A DNA stretch of 64,000 nucleotides from Patescibacteria group bacterium. GTDB lineage: Bacteria > Patescibacteriota > Minisyncoccia > Moranbacterales > GWC2-37-73. The notes beneath the pieces were generated by a model. It was given only the letters and a program-made list of their open reading frames with translations, did no database searches and was not told where the DNA came from. The DNA is taken from contig JAKLIP010000002.1 of the NCBI GenBank assembly GCA_022709545.1, positions 186,001 through 250,000 on the forward strand, in the 5' to 3' direction. This document shows, piece by piece, positions 1-64,000 of the stretch (position 1 is its first letter; every line of letters starts with the position of its first letter). Position numbers and translations under genes: made by a program.

Positions 1-58
1 ATTGTTGCCAGCATTTGCAGAGCTATAACAGGACATCACAGGACAAATCAGAGGAATG

Positions 59-982
59 CTATTTGTCTTCTTGCATTTTTTTACGTCTTGGAGTTCTTTT
101 TGCTAATTCTGGCACGCCGGGACCGGGAGTAATATAGCTAGTCGCTTTAATGTTTGGTAATTTTTGAATAAGTCGTGCCATTGGAATTCCTGTTCGTTTA
201 TGCTCCTCTACTAAATCAGCGATGACTGAACCTGATATTGTAGTTCCGGGATCAGCCTCGACAAGCGTAGAGGTATGAAATTGAGCATTTTCTTCATCGT
301 CAGCCTTTACCATTTGCTCAAGAATTTCTTCTGGAGAAAAATTATCAAGAAGTTCTTGCATTCCCGCACCGTGAATATGTTTATAGCCTAGTCTGGGAAT
401 TTTTCCTTCACTCAATGCAAATGAAAAAAAATCTTCATCGTGAAAAGGAATATGGAAGCCGGCATAGTTTATTATTACATTGCCAGCTTTCTTCATCTGA
501 AAATGATAGTGAGGCATTTTTCCTTCTCGTTTGTCTTGATGTCCTTGATAATCAGACCTAGAACAGGAAAATGACCATTCTAAATCTTTATAGACCACTG
601 TTAGCTCAATTTTTTTTGAAGATGTTTTTTCTTCAACTAAATCGTTTATATTTTTAAGGGGTATATCAGTATTTGCCACCCAGCGTAAATATGCCTCCAT
701 TCTACGAAAACTATATTTTTTATATAGCAAGGGAAAGTGTCTTTTCTTAAAGCCATTCGGTTTTAAAAGCCAATGAAAACACGGTTTCTTTTCAGAAAAA
801 TGAGAAATAGAATTTCCGCAGAAACTACATTTTCCTTCCGCAAGAGCTTCTTTTAATTCCTTAAAATCCTTTTCCGCCTTGGCATATTCTTCATCACCTT
901 TTTTTCTAAGCTCCTCATCGCTAATACCTTCTAGGTATTTATTTACAGAAGCATTTCTTTTTTCAATTTCAGATAAGTCCAT
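59..982 (-). CDS. hypothetical protein with Cys/His zinc-finger-like motif
   Basis: A 307-residue protein I do not recognise. The N-terminal 50 residues are charged and helical. A CxxC at about residues 52-55 is followed about 12 residues later by a Cys and a nearby His, consistent with a small zinc-binding site. The middle is rich in His and aromatic pairs (PHYHF, GFHIPFHDED, KHIHG). The C-terminus is basic. There is no signal peptide or membrane segment, so it is probably cytoplasmic. It diverges from the small gene at 1048. Its position beside a mobile region suggests accessory cargo, but nothing in the sequence gives its function. Confidence 0.6.
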   Translation of the reverse strand: MDLSEIEKRNASVNKYLEGISDEELRKKGDEEYAKAEKDFKELKEALAEGKCSFCGNSISHFSEKKPCFHWLLKPNGFKKRHFPLLYKKYSFRRMEAYLRWVANTDIPLKNINDLVEEKTSSKKIELTVVYKDLEWSFSCSRSDYQGHQDKREGKMPHYHFQMKKAGNVIINYAGFHIPFHDEDFFSFALSEGKIPRLGYKHIHGAGMQELLDNFSPEEILEQMVKADDEENAQFHTSTLVEADPGTTISGSVIADLVEEHKRTGIPMARLIQKLPNIKATSYITPGPGVPELAKRTPRRKKMQEDK

Positions 983-1047
983 TTTATTAAAATATTATGA
1001 GTTTCTTTTATAAAGTATATAAAAATTAAAAATTTATCACAAATTAT

Positions 1048-1263
1048 ATGAGGTTTACGAAGAAACTATTACTGCCAAGAATTCAGAGAAGAGAGAACGC
1101 CAAGCTGGAAAAATTCGTAGTTAAAAGCATCAACAAAGAGCTGAAAAGTGTAAATTTAGACTATAATTTAGTTCAAATGCAATACTTCTTTGAAAGCGTT
1201 TTTTTAAACAAAAGCGAAAGAAAAAAATTTCTAAAGAAAATTACTGAAAGTAAGAAAAAGTAA
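1048..1263 (+). CDS. small basic hypothetical protein
   Basis: A 71-residue, very basic, probably helical protein without recognisable domain. It starts 65 bases from the divergent gene ending at 982 and has no obvious Shine-Dalgarno sequence. Two hairpins follow it directly. It may be a small accessory protein of the mobile region; it could also be a chance ORF, although its length and composition resemble the neighbouring small genes. Confidence 0.4.
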   Translation: MRFTKKLLLPRIQRRENAKLEKFVVKSINKELKSVNLDYNLVQMQYFFESVFLNKSERKKFLKKITESKKK

Positions 1264-1272
1264 TGAATGTTC

Positions 1273-1312
1273 AGCTGCGCGACAGCTTATTTAAGCCATT
1301 TTTTGGCTTAAA
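1273..1312 (+). terminator. two adjacent hairpins after the 71-aa gene
   Basis: AGCTG (1273-1277) pairs with CAGCT (1283-1287). Immediately after, TTTAAGCCA (1290-1298) pairs with TGGCTTAAA (1304-1312) around a T-rich loop. The following sequence is AT-rich but lacks a clean T-run, so this is only a possible terminator and may instead belong to the structured region that follows. Confidence 0.4.
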
Positions 1313-1341
1313 AATTAAATTTATAACAAAATAACTACACC

Positions 1342-1369
1342 TTGACAAAGTCTATTTTTGTATGATATT
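1342..1369 (+). promoter_or_regulatory. promoter for a non-coding RNA or the rep operon
   Basis: TTGACA at 1342-1347 is followed 16 bases later by GATATT (1364-1369); TATGAT at 1361-1366 overlaps but sits too close. The next 200 bases are non-coding and structured, so the promoter serves a leader or a separate RNA upstream of the replication genes. Confidence 0.55.
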
Positions 1370-1375
1370 GTATAT

Positions 1376-1545
1376 ATAAGCCTTAAAAAGTTAATAAAGT
1401 TTTGATTTAGCTCAATATAAGACTTGGAACGTTAATACTATAAGTCGCCCTAGGGCACTACAGCAATCTTAACCTGCATACAGCCTTTGAGATAACAAAG
1501 CATTCAACTTTAAGTTGATTAGCCTCTGTTGTCTCTTTTTTTGTC
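1376..1545 (+). ncRNA. candidate structured RNA upstream of the rep genes
   Basis: The stretch between 1264 and 1578 has no gene. About 110 bases after the promoter, 1489-1500 pairs with 1524-1535 (11 of 12 positions counting one G-U). Inside it is a second perfect repeat, TCAACTT/AAGTTGA (1504-1518). Seven T's follow at 1536-1542, so the whole unit resembles a terminated small RNA. Further upstream are the palindrome GCCCTAGGGC and a GACTT/AAGTC pair. In plasmids this position often holds a replication-control RNA or origin; here that is inference only. Confidence 0.4.
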
Positions 1546-1553
1546 TTCAGAAG

Positions 1554-1578
1554 CCAGCAATTTAAAGTTGCTGGTTTT
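1554..1578 (+). terminator. hairpin with T-run directly before the 63-aa gene
   Basis: CCAGCAA (1554-1560) and TTGCTGG (1568-1574) form a perfect 7-bp stem, followed by TTTT. The ATG of the next gene begins at the next base, 1579. It could be a terminator, an attenuator, or a hairpin occluding translation of the downstream gene. No ribosome binding site lies between it and the ATG. Confidence 0.5.
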
Positions 1579-1770
1579 ATGTTATCTGACAAGGAATTCT
1601 ATGAGAAATTAAGCAAAAAGACGCTTTCTAACAAGGAAGTATTTGAAGCAAAGCACAATTTTGTGGGATTTTTTGACTTGCTTTTTAGAATTGACAAACG
1701 AATAAATGAACAACAAAAGGAAAATAGCTCAAATAAGACGAATAATGAAAATAACGCAAAATTATGCTAG
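1579..1770 (+). CDS. small protein coupled to the replication gene
   Basis: A 63-residue hydrophilic protein of unknown function. Its stop codon overlaps the start of the replication protein (ATGCTAG, 1764-1770), so the two are probably translationally coupled. A hairpin abuts its start codon and no Shine-Dalgarno sequence precedes it. A small regulator or helper of replication would fit this position, but that rests on context alone. Confidence 0.45.
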   Translation: MLSDKEFYEKLSKKTLSNKEVFEAKHNFVGFFDLLFRIDKRINEQQKENSSNKTNNENNAKLC

Positions 1771-2909
1771 ACACAGTAATCTTGAATTTTCCACTTGATA
1801 AGTTTGATATTTGGACGCCAGAAATGTTTTTTCCTAACGCGAAAGACTTTTTATCTGATGCCGGATATGGCAAAGCCGTTAACAATCCTTCAAAGGAAGA
1901 ATCAAAATGGGAATATTATCCAAGAATGACACTCTATAGACGACCTTCAAGAATGGGAATAAATATCGGTTTAAGAGTTGAATTTTCAGTTCCAAAGTTA
2001 CTATTTCAGAATAATCTAGACGAAATTAAAGAAAGTGATTTTGAAGAAGTTATCCTCAAATTACAGGAAAAACTAATCAAAAAAGGTGTCTATATTATGC
2101 GAGATAATTTAGCGGAAGCTACTGTGTCCGGATTTCACGCCTCAAAAAACATTGAGTTAAACGGCTACATAACAGCTACAATGGCAATCAAAGAGCTTTC
2201 CAAAATACAGCTAACAAAGAGGTTGGATCTGACAAAGACGGATTTTCGCAACGGCGGTCATTCACTTCAGTATTATTCAAAATCTCACTCCCTAGTTTTC
2301 TACGATAAAATCGCCGATATGGGAAAAGACGAAAAAAGGTCAATTGACCACGATATGAAAGGAAATCAAAAAAGTTTGTTTTGTCAGATAAACGAGTGGC
2401 GAAGAAAGACTGACATTGAAATTCTTAAAATGGAGGTTAGGCTTTCGCAAAAAAGAAAAATGGACACGGTTTTGGAAAAAATAGGATTTGGCAAAAATCC
2501 AAACTTCAGAGATATTTTTAAAAAAGATGTTTGCCAAAAAGTTTTGCTTGATTATTGGAATACGCTTGTCCAAGAAAGAAACCTGCATCTCTTTCAGCAA
2601 AACAAAAGCAAGAAAGATGAGCTTATGGAAATTTCTGATTATATCGCAAATCAAAATGGAAGACCTACAAAAGCAGTAGCTCTGTATGCTATCAAAGATT
2701 TTTGCAAGAGCGAGGGTGCAGAATTGTTTCGTCAGATTATAGAGGACAAATTCGGAAAAGGCTCTTGGAATAATGTAAACAAGCACTTGAAAGAATTAAA
2801 TGCAATAGCATTAAATACAAACGCATTGTCGCCAGAGCTTTATTTGAAGGATATTGAAGAAGGATTAAAAAAATTTGATGTCTTTAAGAAAGAGCAAATT
2901 ACGAGTTAA
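1764..2909 (+). CDS. G2P/CRI-like replication initiation protein
   Basis: This 381-residue protein resembles the phage/plasmid replication proteins of the gene II/X (CRI) group, which nick one strand to start rolling-circle replication. The visible hallmarks are the LVFYDKIADM segment near residue 175 and the EVRLS segment near residue 223, placed as in that family. The C-terminal third (after about 280) is a helical region of unknown role. It overlaps the preceding 63-aa ORF by 7 bases. It suggests the element can replicate as a circle when excised. The family call is by motif only, and the catalytic Tyr was not pinned down. Confidence 0.6.
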   Translation: MLDTVILNFPLDKFDIWTPEMFFPNAKDFLSDAGYGKAVNNPSKEESKWEYYPRMTLYRRPSRMGINIGLRVEFSVPKLLFQNNLDEIKESDFEEVILKLQEKLIKKGVYIMRDNLAEATVSGFHASKNIELNGYITATMAIKELSKIQLTKRLDLTKTDFRNGGHSLQYYSKSHSLVFYDKIADMGKDEKRSIDHDMKGNQKSLFCQINEWRRKTDIEILKMEVRLSQKRKMDTVLEKIGFGKNPNFRDIFKKDVCQKVLLDYWNTLVQERNLHLFQQNKSKKDELMEISDYIANQNGRPTKAVALYAIKDFCKSEGAELFRQIIEDKFGKGSWNNVNKHLKELNAIALNTNALSPELYLKDIEEGLKKFDVFKKEQITS

Positions 2910-2927
2910 TTATTTAATTCTAAATAA

Positions 2928-3128
2928 ATGAGTAAAAAAAATTTAAAAAAGAAAAAAGTTGAACTCACTGATGAGTTGCTTGATGAAATTTTTCAAGGAC
3001 GAACTGCTGAAGAAATAAGAAAGGAGCTAAAGAAAAGAGGCTTGGAGGACGAGATTACTGTAATAGGAAAGTATGATTATTGCGATGCGTGTGGTGGTTG
3101 CAATGATCGTAAGGACTGTTTCTTGTAA
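2928..3128 (+). CDS. small Cys-cluster protein
   Basis: A 66-residue protein. The first half is lysine-rich and helical (ELTDELLDEIFQGRTAEEI). The C-terminus carries four cysteines (CDACGGCNDRKDC, about residues 52-64), suggesting a bound metal ion. It follows the replication gene by 18 bases and belongs to the same transcription unit. The promoter of the next operon overlaps its last codons. Confidence 0.5.
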   Translation: MSKKNLKKKKVELTDELLDEIFQGRTAEEIRKELKKRGLEDEITVIGKYDYCDACGGCNDRKDCFL

Positions 3129-3151
3129 AGAAAAGTAAAGTATCTTATAAT
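3123..3151 (+). promoter_or_regulatory. promoter of the HTH/R-M/recombinase operon
   Basis: TTGTAA (3123-3128) and TATAAT (3146-3151) are separated by 17 bases. The -35 overlaps the stop codon of the 66-aa gene. The predicted start of transcription is about 8 bases before the ATG at 3166, giving a very short leader. Confidence 0.6.
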
Positions 3152-3165
3152 TAAAAAATAAACAT

Positions 3166-3342
3166 ATGCAAGAAAAAGAATTTTACACAGCTCAAGAATT
3201 AGCTGATATTTTAAGGGTAAATATAATGACTATTTATCGCTACATTAAAGCTGGAAAAATTAAAGCTTATAAATTCGGTAAAGAGTTTCGTATTAAAAAG
3301 AACGAGTTTCAAAGTTTTGTAGAAAATGCATCAACAAAATAA
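3166..3342 (+). CDS. excisionase-family helix-turn-helix protein
   Basis: A 58-residue single-domain protein of the MerR-like HTH_17/excisionase family. It has the usual layout: YTAQELADILRVN, then TIYRYIKAGKIKAYKFG, then FRIKKNEFQSFV. Such proteins act as recombination directionality factors or as repressors of small operons. It is first in an operon that ends with the serine recombinase, so control of excision or of the R-M genes are both plausible. Its end overlaps the methyltransferase start by 17 bases. Confidence 0.75.
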   Translation: MQEKEFYTAQELADILRVNIMTIYRYIKAGKIKAYKFGKEFRIKKNEFQSFVENASTK

Positions 3343-4138
3343 ATCTATGAGAAAATTATCTTTTGAGGTCAAATATAATAAAGGAAAAAATACAATAAAA
3401 ATCGTTCACGATGATGTATTAAAATTTCTTGAAAGTCAGCCAGAAAAAAGTATAGACATTATTGTAACAGATCCAGCTTATTCAGGAATGAATAATCATT
3501 TAAGCTTGGGGAACGGAAGAATTGTTGGAAAATATGCCGAAAAAGGAACAGTAAATGGAAAATGGTTTGAGGAATTCAAAGATACAGAAGAAAATTATAG
3601 AAATTTTTTGCTATTGTGCAAAAAAGCACTGAAAAGTTCAGGTCATTTATATATAATGTTTGATTCCTACTCCCTTCTTTCGCTTGGTCCAATAGTAAGA
3701 GAACTATTTGATGTGAAAAATATTATTTCCTGGGATAAGGTCAATTTAGGAATGGGACATTATTTCAGAAGGCGACACGAATTTATTATTTTTGCAACAA
3801 ATAAAAACAACCGTAAGATAAAGAGCCGCTCATTTCCAGATGTTTGGAGAATTAAGAGGGTTCATCAAGCAAAGTATCCTACGCAGAAACCGGTTGAATT
3901 ATTTGACATAATGTTAAGTGCCAGCACTTCACCAAACTTTGTTGTCTGTGACCCATTTTTAGGCAGTGGCTCTGCAGCAATTTCTTCAATCAAACATAAT
4001 TGTAATTTTATAGGCTGTGATATCTCAAACAAGTCTATTGAAATATCGGAAAAGAGAATTAAAGAATATATTAAATTTAAAAAAGATATTCTTCAAAAAA
4101 ATTCCTCTATTCCAGATAACGAGAAAATATTTTGGTAA
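3326..4138 (+). CDS. beta-class DNA methyltransferase (N6-adenine/N4-cytosine)
   Basis: A 270-residue S-adenosylmethionine-dependent DNA methyltransferase. The catalytic motif IV, TDPAYSG, is near residue 50 and the AdoMet motif, FLGSGS, near residue 211, which is the beta-class order. A TQKP motif lies at about 187. The first ATG overlaps the HTH gene; a second in-frame ATG at 3347 just after that gene's stop is an equally possible start. It is followed 27 bases later by an AlwI-family endonuclease and should protect the host at that enzyme's site. Only one methyltransferase is present, whereas asymmetric type IIS sites usually need both strands modified. Confidence 0.85.
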   Translation: MHQQNKSMRKLSFEVKYNKGKNTIKIVHDDVLKFLESQPEKSIDIIVTDPAYSGMNNHLSLGNGRIVGKYAEKGTVNGKWFEEFKDTEENYRNFLLLCKKALKSSGHLYIMFDSYSLLSLGPIVRELFDVKNIISWDKVNLGMGHYFRRRHEFIIFATNKNNRKIKSRSFPDVWRIKRVHQAKYPTQKPVELFDIMLSASTSPNFVVCDPFLGSGSAAISSIKHNCNFIGCDISNKSIEISEKRIKEYIKFKKDILQKNSSIPDNEKIFW

Positions 4139-4165
4139 ATAATAAACGATAAGAAAAAAATAATT

Positions 4166-5857
4166 ATGGCTCACATAACAGATAAAAAAACAATATTTTT
4201 CGTTACCTCGCCTAGGTCACCACACAAACTGGTTGATGAGATAAAATTTTTATCAGAAAATTTTGAAGGTCAGAAATGGAATTCAGAGACTCAAAAAAAG
4301 TTTTATTTACAACTAGCTAAACAAGATTTTTTTGAGGGTTCAGCAACTGGAGATGTCGCTTTTAAGGCTAGAGATAGAGTAAACAGAGCTCCTAAATCTC
4401 TTGGATTGATTGACTTAAAGCCAGTTATCAAGCTTACTGAAGCTGGAAAAAAATATGTTTATGGAAACAGACCGGAAGAGATATTTTTAAGACAGCTATT
4501 GAAGTTCCAGCTTCATTCGCCTTATCATAAAGATAAAAATAACACATTTAGAATAAAGCCCTACCTTGAGTTAATGAGACTTATTTATGAATTAGACGGT
4601 TTAAGCAAGCATGAGATAGGGCTATTTGTTATTCAACTTACAGATTTTGCTAAATACAATAATGTAAAAAATAAAATTATCAATTTCAGAGAAGAAAAAA
4701 AGTTATTGCGAACAAAAAAGATAAATTATAAAAAATTTATCGCCTTGCAATTTGAGAAAGAGCTGACTGAATTATTCAAGGAAGACATTGAGCAAGGAAA
4801 GTTATCAATAAGGGAAAGTAAGGAACAAACTTTAGATAATTTTGTTAAAACTAAACGAAGTAATCATCTTGATTATGCCGATGCCTCTATTAGGTATCTT
4901 CGTGCTACCGGACTGTTTTCGTTAAATCCAAAAACATCAAAAGTATACATTCTCAAAGAAAGAAAAAATGATATTGAATTTATTCTAAAGAATATTGATA
5001 GGGATATATTTGCATATAAAGATGAAGAAGATTATGAAGCGAATTTGTTTGATGCGAGCAAGCCATTGCTTCTTGTAGATAATAAAGACTTGATAATTTC
5101 TAAAATTACACAGAAAGATACAAGAGTTAGTGTTTCGGCACTCAAAGAGAAGGACACGGAAGACTTGAAAAATATCTATGAAAGCCTAATCAAAGAGAGT
5201 CTTGAAAAATATATTGAAAATGAAAAAAGTAAATTACGAAATTATGAAGAATATAATGATATACTTGAAGTTTTTTCAGGTATTGTAAATAGAGAAAATA
5301 TAGATCCATCTCTTTTCTTTGAATGGAATATTTGGAGAGCTTTTACAATGTTGAACGACGGAGATATTCAAGGAAACTTTAAAATTGATGACGATGGTAT
5401 GCCATTATATACAGCTCCAGGCAACACACCCGATATAGTTTGTAAATATAAAGATTTTGATGCAATTGTTGAAGTCACTCTATCATCAGGACAAAAACAA
5501 TATGAAATGGAAGGAGAGCCTGTAGCAAGACACTATGGTCAATATAAAAAAAGCAATTCAAAACCTGTATTTGGAATATTTGTAGCTCCTAATTTGAATA
5601 ATGCTACCATTGCTCACTACTACGGTTTGTATCGCATCAACATAGAATATTATGGCGGAAAATCACAAATAATACCTTTAAGTTTAGAGGACTTCAAATG
5701 TTTATTAAAAAACGCCCATAGCTCCGCAATTAAACCGAAAGCAGATGATTTAAAAAATTTGTTTAATTCACTATCTAATCTTGCGTTGAAAACTGAAAAT
5801 GAAAAAGATTGGTATCAGCAAATTTCGCAAACAGTCCAAAACGCATTCGTAAAATGA
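4166..5857 (+). CDS. AlwI-family type II restriction endonuclease
   Basis: A 563-residue protein matching the AlwI/MlyI/PleI group of type IIS endonucleases. The N-terminus contains the family-like FVTSPRSPHKLVDEI segment. The PD-(D/E)xK-like nuclease core is near residues 420-455 (PDIV, then IVEVTLSSG, then QYEMEGEPVARH). Known members recognise GGATC or GASTC; the site here cannot be read from the sequence. It partners the upstream methyltransferase and its stop overlaps the recombinase start (ATGA). Members of this family include natural nicking enzymes, so a nicking role is possible. Confidence 0.75.
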   Translation: MAHITDKKTIFFVTSPRSPHKLVDEIKFLSENFEGQKWNSETQKKFYLQLAKQDFFEGSATGDVAFKARDRVNRAPKSLGLIDLKPVIKLTEAGKKYVYGNRPEEIFLRQLLKFQLHSPYHKDKNNTFRIKPYLELMRLIYELDGLSKHEIGLFVIQLTDFAKYNNVKNKIINFREEKKLLRTKKINYKKFIALQFEKELTELFKEDIEQGKLSIRESKEQTLDNFVKTKRSNHLDYADASIRYLRATGLFSLNPKTSKVYILKERKNDIEFILKNIDRDIFAYKDEEDYEANLFDASKPLLLVDNKDLIISKITQKDTRVSVSALKEKDTEDLKNIYESLIKESLEKYIENEKSKLRNYEEYNDILEVFSGIVNRENIDPSLFFEWNIWRAFTMLNDGDIQGNFKIDDDGMPLYTAPGNTPDIVCKYKDFDAIVEVTLSSGQKQYEMEGEPVARHYGQYKKSNSKPVFGIFVAPNLNNATIAHYYGLYRINIEYYGGKSQIIPLSLEDFKCLLKNAHSSAIKPKADDLKNLFNSLSNLALKTENEKDWYQQISQTVQNAFVK

Positions 5858-7338
5858 AAGCGATAATATTAGCTAGAGTTTCAACAGAAGAACAAAAAGA
5901 CGCCGGAAACTCTCTACCAGCTCAAATTCATAGGCTTAAAGAATACTGCAAAACAAAAGGTTTTGCAGTTTTAGAAATCTTTAGCTTTGATGAAAGTGCC
6001 TATAAACAAAAAAGAGACGAATTTGATAAGGCAATTGATTTAGTAAAGAAAAGCAAAGATAAAATTGTAGTCTGTTTTGACAAAGTAGATAGATTTACGC
6101 GAAATGTTTTTGATAAACGCGTTCCACTTTTATATGATTTAGCAATGCAAGATAAAATAGAATTACATTTTGTTTCAGACAACCTTGTTATCTCTTCAAA
6201 TATATCGGCAGCAGAAAAATTTCATTTTGGAATAAATTTAGGTCTGGCGAAATATTATTCTGATGCAATTAGCGACAATGTAAAAAGAGCTTACGAGCAG
6301 AAATTAAGGAATGGCGAATGGATTGGACAAGCCTATCTGGGATATAAAAATATAACACTGGAAAATGAAAAAAAGCATATTATCATAGACAAGGACAAAG
6401 AATTTCTAGTCCTAAAAATGTTTCAGTTGTATGCCACGGGTAAATTTTCAATGAAAAAGCTTGCACAGGAAATGAACGACAGAGGCTTGAGAAGTAGGAG
6501 CGGAATGAAGATGACAACAAGCCAAGTTCATGCAATTTTAAGAAACCCGTTCTATTACGGCGTAATGAGAGTTAAGGGTAAGCTATATCCGCATAAATAT
6601 CAACCTATCGTTTCAAGATATTTATTTGAAAAAGTCCAAGAAGTTATAAACGGCTATAATAGGCAAAATTTCAAACGAACAAACAATCCATATATTTTCA
6701 GAGGATTGATAAAATGTTCACATTGCGGATTAGCAATTACGCCAGAACTTCAGAAAGGGCATGTTTACTATCATTGCACTAATTATTACGGGACTTGTCC
6801 TGATAAAGGAATAAAGTGGTTGAGAGAAGATGAATTAGTGGATCAAACTAAAGACCTATTTCAGAGTTTAAAATTGGAGCCAGAAGCCCTTGATAGGCTC
6901 AAAGATGAGCTAAGAACTATTCATGATGCTGAAAAAGTGTATTATGAGAAAAATAAAGCAACTATTCAAAGAAAAATAGGCAATATAGATGCAAGGTTAA
7001 AGGTTATGTATAGAGACAGACTTGATGGACGTATTACTGCGGACGAATATGACAAAATGGCTATTGAATACACACAAGAAAGAGAAAACTTAAATACACA
7101 ACTTCAGGAACATTCGTCCGCTGATAGAGACTTCAGTCTTACAGCAAATAAAGTATTAGACTTGTCGCAAAGGGCATTAGAATTGTTCCAAAATTCTGAA
7201 CCACAAGAAAAAACCCAACTATTGGGTTTCTTACTTCAGAACCTTACTTTAAATGCAGGAAAGCTTTCATTTGAGGTAAAAGCTCCCTTTAATGGCATAA
7301 TGGAATATGCCAAAACTAAAGAATGGCTCCGGCGGTAG
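5854..7338 (+). CDS. large serine recombinase (site-specific integrase)
   Basis: A 494-residue recombinase that cuts and rejoins DNA through a serine-phosphate link. The catalytic Ser is residue 10 (LARVSTEEQ). The resolvase domain spans about 1-140 and the recombinase domain about 160-265. A zinc ribbon starts at about 285 (CSHCG ... YYHC) and a coiled coil lies at about 350-430. I chose the ATG at 5854, which overlaps the preceding stop as ATGA, because an upstream in-frame extension would run into the endonuclease gene. The last four codons and the stop are read from the complement of the tRNA-Asn 3' end, marking the element's right junction. Confidence 0.9.
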   Translation: MKAIILARVSTEEQKDAGNSLPAQIHRLKEYCKTKGFAVLEIFSFDESAYKQKRDEFDKAIDLVKKSKDKIVVCFDKVDRFTRNVFDKRVPLLYDLAMQDKIELHFVSDNLVISSNISAAEKFHFGINLGLAKYYSDAISDNVKRAYEQKLRNGEWIGQAYLGYKNITLENEKKHIIIDKDKEFLVLKMFQLYATGKFSMKKLAQEMNDRGLRSRSGMKMTTSQVHAILRNPFYYGVMRVKGKLYPHKYQPIVSRYLFEKVQEVINGYNRQNFKRTNNPYIFRGLIKCSHCGLAITPELQKGHVYYHCTNYYGTCPDKGIKWLREDELVDQTKDLFQSLKLEPEALDRLKDELRTIHDAEKVYYEKNKATIQRKIGNIDARLKVMYRDRLDGRITADEYDKMAIEYTQERENLNTQLQEHSSADRDFSLTANKVLDLSQRALELFQNSEPQEKTQLLGFLLQNLTLNAGKLSFEVKAPFNGIMEYAKTKEWLRR

Positions 7339-7345
7339 GATTCGA
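7324..7345. other. probable attachment-site junction (recombinase/tRNA-Asn)
   Basis: The recombinase reading frame enters the tRNA-Asn gene and stops at 7336-7338, so the recombination core must lie in or just left of this segment. A matching second copy of the tRNA 3' end was not seen between 1 and 7300, so the other junction is probably outside the window or too short to notice by eye. Confidence 0.45.
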
Positions 7346-7398
7346 ACCTACAACCAAGGGATTAACAGTCCCCTGCGCTACCGTTGCGCTACGCCGGA
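7324..7398 (-). tRNA. tRNA-Asn (GTT)
   Basis: A complete cloverleaf on the minus strand: acceptor stem TCCGGCG/CGCCGGA, anticodon loop CTGTTAA (anticodon GTT), T-loop TTCGAAT, discriminator G. The mature body is 7327-7398 and CCA is encoded at 7324-7326. It is the apparent integration target of the serine recombinase gene, which overlaps its 3' end. The tRNA-Ser in this window does not encode CCA, so the CCA here may have been supplied by the inserted element. Confidence 0.95.
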
Positions 7399-7448
7399 AT
7401 ATGTTTTATTTGATTTTGAAAAATGTTGCCTAAACAGACAACGAAAAC

Positions 7449-7477
7449 ATTGTATCAAAAATATTCTAATCTGGCAA
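7449..7477 (-). promoter_or_regulatory. promoter of tRNA-Asn
   Basis: On the minus strand, TTGCCA (7472-7477) and TACAAT (7449-7454) have a 17-base spacer. This gives a leader of about 45 nt before the tRNA 5' end. The promoter lies just beyond the rpoD stop codon, making tRNA-Asn independent of rpoD. Confidence 0.65.
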
Positions 7478-7486
7478 GGTTCAATA

Positions 7487-8833
7487 TTAGTAGTCTTTAA
7501 GCTTTCCTATTGACCTATGCTGCCTGATTTTATCTAGAGCTTTAGCTTCAATTTGACGAATGCGTTCTCGAGTTACTCCGAATTCTTTTCCAACTTCTTC
7601 TAGGGTGTGGGTTACCCCATCTTCAAGTCCGAAACGTATTTTCAAGATTTTTTGTTCACGTGGAGTAAGTTCTCTTAAAACTTCTACCACATGATTTTTT
7701 AAAAGTTTTCTGGAAGCTACCTGATGAGGCATTACAGTTTCAGTGTCTTCAATAAAATCTCCAAGCACACTGTCATCATCACTGTCACCGACTGACGTTT
7801 CCAAGGAAACAGTTTCCTGGGAAATTTTTTGGATATGTCTGATTTTATCCACTTCTAAATTCATTTCGGCAGCTATTTCCTCCGGTAAAGGTTCCCTTCC
7901 TAATTCCTGGACGAGTCTGCGCGTAATCTGGGTATATTTATTTATAGTTTCAACCATATGTACCGGTATGCGTATGGTTCTGGACTGATCAGCTAAAGCG
8001 CGTGTAATTGCCTGGCGTATCCACCAGGTGGCATAAGTAGAAAATTTGTATCCTTTTCTGTAATCAAATTTTTCTACTGCTCTGAAAAGACCTATATTTC
8101 CTTCCTGAATAAGATCAAGCAAAGACAAATTATGAGAACGTCCGACATATTTTTTCGCAATACTGACAACTAAACGTAAATTTGACTCAGTAAGTTTTTG
8201 TTTGGCCGCCAAATCTCCTTTTTCATTAGCTTTAGCCAATTTTATTTCTTCTTCTGATTTTAAAAGTGGAACCCGTCCTATTTCACGAAAATACATTTGA
8301 ACCAAGTCTGATGAACTGTCCTCAACTCCTTCTCCCAGGATAATATCGGCATTTTTATCCTTTTTACTCTTTTCATAAGCTTCGACCTCTTTATCAGTAT
8401 CTATTTTCAACATATCATCAGAAACGACAACTTTTATGCCGGCAGTTTCAAGTTTTTCATATAAATTTTCCAATTCATCCAATTCTTCTTCGATTTCTGG
8501 GATAAGATGGATTATTTCATCTTCAGTCACAAATCCTCGCTGCTTTCCGCGTGCAATCAACTCAGCCACTACATCCATGCCTTCTGGCTGAATTTCTTTC
8601 GATTTTATTGTTAATTTTTTATTTTTAGATTTCTTTTTAGTCAGAATATCTTTTTTCTTTGATTTTGTTTTTGATTTTACTTTCTTAGCATTTTTAGGTT
8701 TTTTCTTTAATTTTATAGATACCTTTTTCCGTAAGGATCTTTTAAGTTTTCCTGATTTTATTTTTTTAGCCTTGCGTATAATATGTTTCTTTAACACTTT
8801 CTTCTTGCTTTTCTTTTTTTGTGTTCTTTTCAT
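7487..8833 (-). CDS. rpoD: primary RNA polymerase sigma factor
   Basis: A 448-residue sigma-70 that directs RNA polymerase to promoters. Region 1.1-like sequence lies at about 88-145 and region 1.2 at 175-205. Region 2 is at about 218-292, with the [20 protein letters not shown] core. Regions 3 and 4 follow; region 4 carries the helix-turn-helix [20 protein letters not shown]. The first 80 residues are unusual, with about 38 lysines, ahead of region 1.1. It follows dnaG, an arrangement like the classical dnaG-rpoD pair, but a terminator-like hairpin separates them. Confidence 0.95.
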
Positions 8834-8900
8834 AATTTAAAAAATATATTATGGAATATATTCCTATTCCACTGAAGATTAAGTTTCAACAAACAAACAT

Positions 8901-8926
8901 CAAAAACCGGGCTGACCCAGTTTTTG
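8901..8926 (-). terminator. terminator between dnaG and rpoD
   Basis: An 11-bp hairpin (8901-8911 with 8916-8926, loop CTGA) bounded by A and T tracts, four bases beyond the dnaG stop. It should reduce read-through from dnaG into rpoD. The stem has one mismatch or G-U position. Confidence 0.7.
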
Positions 8927-8930
8927 TTTT

Positions 8931-10736
8931 CTATTGAATCTCTTGAGAAAGTTTAGTAAACTCGCTCATTAATTTGGCAAGGGTTTCTTTATCGCCCTTG
9001 TTTTCAGCTTTCTCGATTTCCTTTATAATACTACGGATTTTTTCTTTTTGCAATTCTCTATTATATTCAACCATATATCCATCTGCTAATTTTTTAAGCT
9101 CTTCCTCTGTTTGTTCGACTATTTCTTCCTGTGCGAAGCGGTACTTTGTTTCAAAATAAATCCTGCGCAGTTTTTCCACAATCTGGTCATCTTCAATTAT
9201 TGTAAGCATTTTATCGAAAGAAAACTCAGCCTCTGGACCTTTCTTAAGCACGAACCACAATAGTTCATCATTTTTAATACTTTCATTTTCTCTTTCTTTT
9301 TCAAATATTCCTTTCCATATTTCGCTACTGCTTAAAATAACTCCTATTAATGATTCACTTATTAAATCACTGCGTTTCTGAAAGGATGATTTTTTTTCTG
9401 TCTGTTCGCTTTCATATCCAGCGTATTCCCTGGGAATAGCAACAACTTCTTTTAATACATTGTTTATTACATTTTCTTCCACATCAAGCTCATGCGAGAT
9501 TTTCTTTACCCAATGTGATTTTTCTATTTTATTTTCAATATGTGAAACATGTGCCAGAATTTCTTTGGCAATACCATTCTTGCCACTGGCTGAATTTTTA
9601 TCATATTTTTTCAAGATTAAATTGAAAAAATATTCCATAGCTCCGACTGATTCTTTAACCGCTTTTAATAAAAGCTGCGGGTCTTTTTTAACCACATCAG
9701 CCGCATCTTTTCCATCAGACAAGGCGACTATTTTTACCTTCATGTCTTTCTCAAAACACAAGTCTGCACTTTTCTCTGCAGCCTGTTGCCCGGCACTGTC
9801 CATATCAAAAAGCATGGCCAGATTCTGGGAATATCTTTTAAGCATTATAATCTGATCGGCAGTCAAGGCTATCCCAGAAACTGCAACTGCGTTTTGAATT
9901 CCTGCTTGGGAAGCCGCAATAACGTCCATATTCCCTTCCACTAAAAGCGTATAATTTTTATTTTTTATTTCATTCTTCGCATGCGAGATACCATAAAGAG
10001 CCTTGCTTTTATGATAAACTGCTGTTTCTGGAGTATTCACGTATTTTGCCTGTGATTCATCTCCTCCTGGAGCTACCCTGGCCGAAAAACCAATCACATT
10101 TCCAAAAATATCCTGAATAGGAAAAATTATCCTATCCCTAAATCGATCATAATAATTAGCTTCCAGTTTGTGGCTTTTAGCTTCGTTAGACTTTTCTACC
10201 AAAAGACCGGTTTTATTTATTTCATCAATTTTATAACCTCTTTCTATCAAAAAATTTAGGATATTTATCCACCCCTCCGGAGCATAACCTAAACGGAATT
10301 TTTTAATGCTTTCTTCGGTCAGCCCGCGATCGTAAAGATATTTTAGTATTTTGTCTTTTCCTGCTCCTTTCCAAAGCTGTGTTTCATAAAACTTAGTCCC
10401 AAGTTCTAGAATTTCTAAAATTCTTTTTTTATTATCTGTATCTTGTGATTTATATTCTTCCAGCTCTACTCCGGCTTTTTCTGCCAGCATTTTCAAGGCT
10501 TCTCTAAATTCAATACTTTCTATCTCTTGAATAAAAGTTAAAACATCCCCACCCTTAGTACAGCCAAAGCAATGAAAGATCTGTTTTTCTTCATTAACCG
10601 TGAAAGAAGGAGTTTTTTCATGATGAAAAGGACATAAGCCTTTCCAGTTTGCGCCTGCTTTTGTTAGACGGACATATTCGCCGACTACATCAACGATATT
10701 AAGTCTCGATTTTATTTCTTCTACATTTTTATTCAT
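8931..10736 (-). CDS. dnaG: DNA primase
   Basis: A 601-residue primase that makes RNA primers at the replication fork. The N-terminal CHC2 zinc finger uses C35, H38, C56 and C59. The Toprim domain follows (LLVEGNMDV near 265 and the FDMDSAG metal site near 315). The C-terminal helical region, which binds the replicative helicase in known primases, is Glu/Lys-rich and poorly conserved. Length is normal. The tRNA-Ser gene lies 43 bases upstream. Confidence 0.95.
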   Translation of the reverse strand: MNKNVEEIKSRLNIVDVVGEYVRLTKAGANWKGLCPFHHEKTPSFTVNEEKQIFHCFGCTKGGDVLTFIQEIESIEFREALKMLAEKAGVELEEYKSQDTDNKKRILEILELGTKFYETQLWKGAGKDKILKYLYDRGLTEESIKKFRLGYAPEGWINILNFLIERGYKIDEINKTGLLVEKSNEAKSHKLEANYYDRFRDRIIFPIQDIFGNVIGFSARVAPGGDESQAKYVNTPETAVYHKSKALYGISHAKNEIKNKNYTLLVEGNMDVIAASQAGIQNAVAVSGIALTADQIIMLKRYSQNLAMLFDMDSAGQQAAEKSADLCFEKDMKVKIVALSDGKDAADVVKKDPQLLLKAVKESVGAMEYFFNLILKKYDKNSASGKNGIAKEILAHVSHIENKIEKSHWVKKISHELDVEENVINNVLKEVVAIPREYAGYESEQTEKKSSFQKRSDLISESLIGVILSSSEIWKGIFEKERENESIKNDELLWFVLKKGPEAEFSFDKMLTIIEDDQIVEKLRRIYFETKYRFAQEEIVEQTEEELKKLADGYMVEYNRELQKEKIRSIIKEIEKAENKGDKETLAKLMSEFTKLSQEIQ

Positions 10737-10779
10737 ATTTTCAGACTAAAGAACTTTAGAGAAAAAAGCAAACAATTAG

Positions 10780-10866
10780 CGGAGAGAGAGGGATTCGAAC
10801 CCTCGATACCGTTTCCAGTATGCCACCTTTCCAAGGTGGTGCACTCGACCACTATGCGACCTCTCC
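10780..10866 (-). tRNA. tRNA-Ser (GGA)
   Basis: A class II tRNA on the minus strand with an acceptor stem starting GGAGAGG, anticodon loop TTGGAAA (anticodon GGA), a long variable arm (ATACTGGAAACGGTAT) and T-loop TTCGAAT. The discriminator is G, and no CCA is encoded. It lies 18 bases after pyk and 43 before dnaG, so it may be processed out of a common transcript. Confidence 0.95.
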
Positions 10867-10884
10867 TTATTTTTGGTTTAAAAG

Positions 10885-12288
10885 TTAAATTAATTTCATT
10901 TTTTCCCCTTGTGGCGTGTTCCCAGCAATTCTGATAATTTCCTCCTTTTTATCCAGATTTTTTGCCTTCATCATGGCTTCCAGCATTTGCTTGGGTTTAT
11001 CCTGGCTAGTATAATAACCTTCAACACCCCAGAGGAGGGATAGCTGATTATATGTCTTTTTGTTATTAGTTGCAACTAGAAGTGGCTTTTCTAAACGGAA
11101 ATGGGAAATGAGGCGTGCCGTAAATCCAGAAAAACTGGCCACCGCAATGCCCTTTATTTTCTTATCTTTTACTAATTTATATGTATTTTTTATGAAAGAA
11201 TTAAATTCTTCTTCATTTCTTAATTTAAGCAAGTGATCGACATTATCATAAGGAGAAGCTTCCGTGTTTTCAATAATTTCCTTCATAATCTTTACGCTCT
11301 CTACCGGATATTTACCACTGGCTGATTCTCCACTAAGCATGACGGCATCAACATGATCGATGACTGCATTAGTCACATCACTGACTTCGGCCCGTGTTGG
11401 ACGCGGATTTTCAATCATAGAATTCATCATCTGTGTCGCCATAATTACCGGCTTCATATTTTGCAGGCTTTTACCCACGATTTCTTTCTGAAAAACTCCG
11501 ACCTTACTTTCATCCATTTCAATTCCCAAATCCCCACGAGCTACCATTACTACATCAGCATGAGCAACAATATCTTCTAGATTTTTAATAGCCTCCTTGC
11601 GCTCGATTTTTGCTACTATTTGCGGAAGATTTTCAGTACGTCCGAGAATTTTTTCAATTCTACTTCGAAGATTTTCAATATCCATTCCGGAACTCACAAA
11701 TGACATGGCTACAAAATCAACTTCATTTTCAAGAGAAAAATCCAGATCCTTTTCATCTTTTTCGGTAATTGGATCAATATGTAATTTTGCATCCGGAATA
11801 TTAATACCTTTATGATTTTTAATAATTCCTCCATCAATAACTTCTGCTAATAAAATATTATTATCTTTTTCGCGAACAACAACTTTCATTAATCCGTCTT
11901 CAATTAAAATCTCATTACCTACTTCAATATCATCAATAATGTTTGGTATGTCCAATAAAAAGCATTGTTTATCTTGTATTCTATGTCTTACATCTTTGAC
12001 TTTTTCAATATCACTTACTGCAATTTTATCGCCAGTATTTATTTCAACTTCAGCCTCCACTAATGTGCGTATGCGCGGTCCTTGCAAATCAGCCATTATT
12101 CCTACTGGTTTTTGCATTTCTTCTGAAAGTTCACGGACGATCTTGATAACGTCTCTATGCCACTCATAACTTCCATGTGAAAAATTAAGACGTGCCACGT
12201 CCATACCAGCCTCAATCATATCTCTTATTACTTCCTTTTTATCAGAGACAAGCCCTAAAGTAGCTACAATTTTTGTGTGTTTTTTCAT
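10885..12288 (-). CDS. pyk: pyruvate kinase
   Basis: A 467-residue enzyme converting phosphoenolpyruvate and ADP to pyruvate and ATP, the last ATP-yielding step of glycolysis. It opens with TKIVATLG and RLNFSHG, carries MADLQGPRIRT near residue 65, the catalytic Lys region (IVAKIERKEA) and the metal site ARGDLGIEM near 255. The C-terminal domain is short and ends without the PEP-utilising extension seen in some bacteria. Together with gpmI in this window it supports a glycolytic energy metabolism. Confidence 0.95.
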   Translation of the reverse strand: MKKHTKIVATLGLVSDKKEVIRDMIEAGMDVARLNFSHGSYEWHRDVIKIVRELSEEMQKPVGIMADLQGPRIRTLVEAEVEINTGDKIAVSDIEKVKDVRHRIQDKQCFLLDIPNIIDDIEVGNEILIEDGLMKVVVREKDNNILLAEVIDGGIIKNHKGINIPDAKLHIDPITEKDEKDLDFSLENEVDFVAMSFVSSGMDIENLRSRIEKILGRTENLPQIVAKIERKEAIKNLEDIVAHADVVMVARGDLGIEMDESKVGVFQKEIVGKSLQNMKPVIMATQMMNSMIENPRPTRAEVSDVTNAVIDHVDAVMLSGESASGKYPVESVKIMKEIIENTEASPYDNVDHLLKLRNEEEFNSFIKNTYKLVKDKKIKGIAVASFSGFTARLISHFRLEKPLLVATNNKKTYNQLSLLWGVEGYYTSQDKPKQMLEAMMKAKNLDKKEEIIRIAGNTPQGEKMKLI

Positions 12289-12320
12289 ATAAGATATTTT
12301 TGTGTTTATACAGTAATATT

Positions 12321-12352
12321 ATAACAAAACAAGCAACCCGGAAAGGCTGCTT
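12321..12352 (-). terminator. terminator of the 186-aa membrane protein gene
   Basis: On the minus strand, AAGCAGCC and GGTTGCTT (12331-12352) form an 8-bp stem with one G-U, followed by a T-rich GTTTTGTTAT tract. It lies 20 bases past the stop at 12372. Confidence 0.65.
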
Positions 12353-12371
12353 GCTGTCAGAATGAAAAAAC

Positions 12372-12932
12372 TTAGTTTTTATAAAGTTCTTTAACCTGAA
12401 ATAAAATGTACCAACCAATAATTGCTCCTATAATTCCGCTTATGATACCTGCTACAGAAATTATACTTCCAATCAAGCTTACGATACTGGCGTAAAAAAC
12501 CAATTTCCATCCTCCCTTGGTTCGCTTAAATAATCCCGGTACAGCAATAAGTTCCATAACAACTACCACTATAGAAATTACGAGGGAAATAAGAGCAAGA
12601 AATCCGAATCCATGGCCAATCGCATAACCAACCATTGCAAAAGGAGCTAAAACAGTAGAAAGACCCAATGCTAATAAAATTCCTGGAATTGCAATAATAG
12701 CAAAAATGATAATTAGATACGGAGCAACCTTAACAATAAATTCTTTGCCACCAGCTGGAATCGCAAAGGGAGCCTTTTTTACTAAATATTCTTCTAAAAA
12801 AGCTTCGAATTGTGAAATATCTCCTTTCACGCTTTTTTGTTCAACTTTTGGTTCAGACGCAGGCGCAGATTTTTTAGCTTGTTCTTGAGACTCTTGTTTT
12901 GGAGCCTCTGTTTTTTGTGTGTTTTCTTCCAT
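12372..12932 (-). CDS. membrane protein with charged N-terminal tail
   Basis: A 186-residue protein. Residues 1-45 are a low-complexity Glu/Lys/Pro/Ala tail, then a short amphipathic stretch, then about four hydrophobic segments (about 65-90, 93-128, 145-165, 168-182). It has no signal peptide or known catalytic motif. The shape resembles small membrane proteins common in CPR genomes, whose function is unknown. It ends with its own terminator and appears to be a single-gene unit. Confidence 0.65.
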   Translation of the reverse strand: MEENTQKTEAPKQESQEQAKKSAPASEPKVEQKSVKGDISQFEAFLEEYLVKKAPFAIPAGGKEFIVKVAPYLIIIFAIIAIPGILLALGLSTVLAPFAMVGYAIGHGFGFLALISLVISIVVVVMELIAVPGLFKRTKGGWKLVFYASIVSLIGSIISVAGIISGIIGAIIGWYILFQVKELYKN

Positions 12933-13020
12933 AAGTTTAATTTTTAAAAGATTATATTTTTAACTTATCTTTTTATATTCTATCATATTTACTAAAATAA
13001 TAATAGCTATTAAAATGTCC

Positions 13021-13482
13021 CTATTTTAAGCCAATTTGCTCTATTTCCCTCATGATTTCTTCAGGAATCGGATTTTTTTCCGGACTCACTCCAGGATACC
13101 GCCAAGCTGAAATTATTGTGATTTTTTTATTTGAATTTATTTTATTTTGTAATTCTTTTAATTTTGAATTCTGCGTTGTTACTTTATTTTTTATTTTTTG
13201 ATTTTTCGTTTGGTACATTACCCAAACTTCCTGACTCCATTTTTCTTGTTCGCCATCATCGTTAAACGAACGATTCCATATTGAAGGTTTTTTATTTCTT
13301 TTAATATTTCCAACTGGAATCATAACTGCTACTGTATTTTCTGCAATTCCGGTTTCAATTCTTTGCGGTTTTCGAATCACACCCAAAACTTTTTGCTCAG
13401 AAAGCCCGTAATAATGCATTTTTTCCTGGACGTGCTGCGTCCAAAAATATTTATCCGTATTTTTCGGCTTTTTCCATTGCAT
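13021..13482 (-). CDS. hypothetical protein, DUF4258-like
   Basis: A 153-residue soluble protein. The first 50 residues (FWTQHVQEKMHYYGLSEQKVLGVIRKPQRI) resemble the compact DUF4258 fold, in which a His/Met helix precedes a short beta sheet. A lysine-rich linker and a conserved-looking SAWRYPGVSPEKNPIPEEI tail follow. It starts only 3 bases after htpX and is probably cotranscribed with it and lemA. Some DUF4258 relatives are toxin-like RNases, but no such role is shown here. Confidence 0.55.
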   Translation of the reverse strand: MQWKKPKNTDKYFWTQHVQEKMHYYGLSEQKVLGVIRKPQRIETGIAENTVAVMIPVGNIKRNKKPSIWNRSFNDDGEQEKWSQEVWVMYQTKNQKIKNKVTTQNSKLKELQNKINSNKKITIISAWRYPGVSPEKNPIPEEIMREIEQIGLK

Positions 13483-13485
13483 ATC

Positions 13486-14379
13486 CTAAACAGACATTCC
13501 CCGTAGAGCCTTTACTCTATCTTCAATAGGAGGATGGGTTAAGAATAATTTAGAAACTTTTTTCCCCTTAAAAGGATTAGAAATATAAAGATGGGCTGTG
13601 GCACGATTGGCAGCCTCTAGCGGTTCCTGATCAACTGAAATTTTTTCCAAAGCGCGCGCCAAGCCTTCAGGATGCCGCGTAAGAAGTGCTCCTGAAGCAT
13701 CGGCTAAAAATTCTCTTTTTCGTGAAATAGCCAATTGCATTAGCATGGCTGCAATTGGAGCTAAAATTGAAAGAACAACAGCTATAAGTATCAAAATTGC
13801 ACGTAGTTGACTCCCTCCCTCACTATCACGTGATTTACCGCCAAAAAAAGCCCAGTGACGAAACCAATCAGCTAAAAGAGTTATAAAACCAACTAAAACA
13901 ACAATGACTGTGGAAAGAAGAATGTCTCGGTTACCAATATGGGAAAGTTCATGCGCAATTACTCCTTCTAGCTCGACCTTTTCCAATTTCTGTATTATTC
14001 CGGTTGTCAGACAAATTACTCCATGTTTCGGATCCCTCCCTGTTGCAAAAGCATTTGGAGCACTGTCTTCTATGATATATATTTTCGGCATCGGTAGCCC
14101 AGCTGTAATGCAAAGATTTTCCACGATATGAAATATTTCCCGATTATTATCATGGCTTATTTCTTTAGCCCTGCTCATTCCCAGCACTATTTTATCACTC
14201 CACCAATATGAACCGAAACTCATTAAAATTGAAAATATTACAGCACCATAAAGAATAGAGCTGTTGCCCATCGCTCCCGCGAAAACGTACCCAACTCCAA
14301 TCACAAACACGAGAAAACCGGTGATATATATCCAAGTTAAACGGATATTTTTATCCGCTTGATTATAAAGTGTAGACAT
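13486..14379 (-). CDS. htpX: HtpX-like membrane metalloprotease
   Basis: A 297-residue M48-family zinc protease that degrades damaged membrane proteins. It has four probable transmembrane segments (about 14-34, 38-58, 152-172, 190-212). The zinc motif HELSH is at residues 143-147, with the third ligand probably in REFLAD near 228. It lies 2 bases after lemA; lemA-htpX pairing is common in bacteria. The small DUF4258-like gene follows. Confidence 0.9.
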   Translation of the reverse strand: MSTLYNQADKNIRLTWIYITGFLVFVIGVGYVFAGAMGNSSILYGAVIFSILMSFGSYWWSDKIVLGMSRAKEISHDNNREIFHIVENLCITAGLPMPKIYIIEDSAPNAFATGRDPKHGVICLTTGIIQKLEKVELEGVIAHELSHIGNRDILLSTVIVVLVGFITLLADWFRHWAFFGGKSRDSEGGSQLRAILILIAVVLSILAPIAAMLMQLAISRKREFLADASGALLTRHPEGLARALEKISVDQEPLEAANRATAHLYISNPFKGKKVSKLFLTHPPIEDRVKALRGMSV

Positions 14380-14381
14380 AA

Positions 14382-14933
14382 TTAAAACTCGACTTTAACA
14401 GCTTCTTTTTCGCCTTCTTCAGCTTCAAAAAATTCACGCTTAGTAAGATTCATCATTCCAGCAATAATATTGCTTGGAACTGTTTCGATCTTAATATTGA
14501 AGTCTCTAACATTGCCATTGTAAAATCTGCGAGCAGCCTGAATTTTGTCTTCCGTATCAGTTAGCTCTCTTTGTAGCTCTAGAAAATTTTGATTGGCTTT
14601 AAGATCTGGATAATTCTCAGCCACTGCAAACAATGATTTTAGTGTTCCACTCAGCACATTTTCCGCTTGTTCTTTTTGAGCAGGAGTTTCAGCTCCCATA
14701 GCAGCTGCACGAGCTTCAGTAACTTTTTCAAAAAGCTCTCTTTCATGTGTCGCATAACCCTTAACAGTACTAACTAAATTTGGAATAAGATCATATCTGC
14801 GTTTAAGTTGAACATCGATATCACTCCAAGCCTCATCTACGCGATTTTTTAATGTTATCAGCCCATTGTAAATTCCGATACCTGCTACAACCAAAAAAGC
14901 TGCAACGATTAAAATAATTATTCCAATACTCAT
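14382..14933 (-). CDS. lemA: LemA family protein
   Basis: A 183-residue protein with one N-terminal transmembrane helix (about 4-24) and a helical bundle facing outward. Family motifs are visible: NRVDEAWSDIDVQLKRRYDL, then LIPNLVSTVKGYA, and RRFYNGNVRDFN near the C-terminus. Its biochemical role is not established. It is directly upstream of htpX, suggesting they work together in membrane quality control. Confidence 0.9.
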   Translation of the reverse strand: MSIGIIILIVAAFLVVAGIGIYNGLITLKNRVDEAWSDIDVQLKRRYDLIPNLVSTVKGYATHERELFEKVTEARAAAMGAETPAQKEQAENVLSGTLKSLFAVAENYPDLKANQNFLELQRELTDTEDKIQAARRFYNGNVRDFNIKIETVPSNIIAGMMNLTKREFFEAEEGEKEAVKVEF

Positions 14934-15029
14934 ATTTTTTTATCATTTAAAGTTGTAAAGAAATTTATATTTACCGCTTAAATGATTGGATTTATTAATA
15001 TATTTATTATACCACCAACTTAAAAATCA

Positions 15030-15038
15030 TGCTATAAT
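15030..15038 (+). promoter_or_regulatory. extended -10 element for the DUF212 gene
   Basis: TGCTATAAT at 15030-15038 is a perfect extended -10, 31 bases before the ATG at 15070. No good -35 is visible, as expected for extended -10 promoters. Confidence 0.55.
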
Positions 15039-15069
15039 TTAACCAGTAAGAAAATAATACAAAAAAAAT

Positions 15070-15510
15070 ATGAAATTTATTACTTCCTATGCCATTTTTC
15101 TTATTCCTGTTTTTGTCGGTATTATTACACAAGCCATCAAATTTATAATTTATAGCACAAAACATGGTTGGGATATTCGTTACCTTTTTACTCATGGACA
15201 CATGCCATCGGCTCATACGGCCTTTGCAATTTCTCTAGTAACATCAGTAGGCTATTTTGAAGGTTTCCACTCTGGTTCATTTGCTGTAACTTTTGCACTA
15301 GCATTTATTATTATTGACGATGCGACAAGAATACGCATGTACCTGGGAGACCAGGGACGTTACCTTAATATGCTCATACAGCAACTTAATTTCGATGAGA
15401 GCAAGTTTCCTCGCTTGAAAGAACGAACGGGGCACAGAACTAGTGAGGTTATTGTCGGTGCAATTTTAGGATTTGTTTTCACTTTAGTTTTTATAAGCCT
15501 GCTAGCTTAA
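15070..15510 (+). CDS. divergent PAP2 family (DUF212/YuiD) membrane protein
   Basis: A 146-residue integral membrane protein related to phosphatidic-acid phosphatase/haloperoxidase folds. The diagnostic motifs are GHMPSAHTA at about 43-51 and RTGHRTSEV near 121-129. Its likely substrate is a lipid phosphate, but activity is unproven for this family. It is divergent from lemA, and its 3' end overlaps the convergent murE gene by 9 bases. Confidence 0.85.
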   Translation: MKFITSYAIFLIPVFVGIITQAIKFIIYSTKHGWDIRYLFTHGHMPSAHTAFAISLVTSVGYFEGFHSGSFAVTFALAFIIIDDATRIRMYLGDQGRYLNMLIQQLNFDESKFPRLKERTGHRTSEVIVGAILGFVFTLVFISLLA

Positions 15511-16746
15511 ACTTTCTAATTCTTCCTCTATAATTCTCCTATCATTCCAAGGAATTCTTTTTTTACCAACCGCCATGGTTTCTTCCGCCCCTTTGCCAGT
15601 TACGATAACAAAATCGCCCTCTTTCGATAAAATCAGGGCTTTTTTAATTGCTTCTTTTCTATCTAAAATTTTCCAAAACTTTTCTCCTTCAATTTTGTTT
15701 CTAATCCCTGAAGCAACTTCATCAATTACTCTAATCGGATTCTCATTATATGGATCTTCGTTAGTAACAATTATATAATCAGCGTATTTTGAAACTATTT
15801 CTCCCATTATCGGCCTCTTGCCGCGGTCTCTTTCACCGCAAGAACCAAACACGGCAATAATCTTAGATCTTGAGGTATTGATATGATTTATTAATTGGTA
15901 GAGTTTTTCTAAAGAATCCGGAGTTACCGCATAGTCAATAATAATATTAATCTTTCTTTTATTCGGGATATTTTCCATTCTACCTGGCACTAGTTTTATT
16001 TTTTCTAAGGAATTTTTTATTATTTCCATGTTTATTTCTTCAGAAATGCCCACACAGATAGCCGCCAGTGCATTTTCTATATTAAATTCTCCTAGCAATT
16101 TTAAATTTATTTCTGTATTTTTAACCGAAAATTTAGTTCCTGATGGATTTAATGATATATTTTTCGCTAAAATATCAGCTTTATTGTTTTTTAATGAATA
16201 AGTAATTTTTTTGCCAGTAGAAATGTTTAAAAATTCTCCCGGATTTTCCATATCTAAATTTATAATTGCATTATTGGCCTTTTTAAATAATTCTGATTTA
16301 ACCTTTCTGTATTCTTTCATTGTCTTATGGTAGTCTAGGTGCTCCCTGGTGACATTAGTAATAACAGCAGTTTCATATTTAACACCCCATACTCTATATT
16401 GATCAAGGGAATGCGAAGAAGTCTCCAAAACCAAATATTTACAACCTGCCTGAACTGATTTTTTTATAAATTTCTGTACAGCAAAAGAAGAGAGTGTTGT
16501 AAATTTTGTTTTATTAACCCATTCTTCACTGCCTAATTTAAAATTTATGGTTGAGGCAACTGCCGTTTTAAACCCATTTTCTTCTAAAATTTTAGCAATC
16601 ATTTGCACAGTGGTTGTTTTTCCATTGGTTCCTGTCACGCCAATTATTTTTATCCTATGCGATGGAAAGCCATACAAAAAATTAGCCATAATCGCCTGAC
16701 TCAGATGATAGACATTTTTTATAGATTGTGGGATTATTTTTTTCAT
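15502..16746 (-). CDS. murE: UDP-MurNAc-tripeptide synthetase-like Mur ligase
   Basis: A 414-residue ATP-dependent amide ligase adding the third residue of the peptidoglycan stem peptide. The P-loop GTNGKTTT is at 39-46, so the usual N-terminal UDP-binding domain of about 90 residues is largely missing. The central domain has TNVTREHLDYH. In the C-terminal domain the position of the DNPR motif, whose Arg binds diaminopimelate, reads EDPYNENP. This argues against a standard mDAP enzyme. A -10-like TATAAT lies just upstream (16757-16762). The 3' end overlaps the convergent DUF212 gene. Confidence 0.8.
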   Translation of the reverse strand: MKKIIPQSIKNVYHLSQAIMANFLYGFPSHRIKIIGVTGTNGKTTTVQMIAKILEENGFKTAVASTINFKLGSEEWVNKTKFTTLSSFAVQKFIKKSVQAGCKYLVLETSSHSLDQYRVWGVKYETAVITNVTREHLDYHKTMKEYRKVKSELFKKANNAIINLDMENPGEFLNISTGKKITYSLKNNKADILAKNISLNPSGTKFSVKNTEINLKLLGEFNIENALAAICVGISEEINMEIIKNSLEKIKLVPGRMENIPNKRKINIIIDYAVTPDSLEKLYQLINHINTSRSKIIAVFGSCGERDRGKRPIMGEIVSKYADYIIVTNEDPYNENPIRVIDEVASGIRNKIEGEKFWKILDRKEAIKKALILSKEGDFVIVTGKGAEETMAVGKKRIPWNDRRIIEEELESLS

Positions 16747-16785
16747 ATCTATGCTAATTATAACCTAGGTGTAAATAAAATGGAA

Positions 16786-16815
16786 AATGGCTTGCAGAAT
16801 AATCAACAAGCCATT
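16786..16815 (-). terminator. terminator after the HD hydrolase gene
   Basis: AATGGCTTG (16786-16794) and CAAGCCATT (16807-16815) form a perfect 9-bp stem between the HD gene stop and murE, with a T-rich tract on the minus-strand side. Confidence 0.6.
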
Positions 16816-16839
16816 ATGTTTATTTATTTTTATAAAAAA

Positions 16840-17484
16840 TTAATTCTTACCATTCATAAGCTTAACTTGGGCACGTACGCCTTCTAGTAAACCTTTGATA
16901 CCGCTCCTTAACATTCTTAGAATATTTTCATATTCGGGGTATAGACCACTATTTATGATTCTCTCCGACATAGGTAAAACATGGTTAACCGTTTCAACAT
17001 CATATTTTACAAGTCTTTCCCTTTCAAAATTTCCAAACATGCTTCTTCGCATATTTATAAAGCGATCCACATGTTTATTGACCACTAACCTGGTGATTTC
17101 TTCTATCAGACTAAAATACTCTTTAATTTGAATAGGGGTCATTTTTTTATAAGGTTTGGTGGTAATGAAAGTTTCTTCCACAACTGTGTCATTTTTAATT
17201 TCCTTCAGAAGATCTTCTTTGGTTATGATGATGTTTTCTTGGTCTCTGCATTCTTCAACAATATCATGACATATGCCATCAGAAAGCATGATTTCATCTT
17301 CCATATTGTTAATAAGCAGAACATAACAAAGCTCATTTGGATGCCCAAAATATGGAGTTCCATCCTGCCTGAAATGATTTCTATGACAATATTGAGCAAC
17401 TTCATATGAACGCTTGAAAACAGGAACATTATGATATTTTATATAACTCCAAACAAATTCTTCCTTTGAGATATTGAGCGCCAT
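16840..17484 (-). CDS. SpoT-like HD-domain hydrolase without synthetase domain
   Basis: A 214-residue protein resembling the (p)ppGpp hydrolase domain of RelA/SpoT. The pattern is HRNHFRQDGTPYFGHP near residues 34-49 and the metal-binding HD at 73-74 with a nearby Glu. No synthetase, TGS or ACT domain follows. The start at 17484 is set by the strong Shine-Dalgarno AAAGGGGGTG 8 bases upstream; a GTG three codons earlier overlaps it. It has its own promoter and terminator. It could be a small alarmone hydrolase or act on another nucleotide; the weak ED motif leaves this open. Confidence 0.65.
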   Translation of the reverse strand: MALNISKEEFVWSYIKYHNVPVFKRSYEVAQYCHRNHFRQDGTPYFGHPNELCYVLLINNMEDEIMLSDGICHDIVEECRDQENIIITKEDLLKEIKNDTVVEETFITTKPYKKMTPIQIKEYFSLIEEITRLVVNKHVDRFINMRRSMFGNFERERLVKYDVETVNHVLPMSERIINSGLYPEYENILRMLRSGIKGLLEGVRAQVKLMNGKN

Positions 17485-17537
17485 AAAGGTCACCCCCTTT
17501 CTTTTTTAGATTTAAAGTACTTTTTTAGGTAATGATA

Positions 17538-17566
17538 AACTTACTATAAAAAAAATAAAAAGTCAA
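17538..17566 (-). promoter_or_regulatory. promoter of the HD hydrolase gene
   Basis: Minus strand TTGACT (17561-17566) and TAAGTT (17538-17543) with a 17-base spacer. The palindrome AAAGTACTTT lies at 17513-17522 between promoter and gene and could be an operator. Confidence 0.55.
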
Positions 17567-17585
17567 CTAATTCTAGCTTTTTATA

Positions 17586-18566
17586 TTAAATAAAAAATAC
17601 CTTAATTTTATTAATTATTTTTTTATATATGCCAAAAAATAAACTAAAAATCTTATAGAATAAGTACTTTCGATTTTTTATTATAATGTCATAGCTTCCT
17701 GGAAATACAGTTGGCTGGGTATTTGGTGAAAATCCAAGTTTGAATTTTGTAATGCCTTCCCATCCATTCGACATTTTTATTCCTCCAAAATCATAATATT
17801 TACAACCACTATTTTTAGCATCTAAAATAGCTTTCCATTGCAAAAGATATGGCGCCATAACATTTCTGTGCTCATTATCAGAGGCACCATGAAGAAAAAT
17901 TGCAGTATTTCCAAAAAAAACAACCAGGTTAGCTGCAATAATTTTACCTTCATATTCTGCGCAATAAAGTTTAAGCATATTTTCCGGAATTTTTTCAATC
18001 ATTTTTTTGTAATAATTTTCAAGATGAACAGAAATTTTATCACGCTTTGCAGTAATTTTAACTAAGTCACAAAAACGCTGGACATATTTTTCTTCTCTTG
18101 AAATGAAAATTTTCAATTGCTTCTTTTCTGCTAAATGTATGTTGTAACGGGTCTTTTGTCTCATTTCTGCTAAAAGCTCTTCTTCTGTTTTTAAGATGTC
18201 AATAATGAAAATTTGCTTTGGTTGCATGTTGTGAGGTGCCATAACTATAACATTTTTTTTATTTTCTCTAAGCAACTCCAGTATTTCATTATTTTCAGGT
18301 TCAATCCTAATCCAACTGGCATTTTCTTCCTTAGCTAATTGGATAATTTTTTCAATATATTTTACATTTTGTCTTAAATCCCCCTTTTCTAAAATTGGTC
18401 CACGAGGACAATAAAAATACGCCCCAATTATAGGCAACCTATGTTTGATAATGCTTGCTGAAAAACCGCTTTCTTTAACAATAAAAGTTTTTTTTCCAAC
18501 ACTTTCCTGAAACATCCGCCATTCCGGCGATTGCAGAAAATTTTCATTTTTTTTATTCTCATCCAT
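17586..18566 (-). CDS. FemABX-family peptidyltransferase
   Basis: A 326-residue protein of the FemABX group, which uses aminoacyl-tRNA to add residues to the peptidoglycan interpeptide bridge. It shows the two GNAT-like halves, with LQSPEWRMFQESVGKK at the start, EMRQKTRYNIHLAEKK in the middle and YYDFGGIK near residue 262. The ATG at 18566 is preferred over the longer frame from 18647 because a terminator (18603-18630) lies inside the extension and a TATAAT sits 7 bases before 18566. The C-terminus is basic and may touch the membrane. It complements the unusual murE nearby. Confidence 0.85.
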   Translation of the reverse strand: MDENKKNENFLQSPEWRMFQESVGKKTFIVKESGFSASIIKHRLPIIGAYFYCPRGPILEKGDLRQNVKYIEKIIQLAKEENASWIRIEPENNEILELLRENKKNVIVMAPHNMQPKQIFIIDILKTEEELLAEMRQKTRYNIHLAEKKQLKIFISREEKYVQRFCDLVKITAKRDKISVHLENYYKKMIEKIPENMLKLYCAEYEGKIIAANLVVFFGNTAIFLHGASDNEHRNVMAPYLLQWKAILDAKNSGCKYYDFGGIKMSNGWEGITKFKLGFSPNTQPTVFPGSYDIIIKNRKYLFYKIFSLFFGIYKKIINKIKVFFI

Positions 18567-18573
18567 AGAATTT

Positions 18574-18602
18574 ATTATAGCAATAAAATTGTATAAAAGA
18601 AA
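18574..18602 (-). promoter_or_regulatory. femX-like promoter giving a leaderless mRNA
   Basis: Minus strand -10 TATAAT (18574-18579) with a weak -35 TTTCTT (18597-18602), 17-base spacer. Only 7 bases separate the -10 from the ATG, so transcription should start at or next to the start codon. The -35 overlaps the T-tract of the preceding terminator. Confidence 0.5.
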
Positions 18603-18630
18603 AGAAGGCTTTGATTGATTAAAGCCTTCT
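18590..18630 (-). terminator. terminator of the PilX-like gene
   Basis: AGAAGGCTTT (18603-18612) and AAAGCCTTCT (18621-18630) form a perfect 10-bp stem with an 8-base loop, followed on the minus strand by TTTTCTTTT. It ends the pilin-like transcript and separates it from the FemABX gene. Confidence 0.85.
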
Positions 18631-18682
18631 AGATAAAAACTTTCCAATTCAATAAAAATGCTGCAATAAAGAAGAAATAGCT

Positions 18683-19123
18683 TTACAACAAAGACACTGA
18701 AACACCTATTGAGCGTATTGCATCTTTATATCTTCCTAAAGCTCTTATATTTTTTATGTTTTCTCCTAATGCTGGTATGTCACAGCCTAAAGGAACACTA
18801 ACATCGTCAGAAAAAAATGATATGTCATAAGAGTCCAGACCGCCATCCTTAAGCCCCGTCACTTTTCCATCTTTGCATTCACAACCATCGCCAGTTGGGC
18901 AAAACAATTGCTCTATTGTTTTTTCATCTTTTATATTGCCGTTTATTTTTTTTATTGCTAGTTGAATTCCACTGTCTGCAGCAGCATAAGCCTGAACAGA
19001 AAAATCAGTAGAACTAGCTGATTTCTTTTCAAGCATTGTTGATATTGACATGGTAGCAACAATTGCCACCATCATTGTCAGGATGATAAGCGAATAAGCG
19101 AGAATTGATCCTTTATTTTTCAT
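18683..19123 (-). CDS. PilX-like type IV pilin accessory protein
   Basis: A 146-residue protein with a prepilin-type N-terminus: KNKGSILAYSLIILTMMVAIVA, a hydrophobic helix, then AYAAADSGIQLAIKKI, which matches the PilX N-terminal pattern. The globular part has four cysteines (FCPTGDGCEC, GCD). The ATG at 19123 puts the short basic leader directly before the Gly processed by prepilin peptidase; an upstream frame to 19177 would add a non-typical leader. It is a likely minor pilin; the double GspE ATPase encoded at 33 kb may power the same machine. Confidence 0.7.
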   Translation of the reverse strand: MKNKGSILAYSLIILTMMVAIVATMSISTMLEKKSASSTDFSVQAYAAADSGIQLAIKKINGNIKDEKTIEQLFCPTGDGCECKDGKVTGLKDGGLDSYDISFFSDDVSVPLGCDIPALGENIKNIRALGRYKDAIRSIGVSVSLL

Positions 19124-19213
19124 AAAAAAATATCTTCTTATTGTTTGCATCTTAATTTTATTTTTTTTATAAACCATAATGCAAGTTTTGTTTTTTTATT
19201 ATAGCATGTTTTC

Positions 19214-19786
19214 CTATTTTTTGCCTAAATTTTTCAAGGCAATTTTAATTCTTTCCCCGACATCTTTAACTTCTAGTGAAACACCTTTTAATGTTTCTCT
19301 TGCATCAGAAATTGAATAACCCATTGAAACTAGAGCCTCTATAGCATCACTATCGGCAGTTATCTGGGTCTTCTCACCCAATGAAACGCCTGCGACTTTA
19401 TTTTTAAGTTCTAATATTAGACGGCTAGCAATTTTTTTACCGATACCAGAAACTTTAATCAGCAACGATTCATCATCATTAAGAACAGCTGTTTTTATTG
19501 TTTTTGGATCGGCGATTGTTAATATTCCCATAGCTGCCTTCGGACCGATCCCCGAAATGGAAATAAGAAGTTCAAACATTTCAAGTTCTTCCATATCAAG
19601 AAAACCATACAAAGCTAGGGCATCTTCGCGAACATAGGTGTGTGTATAAAAATCTGCTTCTTTTTTCCCTGCAATAATACCGAGGGTATGTGATGTCACA
19701 AAAATTTTATAGCCAATGCCGTTGACATCTACAACAACATAGTTGTCATGCAAAAATTCAATTGTACCTTTTATCTTAGAAATCAT
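19214..19786 (-). CDS. ruvA: Holliday junction helicase subunit RuvA
   Basis: A 190-residue RuvA that binds four-way junctions and loads RuvB. It has the N-terminal OB fold (KGTIEFLHDNYVVVDVNGIGYKI), two helix-hairpin-helix motifs (ISGIGPKAAMGIL and VSGIGKKIASRLILELK) and a C-terminal domain from about 140 (DAIEALVSMGYS) that contacts RuvB. It starts 15 bases after the PBP gene. ruvC is about 7 kb upstream and ruvB 12 kb upstream, so the ruv genes are dispersed. Confidence 0.95.
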   Translation of the reverse strand: MISKIKGTIEFLHDNYVVVDVNGIGYKIFVTSHTLGIIAGKKEADFYTHTYVREDALALYGFLDMEELEMFELLISISGIGPKAAMGILTIADPKTIKTAVLNDDESLLIKVSGIGKKIASRLILELKNKVAGVSLGEKTQITADSDAIEALVSMGYSISDARETLKGVSLEVKDVGERIKIALKNLGKK

Positions 19787-19801
19787 AATAATATTTACTA
19801 A

Positions 19802-22336
19802 TTAAGGAATTGATATGTTTTTAGAAACAGAATCTGTCTTGCCTTTTTCATCCTTAACCGTAGCCTTTATTTCTAATGTTGATCCCGACTTACCGGAAGC
19901 ATCATAGGATGTTTTATATGGACTTGATTTCATAGAATCAATCTCGTCTCCATCCACTAGGAACCTTACCTCATCAACATTAAAAGGAGAATCAATTTTT
20001 GCTGAAATTGAAAGTTCATACCCATCCCTACTGACAGAAATTGAGATTTCCGGCTCTATTTCTGCAAAATCATTTTCTGTGCATTTTTCCTCTGGGGCTG
20101 GTTCATTCTCGTTTTTACTATTCTTTTTAAGCCAATCTTTAACTCCTTTTTCCCAATTTTTAAATTGAGGATCATCCTTTGGATTTTCAGGATATTCTCC
20201 GCGAGGATCATCTTTTTTGACATAATACAATATGGTATGCGCATCAGAAAAATCTTTCTTTTTAACATATGATTCGGGACATGCATCGCTTGCTAAACAG
20301 TATTCATCGTCTTTTCCAGGAATTTCACAAACTTTAACGTCTTTTTGTTCATTAATCTTACCATTTAAAATATCTTTACCAGCATCTTCTTTTTCATATT
20401 TAGGGAACTGCTCTATAGGATAATTTACCAGAACTTTATCCATAAAATTTCTCCATATTGGAGCTGCTACTATAATACCATCGGCTCCCATTTTCATTGG
20501 TGAATTGTCATTATTTCCAGCCCAAACTCCAACCGCAATTGAAGGAGTATAGCCTACTGCCCAGCCATCTCTGAATTCATTTGTTGTTCCTGTTTTTGCA
20601 GCTACTGGACGATTATCAAACCTAAAGGGGTTATTTGAACCGAAAACCGGGGCACGCAAATCATTTGTTGACATTATATAATCAAGCATTCCTATATATT
20701 TTTCTTCTACGATACGTTGTCCATCCGATGATTTATATTCCTCCAAAATTTTTCCATTTTTATCATGTACACGCGTTATAAACGTCTGCTTTTTATAAAC
20801 ACCACCACGAGCTAGTGAGGCATAGGCATTAACATGATCGATAAGTTTTACTTCTCCGCCACCCAATACTAGCGATAATCCATACCGTTCTGGCTGATTA
20901 AGCCCTGTTATTCCTAAGTTTTTAGCAATTTGTATAGAATTTTTAACCCCAGCAAGATAAAGAGTTTTTACAGCAGGAATGTTAAGCGACATAGCTAGCG
21001 TATTTTTCATTTGCAATGAACCATGAAATTTTCCATCATAATTTTTCGGCTTATAATCTTCCTGCGAAGAGTCACTGGCAGTAAAACTTGTTTCTGTATC
21101 ATAAAGGAGGGTTTCCGGAGTGTATCCTTTTGTAAAGGCTGTTAAATAAACATAGGGTTTAAATGATGAACCTGGTTGTCGATTACGAATTGACACATTA
21201 TCTTGAGGCTCAAATTTACAGTTTTTTCCAGAAACGCATCCCTGTGGTTCTGATTTTCCGAAATAGTTTTTAGATCCAACCATAGCTAAAATTTGCCCTG
21301 TTTTCGGATCTTCAGCTACTAATGCCGCGTTATAAGCATTATTTCCAATATTTTTTGCGGTTCCTTCAGCAATTGCTGATTCGGCCGCTTGCTGCATATC
21401 CCAATCTAAAGTTGTATAAACTTTCAAACCTCCTTGTTCAACAACTTGTTCTCCATATTTATTAACTAGATAATCTTTAACATACATAACAAAATGAGGA
21501 GCTGCTATATTGTCTTGTTTGGGACTTATTTCCGAAAGGATATCAACACCTTTAGCTTCATCAGCTTGCTCTTTTGTTATATAGCCCTGGTCAGCCATTT
21601 TTTGCAATGTCAATTCCTGACGTGCCTTTAATTCATTAACGTGCAGGCCAAAGGGAGAATAATATGTCGGCGCATTTGGCAAAGAAGCAAGAAGAGCAGC
21701 TTCCGGTAAATTTATTTCTCGAGCTGATTTGTTAAAAAAAGTTTGAGCCGCTGCTTCAATTCCATACGCACTTGAACCATAAGGAATCTGGTTTAGATAC
21801 ATTCCTAAAATTTCATCCTTTGAATATTTAGTTTCAATTTCTATGGATAAAATAACCTCCTTAATTTTTCTAGTTAATGTCTTTTCATCTGTAAGAAGAG
21901 CCTTCTTCACGAATTGTTGAGTAATTGTAGATCCGCCCTGTGCAGCACTTCCTTTAATAATGTCTTTAAGGGCACTACGAACAATAGATGAAATTTTTAT
22001 TCCGTGATGAGAATAAAAATCTTGATCTTCGAGAGAAATTGCAGCATATTTTACTGTATCAGGAATTTGTTCAAATGGTATTATAGTGCGTTTTTCTTCC
22101 CCGTGTATATCATAAAGCAAGTGCTCTCCGGTTTTATCATATATTTTTGTAGACTCGATAACAGGACGCGTTTTTACTGAGGTCGTACTAGGTATGTCTT
22201 TGGCAAAATATATAAAAATACTTGCTATAAAAATCAATATTGCCCCAAAAACACAGAGGGCAATTTTCCCTGCAAGTTTCCATCTTTTTTGGGAGGAAAT
22301 ACTTTTAAATTTGTTCGGTATAAATATAGGTATCAT
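19802..22336 (-). CDS. class A penicillin-binding protein (PBP1A family)
   Basis: An 844-residue bifunctional enzyme that polymerises glycan strands and cross-links peptides. There is a cytoplasmic tail and one transmembrane helix at about 25-47. The glycosyltransferase domain (EDQDFYSHHG near 97, GGSTITQQFVKK near 135) is followed by the transpeptidase domain. Its SxxK serine is near 390 (GSSFKPYV) and the KTGTTNEFRDGWAVGYTP box near 580. The C-terminus carries an acidic Lys/Glu linker and an Ig-like beta domain from about 765, probably wall-binding. Length is typical for gram-positive-type enzymes. Confidence 0.93.
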   Translation of the reverse strand: MIPIFIPNKFKSISSQKRWKLAGKIALCVFGAILIFIASIFIYFAKDIPSTTSVKTRPVIESTKIYDKTGEHLLYDIHGEEKRTIIPFEQIPDTVKYAAISLEDQDFYSHHGIKISSIVRSALKDIIKGSAAQGGSTITQQFVKKALLTDEKTLTRKIKEVILSIEIETKYSKDEILGMYLNQIPYGSSAYGIEAAAQTFFNKSAREINLPEAALLASLPNAPTYYSPFGLHVNELKARQELTLQKMADQGYITKEQADEAKGVDILSEISPKQDNIAAPHFVMYVKDYLVNKYGEQVVEQGGLKVYTTLDWDMQQAAESAIAEGTAKNIGNNAYNAALVAEDPKTGQILAMVGSKNYFGKSEPQGCVSGKNCKFEPQDNVSIRNRQPGSSFKPYVYLTAFTKGYTPETLLYDTETSFTASDSSQEDYKPKNYDGKFHGSLQMKNTLAMSLNIPAVKTLYLAGVKNSIQIAKNLGITGLNQPERYGLSLVLGGGEVKLIDHVNAYASLARGGVYKKQTFITRVHDKNGKILEEYKSSDGQRIVEEKYIGMLDYIMSTNDLRAPVFGSNNPFRFDNRPVAAKTGTTNEFRDGWAVGYTPSIAVGVWAGNNDNSPMKMGADGIIVAAPIWRNFMDKVLVNYPIEQFPKYEKEDAGKDILNGKINEQKDVKVCEIPGKDDEYCLASDACPESYVKKKDFSDAHTILYYVKKDDPRGEYPENPKDDPQFKNWEKGVKDWLKKNSKNENEPAPEEKCTENDFAEIEPEISISVSRDGYELSISAKIDSPFNVDEVRFLVDGDEIDSMKSSPYKTSYDASGKSGSTLEIKATVKDEKGKTDSVSKNISIP

Positions 22337-22404
22337 TTTAATAAAAAATTAAAATTTTATTATTTAGGTGCTTTTCGAATTAACTTAATTATACATAAAG
22401 CATC

Positions 22405-23466
22405 TTATTTTTCAAGAAAATCACCTATTATCCTTAATCTTTTTTTGCTAATAATTTTTTTATACAGGGACATATATTTTTCAGCCATAATAGAACTGTC
22501 GAAAATATTTTCTGCAACTTCTCTGCATTTTTTCCTATCAAATCTTCCGGCTAGTTTAGCGGCTTTAACCATAACATTTAAATTTTTAGATAAGCAGGCA
22601 ATTTTAGGATTATTAAGGATTTTCGGCGTTGGGTTTATGGGTGTTCCTATAATAGGCGTTCCGCAAGCAAGCGATTCAGCTATAATTAAAGGACAAACTT
22701 TTATGTTTCTCCTGATAGGGAAAAGCAGTGCCTCAGCTTTTCTTAAATGTTTGAAAATTTCAAGCTGAGAAACTTCACCCATAAATACAATTCTATCATT
22801 TAAAAAAGGTTTTATTTTATGCTTAAAATATCTTTTCCTATCCAAAGACTTCCCAACACGTCCGAAAATTAAAAGCTTTTTATTTGCTTTATTTGCTATT
22901 TTAATAGCTATATCTATACCCTTTGGTTCAGTAAGCCTTCCAACAGTCATAAGGTATTTTCCTTTTTTAAAAGAAGGTTTTATTTTTTTTATTTCTATTC
23001 CGTTTTCTATAACCGCATCGACAGGCAAATTATTTCCGTGAGAAGACGACAAGGCAACCGCGTAAACACCGTTTTTCTTTATCTGAGATAGAATAGGTTC
23101 AGTAATCTTATTATGAAATGTCAGCAAACAAGGTTTTTTTATATGTTTAGAAACCAAATAAGCGTCTTTTTGAGAATTAAGATGTATAATGTCAAATTTT
23201 TGCTGGTGATTTATAATTTCCATCTGACTTTTTATTCTCAGCTCTTCAACCTTTCCAATTTTTTCTGATAAAGACATGTTGCAAATGCTTTTTTCCAATG
23301 TTGCTATATGTTTAGTATTGATCTTCCAATCACTCGGAGCAAAAAGTACAACATTGACTCCTTTTTTTTTTAGAGCATGGGCCATGTTTTTTGTAGCCAC
23401 TTCCGGACCACCTATTTCCGAAAAAGATGGAGCAACTATAGCTACAGATAGCTTGTTTTTTTTCAT
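22405..23466 (-). CDS. family 4 glycosyltransferase
   Basis: A 353-residue GT-B fold glycosyltransferase. The N-terminal half has the PSFSEIGGPEVATKNMAHAL glycine-rich segment. The C-terminal half has YLMTVGRLTEPKGIDIAI and the nucleotide-sugar site ALLFPIRR ... PLIIAESLACGTPII. Sugar donor and acceptor cannot be predicted. Its ATG overlaps the stop of the upstream ATP-grasp gene (TAATG), so it is translated together with the ligase genes and probably decorates the same product. Confidence 0.85.
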   Translation of the reverse strand: MKKNKLSVAIVAPSFSEIGGPEVATKNMAHALKKKGVNVVLFAPSDWKINTKHIATLEKSICNMSLSEKIGKVEELRIKSQMEIINHQQKFDIIHLNSQKDAYLVSKHIKKPCLLTFHNKITEPILSQIKKNGVYAVALSSSHGNNLPVDAVIENGIEIKKIKPSFKKGKYLMTVGRLTEPKGIDIAIKIANKANKKLLIFGRVGKSLDRKRYFKHKIKPFLNDRIVFMGEVSQLEIFKHLRKAEALLFPIRRNIKVCPLIIAESLACGTPIIGTPINPTPKILNNPKIACLSKNLNVMVKAAKLAGRFDRKKCREVAENIFDSSIMAEKYMSLYKKIISKKRLRIIGDFLEK

Positions 23467-24431
23467 TAGGCTAAATTAATTATATCTTCGAAGCTTTTTC
23501 GCTTAATTTTTTCGTCACCTAAAACCGTTATAAGATCTATGCCAGGTGTAGTATTCATTTCAACAAAATAAGGCTTTCCTGAATTTGAAAAAATAAAATC
23601 CAAGGAATATTGCGCTTCAGGGAAAATTTTTAGTTTTTTAATTATTTTCTCTGCAATTTTAACTACTTCTTTGGGTATATATTTCACAGGAACAAGAGTT
23701 CCACTTGCACCCTGATGTAAATTCGTGAATAAAGAACCCTTTTTGGCAATACGTGAAAGAGCATAGCTTAATTTGTGATTCATAAAAACTAAACGCAGGT
23801 CCGAAATCTCTTTCTTTTTTGAAAAACCGGGAATTCCTTTTTCGCTAACAATAAATTCCTGCACAAGCACTGGGTACTGGTATTTTTTATTTATTGCTTT
23901 TTCTTTTTCATCAATAACAATTCCGTGCCCGCCAGATCCATAAAGTGGTTTTATAACTATTTTTTTTGATTTTATTTTAGAAAACATTTGAATAAGTTCG
24001 CTTTTGTCCATAGCCACAAATGATTTTGGCATAAACTCTCCAAAAATTGCATACTGAGAAAGTTTACTGTTGACCATCACTCTAAACAATGGGTTATTGA
24101 ACATTTTAACATTCTTAGCTATGTGCAATTTTTTTTCAAAAGACTTAAAGTCGCGCTTTCCTCCAACCTTATCATATACAAGATCTGGCCTTATGTTTTT
24201 TTCAATTTTTATCCATTTTTTGTTCCGAAAGGCCCAGGATTTTATAAAAACATTCTTCCGCAAATCATACCAATTGATTGAAGCTCGATACATCTCAATA
24301 CCTTTTTTAATGCCCATTTCATGCCATTTTTCAAATGAATGCCGGGTAATTTCATTTGAAATAGGTATCTTGCAATTCCAATCATTTCCCCAATATATAA
24401 CTACTACATTTTTTATTTTTTTATTTTTCAT
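23466..24431 (-). CDS. RimK-like ATP-grasp ligase
   Basis: A 321-residue ATP-grasp enzyme that likely forms an amide bond via an acyl-phosphate. The ATP-binding part has KIVIKPLYGSGGHGIVI near residue 155 and DLRLVFMNHKLSYALSRIA near 215. The metal site is SLDFIFSNSGKPYFVEMNTTPG near 285. The N-terminal 100 residues are specific and may bind the acceptor. It lies between a second ATP-grasp gene and a glycosyltransferase in a four-gene operon. The substrate is unknown; candidates are a peptide, a cell-wall precursor or a small molecule. Confidence 0.75.
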   Translation of the reverse strand: MKNKKIKNVVVIYWGNDWNCKIPISNEITRHSFEKWHEMGIKKGIEMYRASINWYDLRKNVFIKSWAFRNKKWIKIEKNIRPDLVYDKVGGKRDFKSFEKKLHIAKNVKMFNNPLFRVMVNSKLSQYAIFGEFMPKSFVAMDKSELIQMFSKIKSKKIVIKPLYGSGGHGIVIDEKEKAINKKYQYPVLVQEFIVSEKGIPGFSKKKEISDLRLVFMNHKLSYALSRIAKKGSLFTNLHQGASGTLVPVKYIPKEVVKIAEKIIKKLKIFPEAQYSLDFIFSNSGKPYFVEMNTTPGIDLITVLGDEKIKRKSFEDIINLA

Positions 24432-24436
24432 ATAAT

Positions 24437-25846
24437 TTATTTATTCACATCTATTAGAAATTTCTTCAGATCTCTTTTTCCAATAATGACAGGACACTTA
24501 AGATTTTCTCTTTTTACTAAATTTGCTTTTGATGTTATTTCTATATCATCCATAATAAAACTTACTTTAATAACCGGTCTTATTGATGAGCCGCTAGAAG
24601 AAAAAATAACTGCGACATCTTCCAGACTTGTAATTTTTTCTTTATATTTTGCTAGGATATCTTTCTTGATTTCAGATTCATTCTCTGGAAGTATTTGATA
24701 TTGTGATAAATCTATTTTAGAAAATTCATCAACTGTTTCGCCAAAACCAATTTCTTTTGCTAGCTCATAATCTATAGATGTTGAATTAGCTCCAGTATCT
24801 ATTTTGGCATCAACTTCAATTTCTTTTCCGTCTTTATAAATAATTTTTATTTTTTCTATAGTACCGATAACTTTTCTCCCAGAAATGTCCTCCAACTCCT
24901 CTTCGACTTCCCCTCCAAATAGGTCTCTTCCTACACGAACTCCTCTTTCAGCTGACTTGATTTTAATTCCTTTTACTCTTTCCAGCCGCTCTCTTAATCC
25001 TGATAAATTTGCAATCTGTATGGAAAGCCCTGGACGTGCATTTATCTCTAAGAAAACTGGTCCTCTTTCTCTATCAATGGCAATATCAGCACCTAAATAT
25101 CCCATGCCAGAAATTTCCTGTGCCTTGACAGCTAAAAGCAAAATTTCTTTCCAATAAGGAATTTTTATACCTGAAAGCAGGAGTCTGGTTCCTGGAACAT
25201 AGTCAATAATTTTACCTTTTCCCAAAACTGCTGTAGTTGTTATACCTGATGCCAGGTCTATTCCTATTCCTATTCCACCTTGTTGCAGATTAGCTTTTCC
25301 TTTTGATTCTTTGGTTGGAAGACGAAGCATTGCCATTACAGGAATACTGTTAAAAACAATTACACGAATATCAGGAACTCCTTTGTAGGCATAGGGCTTA
25401 AAGAGTTTAAGAAGTGCAAGCCTTTCTTCAAAAAATGCAACATCAGGAAGATTAGAAAGTGAAAATGATCCATCTAATATGTTCAGTACATGGCTTTTAA
25501 TATCTTCAACTGTGATTGTAGACCCATCAGCTTTAATCCAAATGTCACTTTTATTTTTCTTTTTTCCATACACAATTAAAATTCCACCGCCACCAAAACC
25601 TCGGCTGGGCTTCAAAACAAAAGAGTTTGGCAATTGATCCCAGTTAAAATCATCCAATTCCTCAACTGATTTAATTTTAGCAATAAGTTCTGGCACGGGA
25701 ATACCTGCTTTTTTTAATATACGCTTGCTCATGATTTTATCATCAGCAAGGCGTTTCGCATTTTTGCGATTATATTGACGTATATATTCAAGATTGCGAG
25801 CATTCATGCCAAGCAACTTATGTGCATTTTTTATATAATCAAACAT
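24437..25846 (-). CDS. ATP-grasp ligase fused to retropepsin-like protease domain
   Basis: A 469-residue fusion. Residues 1-300 are an alpha-L-glutamate-ligase-like ATP-grasp domain (SFVLKPSRGFGGGGILIVYG near 80, GADIAIDRERGPVFLEINARPG near 255). Residues 320-469 are the RimB/COG4067 domain, annotated in databases as a zinc protease but retropepsin-like, with the aspartate motif DAKIDTGANSTSID near 345. In other bacteria these are two adjacent genes next to a 7TM protein. The 7TM gene is present here 4 bases upstream. A ligase and a protease in one chain suggests addition and trimming of a peptide tag. Confidence 0.85.
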   Translation of the reverse strand: MFDYIKNAHKLLGMNARNLEYIRQYNRKNAKRLADDKIMSKRILKKAGIPVPELIAKIKSVEELDDFNWDQLPNSFVLKPSRGFGGGGILIVYGKKKNKSDIWIKADGSTITVEDIKSHVLNILDGSFSLSNLPDVAFFEERLALLKLFKPYAYKGVPDIRVIVFNSIPVMAMLRLPTKESKGKANLQQGGIGIGIDLASGITTTAVLGKGKIIDYVPGTRLLLSGIKIPYWKEILLLAVKAQEISGMGYLGADIAIDRERGPVFLEINARPGLSIQIANLSGLRERLERVKGIKIKSAERGVRVGRDLFGGEVEEELEDISGRKVIGTIEKIKIIYKDGKEIEVDAKIDTGANSTSIDYELAKEIGFGETVDEFSKIDLSQYQILPENESEIKKDILAKYKEKITSLEDVAVIFSSSGSSIRPVIKVSFIMDDIEITSKANLVKRENLKCPVIIGKRDLKKFLIDVNK

Positions 25847-25850
25847 TTTT

Positions 25851-26507
25851 CTACTTTATGTTTTTTAAAACTTCTCTAAATCTTATATACTCGCTTATTC
25901 TTAAACCATTCCATTTGCCAAGTAATATATTGACCGGTATCGTAAAAAGAACTAACCACGGAAATGCTACTATGCTTTTTATAAGAAATGGCCAGCTTGC
26001 TAAATAGTAACCGGCTATTGAAATTATTAAAGTTTCTGCAGCAAGAATTAAGGCGACTTTATTTCCTTTTTCTATTTGGGTAGCAACAAATTTTTCTACA
26101 ATTGTAATCATTATCAATATAGGAAAAATTGAAACAGAAGCTAAGCCTGTTCTGTGCATAGAGCCTCCAAAACCAAGCATTATCAAAATTGCAACAGCAA
26201 TTATGCTAAGCATTATGGCAACTCTTGGCAGATATAATATACGCAGTTTTTTAAGCATGAAGCGCATAAGCATACCCATTAAGATAACACTTATGAAAAT
26301 TACGAGGCCATACCTGAGTTGTGGCATAGCTAAAAAAGCAAATGTTATAATAGCTGGCGTATAAATTCCAAATGCCTTAATACCAATAACTTGACGAAAA
26401 AAAGCTATGAGAGTGACAACGATAGGCAGCATTAATAATAAGATGACAGTATCAAGAGGCACCCCTTGATTAACAAGGTAGCTTATAAAAGGATTTATGT
26501 TTTGCAT
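25851..26507 (-). CDS. 7TM protein of the inactive-transglutaminase/7TM family
   Basis: A 218-residue integral membrane protein with about six to seven hydrophobic helices. The segment LPIVVTLIAFFRQVIGIKAFGIYTP near residue 27 is characteristic of the 7TM_transglut (UUP1) family. In most bacteria it follows a periplasmic inactive transglutaminase domain; that domain is absent here. Its partner ATP-grasp/retropepsin protein is encoded 4 bases downstream, so it probably anchors or transports the product at the membrane. Confidence 0.8.
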   Translation of the reverse strand: MQNINPFISYLVNQGVPLDTVILLLMLPIVVTLIAFFRQVIGIKAFGIYTPAIITFAFLAMPQLRYGLVIFISVILMGMLMRFMLKKLRILYLPRVAIMLSIIAVAILIMLGFGGSMHRTGLASVSIFPILIMITIVEKFVATQIEKGNKVALILAAETLIISIAGYYLASWPFLIKSIVAFPWLVLFTIPVNILLGKWNGLRISEYIRFREVLKNIK

Positions 26508-26527
26508 AATTTTATTCTAATTTCTAG

Positions 26528-26556
26528 GAATTTGAATTAATTTTAAATTCAAATTC
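26528..26556. repeat. 11-bp AT-rich inverted repeat between ruvC and the 7TM gene
   Basis: GAATTTGAATT (26528-26538) and AATTCAAATTC (26546-26556) are perfect inverted copies around a 7-base loop. There is no T-run on the minus-strand side, so it may be an RNA processing or binding site instead of a terminator. Confidence 0.5.
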
Positions 26557-26560
26557 GTAT

Positions 26561-27082
26561 TTATTTACATTTTATTGATTTCATTTTTCTACTATTCAAA
26601 TGACAGAGAGCAATTGCAATTGCATCGGCTGTATCATCTGGCTTAGGAATGTTCTTAAGCTTTAATACCTCTTTAACCATCGATTGAACCTGCTTTTTTT
26701 CCGCCCGTCCATATCCTGTTAAAGCCTGCTTGACTTGGAGCGGAGTATAACCGCATACGTTAACACGATTTTTTTCCAAAGTCAAGAGTATAGCTCCTCT
26801 GGCCTGGCTGACTTTCATGACTGTTTTTACATTTTTAAAGAAAAACAATTCTTCTACAGACGCTTCATCTGGTTTATATTTTTTTATTATCTGCTCTAAG
26901 TCGCTAGAAACCTCAAGAAGTCTTTCTGCGGTATTATTTTTGGGTGAAGTTGAAATGTGTCCATAAGCCACAGATTCTACATTCCCATTTTTTTCGTCTA
27001 AAACTGCCCAACCAACAGTTGCTGATCCGGGATCGATACCGAGAACTCTTAATTTCTCAATATTTTTTGATTTTTTTTTCAT
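26561..27082 (-). CDS. ruvC: Holliday junction resolvase RuvC
   Basis: A 173-residue endonuclease cutting Holliday junctions. The catalytic acidic residues are visible: VLGIDPGSATVGWAVL near 14, SVEELFFFKN near 75, and the C-terminal KPDDTADAIAIALCH pair near 148. YebC is encoded 11 bases upstream, an order common in bacteria (yebC-ruvC). ruvA and ruvB are elsewhere in the window. Confidence 0.95.
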   Translation of the reverse strand: MKKKSKNIEKLRVLGIDPGSATVGWAVLDEKNGNVESVAYGHISTSPKNNTAERLLEVSSDLEQIIKKYKPDEASVEELFFFKNVKTVMKVSQARGAILLTLEKNRVNVCGYTPLQVKQALTGYGRAEKKQVQSMVKEVLKLKNIPKPDDTADAIAIALCHLNSRKMKSIKCK

Positions 27083-27093
27083 CTGATAAACAA

Positions 27094-27810
27094 TTAAAGA
27101 TTGTCAAAAATTTCTTGTACATCATCATGCTCATCCAATTTTTCCCAAAGATTTTCATAAGCTGTCTTAGCCTCAGGAAGAAGTTCTATTTTTTGCAACG
27201 GCACATAGATCAATCCAGCACCTTCTATTTTAATCCCATTCTTTTCTAAGCTTTCTTTGACATTTTGTAATTCCGTTGTGGCCGTATAAATAATAATAAA
27301 ATCTTTTTCATAAGCCATGTCTTCTGCTCCAGCTTCAATAGCTGCTATTTCAATTTCATCTGAATTTCTATTTTCATTTAAGATTTCAATACTGCCTACT
27401 TGTTTGAACATAAATTTGACACTGCCTTCACTGCCTAGTTTACCTCCCCCTTTAGTGAATAAACTTTTAATTTCACTGAAGGTCCGATTGCGATTATCAG
27501 TAGCCGTCTTGATCAGCATTGCCACATTGCCTGGTCCATAGCCTTCATAAATTACTTCTTCAATTTCCGATCCATCTTTGAGTTCGCCTGTGCCTTTTTT
27601 AATAGCACGTTCGATGGTGTCTTTTGGCATATTGACCGACCGCGCCTGATCAATAGCTAAACGCAAGGAAAAATTATGATCCGGATTGCCGCCACCTTGT
27701 TTGGCGGCAATAGAAATAAGCCGTCCATATTTGGTAAATACGTTCGCTTTCTTGGCATCGTTAACGCCCTTTCTTTGTTTGATTCCTGCCCAATGCGAAT
27801 GTCCGGACAT
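27094..27810 (-). CDS. yebC: YebC/PmpR family DNA-binding or translation factor
   Basis: A 238-residue YebC-family protein, opening with the diagnostic MSGHSHWAGIKQRKG and continuing ARSVNMPKDTIERAIKKGTG and YEGYGPGNVAMLIK. Family members have been described as transcription regulators and, more recently, as aids to translating proline-rich stretches. The latter would fit proteins with proline runs such as the one encoded at 60775. It has its own promoter (27841-27869). Confidence 0.95.
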   Translation of the reverse strand: MSGHSHWAGIKQRKGVNDAKKANVFTKYGRLISIAAKQGGGNPDHNFSLRLAIDQARSVNMPKDTIERAIKKGTGELKDGSEIEEVIYEGYGPGNVAMLIKTATDNRNRTFSEIKSLFTKGGGKLGSEGSVKFMFKQVGSIEILNENRNSDEIEIAAIEAGAEDMAYEKDFIIIYTATTELQNVKESLEKNGIKIEGAGLIYVPLQKIELLPEAKTAYENLWEKLDEHDDVQEIFDNL

Positions 27811-27840
27811 AGATTTATTTTTTATATTTTATACAAACTA

Positions 27841-27869
27841 ATATTATCACTCATAAAAATCTATTTCAA
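27841..27869 (-). promoter_or_regulatory. promoter of yebC-ruvC
   Basis: Minus strand TTGAAA (27864-27869) and TAATAT (27841-27846) with a 17-base spacer, giving a leader of about 25 nt to the yebC ATG at 27810. Confidence 0.6.
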
Positions 27870-27976
27870 GGTAAACATCTTATAATTTTGTAATAATCTG
27901 TTTTAAATATTGTATTAAGCTAAAACGGACATAAATAGAAAAGTTCTTTTAATTTTAAAGAGAAAGGAGTTGAAAA

Positions 27977-28210
27977 ATGAGAGAAAAATTGGAAAGACTA
28001 AGATCTATTTTAAACTCAATTATTAAATGGATTCCCAATGACATCAAGCCTGAATACGAAAAACTTCTGCCTTCAGAAGCAAGGTTTCTTAATTTTGGAG
28101 AAAAAATGAATTTATATTCTTTTGCCCAAAAAGCTCACGATTACATACCCAAAGATAATTGGCACTCAATTGGAGAACTTATCAGAATAGTAGATGAAAT
28201 AACCACGTAA
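27977..28210 (+). CDS. small hypothetical protein
   Basis: A 77-residue soluble, mainly helical protein with no domain I recognise. It has a strong ribosome binding site (AGAAAGGAG, 8 bases before the ATG) and a terminator after the stop, so it is very probably a real single-gene unit. Its sequence (LNFGEKMNLYSFAQKAHDYIP) offers no functional clue. Confidence 0.65.
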   Translation: MREKLERLRSILNSIIKWIPNDIKPEYEKLLPSEARFLNFGEKMNLYSFAQKAHDYIPKDNWHSIGELIRIVDEITT

Positions 28211-28246
28211 TATGGCAAGAAGGTTTAGCGTAACTTCTATTGTCCT

Positions 28247-28284
28247 GCCCGCCATAGCTTATGCAAGTGAAGGTGGGCTTTTTT
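28247..28284 (+). terminator. terminator with REP-like GCCCGCC palindrome
   Basis: GCCCGCC (28247-28253) and GGTGGGC (28272-28278) pair with one G-U, followed by TTTTTT (28279-28284). The hairpin is GC-rich against its AT-rich surroundings, and its CCATAGCTTATGC loop resembles a dispersed palindrome I recall from other bacterial genomes. Confidence 0.75.
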
Positions 28285-28353
28285 GTAAAGCTCGTAATTA
28301 TTTATGATTTTTACTTAGAGAAAATAAAAGCATCTTTTTTAGATAAGCTTTTT

Positions 28354-30297
28354 TCAGTTTAGGAAAAAGTTTATTATAAAATTTAATTTTAAATTTATTA
28401 CCGTAAATAAATCTTTTATAAAAATAATCATGTAATGAGATTGCCTTGGTAGTTCTGCCGTGAAAAAATAAGTACCATCAATTTCTCTGACTGTTTCTTC
28501 GCCTAAAACACGCGGATAATTATTTGATAATTCTATTTTGAATATTTTTTTATTGTTTGAAACCAATTTATTTTCTCTTTCAAACATCGGCTTTGAAATA
28601 ATATCTGCTTCTGAAATATTTTCCATATCATCACTTCCATTTATATTTATATCTTCCTGCTCGCTATTTATTGCTTCCTGATTACTGCTTTCTACCTGCT
28701 TATTACTACCAACCCATATCCATCCGCCTTTACTTTTTGTATAAATTTCTCCTTCCTTAATAGAGTCATTTTTCTTTTTATATTTTAAATCATAGGCAAC
28801 TTTTCCGTCCGGATAGCGAAGTTCTATTTCGTTTTTCGTATTATTCAAAGTAAATTTGGAAATTTCACGGGTAATTTCTCTGCTTTTTCCAGCTTTAATT
28901 TCAAAATCGATCGAAATAGGATGATTAATGAGTTTTTTCCAGCCCGTCGCTATACTCCAGCCATTGAGGTTTATTTTCTTCTTAGATTTGTTCTCTACCG
29001 TAATAGTTTCATTTTCCGTATCGCTACCTATGGGATTAGCATTAACCGAAATAATTTTAACTTCCGGATGTTTCATTTTCACGACTTCTATAGTAAATTT
29101 TTCTATCCTGTCTTCGCTGCCCTCTGAATATTTTACACTGCCTTCATATTTTCCAGCTTTTTTATATTTATGTTTTGTTTTTTTAAGATAGCTCTTATGT
29201 CCGTCTCCAAAGTCCCATGTCACTTTAGCTTTTTTGGAAAGTCTACCAATTTTAAAATTAGCATACACATTCACATATATATTTTCGTCAATATCCGGCT
29301 TTCCCTTGTGAATTTTTTCAAATTTATTTTCTTCTCCCGGAGTCAGAAACTTGCTCCAATGCCATTCATTCCCATCAAAGCTATATGAAATACCCTTTTT
29401 ACTGCCAGAATACGAGACTTCAAAAATATCTTTTTTATTTGGGTCAAAAAGCACTAAATTTTCATCTCCACTATTGTTTAGCGCAAATTTAAAATCTGAT
29501 TTATAAATTACAAAATATTCTTCCGGCTCCATGTAATCGGCTGATAAAAAAACATATTCGCCTGATTTTGATGCGTCATGTAAAGACCAACCCTTAAGAT
29601 TAATTTTTTCATCCGAATTATTGTAAAATTCAATATATTCTTCATCACCGTCTTCTGGATTAGGCAATAACTCACTAATTTGAAGCTTATTTGAATATTC
29701 AACAGACACAGGATCTTCTTTTTTGCATAAAGACAATTCTGCTTCATTTACAATTGAAGAGTTTTTAGGTAAATAATTTATCTCCGTTGAAAAATCACCA
29801 TCCGCATCTTTTTTAAGAACTTGGGATTTAAGTAAGTTTTCAGAATAAAAATAGCTCCCAAAAAATGGATTTGAATTAATTCCCCAGGTTATTGAATCAG
29901 TAATTTTATCGTCATTAAATAAGGCAATGCTATAGTTATCCGATAAGATAGATACTGTTGACTGATCAGCTCGTACTGTTTCAGAAAATCCTGAATTGCT
30001 CCAGAGAAAATAGCTTTTTGCTTTAATAACTGTTCCATGACTTATAACCTTTATTGATGATTCGGTTCCAGAAGCCGTTCTTTTTATTATTTTCCAATCG
30101 GAGATATTAATGTCATTACAACTTGGATTATATATTTCTATGAAATCATCGTTGGCATTATTTCCTTTAGTTTGCACAGCGCTTATTATAGGATTTTCGT
30201 TGGCAAAACATGAATAATTAAAAACAAAAAAAGCTGCCGGTATAATTAGCAGTATGCAAAAAAAATATGCTATTTTTATTTTTCTTTTTGTTTTCAC
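28354..30297 (-). CDS. secreted lamin-tail/PKD-domain surface protein
   Basis: A 647-residue exported protein. A signal peptide or anchor covers about 8-32. Lamin-tail domains (LTD, small Ig-like beta sandwiches) begin near 33 (PIISAVQTKGNNANDDFIEIYNP), 200 (LQISELLPNPEDGDEEYIEFYNN) and 415 (VKIISVNANPIGSDTENETITV). A PKD-like domain lies at about 345-410 (VTWDFGDGHKSYLKK). A Ser/Asn/Glu-rich linker leads to a C-terminal hydrophobic segment. Proteins of this build are common in CPR genomes and are thought to be cell-surface structures. No enzymatic domain is present. Confidence 0.8.
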   Translation of the reverse strand: MKTKRKIKIAYFFCILLIIPAAFFVFNYSCFANENPIISAVQTKGNNANDDFIEIYNPSCNDINISDWKIIKRTASGTESSIKVISHGTVIKAKSYFLWSNSGFSETVRADQSTVSILSDNYSIALFNDDKITDSITWGINSNPFFGSYFYSENLLKSQVLKKDADGDFSTEINYLPKNSSIVNEAELSLCKKEDPVSVEYSNKLQISELLPNPEDGDEEYIEFYNNSDEKINLKGWSLHDASKSGEYVFLSADYMEPEEYFVIYKSDFKFALNNSGDENLVLFDPNKKDIFEVSYSGSKKGISYSFDGNEWHWSKFLTPGEENKFEKIHKGKPDIDENIYVNVYANFKIGRLSKKAKVTWDFGDGHKSYLKKTKHKYKKAGKYEGSVKYSEGSEDRIEKFTIEVVKMKHPEVKIISVNANPIGSDTENETITVENKSKKKINLNGWSIATGWKKLINHPISIDFEIKAGKSREITREISKFTLNNTKNEIELRYPDGKVAYDLKYKKKNDSIKEGEIYTKSKGGWIWVGSNKQVESSNQEAINSEQEDININGSDDMENISEADIISKPMFERENKLVSNNKKIFKIELSNNYPRVLGEETVREIDGTYFFTAELPRQSHYMIIFIKDLFTVINLKLNFIINFFLN

Positions 30298-30321
30298 CCG
30301 AATTTTATTCAGTTTACTTTC

Positions 30322-30891
30322 CTAATTTGCTTTGAGCATTTCCTCTATTTCATTTTTGGAATGTTCTTCACACTGCTTTTGCAAGCTCATTATAAGATTT
30401 TTAATATCATATGGATTAGAAATCGTAAGAAAAATAAATTCCCTTTCTTCTCCTGCTGTTTGAACTCTTACATCACCGTAATTAAGAACAGTAGGTATGA
30501 ATCCAACAACTTTCGTGGTAACATCCTGGATTTTTTGGAATCTAAGTTCACTAACTTCACGGGAAAACATCCCTTTTTGTTCTATATTTATAATCCGCTC
30601 AGATGTTATTATCCAAATATCGAAATAATAATCTATCCAAATCATGAATCCATAAAGCCAAATTGCAAGTATAAAAAAATTTTGAGCAAAAAGAATGACT
30701 GATTTGTCAACTTTTTCAAGAAAGTTTGGAAAAAAAACAGGAGCAAAAAAAGAACTAGCCACAAAAGCAGACGCTACTAGAATTAAAATGAAGAATTGCT
30801 GAAAAAGATAAAACCAGTTGCGGTGAAGAACTTTGATAATTTTTTCATCTTGACGTAAATCTTTAAAATTATATTTTGGAAATCCATCCAT
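30322..30891 (-). CDS. PH-domain (bPH2/YdbT-like) membrane protein
   Basis: A 189-residue protein with two transmembrane helices (about 30-52 and 68-88) followed by a bacterial pleckstrin-like domain (WIITSERIINIEQKGMFSREVSELRFQKIQDV). Such proteins are widespread membrane proteins of unknown function. It lies 24 bases upstream of the lamin-tail gene and shares its transcript direction, as does the small membrane gene before it. Confidence 0.8.
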   Translation of the reverse strand: MDGFPKYNFKDLRQDEKIIKVLHRNWFYLFQQFFILILVASAFVASSFFAPVFFPNFLEKVDKSVILFAQNFFILAIWLYGFMIWIDYYFDIWIITSERIINIEQKGMFSREVSELRFQKIQDVTTKVVGFIPTVLNYGDVRVQTAGEEREFIFLTISNPYDIKNLIMSLQKQCEEHSKNEIEEMLKAN

Positions 30892-30933
30892 AATGGAAAA
30901 TTTAAAAAAATATTTGTTAATTTGAATAAAAAA

Positions 30934-31155
30934 CTATTTTATAATATCTGAAAAAACATTTTCGAGCGGTATTGAAAAAAACAATGCAAGATTTGTAAAT
31001 AAAAGGACCGCTGACACTGGAACAAATATTACAAGTGTTATTATTTTAGAGACCTGGGTATATGAATAAAAAACAATATGAAAAACGATAAAAATACTCA
31101 TTAAAAACATAACGAAAAAGACAAGAAAATATAATATCTGAAAAATTGCAATCAT
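30934..31155 (-). CDS. small two-helix membrane protein
   Basis: A 73-residue protein that is almost entirely hydrophobic, with two predicted membrane helices (about 5-30 and 38-62) and a short polar tail. No family is recognised. It lies between ruvB and the PH-domain gene on the same strand. Confidence 0.55.
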   Translation of the reverse strand: MIAIFQILYFLVFFVMFLMSIFIVFHIVFYSYTQVSKIITLVIFVPVSAVLLFTNLALFFSIPLENVFSDIIK

Positions 31156-31210
31156 AATTTAACAATTTATAAAGTTATTATATATTATTTTTCACCAAAA
31201 ATAAAGAAAA

Positions 31211-32221
31211 TTAAAGCAATTTTTCTTGACTATCTTTTGGGATAGGAAAACCTAAATGTTCATAAGCCAGATTAGTTGCTATCCTTCCTCTGGGCGTACG
31301 GGCTAAAAATCCTAGCTGGATTAAAAATGGTTCATAAACATCTTCTATAGTTTCAATTTCTTCAGATGTAGCCGCTGCAATTGTTTGTATGCCTACCGGG
31401 CCACCGTTAAATTTTTTTATGATAGTTTCTAAGATGTGACGGTCGGTCGGTTCCAAACCCAATTCATCTATTTCCATCATAGCTAAAGCCTTTCTTGCCA
31501 CAATTGAATCTATTATTTTATGATCTTTTATTTGGGCAAAGTCACGCACTCTTTTTATCATCCTGTTGCCTACACGTGGCGTCCGGCGGCTGGATTTAGC
31601 TATTTCTTTAGCACCGCTTTCATCTATGTTCACACCCAATATTTTTCCGCTACGATTAATAATCTGCTTCATCTCATCTTCGTCGTAAAATTCCAAGCGA
31701 TGGATAGCTCCAAATCTGTTTCGGAGTGGATTCGAAATTGATCCAAGCTTAGTTGTTGCTCCGATAAGAGTGAATTTTGGAAGATCAAGCTGCAATGTCC
31801 TGGCAGAAGGACCCTTACCAATAATCACATCCAGCTTATAGTCTTCCATAGCAGGATAAAGAACTTCTTCGATAAGCTTATTTAACCTGTGTATTTCATC
31901 AATGAAAAGAACGTCGCCATCCTGTAAATTTGTCAGTATTGATCCTAAGTCTCCTACTTTTTCAATAGCAGGACCAGATGTTACTCTTATTTTTACTCCC
32001 ATTTCATTGGCAATAATATGCGCCAAAGTAGTTTTTCCTAACCCAGCTGGTCCATATAATAAAACATGTTCGATTGGTTCTCCTCTTTTCTTGGCAGCAT
32101 CAAGGAACATTTGCAGATTTTTGCGAATTTTCTGTTGTCCTACATATTCCGAAAGTCTCTGTGGACGAAGTGTCGTATCTAAATTTTTGTCCTCTTCCTG
32201 CTCATTTGAGGTTGTAATCAT
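31211..32221 (-). CDS. ruvB: Holliday junction branch migration ATPase RuvB
   Basis: A 336-residue AAA+ motor for branch migration. Walker A is [14 protein letters not shown] near 54-67 and Walker [11 protein letters not shown] near 104-113. Sensor and arginine-finger regions are in place ([15 protein letters not shown]), and the C-terminal winged helix has [11 protein letters not shown] and RTPRGR. Length and motifs are fully normal. Confidence 0.97.
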
Positions 32222-32402
32222 ATATTTTGAAAAAAATCACTTATTCTGGCGTATTATATAGTATAGTTATAGTAAGCTATCTTATTGCCTTTTACGCTAA
32301 TTTTCGCTTTCTATAAGTTTATTTTAGCACGGCTTGACCCCTAAACCAAGTTTTCGACATTTCCGTTAATATTATACCATGATTACAAAATTTAGCGTGG
32401 AG

Positions 32403-32431
32403 TTGACAAAAAAACAAAGCTGTGCTAAACT
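32403..32431 (+). promoter_or_regulatory. promoter of the structured leader and 106-aa gene
   Basis: TTGACA (32403-32408) and TAAACT (32426-32431) with an exact 17-base spacer. The upstream stretch 32222-32402 is AT-rich, and I see no other feature in it. Confidence 0.75.
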
Positions 32432-32437
32432 CTAAAA

Positions 32438-32633
32438 TCAACGAAAAAATACTTATCTCTTGTTGTTTTTATTGACCTGTAGGCAGTTGGGGGCTTCTAT
32501 CTTTTGTCCTCAATTTGGGAACTTTTTTGCCAAGATATGGGCTTTGCGGTTTCGGCTGCGGAGTTCCTCGACACTGTTCCTTCCCCGAAGGATCCGTCTT
32601 TTGGGACTTGTCTACAGATCAATAAAAACAAAA
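32438..32633 (+). ncRNA. structured leader or independent RNA with long closing stem
   Basis: About 190 nt, relatively GC-rich, between a strong promoter and the 106-aa gene. The ends (about 32468-32484 and 32613-32629) form a near-perfect closing stem: TTTTTATTGACCTGTAG opposite CTACAGATCAATAAAAA, one mismatch. Inside are the hairpin CCTTC/GAAGG and a larger stem (GGAACT/AGTTCC). A closing stem with internal bubbles and about 190 nt resembles the build of 6S RNA, but no family-specific sequence was recognised. It could also be a riboswitch or cis-regulator for the 106-aa gene. Confidence 0.5.
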
Positions 32634-32652
32634 AACAAGGGAGGGGGAGAAA

Positions 32653-32973
32653 ATGATATTTACAAATGAGGGATACAAAAATATAATCCGGAAGTTCATG
32701 CCCGGATTTGATTTTAAGAAAGAACGGAGTCGAAAGGAGATGAACTCAATTAGGAGGATCATTGACGTGAAAATAGACCGAGAGAGAAAAGAAAAAGGAG
32801 AAAATTTCAGACTCTCTTCCGTCAAGGAGAAAGCTCTGGCTCCCGGAATGAAAGTAAATATCAAAGGAGAGAAATCTCCAATGACCATAAAATCCATCGG
32901 CAAGTCTGGATATATCCAATTTGTCGAACGGAGAGGATCATTTAACCCAACCTGGGCTGAACCTACCAAGTAG
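32653..32973 (+). CDS. small basic protein with SH3-like tail
   Basis: A 106-residue, very basic protein. The first 65 residues are helical and charged. The rest (LAPGMKVNIKGEKSPMTIKSIG) resembles a small SH3-like barrel. The ribosome binding site is unusually strong (AAGGGAGGGGG just before the ATG). It lies downstream of a structured RNA and ahead of a hairpin at 32978. The function is unknown; binding to nucleic acid is plausible from charge only. Confidence 0.6.
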   Translation: MIFTNEGYKNIIRKFMPGFDFKKERSRKEMNSIRRIIDVKIDRERKEKGENFRLSSVKEKALAPGMKVNIKGEKSPMTIKSIGKSGYIQFVERRGSFNPTWAEPTK

Positions 32974-32977
32974 AACA

Positions 32978-33006
32978 AAGGCAGAGCGAGATATTCGCCC
33001 TGCCTT
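32978..33006 (+). terminator. hairpin after the 106-aa gene
   Basis: AAGGCAG (32978-32984) with CTGCCTT (33000-33006), extended inward by GCGA/TCGC past one mismatch, makes a strong 11-bp stem 4 bases beyond the stop codon. The following T-tract is weak (AAATCTTTT). Confidence 0.6.
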
Positions 33007-33021
33007 AAATCTTTTATGCTT

Positions 33022-33056
33022 AAAAAAGGCAGATGATTGAAAAATCCCTGCCTTTT
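33022..33056 (-). terminator. terminator of the double GspE gene
   Basis: AAAAGGCAG (33024-33032) and CTGCCTTTT (33048-33056) form a 9-bp stem. On the minus strand it is followed by TTTTTT, as expected for a terminator of the gene ending at 33125. Its stem repeats the GGCAG/CTGCC sequence of the neighbouring plus-strand hairpin. Confidence 0.65.
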
Positions 33057-33124
33057 AAAATTGTCGAAAAAATTGTATTTTATATTTTCTAAAAAGCTAA
33101 TGAAGCTAACGCCTAAAAAGCTAT

Positions 33125-36100
33125 CTATACTACCCTGTCCACTTCATCAAAAGTTGTTTCGCCTTCCAGAACTTTTAAAATTCCATCTTGTTCCATTGTT
33201 ATCATTCCATTTTCCACTGCTTTATCTTGAAGCTGTGTGGCGGAAGCGCTTTGCATAATCAATTCTTCTATGTCTCGATCGATTACAAAAACCTCGCTTA
33301 TTGTTGTTCTGCCTTTATATCCTACGCCATTACATTTATCACAGCCTTTTGGTTCATAAACACTTTCTATTGGTGGAATAGCCACTCCAGATTTGTCAGA
33401 CACGTTCTGAAGTATTTTTTTGACTTTATTCTTTTCTTCTTCCGTCATTTGTCTTTTTGTTTTGCAATCACAAAGCTTACGCACAAGCCTTTGCGCCATC
33501 AAAGCATTGACAGCTGTTGCTAAATCATCACTACGTACTCCCATATTAATTAAACGTTGTATAGAACCAGCCGCATTATTTGTATGTAGAGTAGAAAGGA
33601 TAGAGTGCCCAGTCAGAGCAGCTTGAACTGCTATATTGGCTGTTTCTTCATCGCGAATTTCACCAATCATCATAATGTCGGGATTTTGACGCAGAAGCGC
33701 GCGCAAAGCGGTGCCAAAAGTATATCCTTCATTATCATTAACAGAAGTTTGAAGTATACCTTCTAGCTGATATTCAATCGGATCTTCAACGCTTATTATT
33801 TTCACTTCAGGTTTATTTAAAATCTTCATAATGCTATAAAGTGTCGTGGTCTTGCCGGATCCTGTAGGCCCTGTGTTTAAAAATATTCCGTTTGGTTTTC
33901 TCGTCTCTTCAATTATTTTTTCCATGTTTTGCTTGCGAATACCGAGTTTCTCTAAATCAAGAGCAACAGATGATTTATTTAGAAGCCTCATAACGACTGT
34001 CTCTCCATACCCCCCAAGTATTATTGATACACGAACATCTACTTTTGTTTCAGTTATATTTTTATATGGTTTTTCTAATGCAATAGTAAAACGACTATCC
34101 ATGACTCCTCCCCTTATTTCAGAAGAGAATCCGCTTAAAAATTTTATATTTCCCAACAAACTGGGATACTCGTTAATTGGAATTTCTGCAATTGTTTGCA
34201 AAATTCCGTCCATTCTGTATCTTATTTTTACTACTTTTTCTTCGGGTTCTATGTGTATATCTCCAACATTAAGTAATAAACTGCTAGCAAAAATATAATT
34301 AGCCACTTCTTTTTGATTGGAGTTTTGTAAGAATTTACCTAAAGATTCAATTGAGGTCATGTTTTCTGAAACTAGTTTCAGATCTTCTTCGTGAATTTCA
34401 ACTGACCTGGATAGCGACTGCTCCATTAATTTTGTATATATTTCTTCAAGAAATTCTGTCTGGCCTGTTGCATGCCAAACCTCTTCCATGGAAGTCAGTC
34501 CTTCGATAGCTTTTAAAATTCCATCCTGCGCCATTGTTATCATTCCATCTTCCAGCGCAGCCTGTGTTATTTCCCTTTCACTACCCATTTCCAAAATAAG
34601 TTTTTCTATTGGTTCGGTTATCGTTAAGATCTCGAAGATTCCAATGCGTCCTTTAAATCCAATATTGTGGCATTTAGAACATCCGACTGGACGATATAGT
34701 TTTTCAACTGTTTTTGGTATTTCTACTTTTGCCTTAGGTGAAATTATAGAAAGAATCTTTTTAATAGAATCGATTGTTTCACGCGCCGGAGCATATTCTT
34801 CTCTGCAATGTGGACAAAGCTTGCGTACAAGCCTTTGCGCAATAAATGCATTCACTGAAGGTGATATTAAATTAGGTTTTATACCAAGCTCTACAAACCT
34901 TGGTATTGATGCCGGGGCATTGTTTGTATGCAATGTAGAAAGAACAAGGTGACCGGTTAAAGCTGCATTAACAGCTATATCTGCTGTTTCATCATCACGG
35001 ATTTCACCTACTAAAATAACGTCTGGATCTTGACGTACAATGGCTCTGAGCCCTTCTGCGAAAGTATAGCTTCTTCCTTTTTCAACCTGAGTTTGAGAGA
35101 TATTTTTAACTTCATATTCAATTGGATCCTCGATTGTTATAATTTTAACTCCTGCGGTGTTGAGCTTATTAACAAGAGCATAAAGGGTCGTAGTCTTTCC
35201 ACTGCCAGTAGGCCCTGTTGTTAAAATCATGCCATGCGGTTTTGAAACTTCCTTTTGTAACCGTTCATAGGCTAATCCCCTCAATCCCAAATCTTCAATT
35301 CCCAACATTATGTCAGCCTGACTCAAAATACGCATAACTATTGACTCTCCGTGATTTCCGGGAATTATATTGGTTCTTACATTTATTTTGCCATTTTCTA
35401 TATCAACAGAAAAATGGCCATCTTGTGCAATATCACGTACATTTATTTTCATTTTACCCATCATTTTTATACGTGACAAAATGAAATGATAAGTGTCTAA
35501 TGGAAAACTAGCTATATCCTGAAGTTCTCCATCTATGCGAAATCTCATACGTACTTCTTGTTCACCCGGTTCAAAATGTATGTCACTTGCCTTCATCTTT
35601 ACGGACCCTGCCATGATTATAGAAATTATCTGAGAAGTGGGAATTTCATTTATACGTTTCTTTAATTCGAGTAAATTTCCAAATTCTTTATCAAAATCAT
35701 CTAAATCTTTGCCACTGAGAGATATCTGCATTGATTCCAGGTTTTCCAGAAAAGGTATAGCAGCATATCTTTTCCATATTTTATTAAAAGAAGAATTCGA
35801 AATAACATACAAATGAATTAACCATCCGTTTTCATTTTTAAGTTTTTCTATAAAAGATATGGTTTCTTGACTCGTAGGATTGACAACCCCGATTCTGTGT
35901 TCTTTGCCAGCTTTCTGAAAAACTATCATTTTGTACCTCCTTGATTCTTCTTCACTAATAGAACGCATGTCATCTGAGCTCACTGGAAAAATATTCAAAT
36001 CGACATAAGCAAGCCCACATTCAGCAGCTAGCTGGGATGCGATTTCCTCTTCTGACTGGCCACTCATTTTTTTCAGAAGCTTCCCGGTTTGTGTTTCTTT

Positions 36101-36142
36101 TTCCTTGTCTCTAATTAATTGTTTATCAGAAACTTTTACCAT
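33125..36142 (-). CDS. pilus/secretion ATPase with two tandem GspE/PilB units
   Basis: About 1005 residues from the ATG at 36142; a frame to 36208 exists but adds an unlikely N-terminus. It contains two complete GspE/PilB ATPase units in one chain. The first has Walker A (GPTGSGKTTT) near residue 314, an Asp box, and a CPHC ... CSKCHNIG zinc site. The second has an identical Walker A near 762, with LCDC ... CDKCNGVG. An N-terminal MshEN-like domain precedes the first. Both units keep AALTGH and the STLHTN motif. Normal PilB is about 560 residues with one unit. It should drive pilus assembly or DNA uptake; the two halves may do different jobs. Confidence 0.85.
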   Translation of the reverse strand: MVKVSDKQLIRDKEKETQTGKLLKKMSGQSEEEIASQLAAECGLAYVDLNIFPVSSDDMRSISEEESRRYKMIVFQKAGKEHRIGVVNPTSQETISFIEKLKNENGWLIHLYVISNSSFNKIWKRYAAIPFLENLESMQISLSGKDLDDFDKEFGNLLELKKRINEIPTSQIISIIMAGSVKMKASDIHFEPGEQEVRMRFRIDGELQDIASFPLDTYHFILSRIKMMGKMKINVRDIAQDGHFSVDIENGKINVRTNIIPGNHGESIVMRILSQADIMLGIEDLGLRGLAYERLQKEVSKPHGMILTTGPTGSGKTTTLYALVNKLNTAGVKIITIEDPIEYEVKNISQTQVEKGRSYTFAEGLRAIVRQDPDVILVGEIRDDETADIAVNAALTGHLVLSTLHTNNAPASIPRFVELGIKPNLISPSVNAFIAQRLVRKLCPHCREEYAPARETIDSIKKILSIISPKAKVEIPKTVEKLYRPVGCSKCHNIGFKGRIGIFEILTITEPIEKLILEMGSEREITQAALEDGMITMAQDGILKAIEGLTSMEEVWHATGQTEFLEEIYTKLMEQSLSRSVEIHEEDLKLVSENMTSIESLGKFLQNSNQKEVANYIFASSLLLNVGDIHIEPEEKVVKIRYRMDGILQTIAEIPINEYPSLLGNIKFLSGFSSEIRGGVMDSRFTIALEKPYKNITETKVDVRVSIILGGYGETVVMRLLNKSSVALDLEKLGIRKQNMEKIIEETRKPNGIFLNTGPTGSGKTTTLYSIMKILNKPEVKIISVEDPIEYQLEGILQTSVNDNEGYTFGTALRALLRQNPDIMMIGEIRDEETANIAVQAALTGHSILSTLHTNNAAGSIQRLINMGVRSDDLATAVNALMAQRLVRKLCDCKTKRQMTEEEKNKVKKILQNVSDKSGVAIPPIESVYEPKGCDKCNGVGYKGRTTISEVFVIDRDIEELIMQSASATQLQDKAVENGMITMEQDGILKVLEGETTFDEVDRVV

Positions 36143-36319
36143 AATTATTTTTTGTTTAAATATTCCTATTCCGTTCAAGTTTAGTGTAATTGTACTATAA
36201 ATAGACAAAAATTACAAAAAATAATCATAATAAAAAACCTACCACAAGTAGGATTAATCCAAGAGACATCTATTATCAATTAAAAAATCATTAACCAGGA
36301 AAAAGTCCTTTAAGTATTT

Positions 36320-37465
36320 TTATTGCTGATCTGCTATTTGCATTCTTATCTTTTCAACTATGCGTTGGCCAGCTTCTACTGTATCGACAGCCTCCTGCTT
36401 AAATTGACATGTGTCACCGTTAGCAGATATTTCTAATGTTTCAGCTATCTTTTTTAATTGTTCTGCATTGTTACATTTTATAATTCCGCAAACTTCTCCA
36501 GGCATTTCATTGTAAAGAACCATAAAAATTTTACCTGCAGAGTAATTGTCTTTAATTTTATCAAGAATAAATGTAATATCATCCGGATTACTGCGACTCT
36601 GTACAAAATCTTCTATATATACAGGTGCCCAAGCCAGACTAATATCATCTTCCCAATATAAACGTGCCATTATTCTTCCCCAGAGCTTCAAAAGATGCAA
36701 TGGCTGGGTTTTGTATAAATAGCGAATTATCTTTTGTTGGTTTGCGCCTTTAGCCATCAAGGCCGCAGATATCTGTAATGATTTCGGAGTAGTGTTTTTC
36801 TTCTGAAAACTGTTTGTCGCATCAATGATTCCGGTCAACAGGCTTTCTGCTATAGTTTCATCCAAATTTTCCGCGTTAATTTTTTGTATTAGGTCAGCCA
36901 CTATCTCAGAAGTTGAAGAAGCGGTTATATCAACTATATTAAGCTGTCCAAAATTATCATTATCGGCATGATAATCTATATTTATAACCGGAACTTCATA
37001 AAAAATGTCTGGATTTTCTTCGTAAACTTTTCCTAAAGATTCTTTGTCTGGGCTATTTAGCACGATCACAAGATCATATTTGAATTTTGCAGGAATGAAA
37101 GAAAAATCACGCGGATCAATAGAGCCTTTTTCCGGAGTAATAAAAATATTTAATTGTTGATTATTGCGCTCAGTACGTACGTTAGTTATTTTATTGAATT
37201 CAGTATTGAATGAAAGTACAAAATCACGCGCACCAGCTAGACTGCTTATCGTTTCTTCTGGTTTTGTTAAGAAAGAAAAACGGTCAAAATTATTTTTAAT
37301 ATCAGGAGTTACTACAGTTGACTGAATTCCCATTTTTTTCAGAAAGAAATATATTGCCCAAGCTGATCCTATCGAGTCACCTTCTGAACCACGTCCCATA
37401 AAAATTAAGATGTTCTTGGCATTATTCAAAACATTATTAAGTTGTTGCGCGCTATCAAGACTCAT
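36320..37465 (-). CDS. DHH-family phosphoesterase-like protein with altered motifs
   Basis: A 381-residue protein with the NrnA/DHH fold. The usual DxDGD appears as GRGSEGDSIGSAWA (about 24-37), the DHH triad as NIDYHADNDNFG (about 157-168), and the later DTGxF as IDATNSFQ (about 213). The family would hydrolyse pAp, short oligonucleotides or c-di-AMP. Several metal-binding Asp/His positions are replaced here, so activity is doubtful. A DHHA1-like C-terminal half follows. It lies 177 bases upstream of the double GspE gene on the same strand. Confidence 0.7.
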   Translation of the reverse strand: MSLDSAQQLNNVLNNAKNILIFMGRGSEGDSIGSAWAIYFFLKKMGIQSTVVTPDIKNNFDRFSFLTKPEETISSLAGARDFVLSFNTEFNKITNVRTERNNQQLNIFITPEKGSIDPRDFSFIPAKFKYDLVIVLNSPDKESLGKVYEENPDIFYEVPVINIDYHADNDNFGQLNIVDITASSTSEIVADLIQKINAENLDETIAESLLTGIIDATNSFQKKNTTPKSLQISAALMAKGANQQKIIRYLYKTQPLHLLKLWGRIMARLYWEDDISLAWAPVYIEDFVQSRSNPDDITFILDKIKDNYSAGKIFMVLYNEMPGEVCGIIKCNNAEQLKKIAETLEISANGDTCQFKQEAVDTVEAGQRIVEKIRMQIADQQ

Positions 37466-37565
37466 ATGTTGAACTTTTTATATAAAACGATAGTTGCTGA
37501 TTAAATTAGCATGGTAATATAAATTAGCAAGCTTATTCGATAATGTCAATAAAAAACTTCTAGTC

Positions 37566-37594
37566 TTGACAAAATATTAATTTTTGAGTTTAAT
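37566..37594 (+). promoter_or_regulatory. promoter of the small lipoprotein gene
   Basis: TTGACA (37566-37571) and TTTAAT (37589-37594) with a 17-base spacer, about 40 bases before the ATG, with a perfect AAGGAGG ribosome binding site in between. Confidence 0.7.
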
Positions 37595-37635
37595 AGAAAA
37601 TCACAAGTTTTTTAAAATATAAGGAGGTTTGGGCA

Positions 37636-37890
37636 ATGAAAAAACTTTTTACTATTTTGCTGGCAGTTTTATTATTCAATGCGATTAGCGGCTGTGCCGT
37701 ACAAAACAGATATGTAACTGACTCGTACGGCGTCAGGCAACAGGCCGTTTTGACTATTGATCCTTCGGTGGTTGGTGCTGTTGCCGCGTTACTGTTCCTT
37801 GGTGCTGTTAATGATGTTTTTTTTCATCATTCATATAGTTATCCATATACACATCATCAGGGACGTTATTATAGACACTATAGGTATTAA
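37636..37890 (+). CDS. small putative lipoprotein
   Basis: An 84-residue exported protein. A signal peptide ends in the lipobox ISGC with Cys20, predicting lipid attachment. A short polar part, a hydrophobic stretch (about 43-62) and a His/Tyr/Arg-rich tail (HHSYSYPYTHH) follow. It has a strong promoter, a perfect Shine-Dalgarno sequence and a strong terminator, so it is a single-gene unit, likely highly expressed. Function is unknown; similar short lipoproteins occur in gram-negative bacteria, which raises the possibility of transfer. Confidence 0.75.
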   Translation: MKKLFTILLAVLLFNAISGCAVQNRYVTDSYGVRQQAVLTIDPSVVGAVAALLFLGAVNDVFFHHSYSYPYTHHQGRYYRHYRY

Positions 37891-37902
37891 AGGAACCTGC
37901 CA

Positions 37903-37942
37903 CGGCAGCTTTGACAAAAATTTGTCTTAGCTGCCGTTTTTT
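37903..37942 (+). terminator. terminator of the lipoprotein gene
   Basis: CGGCAGCT (37903-37910) and AGCTGCCG (37929-37936), extended inward by GACAAA/TTTGTC, followed by TTTTTT. A long, very strong hairpin. Confidence 0.9.
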
Positions 37943-37943
37943 A

Positions 37944-37972
37944 TTGCTTATTTTTCTTTTATGTTATATGTT
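37944..37972 (+). promoter_or_regulatory. tsaE promoter with near-leaderless spacing
   Basis: TTGCTT (37944-37949) and TATGTT (37967-37972) with a 17-base spacer. Only 8 bases separate the -10 from the tsaE ATG, so the mRNA would begin at or just before the start codon. Confidence 0.45.
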
Positions 37973-37980
37973 TTTGCTAT

Positions 37981-38403
37981 ATGGCCATTACATCATTTGT
38001 TACAACTTCATCAGTTCAGACTAAAAAGATTGGCGAAATATTAGCTAAGGAACTTCGTGGCGGAGAAATAATCTGCCTTTCCGGAGACTTAGGTTCCGGC
38101 AAAACTACTTTCACACAAGGAATTTTAAAAGGACTTAAAATTAAAGGCCCTTTTACCAGCCCAACTTTTAATATAATAAAAACATATAAAATTAAATCAA
38201 AAATTATTTATCATATTGATGCTTACCGTATTGAAGCTAAGGATTTATTAGAATTAGGCTGGAAAGATTTCGCTGGGAAACCAAACTCTATCGTCATTAT
38301 CGAATGGGCGGAAAGAGTAAAAAAAATAATCCCCAAAAATTCTCTTTGGATTAATTTTAAATGGATAAGAGATAAGGAAAGAAAAATATCCCTAAATGAA
38401 TAG
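37981..38403 (+). CDS. tsaE: tRNA t6A biosynthesis ATPase TsaE
   Basis: A 140-residue P-loop ATPase needed to make N6-threonylcarbamoyladenosine at position 37 of ANN-decoding tRNAs. The Walker A is GDLGSGKTTFTQG near 39, followed by SPTFNIIKTYKI and the HIDAYRIE site near 80. Length is normal. TsaB, TsaC and TsaD are not in the window. Confidence 0.95.
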   Translation: MAITSFVTTSSVQTKKIGEILAKELRGGEIICLSGDLGSGKTTFTQGILKGLKIKGPFTSPTFNIIKTYKIKSKIIYHIDAYRIEAKDLLELGWKDFAGKPNSIVIIEWAERVKKIIPKNSLWINFKWIRDKERKISLNE

Positions 38404-38418
38404 AGTTTGCCACACCCA

Positions 38419-38447
38419 TTGACAAAAAGCATGAATAGTGCTAATGT
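38419..38447 (+). promoter_or_regulatory. promoter of the HExxH protein gene
   Basis: TTGACA (38419-38424) and TAATGT (38442-38447) with a 17-base spacer, about 50 bases before the ATG at 38498, which has a good AGGAAGTGAT ribosome binding site. Confidence 0.65.
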
Positions 38448-38497
38448 TTATGGTCTTCTTTAAAAATAAAATAAATCAAGAAAGGAAGTGATGCGCA

Positions 38498-38965
38498 ATG
38501 CTTGAAAGAGTCAATGATTCTGATTTAAGCGAAAAAATACAAGAAATGATTTTAAAATTGATTGATCCTATGGAAGAAGGGATGATAAATTTTATTTTTG
38601 TCACTGATGTTCCTTTTTTAGGATACACCATTTTTAACGAAGGGTTGGGAAAACATTTCATTCTTATAAACATAAAAGTTAAAGAAATGATTTGTGAAGA
38701 AGCGGCTGTTGAAATTGTATATGCAATGCTTTCACATGAGATCGGACATGTAATAAAAGATCGTGAATCACATGAAACCAGTTGCATAGAAGCAGACAAA
38801 AAAGCACTAGTGCTTTTGGGCAAGATATATAAAAACCCAAAAGAAGTTTTGTTAAAACAAATTAATTATGCAGAAAAAAAATCTCTGGAAAGCAACGCCA
38901 CAAAAAGAGAAAAGGAAATGACAATTTCTCTTGCCAAAAGAAGGCGTAATGCTTTAAAAACTTGA
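38498..38965 (+). CDS. small HExxH metallopeptidase-like protein
   Basis: A 155-residue soluble protein with a gluzincin-type zinc site: H80-E81-x-x-H84 (SHEIGH) and a likely third ligand Glu98 in CIEADKKAL. The arrangement resembles a minimal M48 or ImmA-type (M78) peptidase. There is no membrane helix, so it is probably cytoplasmic. It is a single-gene unit between a promoter and a terminator. Substrate is unknown; if ImmA-like, the target would be a repressor, but no partner is adjacent. Confidence 0.6.
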   Translation: MLERVNDSDLSEKIQEMILKLIDPMEEGMINFIFVTDVPFLGYTIFNEGLGKHFILINIKVKEMICEEAAVEIVYAMLSHEIGHVIKDRESHETSCIEADKKALVLLGKIYKNPKEVLLKQINYAEKKSLESNATKREKEMTISLAKRRRNALKT

Positions 38966-38999
38966 TTTTTTTCAAAAAGTATGCTACAATGGTAGCATA
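38962..38999 (+). promoter_or_regulatory. promoter with palindrome over its -10
   Basis: TTGATT (38962-38967) and TACAAT (38985-38990) with a 17-base spacer. The perfect inverted repeat TATGCTAC/GTAGCATA (38980-38987 with 38992-38999) straddles the -10, where a repressor could bind. A terminator begins within 10 bases of the predicted start. Confidence 0.45.
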
Positions 39000-39002
39000 G
39001 AC

Positions 39003-39033
39003 AAGAACGGGTGAGTTTTCCCCGTTCTTTTTT
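39003..39033 (+). terminator. terminator or attenuator before the 63-aa gene
   Basis: AAGAACGGG (39003-39011) and CCCGTTCTT (39021-39029) form a perfect 9-bp stem leading into TTTTTT. It ends the HExxH gene's transcript. A transcript from the promoter at 38962 would meet it almost at once. Confidence 0.85.
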
Positions 39034-39078
39034 ATTTATAATAATTAACTATTTTGGCAAAAACCAAAAAAAACTAAT

Positions 39079-39270
39079 ATGGGAAAAGAAGACATGTTTT
39101 TAAAACCTATTCCACCAGATTTAAATGATTTTGATGATTTAGATATCAAAGAGAAAAACGAGGCGGAAAAAAAGGAAAAAATAAGGACCATTGGTCCTGA
39201 TGGGACAATTATAGAATCAAAGAGTATCAAGGAACAGATTGAAAAAATAGAAAATTGGGACAGACAATAA
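39079..39270 (+). CDS. small acidic hypothetical protein
   Basis: A 63-residue, highly charged, probably unstructured protein (PPDLNDFDDLDIKEKNEAEKK). No ribosome binding site is evident and no family is recognised. It lies between two terminators, which argues that it is a separate unit; the call rests on open frame and position only. Confidence 0.4.
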   Translation: MGKEDMFLKPIPPDLNDFDDLDIKEKNEAEKKEKIRTIGPDGTIIESKSIKEQIEKIENWDRQ

Positions 39271-39296
39271 AAAAATAAATTGATCTAAAACTTGAA

Positions 39297-39327
39297 GCGG
39301 GTTAAGTGTTTGCACAGCCCGTTTTTT
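39297..39327 (+). terminator. terminator after the 63-aa gene
   Basis: GCGGGTT (39297-39303) pairs with AGCCCGT (39315-39321) through G-U pairs, with an inner GTG/CAC, followed by TTTTTT. Confidence 0.7.
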
Positions 39328-39329
39328 GT

Positions 39330-39357
39330 TTGAAAAAGCTTCTTTTGAATGTATAAT
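39330..39357 (+). promoter_or_regulatory. polA promoter giving a leaderless mRNA
   Basis: TTGAAA (39330-39335) and TATAAT (39352-39357), 16-base spacer. The ATG at 39364 is 6 bases beyond the -10, placing the transcription start on the start codon. The in-frame ATG at 39349 overlaps the -10 and is therefore not used. Confidence 0.65.
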
Positions 39358-39363
39358 GAATAT

Positions 39364-42075
39364 ATGGAAAAAAAGACAAAATTATCCCAAGGCGGGAAAA
39401 AACTTATTTTAATTGATGGGAATGCGATTATTCATCGTTCCTATCACGCTTTGCCACCTCTTTCCACCAAAAAAGGCGAACTAGTCAATGCTGTTTACGG
39501 ATTTTCTTCGACCCTCCTTAGTGTCATAGAAAAATTCAAGCCGGATTATGTGGCTGCTTCTTTTGACCTGGCAGGACCGACTTTCCGCCATGAAAAATTT
39601 GAGAAATATAAAGCTAACCGTGTAAAAGCCGATGATGAGCTTTATGCCCAAATCCCACGAGTAAAAGAGGTCGTGGAAAAATTCAATATTCCCATTTATG
39701 AAAAAGCTGGATTTGAAGCCGATGACATTATTGGAACTGTTGCAAAACAAGTTGAAAATAATGAAGAGCAAATTGAAACAATTATCGTGACCGGCGACAT
39801 GGACACGTTGCAGCTTATCGATGACAAAACAAAAGTATATACTATGAAACGCGGCCTAAGCGATGCTGTTATATATGACGAGGAAAAAGTTTTCGAGCGT
39901 TATGGCTTAAAACCAGAGCAGCTTATTGATTACAAGGGACTTAGGGGTGATCCATCAGACAATATCCCGGGCGTCAAAGGCATAGGCGAAAAAACGGCTG
40001 TTGATCTGCTTAAAAAATACAAAGACATTAATGGGGTTTATAAAAATATCAATGAAATTAAGGGTGCAGTTAAAGAAAAACTGGAAAGAGATAAGTCCAA
40101 CGCTATTCTAAGCAAAGAATTGGCCACCATAACCCTGGATGCGCCAATAAAATTTGATTTGGAAAAATCCAGGCTGCATGATTTTGACCGCGACAAAATA
40201 GTAAAACTTTTCAGCGAGCTTAATTTTTACAGCCTTATTAAGAGACTTCCTGATTCTGGCAAGCAGATTAAACCTGAATATGCAAATGGAAATACCGGAG
40301 TAAAAGATTTCAAATATTTTATTGCTGATGAAAAAAATATCGCCGAGATTATTTCCGAACTGAAAGATGTCAAAGAAATTACCATTGCCACAGAAATTAA
40401 TAATGGAATTTTAAATGACATCGCCCTTTCCTACAAAACCGGACGCTCGGCTTATTTCCCTATTGATAATATAAATCCGGAGATAAAAAACATCTTGGAA
40501 AATCCTGCCATAAAAAAAATTGGCTTTGATTTGAAATCCATATTCAAACAATTATCTAGCGCAAATATAAATCTGCAAAATATTTATTGGGACGTGATGA
40601 TTGCCGCCTATGTCCTGAACCCGGGAGAAAAAATAACACTGGAAAAGCTTGCGATGTCAGAATTGGGAGAAGAAATTGATTTTGGGAAAAAACAAAAAAT
40701 TCAGTTGTCACTGGTTGCCAGTGAAGAAGATAAGGAAAATGCTGCCATGGAAACATGCAAAAAAGCTGACTATGCCTTGAAGCTTAAGCTTTCTATGGAA
40801 AAAGAAATGGCTCGCATCAGCGAAGAACAGAAAAAAAATAAACATGTGCCAGGAAATTTAGAGAATGTTTTTTATAATATTGAGATGCCACTGGTGAAAA
40901 TACTGGACAAAATGGAACTCGAAGGCATTGAAATAAATACTACTATTTTCAAAGGCATTTCAGAAAAAATATCAGGTACTCTCCAAAATCTTGAAAAATC
41001 AATTTATGCTTTGGCTGGTAAAGAATTCAATATTAATTCACCACAACAGCTAGCAGAAGTTCTTTTTGTTAAATTAAAACTTCCGACTTTTAATATAAAA
41101 AAAGGTAAGACCGGTTTTTCTACTGCAGCAGATGAACTGGAAAAATTAAAAGACAGTCATAAGATTATAAAAAAGATCGAAGAATATCGGGAACTTTTCA
41201 AATTAAAGACAACCTACCTAGACACAATACCTAAACTTGTTGATAAAAATTCTCGTATCCACACCACCTTCAATCAGGCAGTGACTGCTACCGGCCGACT
41301 TTCTTCAGCCGAACCAAATTTACAGAATATTCCGATTAAGACAGAATTGGGTCAGTTGCTTAGAACTGCTTTTGTTGCCAGAGACGGGTATAAATTAATC
41401 AGCGCTGATTATTCTCAAATAGATCTTCGTTGTGTAGCTCATGTTAGCAATGATAAAAAACTTATTGAGGCCTTTCATCGCGGAGATGATATTCACAAGC
41501 TGACTGCAGCAGAAATTAATAAAGTAACTCTTTCGCAAGTTACTGAGAAAATGCGTTCAGGCGCTAAAGCTCTTAATTTTGGAATTATCTATGGTATGAG
41601 CGCCTATGGTTTTTCACAGTCAGCTGGGATTTCAAGGGAAGAAGCGCAAAGATTTATAAACACTTATATGGAAAAGTTTGGGGATGTAGCTAGGTACATG
41701 AAAAATACTCGCGAATTTGCCAGAAAAAATGGTTATGTGGAAACATTGCTGGGACGACGCCGAAATATTCCGGAAATCAATTCACCTAACATGCAAGTTG
41801 CCAATGCTGCTGAACGCATGGCTATCAATATGCCAATCCAGGGATTAGCTGCCGATATAATGAAAATAGCCATGATAGGTGTTCATAATGAATTTTCTAA
41901 AAATGATAGTGTTAAAATAATTCTGCAAATTCACGATGAAATAATTCTTGAAGTTAAAGAAGCTATTGCTGAAGAAGTTGCTAAAAAAGTTAAAGAAATT
42001 TTGGAAAATATCATCAAGCTCGAAGTTCCTCTCGTTGCCGATGTCAAAATTGGAGATAATTGGGGAGAAATATAA
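39364..42075 (+). CDS. polA: DNA polymerase I
   Basis: A 903-residue repair and Okazaki-fragment polymerase. The 5' nuclease domain covers about 1-295 (LIDGNAIIHRSYHAL, GDPSDNIPGVKGIGEKTA). A 3'-5' exonuclease-like domain spans about 315-515 and the polymerase domain follows (DYSQIDLRCVAH, RSGAKALNFGIIYGMSAYG, HDEIILEV). In the exonuclease domain the D-x-E metal motif reads A-T-E (ITIATEIN), so proofreading is probably lost, as in many PolA proteins. The start was chosen from the leaderless promoter. Confidence 0.95.
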   Translation: MEKKTKLSQGGKKLILIDGNAIIHRSYHALPPLSTKKGELVNAVYGFSSTLLSVIEKFKPDYVAASFDLAGPTFRHEKFEKYKANRVKADDELYAQIPRVKEVVEKFNIPIYEKAGFEADDIIGTVAKQVENNEEQIETIIVTGDMDTLQLIDDKTKVYTMKRGLSDAVIYDEEKVFERYGLKPEQLIDYKGLRGDPSDNIPGVKGIGEKTAVDLLKKYKDINGVYKNINEIKGAVKEKLERDKSNAILSKELATITLDAPIKFDLEKSRLHDFDRDKIVKLFSELNFYSLIKRLPDSGKQIKPEYANGNTGVKDFKYFIADEKNIAEIISELKDVKEITIATEINNGILNDIALSYKTGRSAYFPIDNINPEIKNILENPAIKKIGFDLKSIFKQLSSANINLQNIYWDVMIAAYVLNPGEKITLEKLAMSELGEEIDFGKKQKIQLSLVASEEDKENAAMETCKKADYALKLKLSMEKEMARISEEQKKNKHVPGNLENVFYNIEMPLVKILDKMELEGIEINTTIFKGISEKISGTLQNLEKSIYALAGKEFNINSPQQLAEVLFVKLKLPTFNIKKGKTGFSTAADELEKLKDSHKIIKKIEEYRELFKLKTTYLDTIPKLVDKNSRIHTTFNQAVTATGRLSSAEPNLQNIPIKTELGQLLRTAFVARDGYKLISADYSQIDLRCVAHVSNDKKLIEAFHRGDDIHKLTAAEINKVTLSQVTEKMRSGAKALNFGIIYGMSAYGFSQSAGISREEAQRFINTYMEKFGDVARYMKNTREFARKNGYVETLLGRRRNIPEINSPNMQVANAAERMAINMPIQGLAADIMKIAMIGVHNEFSKNDSVKIILQIHDEIILEVKEAIAEEVAKKVKEILENIIKLEVPLVADVKIGDNWGEI

Positions 42076-42121
42076 CTTTAAAATCAATACTTTTTACAAC
42101 TACCAATAAATCATTTAGATA

Positions 42122-42150
42122 TTGACAAACATAGTATTTTATGCTATGTT
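42122..42150 (+). promoter_or_regulatory. promoter with inverted repeat in its spacer (envelope operon)
   Basis: TTGACA (42122-42127) and TATGTT (42145-42150), 17-base spacer. AAACATAG and CTATGTTT (42127-42134, 42144-42151) are inverted copies spanning the spacer and -10, an operator-like layout. Downstream, TTGTTCTT/AAGAACAA forms a small hairpin in the leader. Confidence 0.6.
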
Positions 42151-42203
42151 TATTTGTTCTTGTTCTTTAAGAACAAAATAAAATATGAAAGGTGGTGAGC
42201 AAG

Positions 42204-43397
42204 ATGCGTATTATCCGTAAACCGTGGTTTATGAAGCTGGGTTTGCTGTTTTTGTTCATTTTCTTTACAGGATTGCCGCAATCTTGCTGGCAACTTCATA
42301 AAGAGAATGAGGCTAAAGTCCCAGATATACCGAGAGAGGAACTTTTTAAAAGACAACAAATTCTTCATAAATACATGGAAGAAAAAGTAACCAAGGCAAA
42401 AGAAAAAAAATCTCGTGGAGAAGTTTATACAGTCACTGATTATTTTAGCGATCTAAAAGATTTTTCCCGAAAAGGTAAAGAGATGGGCATAGATGGTCTT
42501 GGGACAGTTTCTGGTGTATCAGAATTGAATCAGATCAGCCGAGATAGTTTAAAAACTAAAAAAGATTATGTCGCCTTGGAAAAAGCACGGGAAGATTACA
42601 AGGAATTTATTGATCCTGCTCGAATTCCAAGAGAAAAAGCTCAAGATGAATTGAAGGCTCTTGGCTGGCGCGGAGTTTTAAAATGGTTTTTGTTTGTTTA
42701 TTTTAGATTTATGCCATTTGCTTTCATGCTGTTCGTTATTTGGGCGAGCGAAAATAAGGACAAAGAAAAAAGCATGTTCCCTAGACCGTTGAGATTTTTG
42801 CTGATGCTGATTTCTTACCCAGCAGTAATTGGTTATATTTTTATCCAGTGGGTGAAGAAAAAGGAACGGCATTATTTGGTTGAAGCCGAGTACAGAAGAA
42901 CCAAGCAAAATCTCTTTACTTATTTATCAAATGAAGAAATTCAAAAAATAAAAGAGTTCAGAGAAAATGCTTTATCTCTACGTTCTTGGAGAAACCAGCT
43001 GGCAGAAGCAGGTTTAACACCGCGACACGGATTGGCTCTGGCATTAATTGCCACATTACTGATCAGTTTCATTCCGAATTTAGTGCAGGCGGAAACAAAA
43101 GCAAAAGCCAAAAACTTTTTGCCCGAAACTGCTTGGGAACAAATTGCGGATCAAGGTCAGCACTTAGCGCGGATGAGTATATCTAGCGATAACCAAAGTC
43201 AAAAAAATGTTGGCCAGCAAGATGTTAATTCACTGATTGTTGAAACTTTTAATCTGCAAGTTGTTTTATCTTGTAGTATTAATAAGATTCAGAAAAATTT
43301 ATTGCGGCTGAAAGAATTCTGCCGTCAAATCGATCATGTTCCAATTTTTTCGGTTATTCAGTGCAAAGTTAAAGTATTAAATTTAATTACTGAATAA
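42204..43397 (+). CDS. hypothetical multi-helix membrane protein
   Basis: A 397-residue protein of unknown family. It starts with a signal-anchor helix (about 8-26) ending in a Cys (PQSCWQL), then a charged extracytoplasmic-type region to about 150. Three or more membrane helices follow (about 157-180, 197-217, 277-295), ending in a Cys-containing tail. The ATG at 42204 is chosen because AAGGTGGTGAG sits 5-8 bases before it; upstream GTG codons lie inside that site. It is cotranscribed with the beta-barrel-like gene 31 bases downstream. Confidence 0.6.
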   Translation: MRIIRKPWFMKLGLLFLFIFFTGLPQSCWQLHKENEAKVPDIPREELFKRQQILHKYMEEKVTKAKEKKSRGEVYTVTDYFSDLKDFSRKGKEMGIDGLGTVSGVSELNQISRDSLKTKKDYVALEKAREDYKEFIDPARIPREKAQDELKALGWRGVLKWFLFVYFRFMPFAFMLFVIWASENKDKEKSMFPRPLRFLLMLISYPAVIGYIFIQWVKKKERHYLVEAEYRRTKQNLFTYLSNEEIQKIKEFRENALSLRSWRNQLAEAGLTPRHGLALALIATLLISFIPNLVQAETKAKAKNFLPETAWEQIADQGQHLARMSISSDNQSQKNVGQQDVNSLIVETFNLQVVLSCSINKIQKNLLRLKEFCRQIDHVPIFSVIQCKVKVLNLITE

Positions 43398-43426
43398 CCG
43401 GAGGTTTCCTCCGGTAAAGGAGGAAA
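43397..43426 (+). promoter_or_regulatory. possible translational switch: two alternative hairpins over a Shine-Dalgarno
   Basis: Hairpin A pairs ACCGGAGG (43397-43404) with CCTCCGGT (43408-43415). Hairpin B would pair TTTCCTCC (43405-43412) with GGAGGAAA (43419-43426), which contains the Shine-Dalgarno of the gene at 43429. The two are mutually exclusive: A frees the ribosome binding site and B hides it. All pairs are perfect Watson-Crick. Confidence 0.55.
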
Positions 43427-43428
43427 AT

Positions 43429-44133
43429 ATGAAAAAGTTTTTCATTTGGATATGTGTAATGTTTTTGACGGCAGGTTCAGCTCTCGCCCAGGATGCAAAT
43501 TCCGAAAAAATTTCCGGATCAATCGATATTAGAATTAGTGACTTTGTCTATCCGGAGAAAGGAGAAAATATAACTGGCCAATCTTTGAACGCTTTCTGGA
43601 AATACAAACAGTATTCCGGTTTGCTGGAAACCAGTTATATCAGCGAAAGTCACTCGTTCACAATTAAGCCCTCAATCCAGTTTTCCAAAGGACCGTTGTC
43701 GGCTTTAGTAGGATTGTCCACTAACGATACAGGCAGTGATTTTTTCCAGGTAGGAATTTGGTATGCAGATAGTTTCGGGAAATTCAAGGTTTTAGTGGAT
43801 GCCCGAAATTACTTCAGCATAACAAGTCAGGAAAATGGATACATCGATAATTTTGTGCGAGTTATGTATCCTATTACCGATAAGCTTTCGGCTGGAATTG
43901 ATTTCGGTTATGATCATTGGTGGGAAGGAAACGAACACAATTGGTATTTCTTCGGCCCGAGGGCAGTCTACCAAATAACCAAAGATGTAAGCATTTACAT
44001 TCGAGTTTCTCGCGAATGGAATGTTAAAAAAGTTGCGGTAGAAACAATAGCGGAATCAACAACAGTGACCACAATGGAAAGGGAAACAGATATAACTGAT
44101 AAAATTCGGTTAGGTCTGATTATCGCCTTCTAA
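43429..44133 (+). CDS. exported beta-barrel-like protein
   Basis: A 234-residue protein with a cleavable signal peptide (cleavage near SALAQ, residue 21). The rest has alternating short beta strands rich in aromatic residues, about ten to twelve strand-like segments, and ends in Phe (GLIIAF). This is the pattern of outer-membrane beta barrels. CPR bacteria are generally thought to lack an outer membrane, so this is either a wall-associated beta protein, a transferred gene, or a barrel acting elsewhere. It follows the membrane protein gene in the same operon. Confidence 0.65.
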   Translation: MKKFFIWICVMFLTAGSALAQDANSEKISGSIDIRISDFVYPEKGENITGQSLNAFWKYKQYSGLLETSYISESHSFTIKPSIQFSKGPLSALVGLSTNDTGSDFFQVGIWYADSFGKFKVLVDARNYFSITSQENGYIDNFVRVMYPITDKLSAGIDFGYDHWWEGNEHNWYFFGPRAVYQITKDVSIYIRVSREWNVKKVAVETIAESTTVTTMERETDITDKIRLGLIIAF

Positions 44134-44147
44134 TTTCAACCCCTCTC

Positions 44148-44183
44148 GTGGGCAGTCAGAACTTATGACTGCCCACTTTTTTT
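44148..44183 (+). terminator. terminator of the envelope operon
   Basis: GTGGGCAGTCA (44148-44158) and TGACTGCCCAC (44166-44176) form a perfect 11-bp stem followed by seven T's. Confidence 0.95.
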
Positions 44184-44251
44184 ATTTTTTATATAAGTGT
44201 TATACTTTGTATATCTCTAAAAACCATAAACGACCAACTAAAAACTGATTT

Positions 44252-45130
44252 ATGCCAGAACTACCCGAAGTACAAACAATTGTTTCGGATCTGAATAAAA
44301 AAATTGTCGGCTATACGATAGCTGATTTTTGGAGTGACTGGCCAAAGGCCATCAGAAATAAGACGTTAGCCAATTTTAAAAAAGAAATAAAAAATAGAAA
44401 AATATTGGGAGTGCGAAGAATTGGAAAAAATATTTTTATTGATTTATCAGATAGAAAAACTTTATACATTCATCTTAAAATGACCGGACACCTGCTGGTA
44501 AAACCAGAAGAAAGAAACAAGAGACAAAAGACGAAAGACAAAAATTATTTTAATGATAAGGTAAACAGCTATATTCATCATATTTGGAAAATTAAAAAAA
44601 ATAAAAATAAAATTAATTTGGAATTTTCTGATGTTCGAAAATTCGCTAAAATTGTTTTAGAAGATACAGATAGAATCAACAACCTTAAAGAAATAAATAA
44701 ACTTGGCGTAGATGCAACCAGCAAAGAATTCGCTCTGAAAAAATTTAATGAAATTCTAGATAAAAGGAAAAATAAGTCAATTGGTTTAGTGCTTATGGAA
44801 CAGGAACTTATTGCAGGAATAGGCAATATCTACCGCAGTGAAATTTTATATTCAGCCGGAATTTTACCGCAAAGAAAAATTGCATCCTTATCAAAAAATG
44901 AAATTAATAAGATATATAAAGCCACTTTAATTGTGCTTAAAAAAGCCATAAAAATGCGTGGAACATCTGACAGTGATTATAGAGATACAGACGGGGCTCC
45001 GGGAAAATTCCAAAAAGCATTAAGAGTCTACCGTCGAGCTGGAAAAAATTGTATTAAGTGTGCTACAATAATCAAGCGAATGACTTTGGGCCAAAGAAGT
45101 GCTTTTTATTGTCCAAAGTGTCAAAATTAA
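44252..45130 (+). CDS. mutM: formamidopyrimidine-DNA glycosylase
   Basis: A 292-residue base-excision repair enzyme removing oxidised purines such as 8-oxoguanine. The catalytic N-terminal Pro and Glu are in MPELPEVQT and the key Lys in YIHLKMTGHLLV. The helix-two-turn-helix has GIGNIYRSEILY. The C-terminal zinc finger uses CIKC and CPKC. It is slightly longer than usual because of a lysine-rich insert near residues 90-115. Confidence 0.95.
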   Translation: MPELPEVQTIVSDLNKKIVGYTIADFWSDWPKAIRNKTLANFKKEIKNRKILGVRRIGKNIFIDLSDRKTLYIHLKMTGHLLVKPEERNKRQKTKDKNYFNDKVNSYIHHIWKIKKNKNKINLEFSDVRKFAKIVLEDTDRINNLKEINKLGVDATSKEFALKKFNEILDKRKNKSIGLVLMEQELIAGIGNIYRSEILYSAGILPQRKIASLSKNEINKIYKATLIVLKKAIKMRGTSDSDYRDTDGAPGKFQKALRVYRRAGKNCIKCATIIKRMTLGQRSAFYCPKCQN

Positions 45131-45151
45131 TAATTTAACAAAAAAAATAAA

Positions 45152-46255
45152 ATGGACAGGAAACAAATAGCCATTATAGTGCTTATTGCCGCAATTATCG
45201 TTGGCGGAGTTTTTTATTTTGCTAAGGGTCGGCAAATGTTAAGAAGCAAAAAAGGTAAACAAATCCAAATAACCAATGTTCCCGAATCCACCGAGCCATC
45301 AAATCAAGGCGATGTCAGTCCCATCACAGGGATTGGCTGCGATAACTGGAATAAAAGGACATTTGCTGTAATGCAACCAGCTGACGTTCCTGCCCGTCCT
45401 CTAGCCGGACTGTCACAAGCTGATATGGTGATCGAAATGCAAGCTGTTTATGGCAGTATCACGCGTCTCATGGGAGTATATGGATGCACTTTACCGGAAG
45501 AAGTTGGCTCTCTCAGGAGTGCAAGACACGATTTTGTGCATATCGCTAAAAGCCTAGATTCAATTTATGTGCATTGGGGAAGAGCTGATATAGAGCAATT
45601 CAGGGATGTGCTTAATAATGGAATTATTGATAACATGAATTGCAATAATGATGCCGGAAAATCAGCAGGACAATACTGCTTCAGAAAAGAAGGAATGGAA
45701 AGAGGAGTTGATTCCGGCTATGCAAAATTTTCGGAAATTTTAGTTGGAGCTAAATCTTTTGGATATAGCACAGAGAATAAATTTGTAGGATATCCGCACC
45801 AAACAGAGATTGCTTTAGACCAAAGACCAAATGGCGGCAATCTTAGGGTTGCCTACGCTAAACCTTATGATGTTGAATATGATTATGACAAAGCCAGCAA
45901 TTCATATCTTAGAACCTGGGGAGATGTGGCTGATACTGATCGCAACACTAAAGAAAGAATTGCACCAAAAAACGTGGTAGTTATGATCGCCGATGCTGCT
46001 CCAATCAAGGTTGGAGAACAATATGTTAATGTTCAAGTTGGAGACCCATGGTTTGACACTATTGATTCAGGCTCTGCTTTCTACTACATGAACGGCCAAC
46101 AATACAAAGGCACTTGGAAAAAAGATAGAAGCAAAGTTGAAAGCAAACTCATGTTTTATGATGAATCAGGACAAGAAATAAGATTCGTTCCCGGACAAAT
46201 TTGGGTTAACATTATAGACCCGGGACAATCATTAAGGTGGACTCCTTCTGCGTAA
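45152..46255 (+). CDS. DUF3048 (YerB-like) surface protein
   Basis: A 367-residue protein with an N-terminal membrane helix (about 5-24) and a large outward domain of the DUF3048/YerB family. The recognisable segments are NKRTFAVMQPADVPARPLAGLSQADMVIE, GSLRSARHDFVHIA and IYVHWGRADIEQ. Its function is not known. It has no typical lipobox Cys, so it seems anchored by the helix. holA follows two bases after its stop. Confidence 0.85.
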   Translation: MDRKQIAIIVLIAAIIVGGVFYFAKGRQMLRSKKGKQIQITNVPESTEPSNQGDVSPITGIGCDNWNKRTFAVMQPADVPARPLAGLSQADMVIEMQAVYGSITRLMGVYGCTLPEEVGSLRSARHDFVHIAKSLDSIYVHWGRADIEQFRDVLNNGIIDNMNCNNDAGKSAGQYCFRKEGMERGVDSGYAKFSEILVGAKSFGYSTENKFVGYPHQTEIALDQRPNGGNLRVAYAKPYDVEYDYDKASNSYLRTWGDVADTDRNTKERIAPKNVVVMIADAAPIKVGEQYVNVQVGDPWFDTIDSGSAFYYMNGQQYKGTWKKDRSKVESKLMFYDESGQEIRFVPGQIWVNIIDPGQSLRWTPSA

Positions 46256-46257
46256 AT

Positions 46258-47223
46258 ATGTTTATTTTTCTATACGGCGCTGATACTTTCCGTTCATTAG
46301 AAAAATTAAGCGCCCTTAAAAATAAATATCTGGAAAAGAACAGCTCAGGTACTGACCTGAGCGTTCTTGACTATGACAATGCTTCTGCAATTAAAAACTT
46401 ATCTGATATCCTGTCGGCACAGGGACTTTTTTCCACTAAGCAATTAATAATAGTTAAAAATATTTTGCTCAGCGGATCAATTGAGAAACAAAAAGATGTT
46501 TTAGAATTTTTAAAATCACGAGATGAATTAGAAAATGATAATGATGCGATAATTGTTTTTTTTGAGAAAGACAGCCCGAAGAAAAATAGTTCCTTGTTTA
46601 AATTCTTATCTGCCCATGCTAAAAGTCAGGAATTCTCTCCCTATGACGGAGCACATCTCGCAAACTGGGTATTGGCTTACGCCAAAAAAATATCCTCTGA
46701 TGTTTCTTTTTCCAGAAATGCTCTTAATATGCTTTTAGCCGCTACTGGAAATGATTTGTATGTTTTAAGCAATGAGATTACAAAACTTATAAATTATAAG
46801 GGCAGCGGAATTATAAAAGAAGAAGATATCGAGCTTTTGGTAAAATCCAAAATTGATTCAACTATATTTGAAACAATTGAAGCGCTTTGCAGTGGAGATA
46901 AGAATCGTGCCTTAGCACTCCTGCATGAACAATTGGAAAAAGGGGAGGATATTTTTTATATTCTTTCTATGTACGCCTACCAACTGAGAACTATTTTGAA
47001 AATTGGCGATTTTTTGTGGCAAGGGATCTCCAATACTTATGATATAGCCAAGACCTCTAAACTTCACCCTTATGTTGTCCGAAAAACACTTCCACAAGCC
47101 AAGGTTTTAGGTGAAAAAAAAGCTAAACAAATATTTTGTGACCTTGCTCAAATAGATCAGGACGCCAAAATCGGAAAAATTGACCCTGTTCTAGCTTTAG
47201 ATATTTTTATTGTTTCCCTGTAA
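46258..47223 (+). CDS. holA: DNA polymerase III delta subunit
   Basis: A 321-residue clamp-loader subunit that opens the sliding clamp. It shows FLYGADTFRSLEKL at the start, VFFEKDSPKKNSSLFKFLSAHA near 105, and the AAA+-like LAATGNDLYVLSNEITKL near 165. The ATG at 46258 lies two bases after the previous stop and opens the conserved fold; a longer frame would overlap that gene. Sequence conservation is low, as usual for this subunit. Confidence 0.88.
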   Translation: MFIFLYGADTFRSLEKLSALKNKYLEKNSSGTDLSVLDYDNASAIKNLSDILSAQGLFSTKQLIIVKNILLSGSIEKQKDVLEFLKSRDELENDNDAIIVFFEKDSPKKNSSLFKFLSAHAKSQEFSPYDGAHLANWVLAYAKKISSDVSFSRNALNMLLAATGNDLYVLSNEITKLINYKGSGIIKEEDIELLVKSKIDSTIFETIEALCSGDKNRALALLHEQLEKGEDIFYILSMYAYQLRTILKIGDFLWQGISNTYDIAKTSKLHPYVVRKTLPQAKVLGEKKAKQIFCDLAQIDQDAKIGKIDPVLALDIFIVSL

Positions 47224-47287
47224 AAGTTTTCTTCTTTATTCTTCTCTCCTGATTAAATAGAGGTGTCACGATTTGACAGAGAAATTT

Positions 47288-47317
47288 AAAAACATCCCAC
47301 TTAATCGGGATGTTTTT
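47288..47317. terminator. bidirectional terminator between holA and rpsT
   Basis: AAAAACATCCC (47288-47298) and GGGATGTTTTT (47307-47317) form an 11-bp stem with A and T tracts on both sides, between the convergent holA and rpsT genes. Confidence 0.9.
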
Positions 47318-47330
47318 AATATTTTGAAGA

Positions 47331-47603
47331 TTATTTTTTGAGAGCGACTTTTTTAACTAAGGCATTAAGTCTGGATTTCTTTCTGGCGGCTGTGTTTTTT
47401 TTAATTACCTTTTTTTGCGCAGCTTTATCGATGGCCTTGATTGCAACCTTAAGAGATGCTTGCGCCTCATCTATTTTTCCCGCTGAAAGATATTCTTTGG
47501 TTTGTTTCACAGCATTTTTTAGGACACCTTTAATTTTCCTGTTTTTGAGTGTCTTTCTTTCAGTTACGCGCATGTATTTTTTGGCTGATTTTTTGATTGG
47601 CAC
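47331..47603 (-). CDS. rpsT: 30S ribosomal protein S20
   Basis: A 90-residue, strongly basic, helical ribosomal protein that binds 16S rRNA early in assembly. It has the normal S20 length and layout: a KSAKKYMRVTERKTLKNRKIK start, alanine-rich KAIDKAAQKKVIKKNTAARKKSRL near 65, and a short tail. It is a single-gene unit between two terminators. Confidence 0.9.
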   Translation of the reverse strand: MPIKKSAKKYMRVTERKTLKNRKIKGVLKNAVKQTKEYLSAGKIDEAQASLKVAIKAIDKAAQKKVIKKNTAARKKSRLNALVKKVALKK

Positions 47604-47732
47604 TTCAGTTTATGAAATTTCGCATCCTGAGAGCATTAGGAGGGCGAAATTTACAAAAATTATTAATTACAAAACTTCTTACATTATTAACATAATAATT
47701 ATCTTTTGGCAATAGTCGCATTTTTTTACAAT

Positions 47733-47754
47733 AAAATCCCCATAAGGGGATTTT
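47733..47754 (-). terminator. terminator of the HU gene
   Basis: AAAATCCCC (47733-47741) and GGGGATTTT (47746-47754) form a 9-bp stem with a 4-base loop, 39 bases past the HU stop; the minus-strand 3' side reads TTTTATTG. Confidence 0.75.
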
Positions 47755-47792
47755 ATTTCCATCTTTTGAATTTACATTTAAAAAAGACAGAT

Positions 47793-48074
47793 TTATTTAA
47801 CAGCTTCTTTAAGAGATTTACCGGCAGTGAATTTAGGAACTGTCATGGCTGGAATTTGTATTTTTTCTTTTGTCTGAGGATTGATTCCTTCACGGGCAGC
47901 TCGCTTAGAAACGCGGAAAGTTCCGAATCCTGTCAAAGTTACCTTGTTTCCCTGGCGGATTTCGTTGGTGATTTTTTCTTCAAGAGCTTCTAAAAAGCTT
48001 TCTACTGCCTTTTTTGAAAGGTCAGTTTTAGCCGCAATTGAGTCTATAAGAGCATCTTTGTTTATATTTGCCAT
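47793..48074 (-). CDS. HU family DNA-binding protein
   Basis: A 93-residue nucleoid protein. It has the HU helical half (MANINKDALIDSIAAKTDLSKKAVESFLEALEEKI) and the beta-arm signature (GFGTFRVSKRAAREGINPQTKEKIQIPA). Its ribosome binding site is AGGATGG. A candidate promoter (TTGCTT 48209-48214, TATAAT 48185-48190, 18-base spacer) would leave a leader of about 100 nt. Confidence 0.93.
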   Translation of the reverse strand: MANINKDALIDSIAAKTDLSKKAVESFLEALEEKITNEIRQGNKVTLTGFGTFRVSKRAAREGINPQTKEKIQIPAMTVPKFTAGKSLKEAVK

Positions 48075-48261
48075 ATTATCACCATCCTTTCTATTTTTAC
48101 CCTTATTAAATTATACTGCATAGTCACTAATCCATTAGATATTTAACAGGGTTTATTTTATTTATTGGTTATTCAGCTTACATTATTATACTATTTATCC
48201 CGCAAATAAAGCAAATAATGTTATACACATTACAAAAAAGCGGATTCTAGATTATAAATTT

Positions 48262-49785
48262 CTATCTAGCATACTCTACGCTCCTTGTCTCTCTAAGTAC
48301 GTTTACTTTTATTTCTCCGGGATATTTAAGATCCTGCTCAATTTTATCAGCAATTTCTCTGGCTAATTTTAATGCACCGAGATCATCGATTTCTTCAGGT
48401 TTAACAAAAACCCTTATTTCTCTCCCCGCTTGAATTGCATATGTTTTTTCAACACCGGCAAATGAATTTGCAGTTGACTCTAGTTCTTCCAGTCTTTTAA
48501 GATATTTTTCTAAAGTATCTTTTCTGGCTCCTGGCCTACTGGCAGAAATCGCATCAGCTGCAGCAATAATAAAAGATTCTGGAGTTTCAAAAGGATAATC
48601 TTCATGGTGTGATTTTACCGCATCAATAACTTCCTTAGGCATATTAAATTTTTCCATTATTTTTATGCCAATCTCAACATGGGTTCCCTGTATTTCGTGA
48701 TCAACAGCTTTGCCTATATCGTGCAAGAGACCTGCTTTTTTTGCAACAGCAACATCAGCCCCCAGTTCTGCAGCTAATGCTCCAGAAAGATGTGCAACTT
48801 CCAATGAATGAAGGAGAACGTTTTGTCCAAAACTTGTTCTGTATCTTAAGCGACCAATAAGGTTAACAATTTTTGGATCAAGCCCAGCTATACCTAAGTC
48901 ATAAGTGGCAGCTTCTCCTGCTTCTTTAACCTTGGTATCAATTTCTTCCTTAGCATAATCTACAGCTTCCTCAATTCTAGTAGGATGAATACGCCCATCA
49001 TTGATAAGTTTTTCCAAGGCTATACGCGCAATTTCTCTTCTTACAGGATCAAATCCGGAAATAACTACAGCCTCAGGAGTATCATCAACAATTATTTCGA
49101 CTCCTGTAAGTTTTTCAAGAGCTTTAATATTGCGCCCCTCTCTTCCAATTATTCTCCCCTTAACCTCATCTGAAGGTATAGAAACAGTTGTAGTTACTAC
49201 TTCTGCAGAATGAGATCCGGCATATTTCTGAATAATACTTGTCATTAGAGTTTTGGCTCTTTTTTCTATGTCTTCTTGCCCTTCTTTTTCTATTTTTGCA
49301 ATACGCTGGGCAATTACTTCACGATTTTCCTCTTCTGTAAGTTGAAGCAGTATCGCTTTAGCTTGCTCTTTGGAAAGACCGGCTATCTTTTCAAGCCTAT
49401 CAAGCTCTTTTTTTCTTGCATCTTCTGCTTCTTGTTTTATTTTTCTTACTTCTTCAACTTTCTGTTCAAGCATTTTATGATTTTTTTCTATCTCATCGGT
49501 TTTCTGATCAATTATGGTTTCACGTTTTTCCAGTCTTTGTTCAGTTCTTAATATTTGATCTTCACGTTCTTTTTCCTGTTTTTTAGCCTCTTCAAGAATT
49601 TCAACTGCTTTATTTTTGGCATTTAAAACAGTTTCCTGCGATTTTTTCTCAGCTTCTTCGACCATTTTTTCAATTTTTCCTTCAACAGTATCTAGACGTT
49701 TGCGCGCGATAATCTGTCTTCCCACATAACCAATAAGACTACCGGCTACTACGCCGACAATTGCAAATAATATTGATATTCCCAT
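48262..49785 (-). CDS. rny: ribonuclease Y
   Basis: A 507-residue membrane-anchored endoribonuclease that starts mRNA decay. It has one N-terminal helix (about 4-24), a long coiled coil (about 30-190), a KH domain near 205-265 (GRIIGREGRNIKALE) and an HD domain with the metal site LLHDIGKAVDHE near 345. Length and order are canonical. Its own mRNA appears to start about 260 bases upstream at a structured leader, so feedback control at the RNA level is possible. Confidence 0.95.
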   Translation of the reverse strand: MGISILFAIVGVVAGSLIGYVGRQIIARKRLDTVEGKIEKMVEEAEKKSQETVLNAKNKAVEILEEAKKQEKEREDQILRTEQRLEKRETIIDQKTDEIEKNHKMLEQKVEEVRKIKQEAEDARKKELDRLEKIAGLSKEQAKAILLQLTEEENREVIAQRIAKIEKEGQEDIEKRAKTLMTSIIQKYAGSHSAEVVTTTVSIPSDEVKGRIIGREGRNIKALEKLTGVEIIVDDTPEAVVISGFDPVRREIARIALEKLINDGRIHPTRIEEAVDYAKEEIDTKVKEAGEAATYDLGIAGLDPKIVNLIGRLRYRTSFGQNVLLHSLEVAHLSGALAAELGADVAVAKKAGLLHDIGKAVDHEIQGTHVEIGIKIMEKFNMPKEVIDAVKSHHEDYPFETPESFIIAAADAISASRPGARKDTLEKYLKRLEELESTANSFAGVEKTYAIQAGREIRVFVKPEEIDDLGALKLAREIADKIEQDLKYPGEIKVNVLRETRSVEYAR

Positions 49786-49791
49786 AAGTTT

Positions 49792-50050
49792 TCATTCGAC
49801 ACGAATGAATTGCAACACAAAGTTAAAGCAAGCGCTATGCGCTTTACGACTGAATGCAAGTTTTTTTTGTTTCTGAAGTAAAAATAGACTTCATGATAGT
49901 GCAAAATCGTGCTTTAATGTCTATTCTGTGTTATAAATCATTTCGAGCCGTTCAAGTTTTTATATATTATAGAAACTAACAATCAACAAGTGCGTTACTA
50001 TTCAGTTGATTGATACGCATATATTTTGACGCAAAGGCGTCCATATGCTT
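49792..50050 (-). promoter_or_regulatory. long structured 5' leader of rny
   Basis: The 366 bases between rny and gpmI hold no gene. Several inverted repeats would fold in an rny leader: GCATAT/ATATGC with GACGC/GCGTC (50017-50048), CAATCAAC/GTTGATTG (49980-50012), AATAGAC/GTCTATT followed by T5 (49883-49925), AAGCGC/GCGCTT (49830-49844) and CATTCG/CGAATG (49792-49806). The third could act as an attenuator. No riboswitch class was recognised. Confidence 0.5.
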
Positions 50051-50054
50051 TACC

Positions 50055-50083
50055 ATGCTAACGCAAAATAAACTTTTTGTCAA
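50055..50083 (-). promoter_or_regulatory. promoter of rny
   Basis: Minus strand TTGACA (50078-50083) and TAGCAT (50055-50060) with a 17-base spacer. Its -35 lies on the same bases as the -35 of the opposite gpmI promoter. Confidence 0.6.
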
Positions 50084-50105
50084 AAAATTCTATAAATGCT
50101 ATTAT
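50077..50105 (+). promoter_or_regulatory. promoter of gpmI
   Basis: TTGTCA (50077-50082) and TATTAT (50100-50105), 17-base spacer, with an extended -10 TGC directly before. It is back to back with the rny promoter and shares its -35 bases, so the two should compete for polymerase. Confidence 0.6.
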
Positions 50106-50151
50106 AAGTAATGTAAAAAAATATTAAATATTTAATTTTGGTAATCAATAT

Positions 50152-51723
50152 ATGTCAATGAAACCAGTTGTACTTGTCGTTCTTGACGGATGGGGAATAA
50201 GTAATAATACCAAAGGAAACGTCCTAAAGGAAACAACACTCCCTACTATAGAAAAACTTAACAATAATTATCCAACAACGACTCTCCAAGCATCAGGCAT
50301 TTCTGCTGGACTTTTTTGGGGAGAGTGCGGAAATAGTGAGGTCGGACACATAACCTTGGGTGCAGGAAAAATTGTTTATCAGAATCTGCCACGCATAACT
50401 CTTTCTGTGCAAAATAGATCTTTTTTTTCTAATCCTACATTATTAAAAGCCATGGAATCAGTTAAAAACAATGATTCCAATCTTCATATAATGGGACTTG
50501 TAGGACAAGGGAGTGTTCATTCCTATCTAGACCATCTCTTTGCTATTTTAGAAATGGCAAAAGAAAAAGAGCTTAATAACAAGGTTTTTATCCACGCCTT
50601 TACTGATGGACGGGATTCTCCGCCCACTTCAGGAGTGAAAACAATAAAAGACATACAGGATCATATAAAATCGCTAGGTATAGGTAAAATTGCTTCACTT
50701 TGTGGAAGAAATTGGTCAATGGATAGGAATAACAATTGGGATAGAGTTGAAAAAGCCTATCGATTAATAACAGAAGGCAAGGGTGTTCAAATTTCTGATC
50801 CTACAAGCTATTTAGAAGATTCTTACGCTAAAGAAATTAGCGATGAATATATAGAACCCGCAATAGTTATTGAAAATGGAAAACCAATAACTACAGTAAA
50901 TGATGGTGATGCAATTATATTTTTTAATTTTCGCGAAGATCGTGCCCGGGAACTGACTAAAGCATTTGTACTTCCGGGTTTTGAGAATTTTAAACGCGAA
51001 ATGTTAAAAATAGATTTTGTGACTATGGTAGAATATGAAGCAGATCTTCCGGTAGAAATAGCTTTTCCTCCAATAGTGCTTGAAAAAGGCCTCGGGGAAA
51101 TACTTAGCAAAAACAAACTTAAGCAACTCAGGATCGCTGAGACAGAGAAATATGCACATGTTACATATTTTTTTAATGGAGGAAAGGAGGAACCATGGCC
51201 AGGTGAAGACAGAATACTTGTACCGTCTCCCGCAGTTTCAAAATTTGATGAAGCCCCAGAAATGAGTGCTGCAATTATAACTGAAAAAGTGATAGATGCA
51301 ATCAAAAAAAATACATACGATTTTATGCTTATAAATTATGCCAACGCTGACATGGTCGGACACACCGGAAATGAGAAAGCTTGTATGGTTGCTGTCCAAA
51401 CTATAGATGAAAATCTTTCACGTTTAATCCCGGAAGTTCTGAAAAATGGAGGATGTTTGCTTATAACAGCTGACCATGGGAATATCGAAGAAATTAAAAA
51501 TTCCCATACAGGACAGGTTGACACAGAACACTCTACTAACCCCGTCCCTTTATGGTTTATAACAGCCAATAATCATCGCTCAAAAAGCCCAGAAGAAATA
51601 GCGCGCCAACAAAGTGAAGTTGGTGGACTTCTTAGTGATATTGCACCTACTATTCTTGAAATTTTAAATATCGAGAAACCACCTGAAATGAATGGAGAAA
51701 GCCTATTGTCAATATTAAAATAG
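50152..51723 (+). CDS. gpmI: cofactor-independent phosphoglycerate mutase
   Basis: A 523-residue two-metal enzyme interconverting 3- and 2-phosphoglycerate in glycolysis. It has the metal site VVLDGWGIS, the catalytic Ser in GNSEVGHITLGAGKIVYQ near 62, the FTDGRDSPPTSG segment, and the C-terminal metal ligands NYANADMVGHTG and TADHGNIE. Length is normal. With pyk it covers two consecutive-side steps of lower glycolysis. Confidence 0.97.
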   Translation: MSMKPVVLVVLDGWGISNNTKGNVLKETTLPTIEKLNNNYPTTTLQASGISAGLFWGECGNSEVGHITLGAGKIVYQNLPRITLSVQNRSFFSNPTLLKAMESVKNNDSNLHIMGLVGQGSVHSYLDHLFAILEMAKEKELNNKVFIHAFTDGRDSPPTSGVKTIKDIQDHIKSLGIGKIASLCGRNWSMDRNNNWDRVEKAYRLITEGKGVQISDPTSYLEDSYAKEISDEYIEPAIVIENGKPITTVNDGDAIIFFNFREDRARELTKAFVLPGFENFKREMLKIDFVTMVEYEADLPVEIAFPPIVLEKGLGEILSKNKLKQLRIAETEKYAHVTYFFNGGKEEPWPGEDRILVPSPAVSKFDEAPEMSAAIITEKVIDAIKKNTYDFMLINYANADMVGHTGNEKACMVAVQTIDENLSRLIPEVLKNGGCLLITADHGNIEEIKNSHTGQVDTEHSTNPVPLWFITANNHRSKSPEEIARQQSEVGGLLSDIAPTILEILNIEKPPEMNGESLLSILK

Positions 51724-51744
51724 TACTTAAAAAAATTGTGCTAA

Positions 51745-51770
51745 AAAAATCTCCCGCATGGGAGATTTTT
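51745..51770. terminator. bidirectional terminator between gpmI and clpP
   Basis: AAAAATCTCCC (51745-51755) and GGGAGATTTTT (51760-51770) form an 11-bp stem with a 4-base loop between convergent genes. Confidence 0.92.
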
Positions 51771-51793
51771 ATATTCATGAAAAACAATAATTT

Positions 51794-52378
51794 TTATGAT
51801 ATCACCTTATCTACAATCCCATATTCCTTTGCTTCTTTAGCATTCATAAAATAGTCGCGGTCAGTATCTTCTTCAACTTTAGCAATTTTCTGTCCAGTAT
51901 GTTTTGCCAAAATCTGATTCAGTAAACTTTTCATTTTAAGAATATGTTTGGCATGAATATCAATATCTGAGGCTTGCCCTTGAGCTCCCCCCATTATTTG
52001 GTGAATCATAACTTCAGCATTTGGCAAAATAAAACGCTTTCCTTTTTTTCCTGCCGCTAGAAGCATGGATGCAGCCGAAGCTGCTGTTCCAATGCATATT
52101 GTCTGTACGTCAGAACGGACATATTGCATAGTATCATAAATTGCCAACGCACTGCTTACAATTCCTCCTGGGGAGTTTATGTATAGCTTTATATCTTCCT
52201 TGGGATTTTGCTGGTCAAGAAAGAGAAGTTGAGCAATTACAGAATTCGCAACATTATCATCAATGGCAGTTCCCAAAAAAATTATCCTGTCCTTAAGCAA
52301 ACGGGAATAAATATCATAAACTCTTTCTCCGTAATTAGTTTTTTCAATTACGGTGGGGATAAGATACTGGCTTTTCAT
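51794..52378 (-). CDS. clpP: ATP-dependent Clp protease proteolytic subunit
   Basis: A 194-residue serine protease forming the barrel of the Clp machine. The catalytic Ser101 is in [10 protein letters not shown] and His126 in [10 protein letters not shown], with the Asp near 174. It follows the trigger factor gene (tig-clpP), a classical order; the gap is 54 bases and no terminator was seen, so they may share a transcript. A clpX gene is not in the window. Confidence 0.97.
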
Positions 52379-52432
52379 AATTATTGTTCCTTATTAATTA
52401 TAAATTCCAAAAGACAAAAAAATAAAAAGATT

Positions 52433-53728
52433 TTATATTTTTTCCAACATTTCTAAAACCTTTTCATTTTGCATCATTCCCTTGATATAGTTATACAATT
52501 TTCCCAAATCAATATTCTTTTCCACATCTTTAATTTTCTTATACTGCGCCAGAGTTTTATTCATTTCAGCTTCTATTTCTTCACTGGCAACTTTAATTTC
52601 TTTTTCTTTAATTATTTCTTCAAGAGCTAATGCGGCTTTCACGCGCTTAATCGCCTGGGGCTCCCATTCATGCTCTAATTCTTCAATTTTTTTTCCTATT
52701 TGCTGTAAATATTGGTCAAAAGACATGCCCATACCTTGAAGTTGCATGTCGAACTCATTGATCATTTTATGCAGTTCTTCATGCACAAGCAAATTCGGAA
52801 GATCAACTTCAGCAAATTCTATCAGGATATCTATAATTTCAGCACGGTGTTTATTTTTAAGTTCATGTTGCTTTTCTTCTTTCATCCCTTCAGCCACACT
52901 TTTCCGCATATCTGCCAGATCTTTAAATTTTCCCAATGACTTAGCAAATTCATCTGACAATTCAGGATATTTTCTTTCCTGAACTTCATTTACCGTCACC
53001 GTAAACTGAGCGGGACTGCCAGCCAAATTTTTCTCGTGATAATCTTTGGGAAAATTAAGTTCAAAATCTTTTGTTTCCCCAACTTTCATACCTACTATCT
53101 GCTCTTCGAATCCAGGAATGAAAACCCCTCTTCCAAGAATTAGCGGATGATTTTTACTAGAACCGTTTTCAATTGGAACTCCTTCTTTCTTGATTTGAAA
53201 ATCTAAAATAACATTATCTCCGTCCTTCGCTTCACGCTCTACTTTTATGTGTTGCACGCGGCTTTTGGCAATATTATCGATTTCTTTGTTTATTTCATCC
53301 TCTGAAACATCAGCTTTTTTCTCGGCATATTTCTTATTTATTTTTTCAATTGAACTTTTCCATGGTTTCATTTTAACTTCAGGAATAACTGTGCAGATAA
53401 TCTTGTATTCTAATTCATTTTCTTCAGCTAATTTTAAAATTTCAGCCTGCGGTTTTCCAATTGCATCAACCTTTTTTTCTTTTACGACTTTCGGATACGT
53501 TTCTTGAATCGCACGTTGGGCAGCAGCTTCAAGTAATGCGCCTCTGCCAACTTTTTTTTCAACTATATCACGTGGAGCTTTCCCGTTGCGGAATCCCTCT
53601 ATTTTTATTTCTTTGGAAAAATCCGCAGTCGCCATATCAATATATTTTTTCCATTCATCCCATGGAACATGGACCCTGATTTCATTTTGAGAATCGGGAA
53701 GTTTTTTAATTTCTGATGTTATAGGCAT
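52433..53728 (-). CDS. tig: trigger factor
   Basis: A 431-residue ribosome-bound chaperone with peptidyl-prolyl isomerase activity. The ribosome-binding signature is seen as FRNGKAPRDIVEKKVG near 45. The FKBP domain is at about 165-245 (KDGDNVILDFQIKKEG, LILGRGVFIPGFEEQIVGMKVGE). The long C-terminal helical arms follow. Normal length. It acts on nascent chains and is encoded just upstream of clpP. Confidence 0.95.
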   Translation of the reverse strand: MPITSEIKKLPDSQNEIRVHVPWDEWKKYIDMATADFSKEIKIEGFRNGKAPRDIVEKKVGRGALLEAAAQRAIQETYPKVVKEKKVDAIGKPQAEILKLAEENELEYKIICTVIPEVKMKPWKSSIEKINKKYAEKKADVSEDEINKEIDNIAKSRVQHIKVEREAKDGDNVILDFQIKKEGVPIENGSSKNHPLILGRGVFIPGFEEQIVGMKVGETKDFELNFPKDYHEKNLAGSPAQFTVTVNEVQERKYPELSDEFAKSLGKFKDLADMRKSVAEGMKEEKQHELKNKHRAEIIDILIEFAEVDLPNLLVHEELHKMINEFDMQLQGMGMSFDQYLQQIGKKIEELEHEWEPQAIKRVKAALALEEIIKEKEIKVASEEIEAEMNKTLAQYKKIKDVEKNIDLGKLYNYIKGMMQNEKVLEMLEKI

Positions 53729-53826
53729 AATATTATATTAACAATTGGGAAAAAATTATTTTTTGCAATTTCATAATAAAAAAACTAGAAAAAAGAAAAA
53801 CAAAAAATAACCTCCGCATTAAAATT

Positions 53827-55833
53827 TTAGATAATAAATCCAGCAATTAGCAAGGCGACGATGTTCATGATCTTAATCATCGGATTGATGGCAGGACCAG
53901 CTGTATCTTTGTATGGATCTCCGACAGTGTCTCCGGTCACTGCAGCTTGATGGGCAAATGATCCTTTGCCACCATATTCCCCATCTTCAATGAATTTTTT
54001 GGCATTATCCCAAGCACCCCCGCCAGAAGTCATAGAAATAGCCAGAAAAACTCCTGTAACTATTGAGCCTACCAATAAACCTCCGAGGGCTTCCGGACCA
54101 AGAATAAAACCTACTATTATTGGAGCAACCACCGGAAGAATTGCCGGTATAACCATTTCTTTCAAGGCTGCTTTAGTCACAATATCAACGCTGCTGGCAT
54201 AATCAGGTTTAGCTGTCCCTTCCATGATCCCTTTGATTTCACGGAACTGCCTGCGGACTTCTTCTACTACAGAGCCGGCAGCTTTTGAAACTGCGCGCAT
54301 GCTGATAGAGGAAAATAAATAAGGTATCATACCGCCAATCAATAGCCCTGCTAAAACATTAACATTATCAAGCCCGAAAGTTATTTTTGCACCTTTCTCA
54401 ATAAGTTCTTGCGAATAGGAAGCAAAGAGTACTACAGCAGCCAGCCCAGCTGAAGCAATGGCGTATCCTTTAGTGACAGCCTTTGTTGTGTTACCAACTG
54501 AATCAAGAGCATCAGTAACTTTCCTGATTTCAGGACCAAGCTCTGACATTTCAGCAATACCACCTGCATTGTCAGTTACAGGACCAAAAGAATCTATAGC
54601 TACAATAATTCCTGCCATAGAAAGCATGCTCATAGCAGCAATTGCCACTCCGTAAAGTCCAGCTAGCCAGAAAGAAGCCATAATACCAGCTACAATAACT
54701 ATTATTGGCATAGCCGTTGATTCCATACCCATAGCTAAACCCATAATAACATTAGTTCCATGTCCGGATTTTGAAGCCTTGGCTATTTCCTTCACCGGAC
54801 GATAGCTTTTTGAAGTGTAGTATTCAGTTATGACAACCATGCCAGCTGTTACCAAAATTCCGATTACGGCAGTTAAATAAACACTTATAAAATCCGTTCC
54901 ACTTCCTTCCATTAAATATTTTGTTACTGGATAAAAGCCAACAAGTGCAAAAACAGAAGAAGCTATCAAGCCTTTATACAATGCTCCCATTATTTTTTCT
55001 CCATTATCTTTATCCTTATCACTAAGACGAACGAAGTATACGCCTAAAACTGAAGCTATGATAGAAACAGCTCCTATCGCTAAAGGAAAAACTACGGCGC
55101 CGCCAAATGCTGTGAAAGTTAACGACCCAAGAATCATTGCCGCAATAGCCGTAACTGCATATGTTTCAAAAAGGTCAGCTGCCATTCCGGCACAGTCACC
55201 TACATTATCACCAACATTGTCAGCAATAACTGCAGGATTGCGAGGATCATCTTCAGGAATGCCAGCTTCTACTTTTCCAACAAGATCAGCTCCGACATCG
55301 GCTGCTTTGGTAAAAATACCTCCTCCAAGCCGCGCAAACACGCTGATTAAACTGCCTCCAAAACCAACTCCAACCAAAGCTTTTATATCTCCATTCGTAA
55401 ACCAATAAAAACCAGCTACCACAAGAAGTCCCAAACCAATAACCAGAAGACCAGTTACTGATCCAGCTTTAAAAGCTACATCCAATGCTTTTTTTAGTCC
55501 CGTTTTAGCTGCCTCCGTTGTCCTGACATTGCCTTTAACTGAAACATTCATGCCTATATATCCAGCTAAAGCTGAAGCAGCAGCTCCAATCAAGAAACCG
55601 AGACTGGTATTGAAATCCAGAAAATAATAAAGGGCTACAGCTACAACAATTGCCACATAGGCTACAGTTTTATACTGGCGGTTAAGGAATGCCTTTGCTC
55701 CTTCCTTGATGGCATTTGCTATATCAACCATTTTTCCTTCTCCGGCCGGCATTTTGTCGACTAACCAGCTGAGATAAAGAGCAAAAATGATCGAAAGCAT
55801 TGCTGCGATAATCGCATAGATTTCTACTGACAT
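53827..55833 (-). CDS. hppA: membrane proton-translocating pyrophosphatase
   Basis: A 668-residue integral membrane protein with about 15-16 helices that couples pyrophosphate hydrolysis to ion pumping. The substrate site is seen as [20 protein letters not shown] and [22 protein letters not shown]. The segment [15 protein letters not shown] near 445 carries Lys at the position that separates classes, which indicates the potassium-independent, proton-pumping type. It would help a cell of limited metabolism build a membrane gradient from biosynthetic pyrophosphate. Confidence 0.95.
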
Positions 55834-55922
55834 AATTTTTATCTTATTCCCATTGTCTTTTTTGATACATGCAAGACAAAATAGAAATAGAATTTATTTA
55901 AAAAATTAATAAACTAAAAAAT

Positions 55923-57146
55923 TTATTCTTCAACCTGTCCTTCTTCAATATTTTCCTGTTCTTCTTCGTTGTTTTGAGTGGCTTGCCCAATTACATCTAT
56001 TTTCCATCCGGTTAATTTTGCAGCCAAGCGCACGTTTTGCCCCTGCTTTCCTATAGCCAAGGATAGTTGGTCTTCAGGAACTAAAACTTTGGCTTCTTTT
56101 TTATTCTCATCGATATCCACAGAAATAACTTTTGCCGGGCTGATTGACGCTGCAATAAATTTTTCCGGTTTTTCGCTCCATTCGATAATATCTATTTTTT
56201 CTCCACCCAGCTCTTCGATTACAGCTTGCACACGTATTCCCTTTTGACCGACACAGGAACCAATCGGATCTATTCCTTCTTCAGTTGAAGCAACTGCTAT
56301 TTTTGTGCGTGATCCAGCTTCACGGGCGATTGATTTTACTTCAACTGTACCGGCAAAAATTTCAGGAACTTCCAGCTCAAAAAGTTTTTTCACCATATCT
56401 GCATGAGTTCGGCTAAGTGTAATTCCGGGTCCTTTAGGATCAGATTCTACTTTATATAAATATACCTTGACTCTTTGCCCGATTCTGAATATTTCTCCAT
56501 GAACTTGTTCTGAAGGAAACAAAACTCCCACAGACTTGCCGAGGTCTATGTAAACATTTCTGCCTTCGATGCGCTGTACCGTCCCGCTTATAACTTCGCC
56601 TTCTTTTTCTTTATATTCAGAAAACATCGAATCTCTTTCTGCTTCGCGTATTCTTTGTATGATGACTTGTTTGGCAGTTTGGGCAGCAACACGTCCATAT
56701 TCGCTTTTATCTTCAAGTTTTATTTCAATAACATCTCCGACTTTTGCGTTCTTTTTTATTTTTTTTGCGTCTTCAAGCACAATATCCCTCTCTGGATTGT
56801 AGCGCATCAATCTTTCTCCATCTTCCAATTCTCCTGAGACTTCCTCTTCATTTATCTCATTTTCTTCCCCCGGCTTGATAAATTCCCTCAAGGTTTCATC
56901 AACCACATCCTTCACTAAAAAAAACTTAGCCTCTCCTGAAACTTCATTGAATTCAGCCCTGATTCTTTGTCCGCGCTTGCCGTAATCTTTTTTATAAGCA
57001 GCCGCTAAAGCCGCTTCTATGGTTTCAATAACAACATTTTTCGGTATGCCTTTTTCTTCAGCAATTTGCATTATAGCACTTCCGAATTCCCCCAGCCTGC
57101 CGCTTGGGTTTTTGTTTTCATCTGTTATTTTTTTGCGCTTAGGCAT
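55923..57146 (-). CDS. nusA: transcription termination/antitermination factor NusA
   Basis: A 407-residue RNA polymerase-binding factor controlling pausing, termination and antitermination. The N-terminal polymerase-binding domain (about 20-150) is followed by an S1 domain (GEVISGTVQRIEGRNVYIDLG near 185) and two KH domains (DPIGSCVGQKGIRVQAVIEELGGEKIDI and LAIGKQGQNVRLAAKLTGWKIDV). The acidic tail replaces the C-terminal repeats of proteobacterial NusA. The gene order with rbfA/infB is not seen here. Confidence 0.95.
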   Translation of the reverse strand: MPKRKKITDENKNPSGRLGEFGSAIMQIAEEKGIPKNVVIETIEAALAAAYKKDYGKRGQRIRAEFNEVSGEAKFFLVKDVVDETLREFIKPGEENEINEEEVSGELEDGERLMRYNPERDIVLEDAKKIKKNAKVGDVIEIKLEDKSEYGRVAAQTAKQVIIQRIREAERDSMFSEYKEKEGEVISGTVQRIEGRNVYIDLGKSVGVLFPSEQVHGEIFRIGQRVKVYLYKVESDPKGPGITLSRTHADMVKKLFELEVPEIFAGTVEVKSIAREAGSRTKIAVASTEEGIDPIGSCVGQKGIRVQAVIEELGGEKIDIIEWSEKPEKFIAASISPAKVISVDIDENKKEAKVLVPEDQLSLAIGKQGQNVRLAAKLTGWKIDVIGQATQNNEEEQENIEEGQVEE

Positions 57147-57182
57147 AAGATTAAATTATTTTTAAAATTATTATTTCTTATT

Positions 57183-57209
57183 AAAAAGAGTCCGCATCCA
57201 TGCGAACCC
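57183..57209 (-). terminator. terminator at the end of the pilin cluster
   Basis: A 10-bp stem (57188-57197 with 57200-57209, two G-U pairs on the minus-strand RNA) followed by TTTTT on the minus-strand side. It separates the last pilin gene from nusA. Confidence 0.75.
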
Positions 57210-57258
57210 ACTTCTTTCCATCCGTTTTAATATTAGCAATAATCCTCGCAAATGTCAA

Positions 57259-57756
57259 TCAAAACGTACTGTTTCCTCCCAGAGCAGCCTGAATCGCCAC
57301 AATTATGATATACCCAGAAAGACCCACGATAACGCCTAAAATAGAATACAAAGCATTGCGTTTTGCCTTTTCGATCTGGTCGGTGTCGCCGGATGAAGTA
57401 ATATATAACACGCCGGATATCACAAATGAGATGAGCGCAATGGTTGAAAATATTCCCAATAGCCATTTTAATACGCTGGAAAGAATTCCCGGAATATCCT
57501 GAGAGTCTGGCAACCCTGTTTCATCAGGGAAACAAACCCCGCCGACAGGTGTAAAGCCTGCACCGCAATCTCCTTCACCATCTCCTCTAAGAGCTCTGCA
57601 TGCACGAGTACACTCAGTATCCGTAGGAGAACAACCCAGTAGACAACTAGCATATTCAGCATCCCCAGCTTTTGTTATATCAACACTCACAAAAAACAAG
57701 CTTACAAAAGATATTGCAACAAAAAATAGAAAGATATTTTTTCTTGTTTTGATCAT
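57259..57756 (-). CDS. T4SS-pilin-like protein with Cys-rich domain
   Basis: A 165-residue exported protein. A signal peptide (about 1-31) is followed by a Cys-rich stretch with seven cysteines (about 38-82). The pilin-like part has two hydrophobic helices (about 97-122 and 135-158) joined by SSGDTDQIEKAKRNALYSILG. That segment is shared with the three other small proteins of this cluster. It belongs to the family annotated as T4SS pilin/TrbC-VirB2-like. The Cys-rich insertion is unique to this copy and may form a disulfide-linked head. Confidence 0.7.
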   Translation of the reverse strand: MIKTRKNIFLFFVAISFVSLFFVSVDITKAGDAEYASCLLGCSPTDTECTRACRALRGDGEGDCGAGFTPVGGVCFPDETGLPDSQDIPGILSSVLKWLLGIFSTIALISFVISGVLYITSSGDTDQIEKAKRNALYSILGVIVGLSGYIIIVAIQAALGGNSTF

Positions 57757-57800
57757 TTTTTTAGCAGATTATTGGTGATAAAAATAGGTCATTAAGAATT

Positions 57801-58163
57801 TTAGAATGTACCGCTACCCATTAAAAAGCTATCCACAGCTGCTATCAGGATAATACCGGAAAGGCCGACAATAATTCCTATCAGCGAGTAAATCATAGCT
57901 TTTTTAGCTCGTGCAATTCCGTCTTCATCACCTGCGGACACTAAATACATAATTCCTGAAATTATAAAGCCTATAACTCCTAAGACTGCAAAAATTCCCA
58001 AAAGCCAATTCAAAAGACCCTCGAGAATTCCGCTTATGGTTCCCGTAGGAAGACCATAATCATCTCCTATTTGCCATCCTTCTCCATCTGCGGCCAGAAC
58101 AGACATTGGAAAAAGTAGAATTGTTGAAATAATAGTACCCAATGTTTTCTTTTTGATATTCAT
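57801..58163 (-). CDS. T4SS-pilin-like small membrane protein
   Basis: A 120-residue protein with a signal peptide (cleavage near VLAADG), then two hydrophobic helices joined by SAGDEDGIARAKKAMIYSLIG. The shape is that of TrbC/VirB2-type pilins: small, two helices, cleaved leader. It is a paralog of the three neighbours. An extended -10 (TGATATAAT, 58199-58207 on the minus strand) after a terminator suggests that it and the Cys-rich gene form their own unit. Confidence 0.75.
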   Translation of the reverse strand: MNIKKKTLGTIISTILLFPMSVLAADGEGWQIGDDYGLPTGTISGILEGLLNWLLGIFAVLGVIGFIISGIMYLVSAGDEDGIARAKKAMIYSLIGIIVGLSGIILIAAVDSFLMGSGTF

Positions 58164-58233
58164 TTTTTTAAAGTATAAAAAATTATTATTATAATTTAAT
58201 TATATCATAATCCTTAAATTATGTACACTTTGC

Positions 58234-58259
58234 AAAAAAGACGATTCCGAGGAATCGCC
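58234..58259 (-). terminator. terminator inside the pilin cluster
   Basis: GACGATTCC (58240-58248) and GGAATCGCC (58251-58259) form a 9-bp stem with one G-U and a 2-base gap, followed on the minus strand by TTTTTT. It ends the transcript of the 58287 gene. Confidence 0.85.
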
Positions 58260-58286
58260 TTCTGCTTTTATATGCATACAAAAAAT

Positions 58287-58634
58287 TTAGAAACTGCTGC
58301 CACCGCCCAACATTGACTGCACCGCTTTGATTATTATGACTCCCATAAGAGCCACGATAATACCTACCAACGAGTAAATCATGGTTTTCTTGCCACGAGC
58401 GATCTGGTCTTCATCTCCAGCAGCTGTAAGATATATAATTCCAGCGATAACGAATCCTATAACTGCTAAAATACCTACGATAGCTAAAAGCCAGTTCATA
58501 AAACCAGTGATTATATCTGTAAGGGTTGCATCCGGAAGATCTGCATCAGGCACATTGATAGCCAAAACTGCTGATGGAGCAATTGCGATTAAACTGGCGA
58601 TTGCATAAAAAATTTTTTTAACTTTATTCAGCAT
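58287..58634 (-). CDS. T4SS-pilin-like small membrane protein
   Basis: A 115-residue paralog with the same layout: leader ending near VLAIN, two helices and the joining segment AAGDEDQIARGKKTMIYSLVG. The ATG at 58634 is chosen because GGGAGGTG lies 7 bases upstream; the earlier ATG at 58649 lies within that site. It ends with a strong terminator, consistent with high expression of a structural subunit. Confidence 0.75.
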   Translation of the reverse strand: MLNKVKKIFYAIASLIAIAPSAVLAINVPDADLPDATLTDIITGFMNWLLAIVGILAVIGFVIAGIIYLTAAGDEDQIARGKKTMIYSLVGIIVALMGVIIIKAVQSMLGGGSSF

Positions 58635-58707
58635 AGTAACACCTCCCATTCTAGTTTATAAATTTTTTTATTTATTTTAAACTTTCCTTTATTCGTTTGA
58701 ATCCTGA

Positions 58708-58980
58708 TTAATTTAAAAAACTGCCGATAAATCTGATTATTATCATTCCTCCTAAGGCAATGACGATTCCCAGTATTGAGTATTTGGTGGATTTTTTTGC
58801 AATCTCTATTCTTTTATAGTCGCCGGCTGAAAAAAAATACATTATTCCAGAGACAACTAATGATATTATAGCAATTATTCCCATTATTGACAATAAAAAA
58901 GACAGAACATTCGCTCCAATTTCTCTTACTGTAGGAGCGTCTGTAATAACTCCTGCATATGCTGTATTTATGATATCCAT
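58708..58980 (-). CDS. T4SS-pilin-like short membrane protein
   Basis: A 90-residue member of the same family without a long leader. It has two helices (about 25-50 and 62-84) joined by SAGDYKRIEIAKKSTKYSILG. It starts 5 bases after the 452-aa gene and so ends the upstream operon. Being shorter and differently placed, it may be an assembly component instead of a main subunit. Confidence 0.7.
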   Translation of the reverse strand: MDIINTAYAGVITDAPTVREIGANVLSFLLSIMGIIAIISLVVSGIMYFFSAGDYKRIEIAKKSTKYSILGIVIALGGMIIIRFIGSFLN

Positions 58981-58985
58981 AATTT

Positions 58986-60323
58986 TCAGCCTTTTAAATC
59001 AACAATGTTTCCTCTTATTTTTGCCTGTAAAGTTTGTTCTTCATCCGTTTTTTCTTCATTAAAATAAGCAGACGGCTTGATGACCCACGGTTTTATTTCA
59101 GATGCTTTATTTCCAAATGTTTTTTCTCTATCTGCTTGTGGCGTTGGGGTCATAAATGTTTTTTGCTGGCTAATCGTACTAGCAGGCCTTATTGGTTTTT
59201 CATTTTCTTTTTCATTTGAAAACTTTTGCGGAGAAGAAAAACTTACCTTGCCTTCATCCACAACCGAACCTCTTGAATCATCCTGATTTGAATTTACTAT
59301 TTTTTGTTCCGGCAAAACGCTCGGCTCCGTCAAGTCCTTGAAGTTGGGAGAATATTTTTTATTTTCTTGGGGCGGCTGATATTTCGGAACTTGCAGATAA
59401 TTATCTTCTATAGCAGCAAAGCTATTAGACTCTTCATTTTTTGAATACATATTTATTTCTGCTGTTTGTCCGCTCCGGCTTGGCAAATTTTCAGTTTGTT
59501 CATTTGGAAAAACCTTGCCTTCTGTGAAAATAATCCGTTGCAGTTCCGTATCGATGATTAAAGGAGTTTTTTCGTCCAGTGATTTAAGAATCAATGAAAG
59601 TTTCTGCCTTTCTACGGGCGTGAGTTTTTTCCCATTTTCGCTGTGAAATAAATAATTCGCCCTATCGACTGTACCATGCTTTCCGCTTCCCATGTTGTCA
59701 TGGAAATCAGTAATCCAGTTTCTTATAGATGGCCTGACAGGCGTAGGAAAATATTTGAGTTTCAGCTGATTGATAGTAATGTTTTGTTCTCCCAGTTCCT
59801 TGTATTTTTGCAATGCTTCTGAAAGCGGCAACTGGATTCTTCTTTCTGTTTCGCTCTGGGCAGGACTTTTTTTGGCCGAAGGCTTAGCCGAAAGCATGAT
59901 AAGTTTGCTTATTATGTTTTGTTCAAGAAGCTGCAAAGTCAAAGCTTTAGTATTCGGGGGAAGCAATATTCTTTTCTGCAATTCCTGTTCTGCCTCACTC
60001 CATTTTTTGCTTTGCGCAACGCTCCACACAACTTGAGGAAGAATGCTTCTGCCTTTCATATCAAGTCCTGCCTGTCTGGCTATATTGTCATAAATGGAAA
60101 TCAGATCAAATCCCAAGAGAAAATCAAGGACATCCGAATGCATGGCACTGATTTTATACGGAAAAATTTCAGCATTTTCATATGTTGTTCTCCATTTTTC
60201 AATAAGGTCTTCTTTTATCTCTTCGGTTATTTCATCCGCTATTTTCCTTTCCTCATTCAAATCATACTGGCCGGCATTATTTTTGGGAGAGATGTTGTTT
60301 TGATTTGTATATATGACTGTCAT
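58986..60323 (-). CDS. hypothetical protein of the T4SS-like cluster
   Basis: A 445-residue protein from the ATG at 60323, 10 bases after the preceding gene. The first 280 residues are helical with charged segments and no membrane helix; the remainder is Ser/Pro/Gln-rich and looks disordered (PKYQPPQENKKY, EKPIRPASTISQQ). No domain is recognised. Its fixed place between the TrbL-like gene and the pilins suggests a cytoplasmic partner of the machine. An upstream in-frame ATG at 60344 would overlap the previous gene. Confidence 0.6.
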   Translation of the reverse strand: MTVIYTNQNNISPKNNAGQYDLNEERKIADEITEEIKEDLIEKWRTTYENAEIFPYKISAMHSDVLDFLLGFDLISIYDNIARQAGLDMKGRSILPQVVWSVAQSKKWSEAEQELQKRILLPPNTKALTLQLLEQNIISKLIMLSAKPSAKKSPAQSETERRIQLPLSEALQKYKELGEQNITINQLKLKYFPTPVRPSIRNWITDFHDNMGSGKHGTVDRANYLFHSENGKKLTPVERQKLSLILKSLDEKTPLIIDTELQRIIFTEGKVFPNEQTENLPSRSGQTAEINMYSKNEESNSFAAIEDNYLQVPKYQPPQENKKYSPNFKDLTEPSVLPEQKIVNSNQDDSRGSVVDEGKVSFSSPQKFSNEKENEKPIRPASTISQQKTFMTPTPQADREKTFGNKASEIKPWVIKPSAYFNEEKTDEEQTLQAKIRGNIVDLKG

Positions 60324-60333
60324 TTTTTGTTTT

Positions 60334-60732
60334 TTAGAATTCAAAAATTACTCTGTTATCCCTGATATACCGCATGACATTTTTTATTCTGTCCTGATTA
60401 GTTGTGCTGCTTCTGCCCAAATCTTCATCCATGGATTTTGCAATTTCAAAAACTTCTTTCAGCACGTAGCTCTGGCTGATTGCTTTCATAAGCTCTCTTT
60501 TGTAATCAGCTGGAGCGTTTTTGGCTATATATTCAATATGTTTTTCATTAAGACCGGCAATGAAAGCGGGATAAGAAAAAGCAAAATAAGTCGGCAACAA
60601 CACAAGCTGGCTATCAGAAGCAAGCACATACAGCGCAAGCAATTTCTTTTGTTCTATCGTGTCCTGTTCAAAAGAAACGTGCGGCAAAGAAAATTTATTC
60701 GTCAGTCTGTCTTTTATAGCATCTATATCCAT
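60334..60732 (-). CDS. hypothetical cytoplasmic protein of the T4SS-like cluster
   Basis: A 132-residue helical protein of unknown family (SDSQLVLLPTYFAFSYPAFIAGLNEKHIEYIAKNAP). No signal peptide or membrane helix is seen. It lies 42 bases after the TrbL-like gene and 10 bases before the next start, so it is part of the same operon. No functional motif is visible. Confidence 0.6.
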   Translation of the reverse strand: MDIDAIKDRLTNKFSLPHVSFEQDTIEQKKLLALYVLASDSQLVLLPTYFAFSYPAFIAGLNEKHIEYIAKNAPADYKRELMKAISQSYVLKEVFEIAKSMDEDLGRSSTTNQDRIKNVMRYIRDNRVIFEF

Positions 60733-60774
60733 AACAATTTATTAAAAAATATTCTTGACATTTTTATCTGTATA

Positions 60775-62736
60775 TTAAACAAAACCAGCTCTCTGTTTTG
60801 CAGGTTTTGGTGGAGGAGGTAGAGGAGGTGGAGGAGGTGCCTTATGCTCATCATCCTTAATTTTTTCGCCTTTCTTCCTTTTCTGGGCGTTCTTATTTTC
60901 TTGAGCTAAATGAGCCCAGTGATTTTTTACAATTGACTCCATGTGAGATTTTTGGAAAGAATTCATTGCGGCCTTATGTTCATTAGATCCCTCTTCAAAA
61001 GTACCATTATCAACTAATTTTTGTGCCTCTATTTTTCCTTGTTCAATTGACTGCCTTATATTGTCCGCATTGTTTCTAATGTTATATTCAAAAGCAGCTT
61101 TTGCTCCTGGATCTTCTCTCATTTGTTTGTATCTGCCAACGAAATCATTTACCTCTGAATCTTTTGATTCGTCTGTTATTTGATTATTATTTTTAATAAA
61201 ATCATTCATTTGTTGTGCAGTATGTCCAGTGTCTTCAGAATTCTTAATTCTCTCAGCCTGTTTTTTAGCTAATTCATCAAATTCCGTGTTCTGATATCCT
61301 TTGACTCTTGCCTTAGCATTTTCTCCAAACTTAGGTGTCCATTTGCCACCAGTAGCTTTTCCAATACCTTTTGATATTTTTTCACCTGCAAAACCAATTC
61401 CAGTATCTTCCCATTTATTGAGTCCTTTGGCGAAGCTTCCCCCAAAACGTTTCTTGTCAATCTCTTTTTGGCGTTCATCACGCTTTTCTTTATACATCTT
61501 CCAATTCTTTGCAGCCCAATTTCCGCCAGCTGCCATGGCTGTAGCTGTACCGGCAAATTTTGCAAATTTCTGTCCTGCCCCAACCACTGTATCCGCCCCT
61601 GCGATTCCCAATGATTTTGCTACTCCCATGCCCATCCACAAAATGATTATGGGAATAGCAAACATGGAAGCACTGGCAATCCATTCGCTTGCGCCAGGAA
61701 CCGATGCAGCATTGTCAGCGGCCGACTGTTTAAATATATTTTCACCTATTGATTGGTTTATTTTGACAGCAACTCCTATGACAAAAATCATTATCGGACC
61801 AAAAAAAGAATAGCTGAAAAGATTTTTCCACCAGTCGTCTGCAAATTTACTGGTTGCGGGAAAAATGTAACCGACAAAACCTATCGGCGAAAACATAACC
61901 AGGATTACCAGGGCTATAAGCCTTATAGCAAAAAGAACTGCACAAACCAAGAGTGTTATTCCCAAAATAAAAGACATTATGATATTCATAACCTGATACA
62001 TTAGCATCGTAGTTCCATCAGCATCATGGCCCCACAATGCCGAAAGTCTTGATTCATCCCCCAACTGGGCAAAAATTGCGTTTCCTGTAACTGCGCCAGT
62101 ATTGTCACCAAACATAGAATTAACAAAATAATACATAGCTACATTCGCAACATCAATAAAAAAGCATGCAATTGGAAAACTGAAATTAACCAGCAGGGCA
62201 TTGATGAGAATGTTGAGCCAGACTTTTTTAAGGTTCCATTTTTCGATCTGGAAAATAGTGCAGAAGGCGGAAAAAAGAAGGACTAGAATAAAAAACATAT
62301 TGAAAGTATCCCGCACCATAATCCAGATATCCTTAACAACTGGATTATTGTTCAATAAACCTTTATCTCCGGAAATTAAATCAGGATTAATAACTGCTGA
62401 AAAAAGAGAAGCTGCCACGCCGATTAGAAAACTCATAACGCCTTGAATTGCACTCAAGATAAAGGATATGGCAGTGACAAAAACTGCACTTGCCCCATCA
62501 AGTATTCCCCCAAAAAATTTACTTAATAAACCCGGTTCTTCGGGTTTTTCAGGAACAGCGTCAGCGGCAAAGACCCCATGAACCGCCAAAAAAAAGACGC
62601 AAAGAAAAATGCATCCGGCGACCACAAAAGTTTGGAATTTTTTGTCCCGCAAAAGACTTGCCAGTTTAACCCTGGAAATTCCAAAAAATAATTTGATTTT
62701 GCAGAAAAATTTTTTGTTTTTCGAGATCAGATTCAT
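60775..62736 (-). CDS. TrbL/VirB6-like membrane protein of a type IV secretion-like system
   Basis: A 653-residue protein. An N-terminal anchor or signal (about 35-57) is followed by six to seven membrane helices up to about 390, which resembles TrbL/VirB6 channel proteins. The C-terminal 250 residues are soluble, charged and probably cytoplasmic, ending in a proline run (PPPPPLPPPPKPAK). The operon continues with two unknown proteins and a pilin-like protein, supporting a conjugation- or secretion-like apparatus. No VirB4 or VirD4 ATPase is present in the window. Confidence 0.75.
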   Translation of the reverse strand: MNLISKNKKFFCKIKLFFGISRVKLASLLRDKKFQTFVVAGCIFLCVFFLAVHGVFAADAVPEKPEEPGLLSKFFGGILDGASAVFVTAISFILSAIQGVMSFLIGVAASLFSAVINPDLISGDKGLLNNNPVVKDIWIMVRDTFNMFFILVLLFSAFCTIFQIEKWNLKKVWLNILINALLVNFSFPIACFFIDVANVAMYYFVNSMFGDNTGAVTGNAIFAQLGDESRLSALWGHDADGTTMLMYQVMNIIMSFILGITLLVCAVLFAIRLIALVILVMFSPIGFVGYIFPATSKFADDWWKNLFSYSFFGPIMIFVIGVAVKINQSIGENIFKQSAADNAASVPGASEWIASASMFAIPIIILWMGMGVAKSLGIAGADTVVGAGQKFAKFAGTATAMAAGGNWAAKNWKMYKEKRDERQKEIDKKRFGGSFAKGLNKWEDTGIGFAGEKISKGIGKATGGKWTPKFGENAKARVKGYQNTEFDELAKKQAERIKNSEDTGHTAQQMNDFIKNNNQITDESKDSEVNDFVGRYKQMREDPGAKAAFEYNIRNNADNIRQSIEQGKIEAQKLVDNGTFEEGSNEHKAAMNSFQKSHMESIVKNHWAHLAQENKNAQKRKKGEKIKDDEHKAPPPPPLPPPPKPAKQRAGFV

Positions 62737-62766
62737 TAGGATTCCAATCTAATTCTATATGTGAAA

Positions 62767-62796
62767 ATTATAGCATACTTTCGTAATGTCAGGCAA
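62767..62796 (-). promoter_or_regulatory. promoter of the T4SS-like operon
   Basis: Minus strand TTGCCT (62791-62796) and TATAAT (62767-62772) with an 18-base spacer and an extended -10 TGC. About 30 bases separate it from the ATG at 62736. It sits just after the terminator of the LysM gene. Confidence 0.65.
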
Positions 62797-62816
62797 TAAC
62801 TTTAATCAAAAAATAA

Positions 62817-62845
62817 AAAGCCCCTTTTAACAAAAACGGGGCTTT
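62817..62845 (-). terminator. terminator of the LysM-CHAP gene
   Basis: AAAGCCCC (62817-62824) and GGGGCTTT (62838-62845) form an 8-bp stem, followed on the minus strand by TTATTTTTTG. Confidence 0.85.
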
Positions 62846-62918
62846 ATTTATTTTCACGAAAATATTTTATATTTATATATAAAATTTAACTTTTTCAACC
62901 TGTTTTAACCAGCCAATT

Positions 62919-64000
62919 TTAATAAATGAAACCTTTAATAACTCTGCTTGAAGTTGAGATTGTTCTGCGACTTGTTTTTGCATAACCGACATAATTCATT
63001 TCAGAAACAGTAAAACTGTTTCCGCTGACTTTTTCAACATAAGCCACATGACCATAATATCTGTTCTCGGTAGTCACTACGATAGCTCCTGGTCGTGGAG
63101 TTTTTCCGGTTGCATACCCGGCAGCTTTTGCATGGTACAGCCATGTTCCAGCGTTGCCACCCCAGGGAACATAACGTTTCTGGGCGACAAACCAAGTGCA
63201 ATATCCATATGGAAATCTATGACCAGTGCCGGCTTTCCCTGAAAGAATTCTGCCCGTAATCTGGGGAACTCCTCCTGCAGTATTCGCATATTGCCTCTTA
63301 TTGATTAAGGATTGGCTGCTGCTTGGAACAGCTGGCTTAGGAGCTTCTCCCTGGCCATCAGGAATAATTATTTCTTCTCCCACTTTTATTTCTCCATTCG
63401 CTGGCAAATCATTAAAGGCTATTATTTTATCTTTTTCTGCTTTAAATTTATTAGCGATAGCATCAAGATTGTCTCCCGATTTTATGACATATTTTACTCC
63501 TGAAACAGGCAGAATGAACATAGTATCTCCTGGCATTATGGAGTCGGCATTACTGATGTCATTTGCCCACAAAATAGTATTAACCGAAACTCCATTTTTT
63601 TCAGCGATTGAACCGAGAGTGTCACCGGATTGTACAATATACATTTTAACCCCGCCCTCTTCTTCAGGATCTTTCATCGGATTGGCTCCGCCAGAAACCA
63701 GCATTATTCCGTCATCCTTTATAATGCTCCTGTTTGAATCATCTTCTTTTTTTTCTGGTTCAATGGATGTGTTTGATTTGGAAAGGGGAACAAGAGCTAA
63801 ATCATTTTTTTTATTTACCTGTCCGCTTATTTTACTGCCATTCACCGCTGGAATGGTCTCAGCTGATGCATCCCAATAACCAAAAAGAAGTTTGCCATAA
63901 TTATTGCCTGAGGCAACATTTGTTGCTGAAACAAGAAGTGAACTTGATACCACCACTGCAAAGGCTGAATAATTACGCAAAACGTGGAGCAGTTTTATGG
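62919..64000 (-). CDS. LysM and CHAP domain peptidoglycan hydrolase (5' end beyond the window)
   Basis: At least 360 residues; the frame stays open to the window edge, so the start is not visible (a TTG at 63980 is in frame but is not a convincing start). A hydrophobic export segment lies near the visible N-terminus. Two LysM domains (YIVQSGDTLGSIAEKNGV and YVIKSGDNLDAIANKFKA) bind peptidoglycan. The C-terminal CHAP domain has the catalytic Cys in YGYCTWFVAQK and the His in GHVAYVEKV. It would cut peptide bonds in the wall, possibly to let the neighbouring secretion or pilus apparatus through. Confidence 0.85.
   Translation of the reverse strand, partial: IKLLHVLRNYSAFAVVVSSSLLVSATNVASGNNYGKLLFGYWDASAETIPAVNGSKISGQVNKKNDLALVPLSKSNTSIEPEKKEDDSNRSIIKDDGIMLVSGGANPMKDPEEEGGVKMYIVQSGDTLGSIAEKNGVSVNTILWANDISNADSIMPGDTMFILPVSGVKYVIKSGDNLDAIANKFKAEKDKIIAFNDLPANGEIKVGEEIIIPDGQGEAPKPAVPSSSQSLINKRQYANTAGGVPQITGRILSGKAGTGHRFPYGYCTWFVAQKRYVPWGGNAGTWLYHAKAAGYATGKTPRPGAIVVTTENRYYGHVAYVEKVSGNSFTVSEMNYVGYAKTSRRTISTSSRVIKGFIY

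Follow-up and report, generated by a model that had tools for sequence, protein, structure and literature searches.

A putative integrative element in a patescibacterial tRNA-Asn gene, with its attP predicted inside its own serine integrase gene

The window, the whole 64,000-nucleotide stretch of DNA analysed here (contig C10:186001-250000, in an assembly of 1.02 Mb), very probably (about 90%) carries at its left edge an integrative element that is inserted in the 3' end of a tRNA-Asn gene, has its attP inside its own integrase gene and severs the C-terminus of the integrase on integration. At the level of sequence, this architecture is borne out by both att sites, an in-frame tail, a restored tRNA, the layout of the family, cores matched to their targets, an apparent circle and a tandem array. 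The features at the two junctions are as follows (window positions).

5854-7338, plus strand: large serine integrase, integrated form of 494 aa (open reading frame, Pfam and PHROG matches), with its final codons and stop inside the tRNA
7324-7398, minus strand: tRNA-Asn(GUU), the predicted integration target (ARAGORN and in silico joining), its 3' end rebuilt with a CCA from the element
7282-7325, plus strand: putative P half of attP, the final element-encoded recombinase codons up to the core (comparison of relatives, in silico joining)
7326-7330, plus strand: core GCTCC, common to attR and attL (in silico joining; cores in the family track the target tRNA)
1-28, plus strand: predicted end of the severed recombinase tail (..ELLPAFAEL-stop, TAA at 26-28; tail profile, in frame when joined)
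7208-7232, tRNA (minus) strand: terminator-like hairpin and T run in the recombinase gene (6 such sites against 3.7 expected)

The recombinase frame runs from an ATG at 5854 to 7338 and ends in K-E-W-L-R-R-stop, the last five codons being TGG CTC CGG CGG TAG at 7324-7338. ARAGORN places tRNA-Asn(gtt) on the minus strand at 7324-7398, so that TGG at 7324-7326 is the antisense of the encoded CCA, the discriminator lies at 7327, the 3' strand of the acceptor stem at 7328-7334, and the TAG stop of the recombinase falls in the T stem. The initial annotation had read the last codons of the recombinase as the antisense of the tRNA-Asn 3' end, and the open reading frame and the ARAGORN call agree with it. 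From its predicted domains the recombinase is a large serine integrase, with the resolvase domain and catalytic serine, the Recombinase domain, the zinc ribbon and the coiled coil of that class: PF00239 (E=9e-21), PF07508 and PF13408 are matched, the motif R8 V9 S10 around the catalytic serine is invariant across 8 homologues, and long helices span residues 338-417 in the AlphaFold model of a relative (L166). The Pfam domains stop at residue 320 of 494, and the protein matches phrog_95 (phage integrase family) at E=4.6e-78. Large serine integrases of the A118/TP901-1 type belong to the same class, and the closest solved structures align with residues 2-115 and 216-420. Phages of the A118/TP901-1 type use other targets, and to our knowledge their attP does not cut the integrase frame.

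The short core common to attL and attR that is expected of this class is probably GCTCC, at 7326-7330 in attR and at window position -59 (C10:185941), left of the window, in attL; the crossover would fall within or beside these 5 bp. Directly before the attL core, AAAAAACAGGGCTTTAAATAAGTCCTGAAAATCGTT forms a terminator hairpin on the tRNA strand, and the core itself opens a 27-codon frame without a start codon. This tail was located by profile search at window positions -67 to 25, with E=2.8e-3 for a first profile and 1.9e-5 for a second, from whose training the window genome was excluded (runner-up E=0.12 in 46 kb, six frames); attL is in this way located independently of the tRNA. The tail of the window element is divergent, reading FRNLNL where the consensus has FRTLNW. 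Core-to-core joining in silico yields a recombinase of 519 aa ending in KEWLPLANMFRNLNLGRLMQEMELLPAFAEL, compared with 494 aa (..KEWLRR) for the integrated form, and joining of the flanks yields an intact tRNA-Asn without an encoded CCA. The element is 7385 bp long, with a predicted attP of AAAGAATGGCTCCCGCTAGCTAATATG and a predicted empty-site attB junction of AAAATCGTTGCTCCGGCGGTAGG. Two earlier proposals, that the recombination site lies in or next to the last codons of the enzyme and that excision would alter its C-terminus, are thus supported by the attL partner of the core and by the conserved 27-codon tail that joining restores.

The flank of attL reads ..CGTT/GCTCC, and therefore the original tRNA-Asn would have had no encoded CCA, the TGG being supplied by the element. 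The suggestion that the encoded CCA reflects the insertion accordingly stands for this locus; as a general mark of insertion it was discarded, because relatives have unoccupied tRNA-Asn genes with an encoded CCA and because, at two other loci (L142 and L154), TGG is present on the attL side and absent from attR, so that the element removed the CCA there. The hairpin at 7208-7232 might conceivably replace the tRNA terminator displaced to attL.

On the circle, the gene would read through GCTCC, with attP 27 codons before the true stop, to give the 519-aa protein. If attP then recombined with attB, the 3' end of the tRNA gene, the recombinase gene would be cut at the core: its first 492 codons would remain beside the tRNA, whose antisense strand would lend them two further codons and a stop, while the tail would be left without a start codon at the opposite end, 7.4 kb off, the last 27 aa being replaced by two. 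The tRNA would be kept whole, its last bases being supplied by the element. The recombinase itself presumably performs this reaction, with the 519-aa protein as the integrating form; loss of the tail would be expected to change its activity and so to mark or stabilise the integrated state, and we infer that the layout of the gene is self-limiting.

Forms of the gene that are joined through the core occur among relatives. L153 is a contig of 7716 bp whose two ends share a 141-bp repeat, implying a circle of 7575 bp; its recombinase is unsplit through the core (540 aa) and a restriction-modification pair is present, so that it appears to be a circular relative with an unsplit recombinase. A Dependentiae contig carries three recombinases in the same direction, of which the first and second are unsplit with tails and the third ends in tRNA-Asn, a pattern that would be expected if every new insertion at the tRNA passed its tail on to the recombinase inserted before it. 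In the cultured species Legionella adelaidensis, for which the record is complete, a member of the family lies at tRNA-Asn, and at the far end, 12.4 kb off, is an older recombinase remnant joined to a tail.

Severed tails were found upstream of many relatives, in the recombinase frame and beginning exactly at the core, with the consensus W-L-P-L-L-D-A-F-R-T-L-N-W-x-x-I-E-x-E-L. They are present upstream in 28 of 61 plain tRNA loci, many of whose flanks stop at 10 kb; some elements without a detected tail may have lost attL. A further profile was built solely from the C-termini of five recombinases that have no tRNA (L113, L150, L152, L165 and L166). This unsplit-only profile matched the upstream coding strand of the 61 loci 24 times at E<=0.1, 21 of these matches having E<=0.01; the opposite strand and the 534 kb of downstream flanks gave no match at E<=0.1. 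The attL core tracks the target (GCTCC for Asn, GCTGC or TGGCTGG for Gln, GGGT for His). Matching of attL and attR cores over all pairs scored 188, against 160.9 when shuffled (0 of 5000 shuffles as high), and over the six non-Asn pairs 32 against 19.3 (again 0 of 5000); the shuffle in both cases ignores relatedness on the tree.

The tail appears to carry both a protein-type signal and the conservation of a DNA site. At the conserved columns L12, D/N13, I17, E20 and L21 there is more variation in the third codon position than in the second, and codons 13-24, beyond the usual att arm, have a pN/pS of 0.50 in 259 pairs, which are not independent and have pS near saturation. Within the tail, TTCAGAAC may be conserved as DNA too, and some members have GTTCT in their other arm, which perhaps mirrors it. 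In the AlphaFold model of the unsplit L166 recombinase the tail forms two short helices of moderate confidence (pLDDT about 53-75).

What the severing does to the enzyme can be read in two ways. We put it close to an even chance that the full-length form made on the circle integrates and that the truncated form is unable or differently able to recombine, which would lock the element in until an RDF or a neighbouring tail alters this. The severed tail is conserved; the tyrosine integrase of Mx8 is altered likewise and is then not inactive but changed in specificity (PMC6070905); and the authors of the Dehalococcoides study suggested that full function of DsiB may be confined to the circle (PMC3146451). 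Serine integrases are, however, unidirectional already without such a device. It is also plausible, at somewhat under even odds, that the att split is real and has no such role, attP lying over the 3' end of the gene to save space, with both forms of the enzyme working alike. The split lies past all recognised catalytic and DNA-binding domains, model confidence is lower in the tail, and the conservation of TTCAGAAC as DNA would fit this; against it, conservation of the amino-acid type continues past the likely att arm across many host phyla, and unsplit copies retain the tail. Tentatively, large serine integrases of many candidate-phyla bacteria may register their state in their own reading frame: the circle would encode the full-length protein, insertion into a tRNA would remove a conserved regulatory tail, and excision or a neighbour in tandem would restore it, a built-in control of directionality and a serine counterpart of Mx8.

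It is very unlikely that a different att site is used and that the tail-like frame at -59 is unrelated. The initial annotation had suggested a search to the left of the window for a second copy of the tRNA 3' end; no long copy is present within 40 kb leftward, which would suit a more distant site, and what is found is the 5-bp core GCTCC at -59. Short cores are typical of large serine integrases, which would make another site possible; against it, the frame at -59 carries the core at the correct codon, is bordered on the host side by a terminator hairpin and resembles the left ends of G017 and G045. In G045 and G068 the left end consists of a tRNA-type terminator, the core GCTCC and then conserved sequence. 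A search for an inverted copy of the P half, made to place attL, gave chance-level matches only, and intergenic DNA was too diverged for synteny between G003 and G017 to reveal left ends. An attL candidate at 1409-1430 (AGCTC..ACTTGGAAC) gave way to the better site at -59, since genes of the element that are conserved in G017 extend to its left; ATAGGCTCCG, first taken for a left end in G053, was set aside as belonging to a terminator hairpin.

The closest named relatives of the window recombinase are Moranbacteria. Close homologues within the order share 67-43% identity and are all convergent with a tRNA that the recombinase frame enters, occupying tRNA-Asn in G053, G017, G072, G068 and G045, tRNA-Leu in G006 and tRNA-Gln in G101. 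Three genomes (G004, G060 and G054) have a C-terminal recombinase remnant alone beside tRNA-Asn. Empty sites, the absence of which from all relatives the initial annotation took as evidence against insertion, are present: the tRNA-Asn gene next to rpoD is uninserted in G003, G007, G011 and others.

A survey of an 84,980-species collection returned 80 relatives of the recombinase, mostly from candidate-phyla bacteria and also from Dependentiae, Bacteroidota, Pseudomonadota and others; viral contigs that were searched yielded distant recombinases only. Sixty-six of the 80 run antisense into a tRNA 3' end, 61 at plain tRNA genes and 5 at intron-containing tRNA genes, which the default tRNA search overlooked. 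All 61 plain cases are antisense, and in most the recombinase stop lies within the tRNA; because 61 of 80 relatives adjoin a tRNA at the recombinase end, every one antisense, the overlap is not due to chance. The plain loci are mainly in tRNA-Asn and otherwise in Gln, His, Glu, Asp, Leu, Pro, Ser and Gly, and the 66 together span tRNA-Asn, Gln, His, Glu, Asp, Leu, Pro, Ser, Gly and Thr. Of the other 14 relatives, 4 are at contig ends, 2 are degenerate, 6 have an unsplit tail and 2 (L159 and L167) show neither a tRNA nor a clear tail. In a maximum-likelihood tree, members that adjoin a tRNA are spread over the whole family and the target has switched repeatedly. That the overlap is a single insertion or a gene-calling artefact without att function is hardly tenable: short open frames are common on antisense tRNA strands, but the overlap is shared by 66 of 80 relatives over ten tRNA types and the attL core changes with the target, which contradicts it.

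Integrases that extend across their attachment site are known among tyrosine recombinases. Mx8 integrates into a tRNA gene by a tyrosine recombinase, and the SSV-type integrase is likewise a tyrosine recombinase, with a split position and a consequence that differ from those of the window element. The attP of Mx8 lies within the integrase gene, which gains a new 3' end on integration (PMC6070905, citing Tojo 1996 and Magrini 1999), and the SSV-type archaeal integrase (named in PMC4383910) spans attP and is partitioned upon integration into a tRNA gene. The window element is like Mx8 in having attP inside the integrase frame and a C-terminus that would change on integration (519 and 494 aa), and it differs in being a small non-phage element with a serine recombinase, not a phage with a tyrosine recombinase; the working would be similar, in a different protein family. 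The Islander paper names Mx8 and SSV as integrases extending across attP, lists Mx8 with tDNA integrases and states that tyrosine integrases are the only ones known to use tRNA genes as targets (PMC4383910), in agreement with the earlier remark that serine recombinases do so less often. The window element also departs from Islander-type islands, which have a tRNA fragment that BLAST can find and a tyrosine integrase, in its 5-bp core and serine integrase.

The closest system is DsiB of the Dehalococcoides ssrA islands, a CcrB-like large serine recombinase whose gene runs at its 3' end into an att site within a structural RNA gene; its stop codon lies in host DNA, and the islands occur in tandem (PMC3146451). 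By the same source, DsiB differs in its target (the T loop of tmRNA), its 20-bp repeat and a second, small serine recombinase, DsiA; the window element is in tRNA-Asn, and profile and family searches found no second recombinase among its ORFs. The accessible text of that 2011 study left the true stop open and did not describe a conserved severed tail, whereas the present family has tRNA targets, a core of about 5 bp and a tail that is identified and conserved. Among open-access papers, the scope of the search (subscription papers and preprints lying outside it), none was found that describes the family or a serine integrase with a conserved severed tail. Relative to these sources, as far as their text was available, a whole family of serine integrases at tRNA genes with a conserved severed tail appears new, the tyrosine analogues Mx8 and SSV and the serine recombinase DsiB on tmRNA being known.

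The family targets several different tRNAs via short cores that methods based on tRNA fragments would miss. Its deposited genes end in host-encoded antisense-tRNA residues, so that the natural full-length enzymes are missing from those entries and integrases tested as tools from the annotated sequence would be the truncated form. Severed tails give exact left ends and thereby attP and attB for many elements at once, and the two forms of one enzyme make the control of direction in serine integrases, a long-standing question, directly testable.

Upstream of the recombinase, which is its last gene, the element encodes the following (window positions).

59-982, minus strand: 307-aa ORF without a significant family match
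1048-1263, plus strand: 71-aa ORF near the left end, kept in the G017 element (54-55% identity)
1579-1770, plus strand: 63-aa ORF, kept in the G017 and G053 elements (73-76% identity)
1764-2909, plus strand: 381-aa ORF without a family match, kept in the G068 and G045 elements (38% identity)
2928-3128, plus strand: 66-aa ORF without a significant family match
3166-3342, plus strand: 58-aa HTH_17 protein (PF12728, E=4.8e-14; phrog_66, excisionase and transcriptional regulator, E=9e-10)
3326-4138, plus strand: DNA methyltransferase (N6/N4; PF01555, E=3e-26; PADLOC type II MTase, E=2e-112)
4166-5857, plus strand: AlwI-type restriction endonuclease (PF09491, E=2e-61)

No virion structural or packaging gene was matched among these ORFs, and the element does not classify as a prophage. 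A suspicion that the 381-aa ORF encodes a replication protein was dropped since it matches no family. Large serine integrases require an RDF for excision, and the HTH_17 protein is a candidate excisionase (RDF) or a candidate controller of the restriction-modification genes. The element thus carries a restriction-modification pair, and the endonuclease stop and the recombinase ATG overlap (ATGA).

Severed tails, the C-terminal recombinase frames that integration cuts off and leaves at an element's far end (attL), occur more than once at single loci among the relatives of the window recombinase. Three were located at L124 (at 1334, 2404 and 4051) and three at L107 (at 465, 1261 and 2475), and L133 and L165 likewise each carry two or three; we regard these multiple tails as the signature of recurrent insertion and decay at one tRNA. 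At five loci (L106, L138, L140, L149 and L157), the targets at the recombinase end are tRNA genes with introns of ~240-610 nt, as read by ARAGORN, and their 3' ends are rebuilt as well.

In G006, a genome of the same order, a related element (L077) sits at tRNA-Leu(CAA). The same tRNA-Leu occurs in the window's genome (L005, 11022-11104) and is flanked on one side by the same neighbours. No recombinase of this kind was found at that place, so this tRNA-Leu is likely an empty site for the G006-type variant.

The recombinase gene of the window element contains the following feature:

7208-7232, tRNA strand, terminator-like hairpin within the recombinase gene

A similar hairpin with paired base changes lies at the corresponding place in G017, which carries a related element at tRNA-Asn, and the window hairpin may substitute for the tRNA terminator moved to attL.

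A restriction-modification (R-M) pair lies immediately ahead of the recombinase in both the window element (3326-5857; AlwI type) and the apparent circle L153 (MvaI/BcnI type). Because the endonuclease and recombinase genes overlap in the window element, integrase expression there may be coupled to the R-M operon.

The window's genome encodes a further, distant serine recombinase (L002, G000:C10:290782-293837; 27% identity), whose ORF stops at 1413, within the antisense of tRNA-Gly 1404-1476; the layout may therefore extend well past the window recombinase's family.
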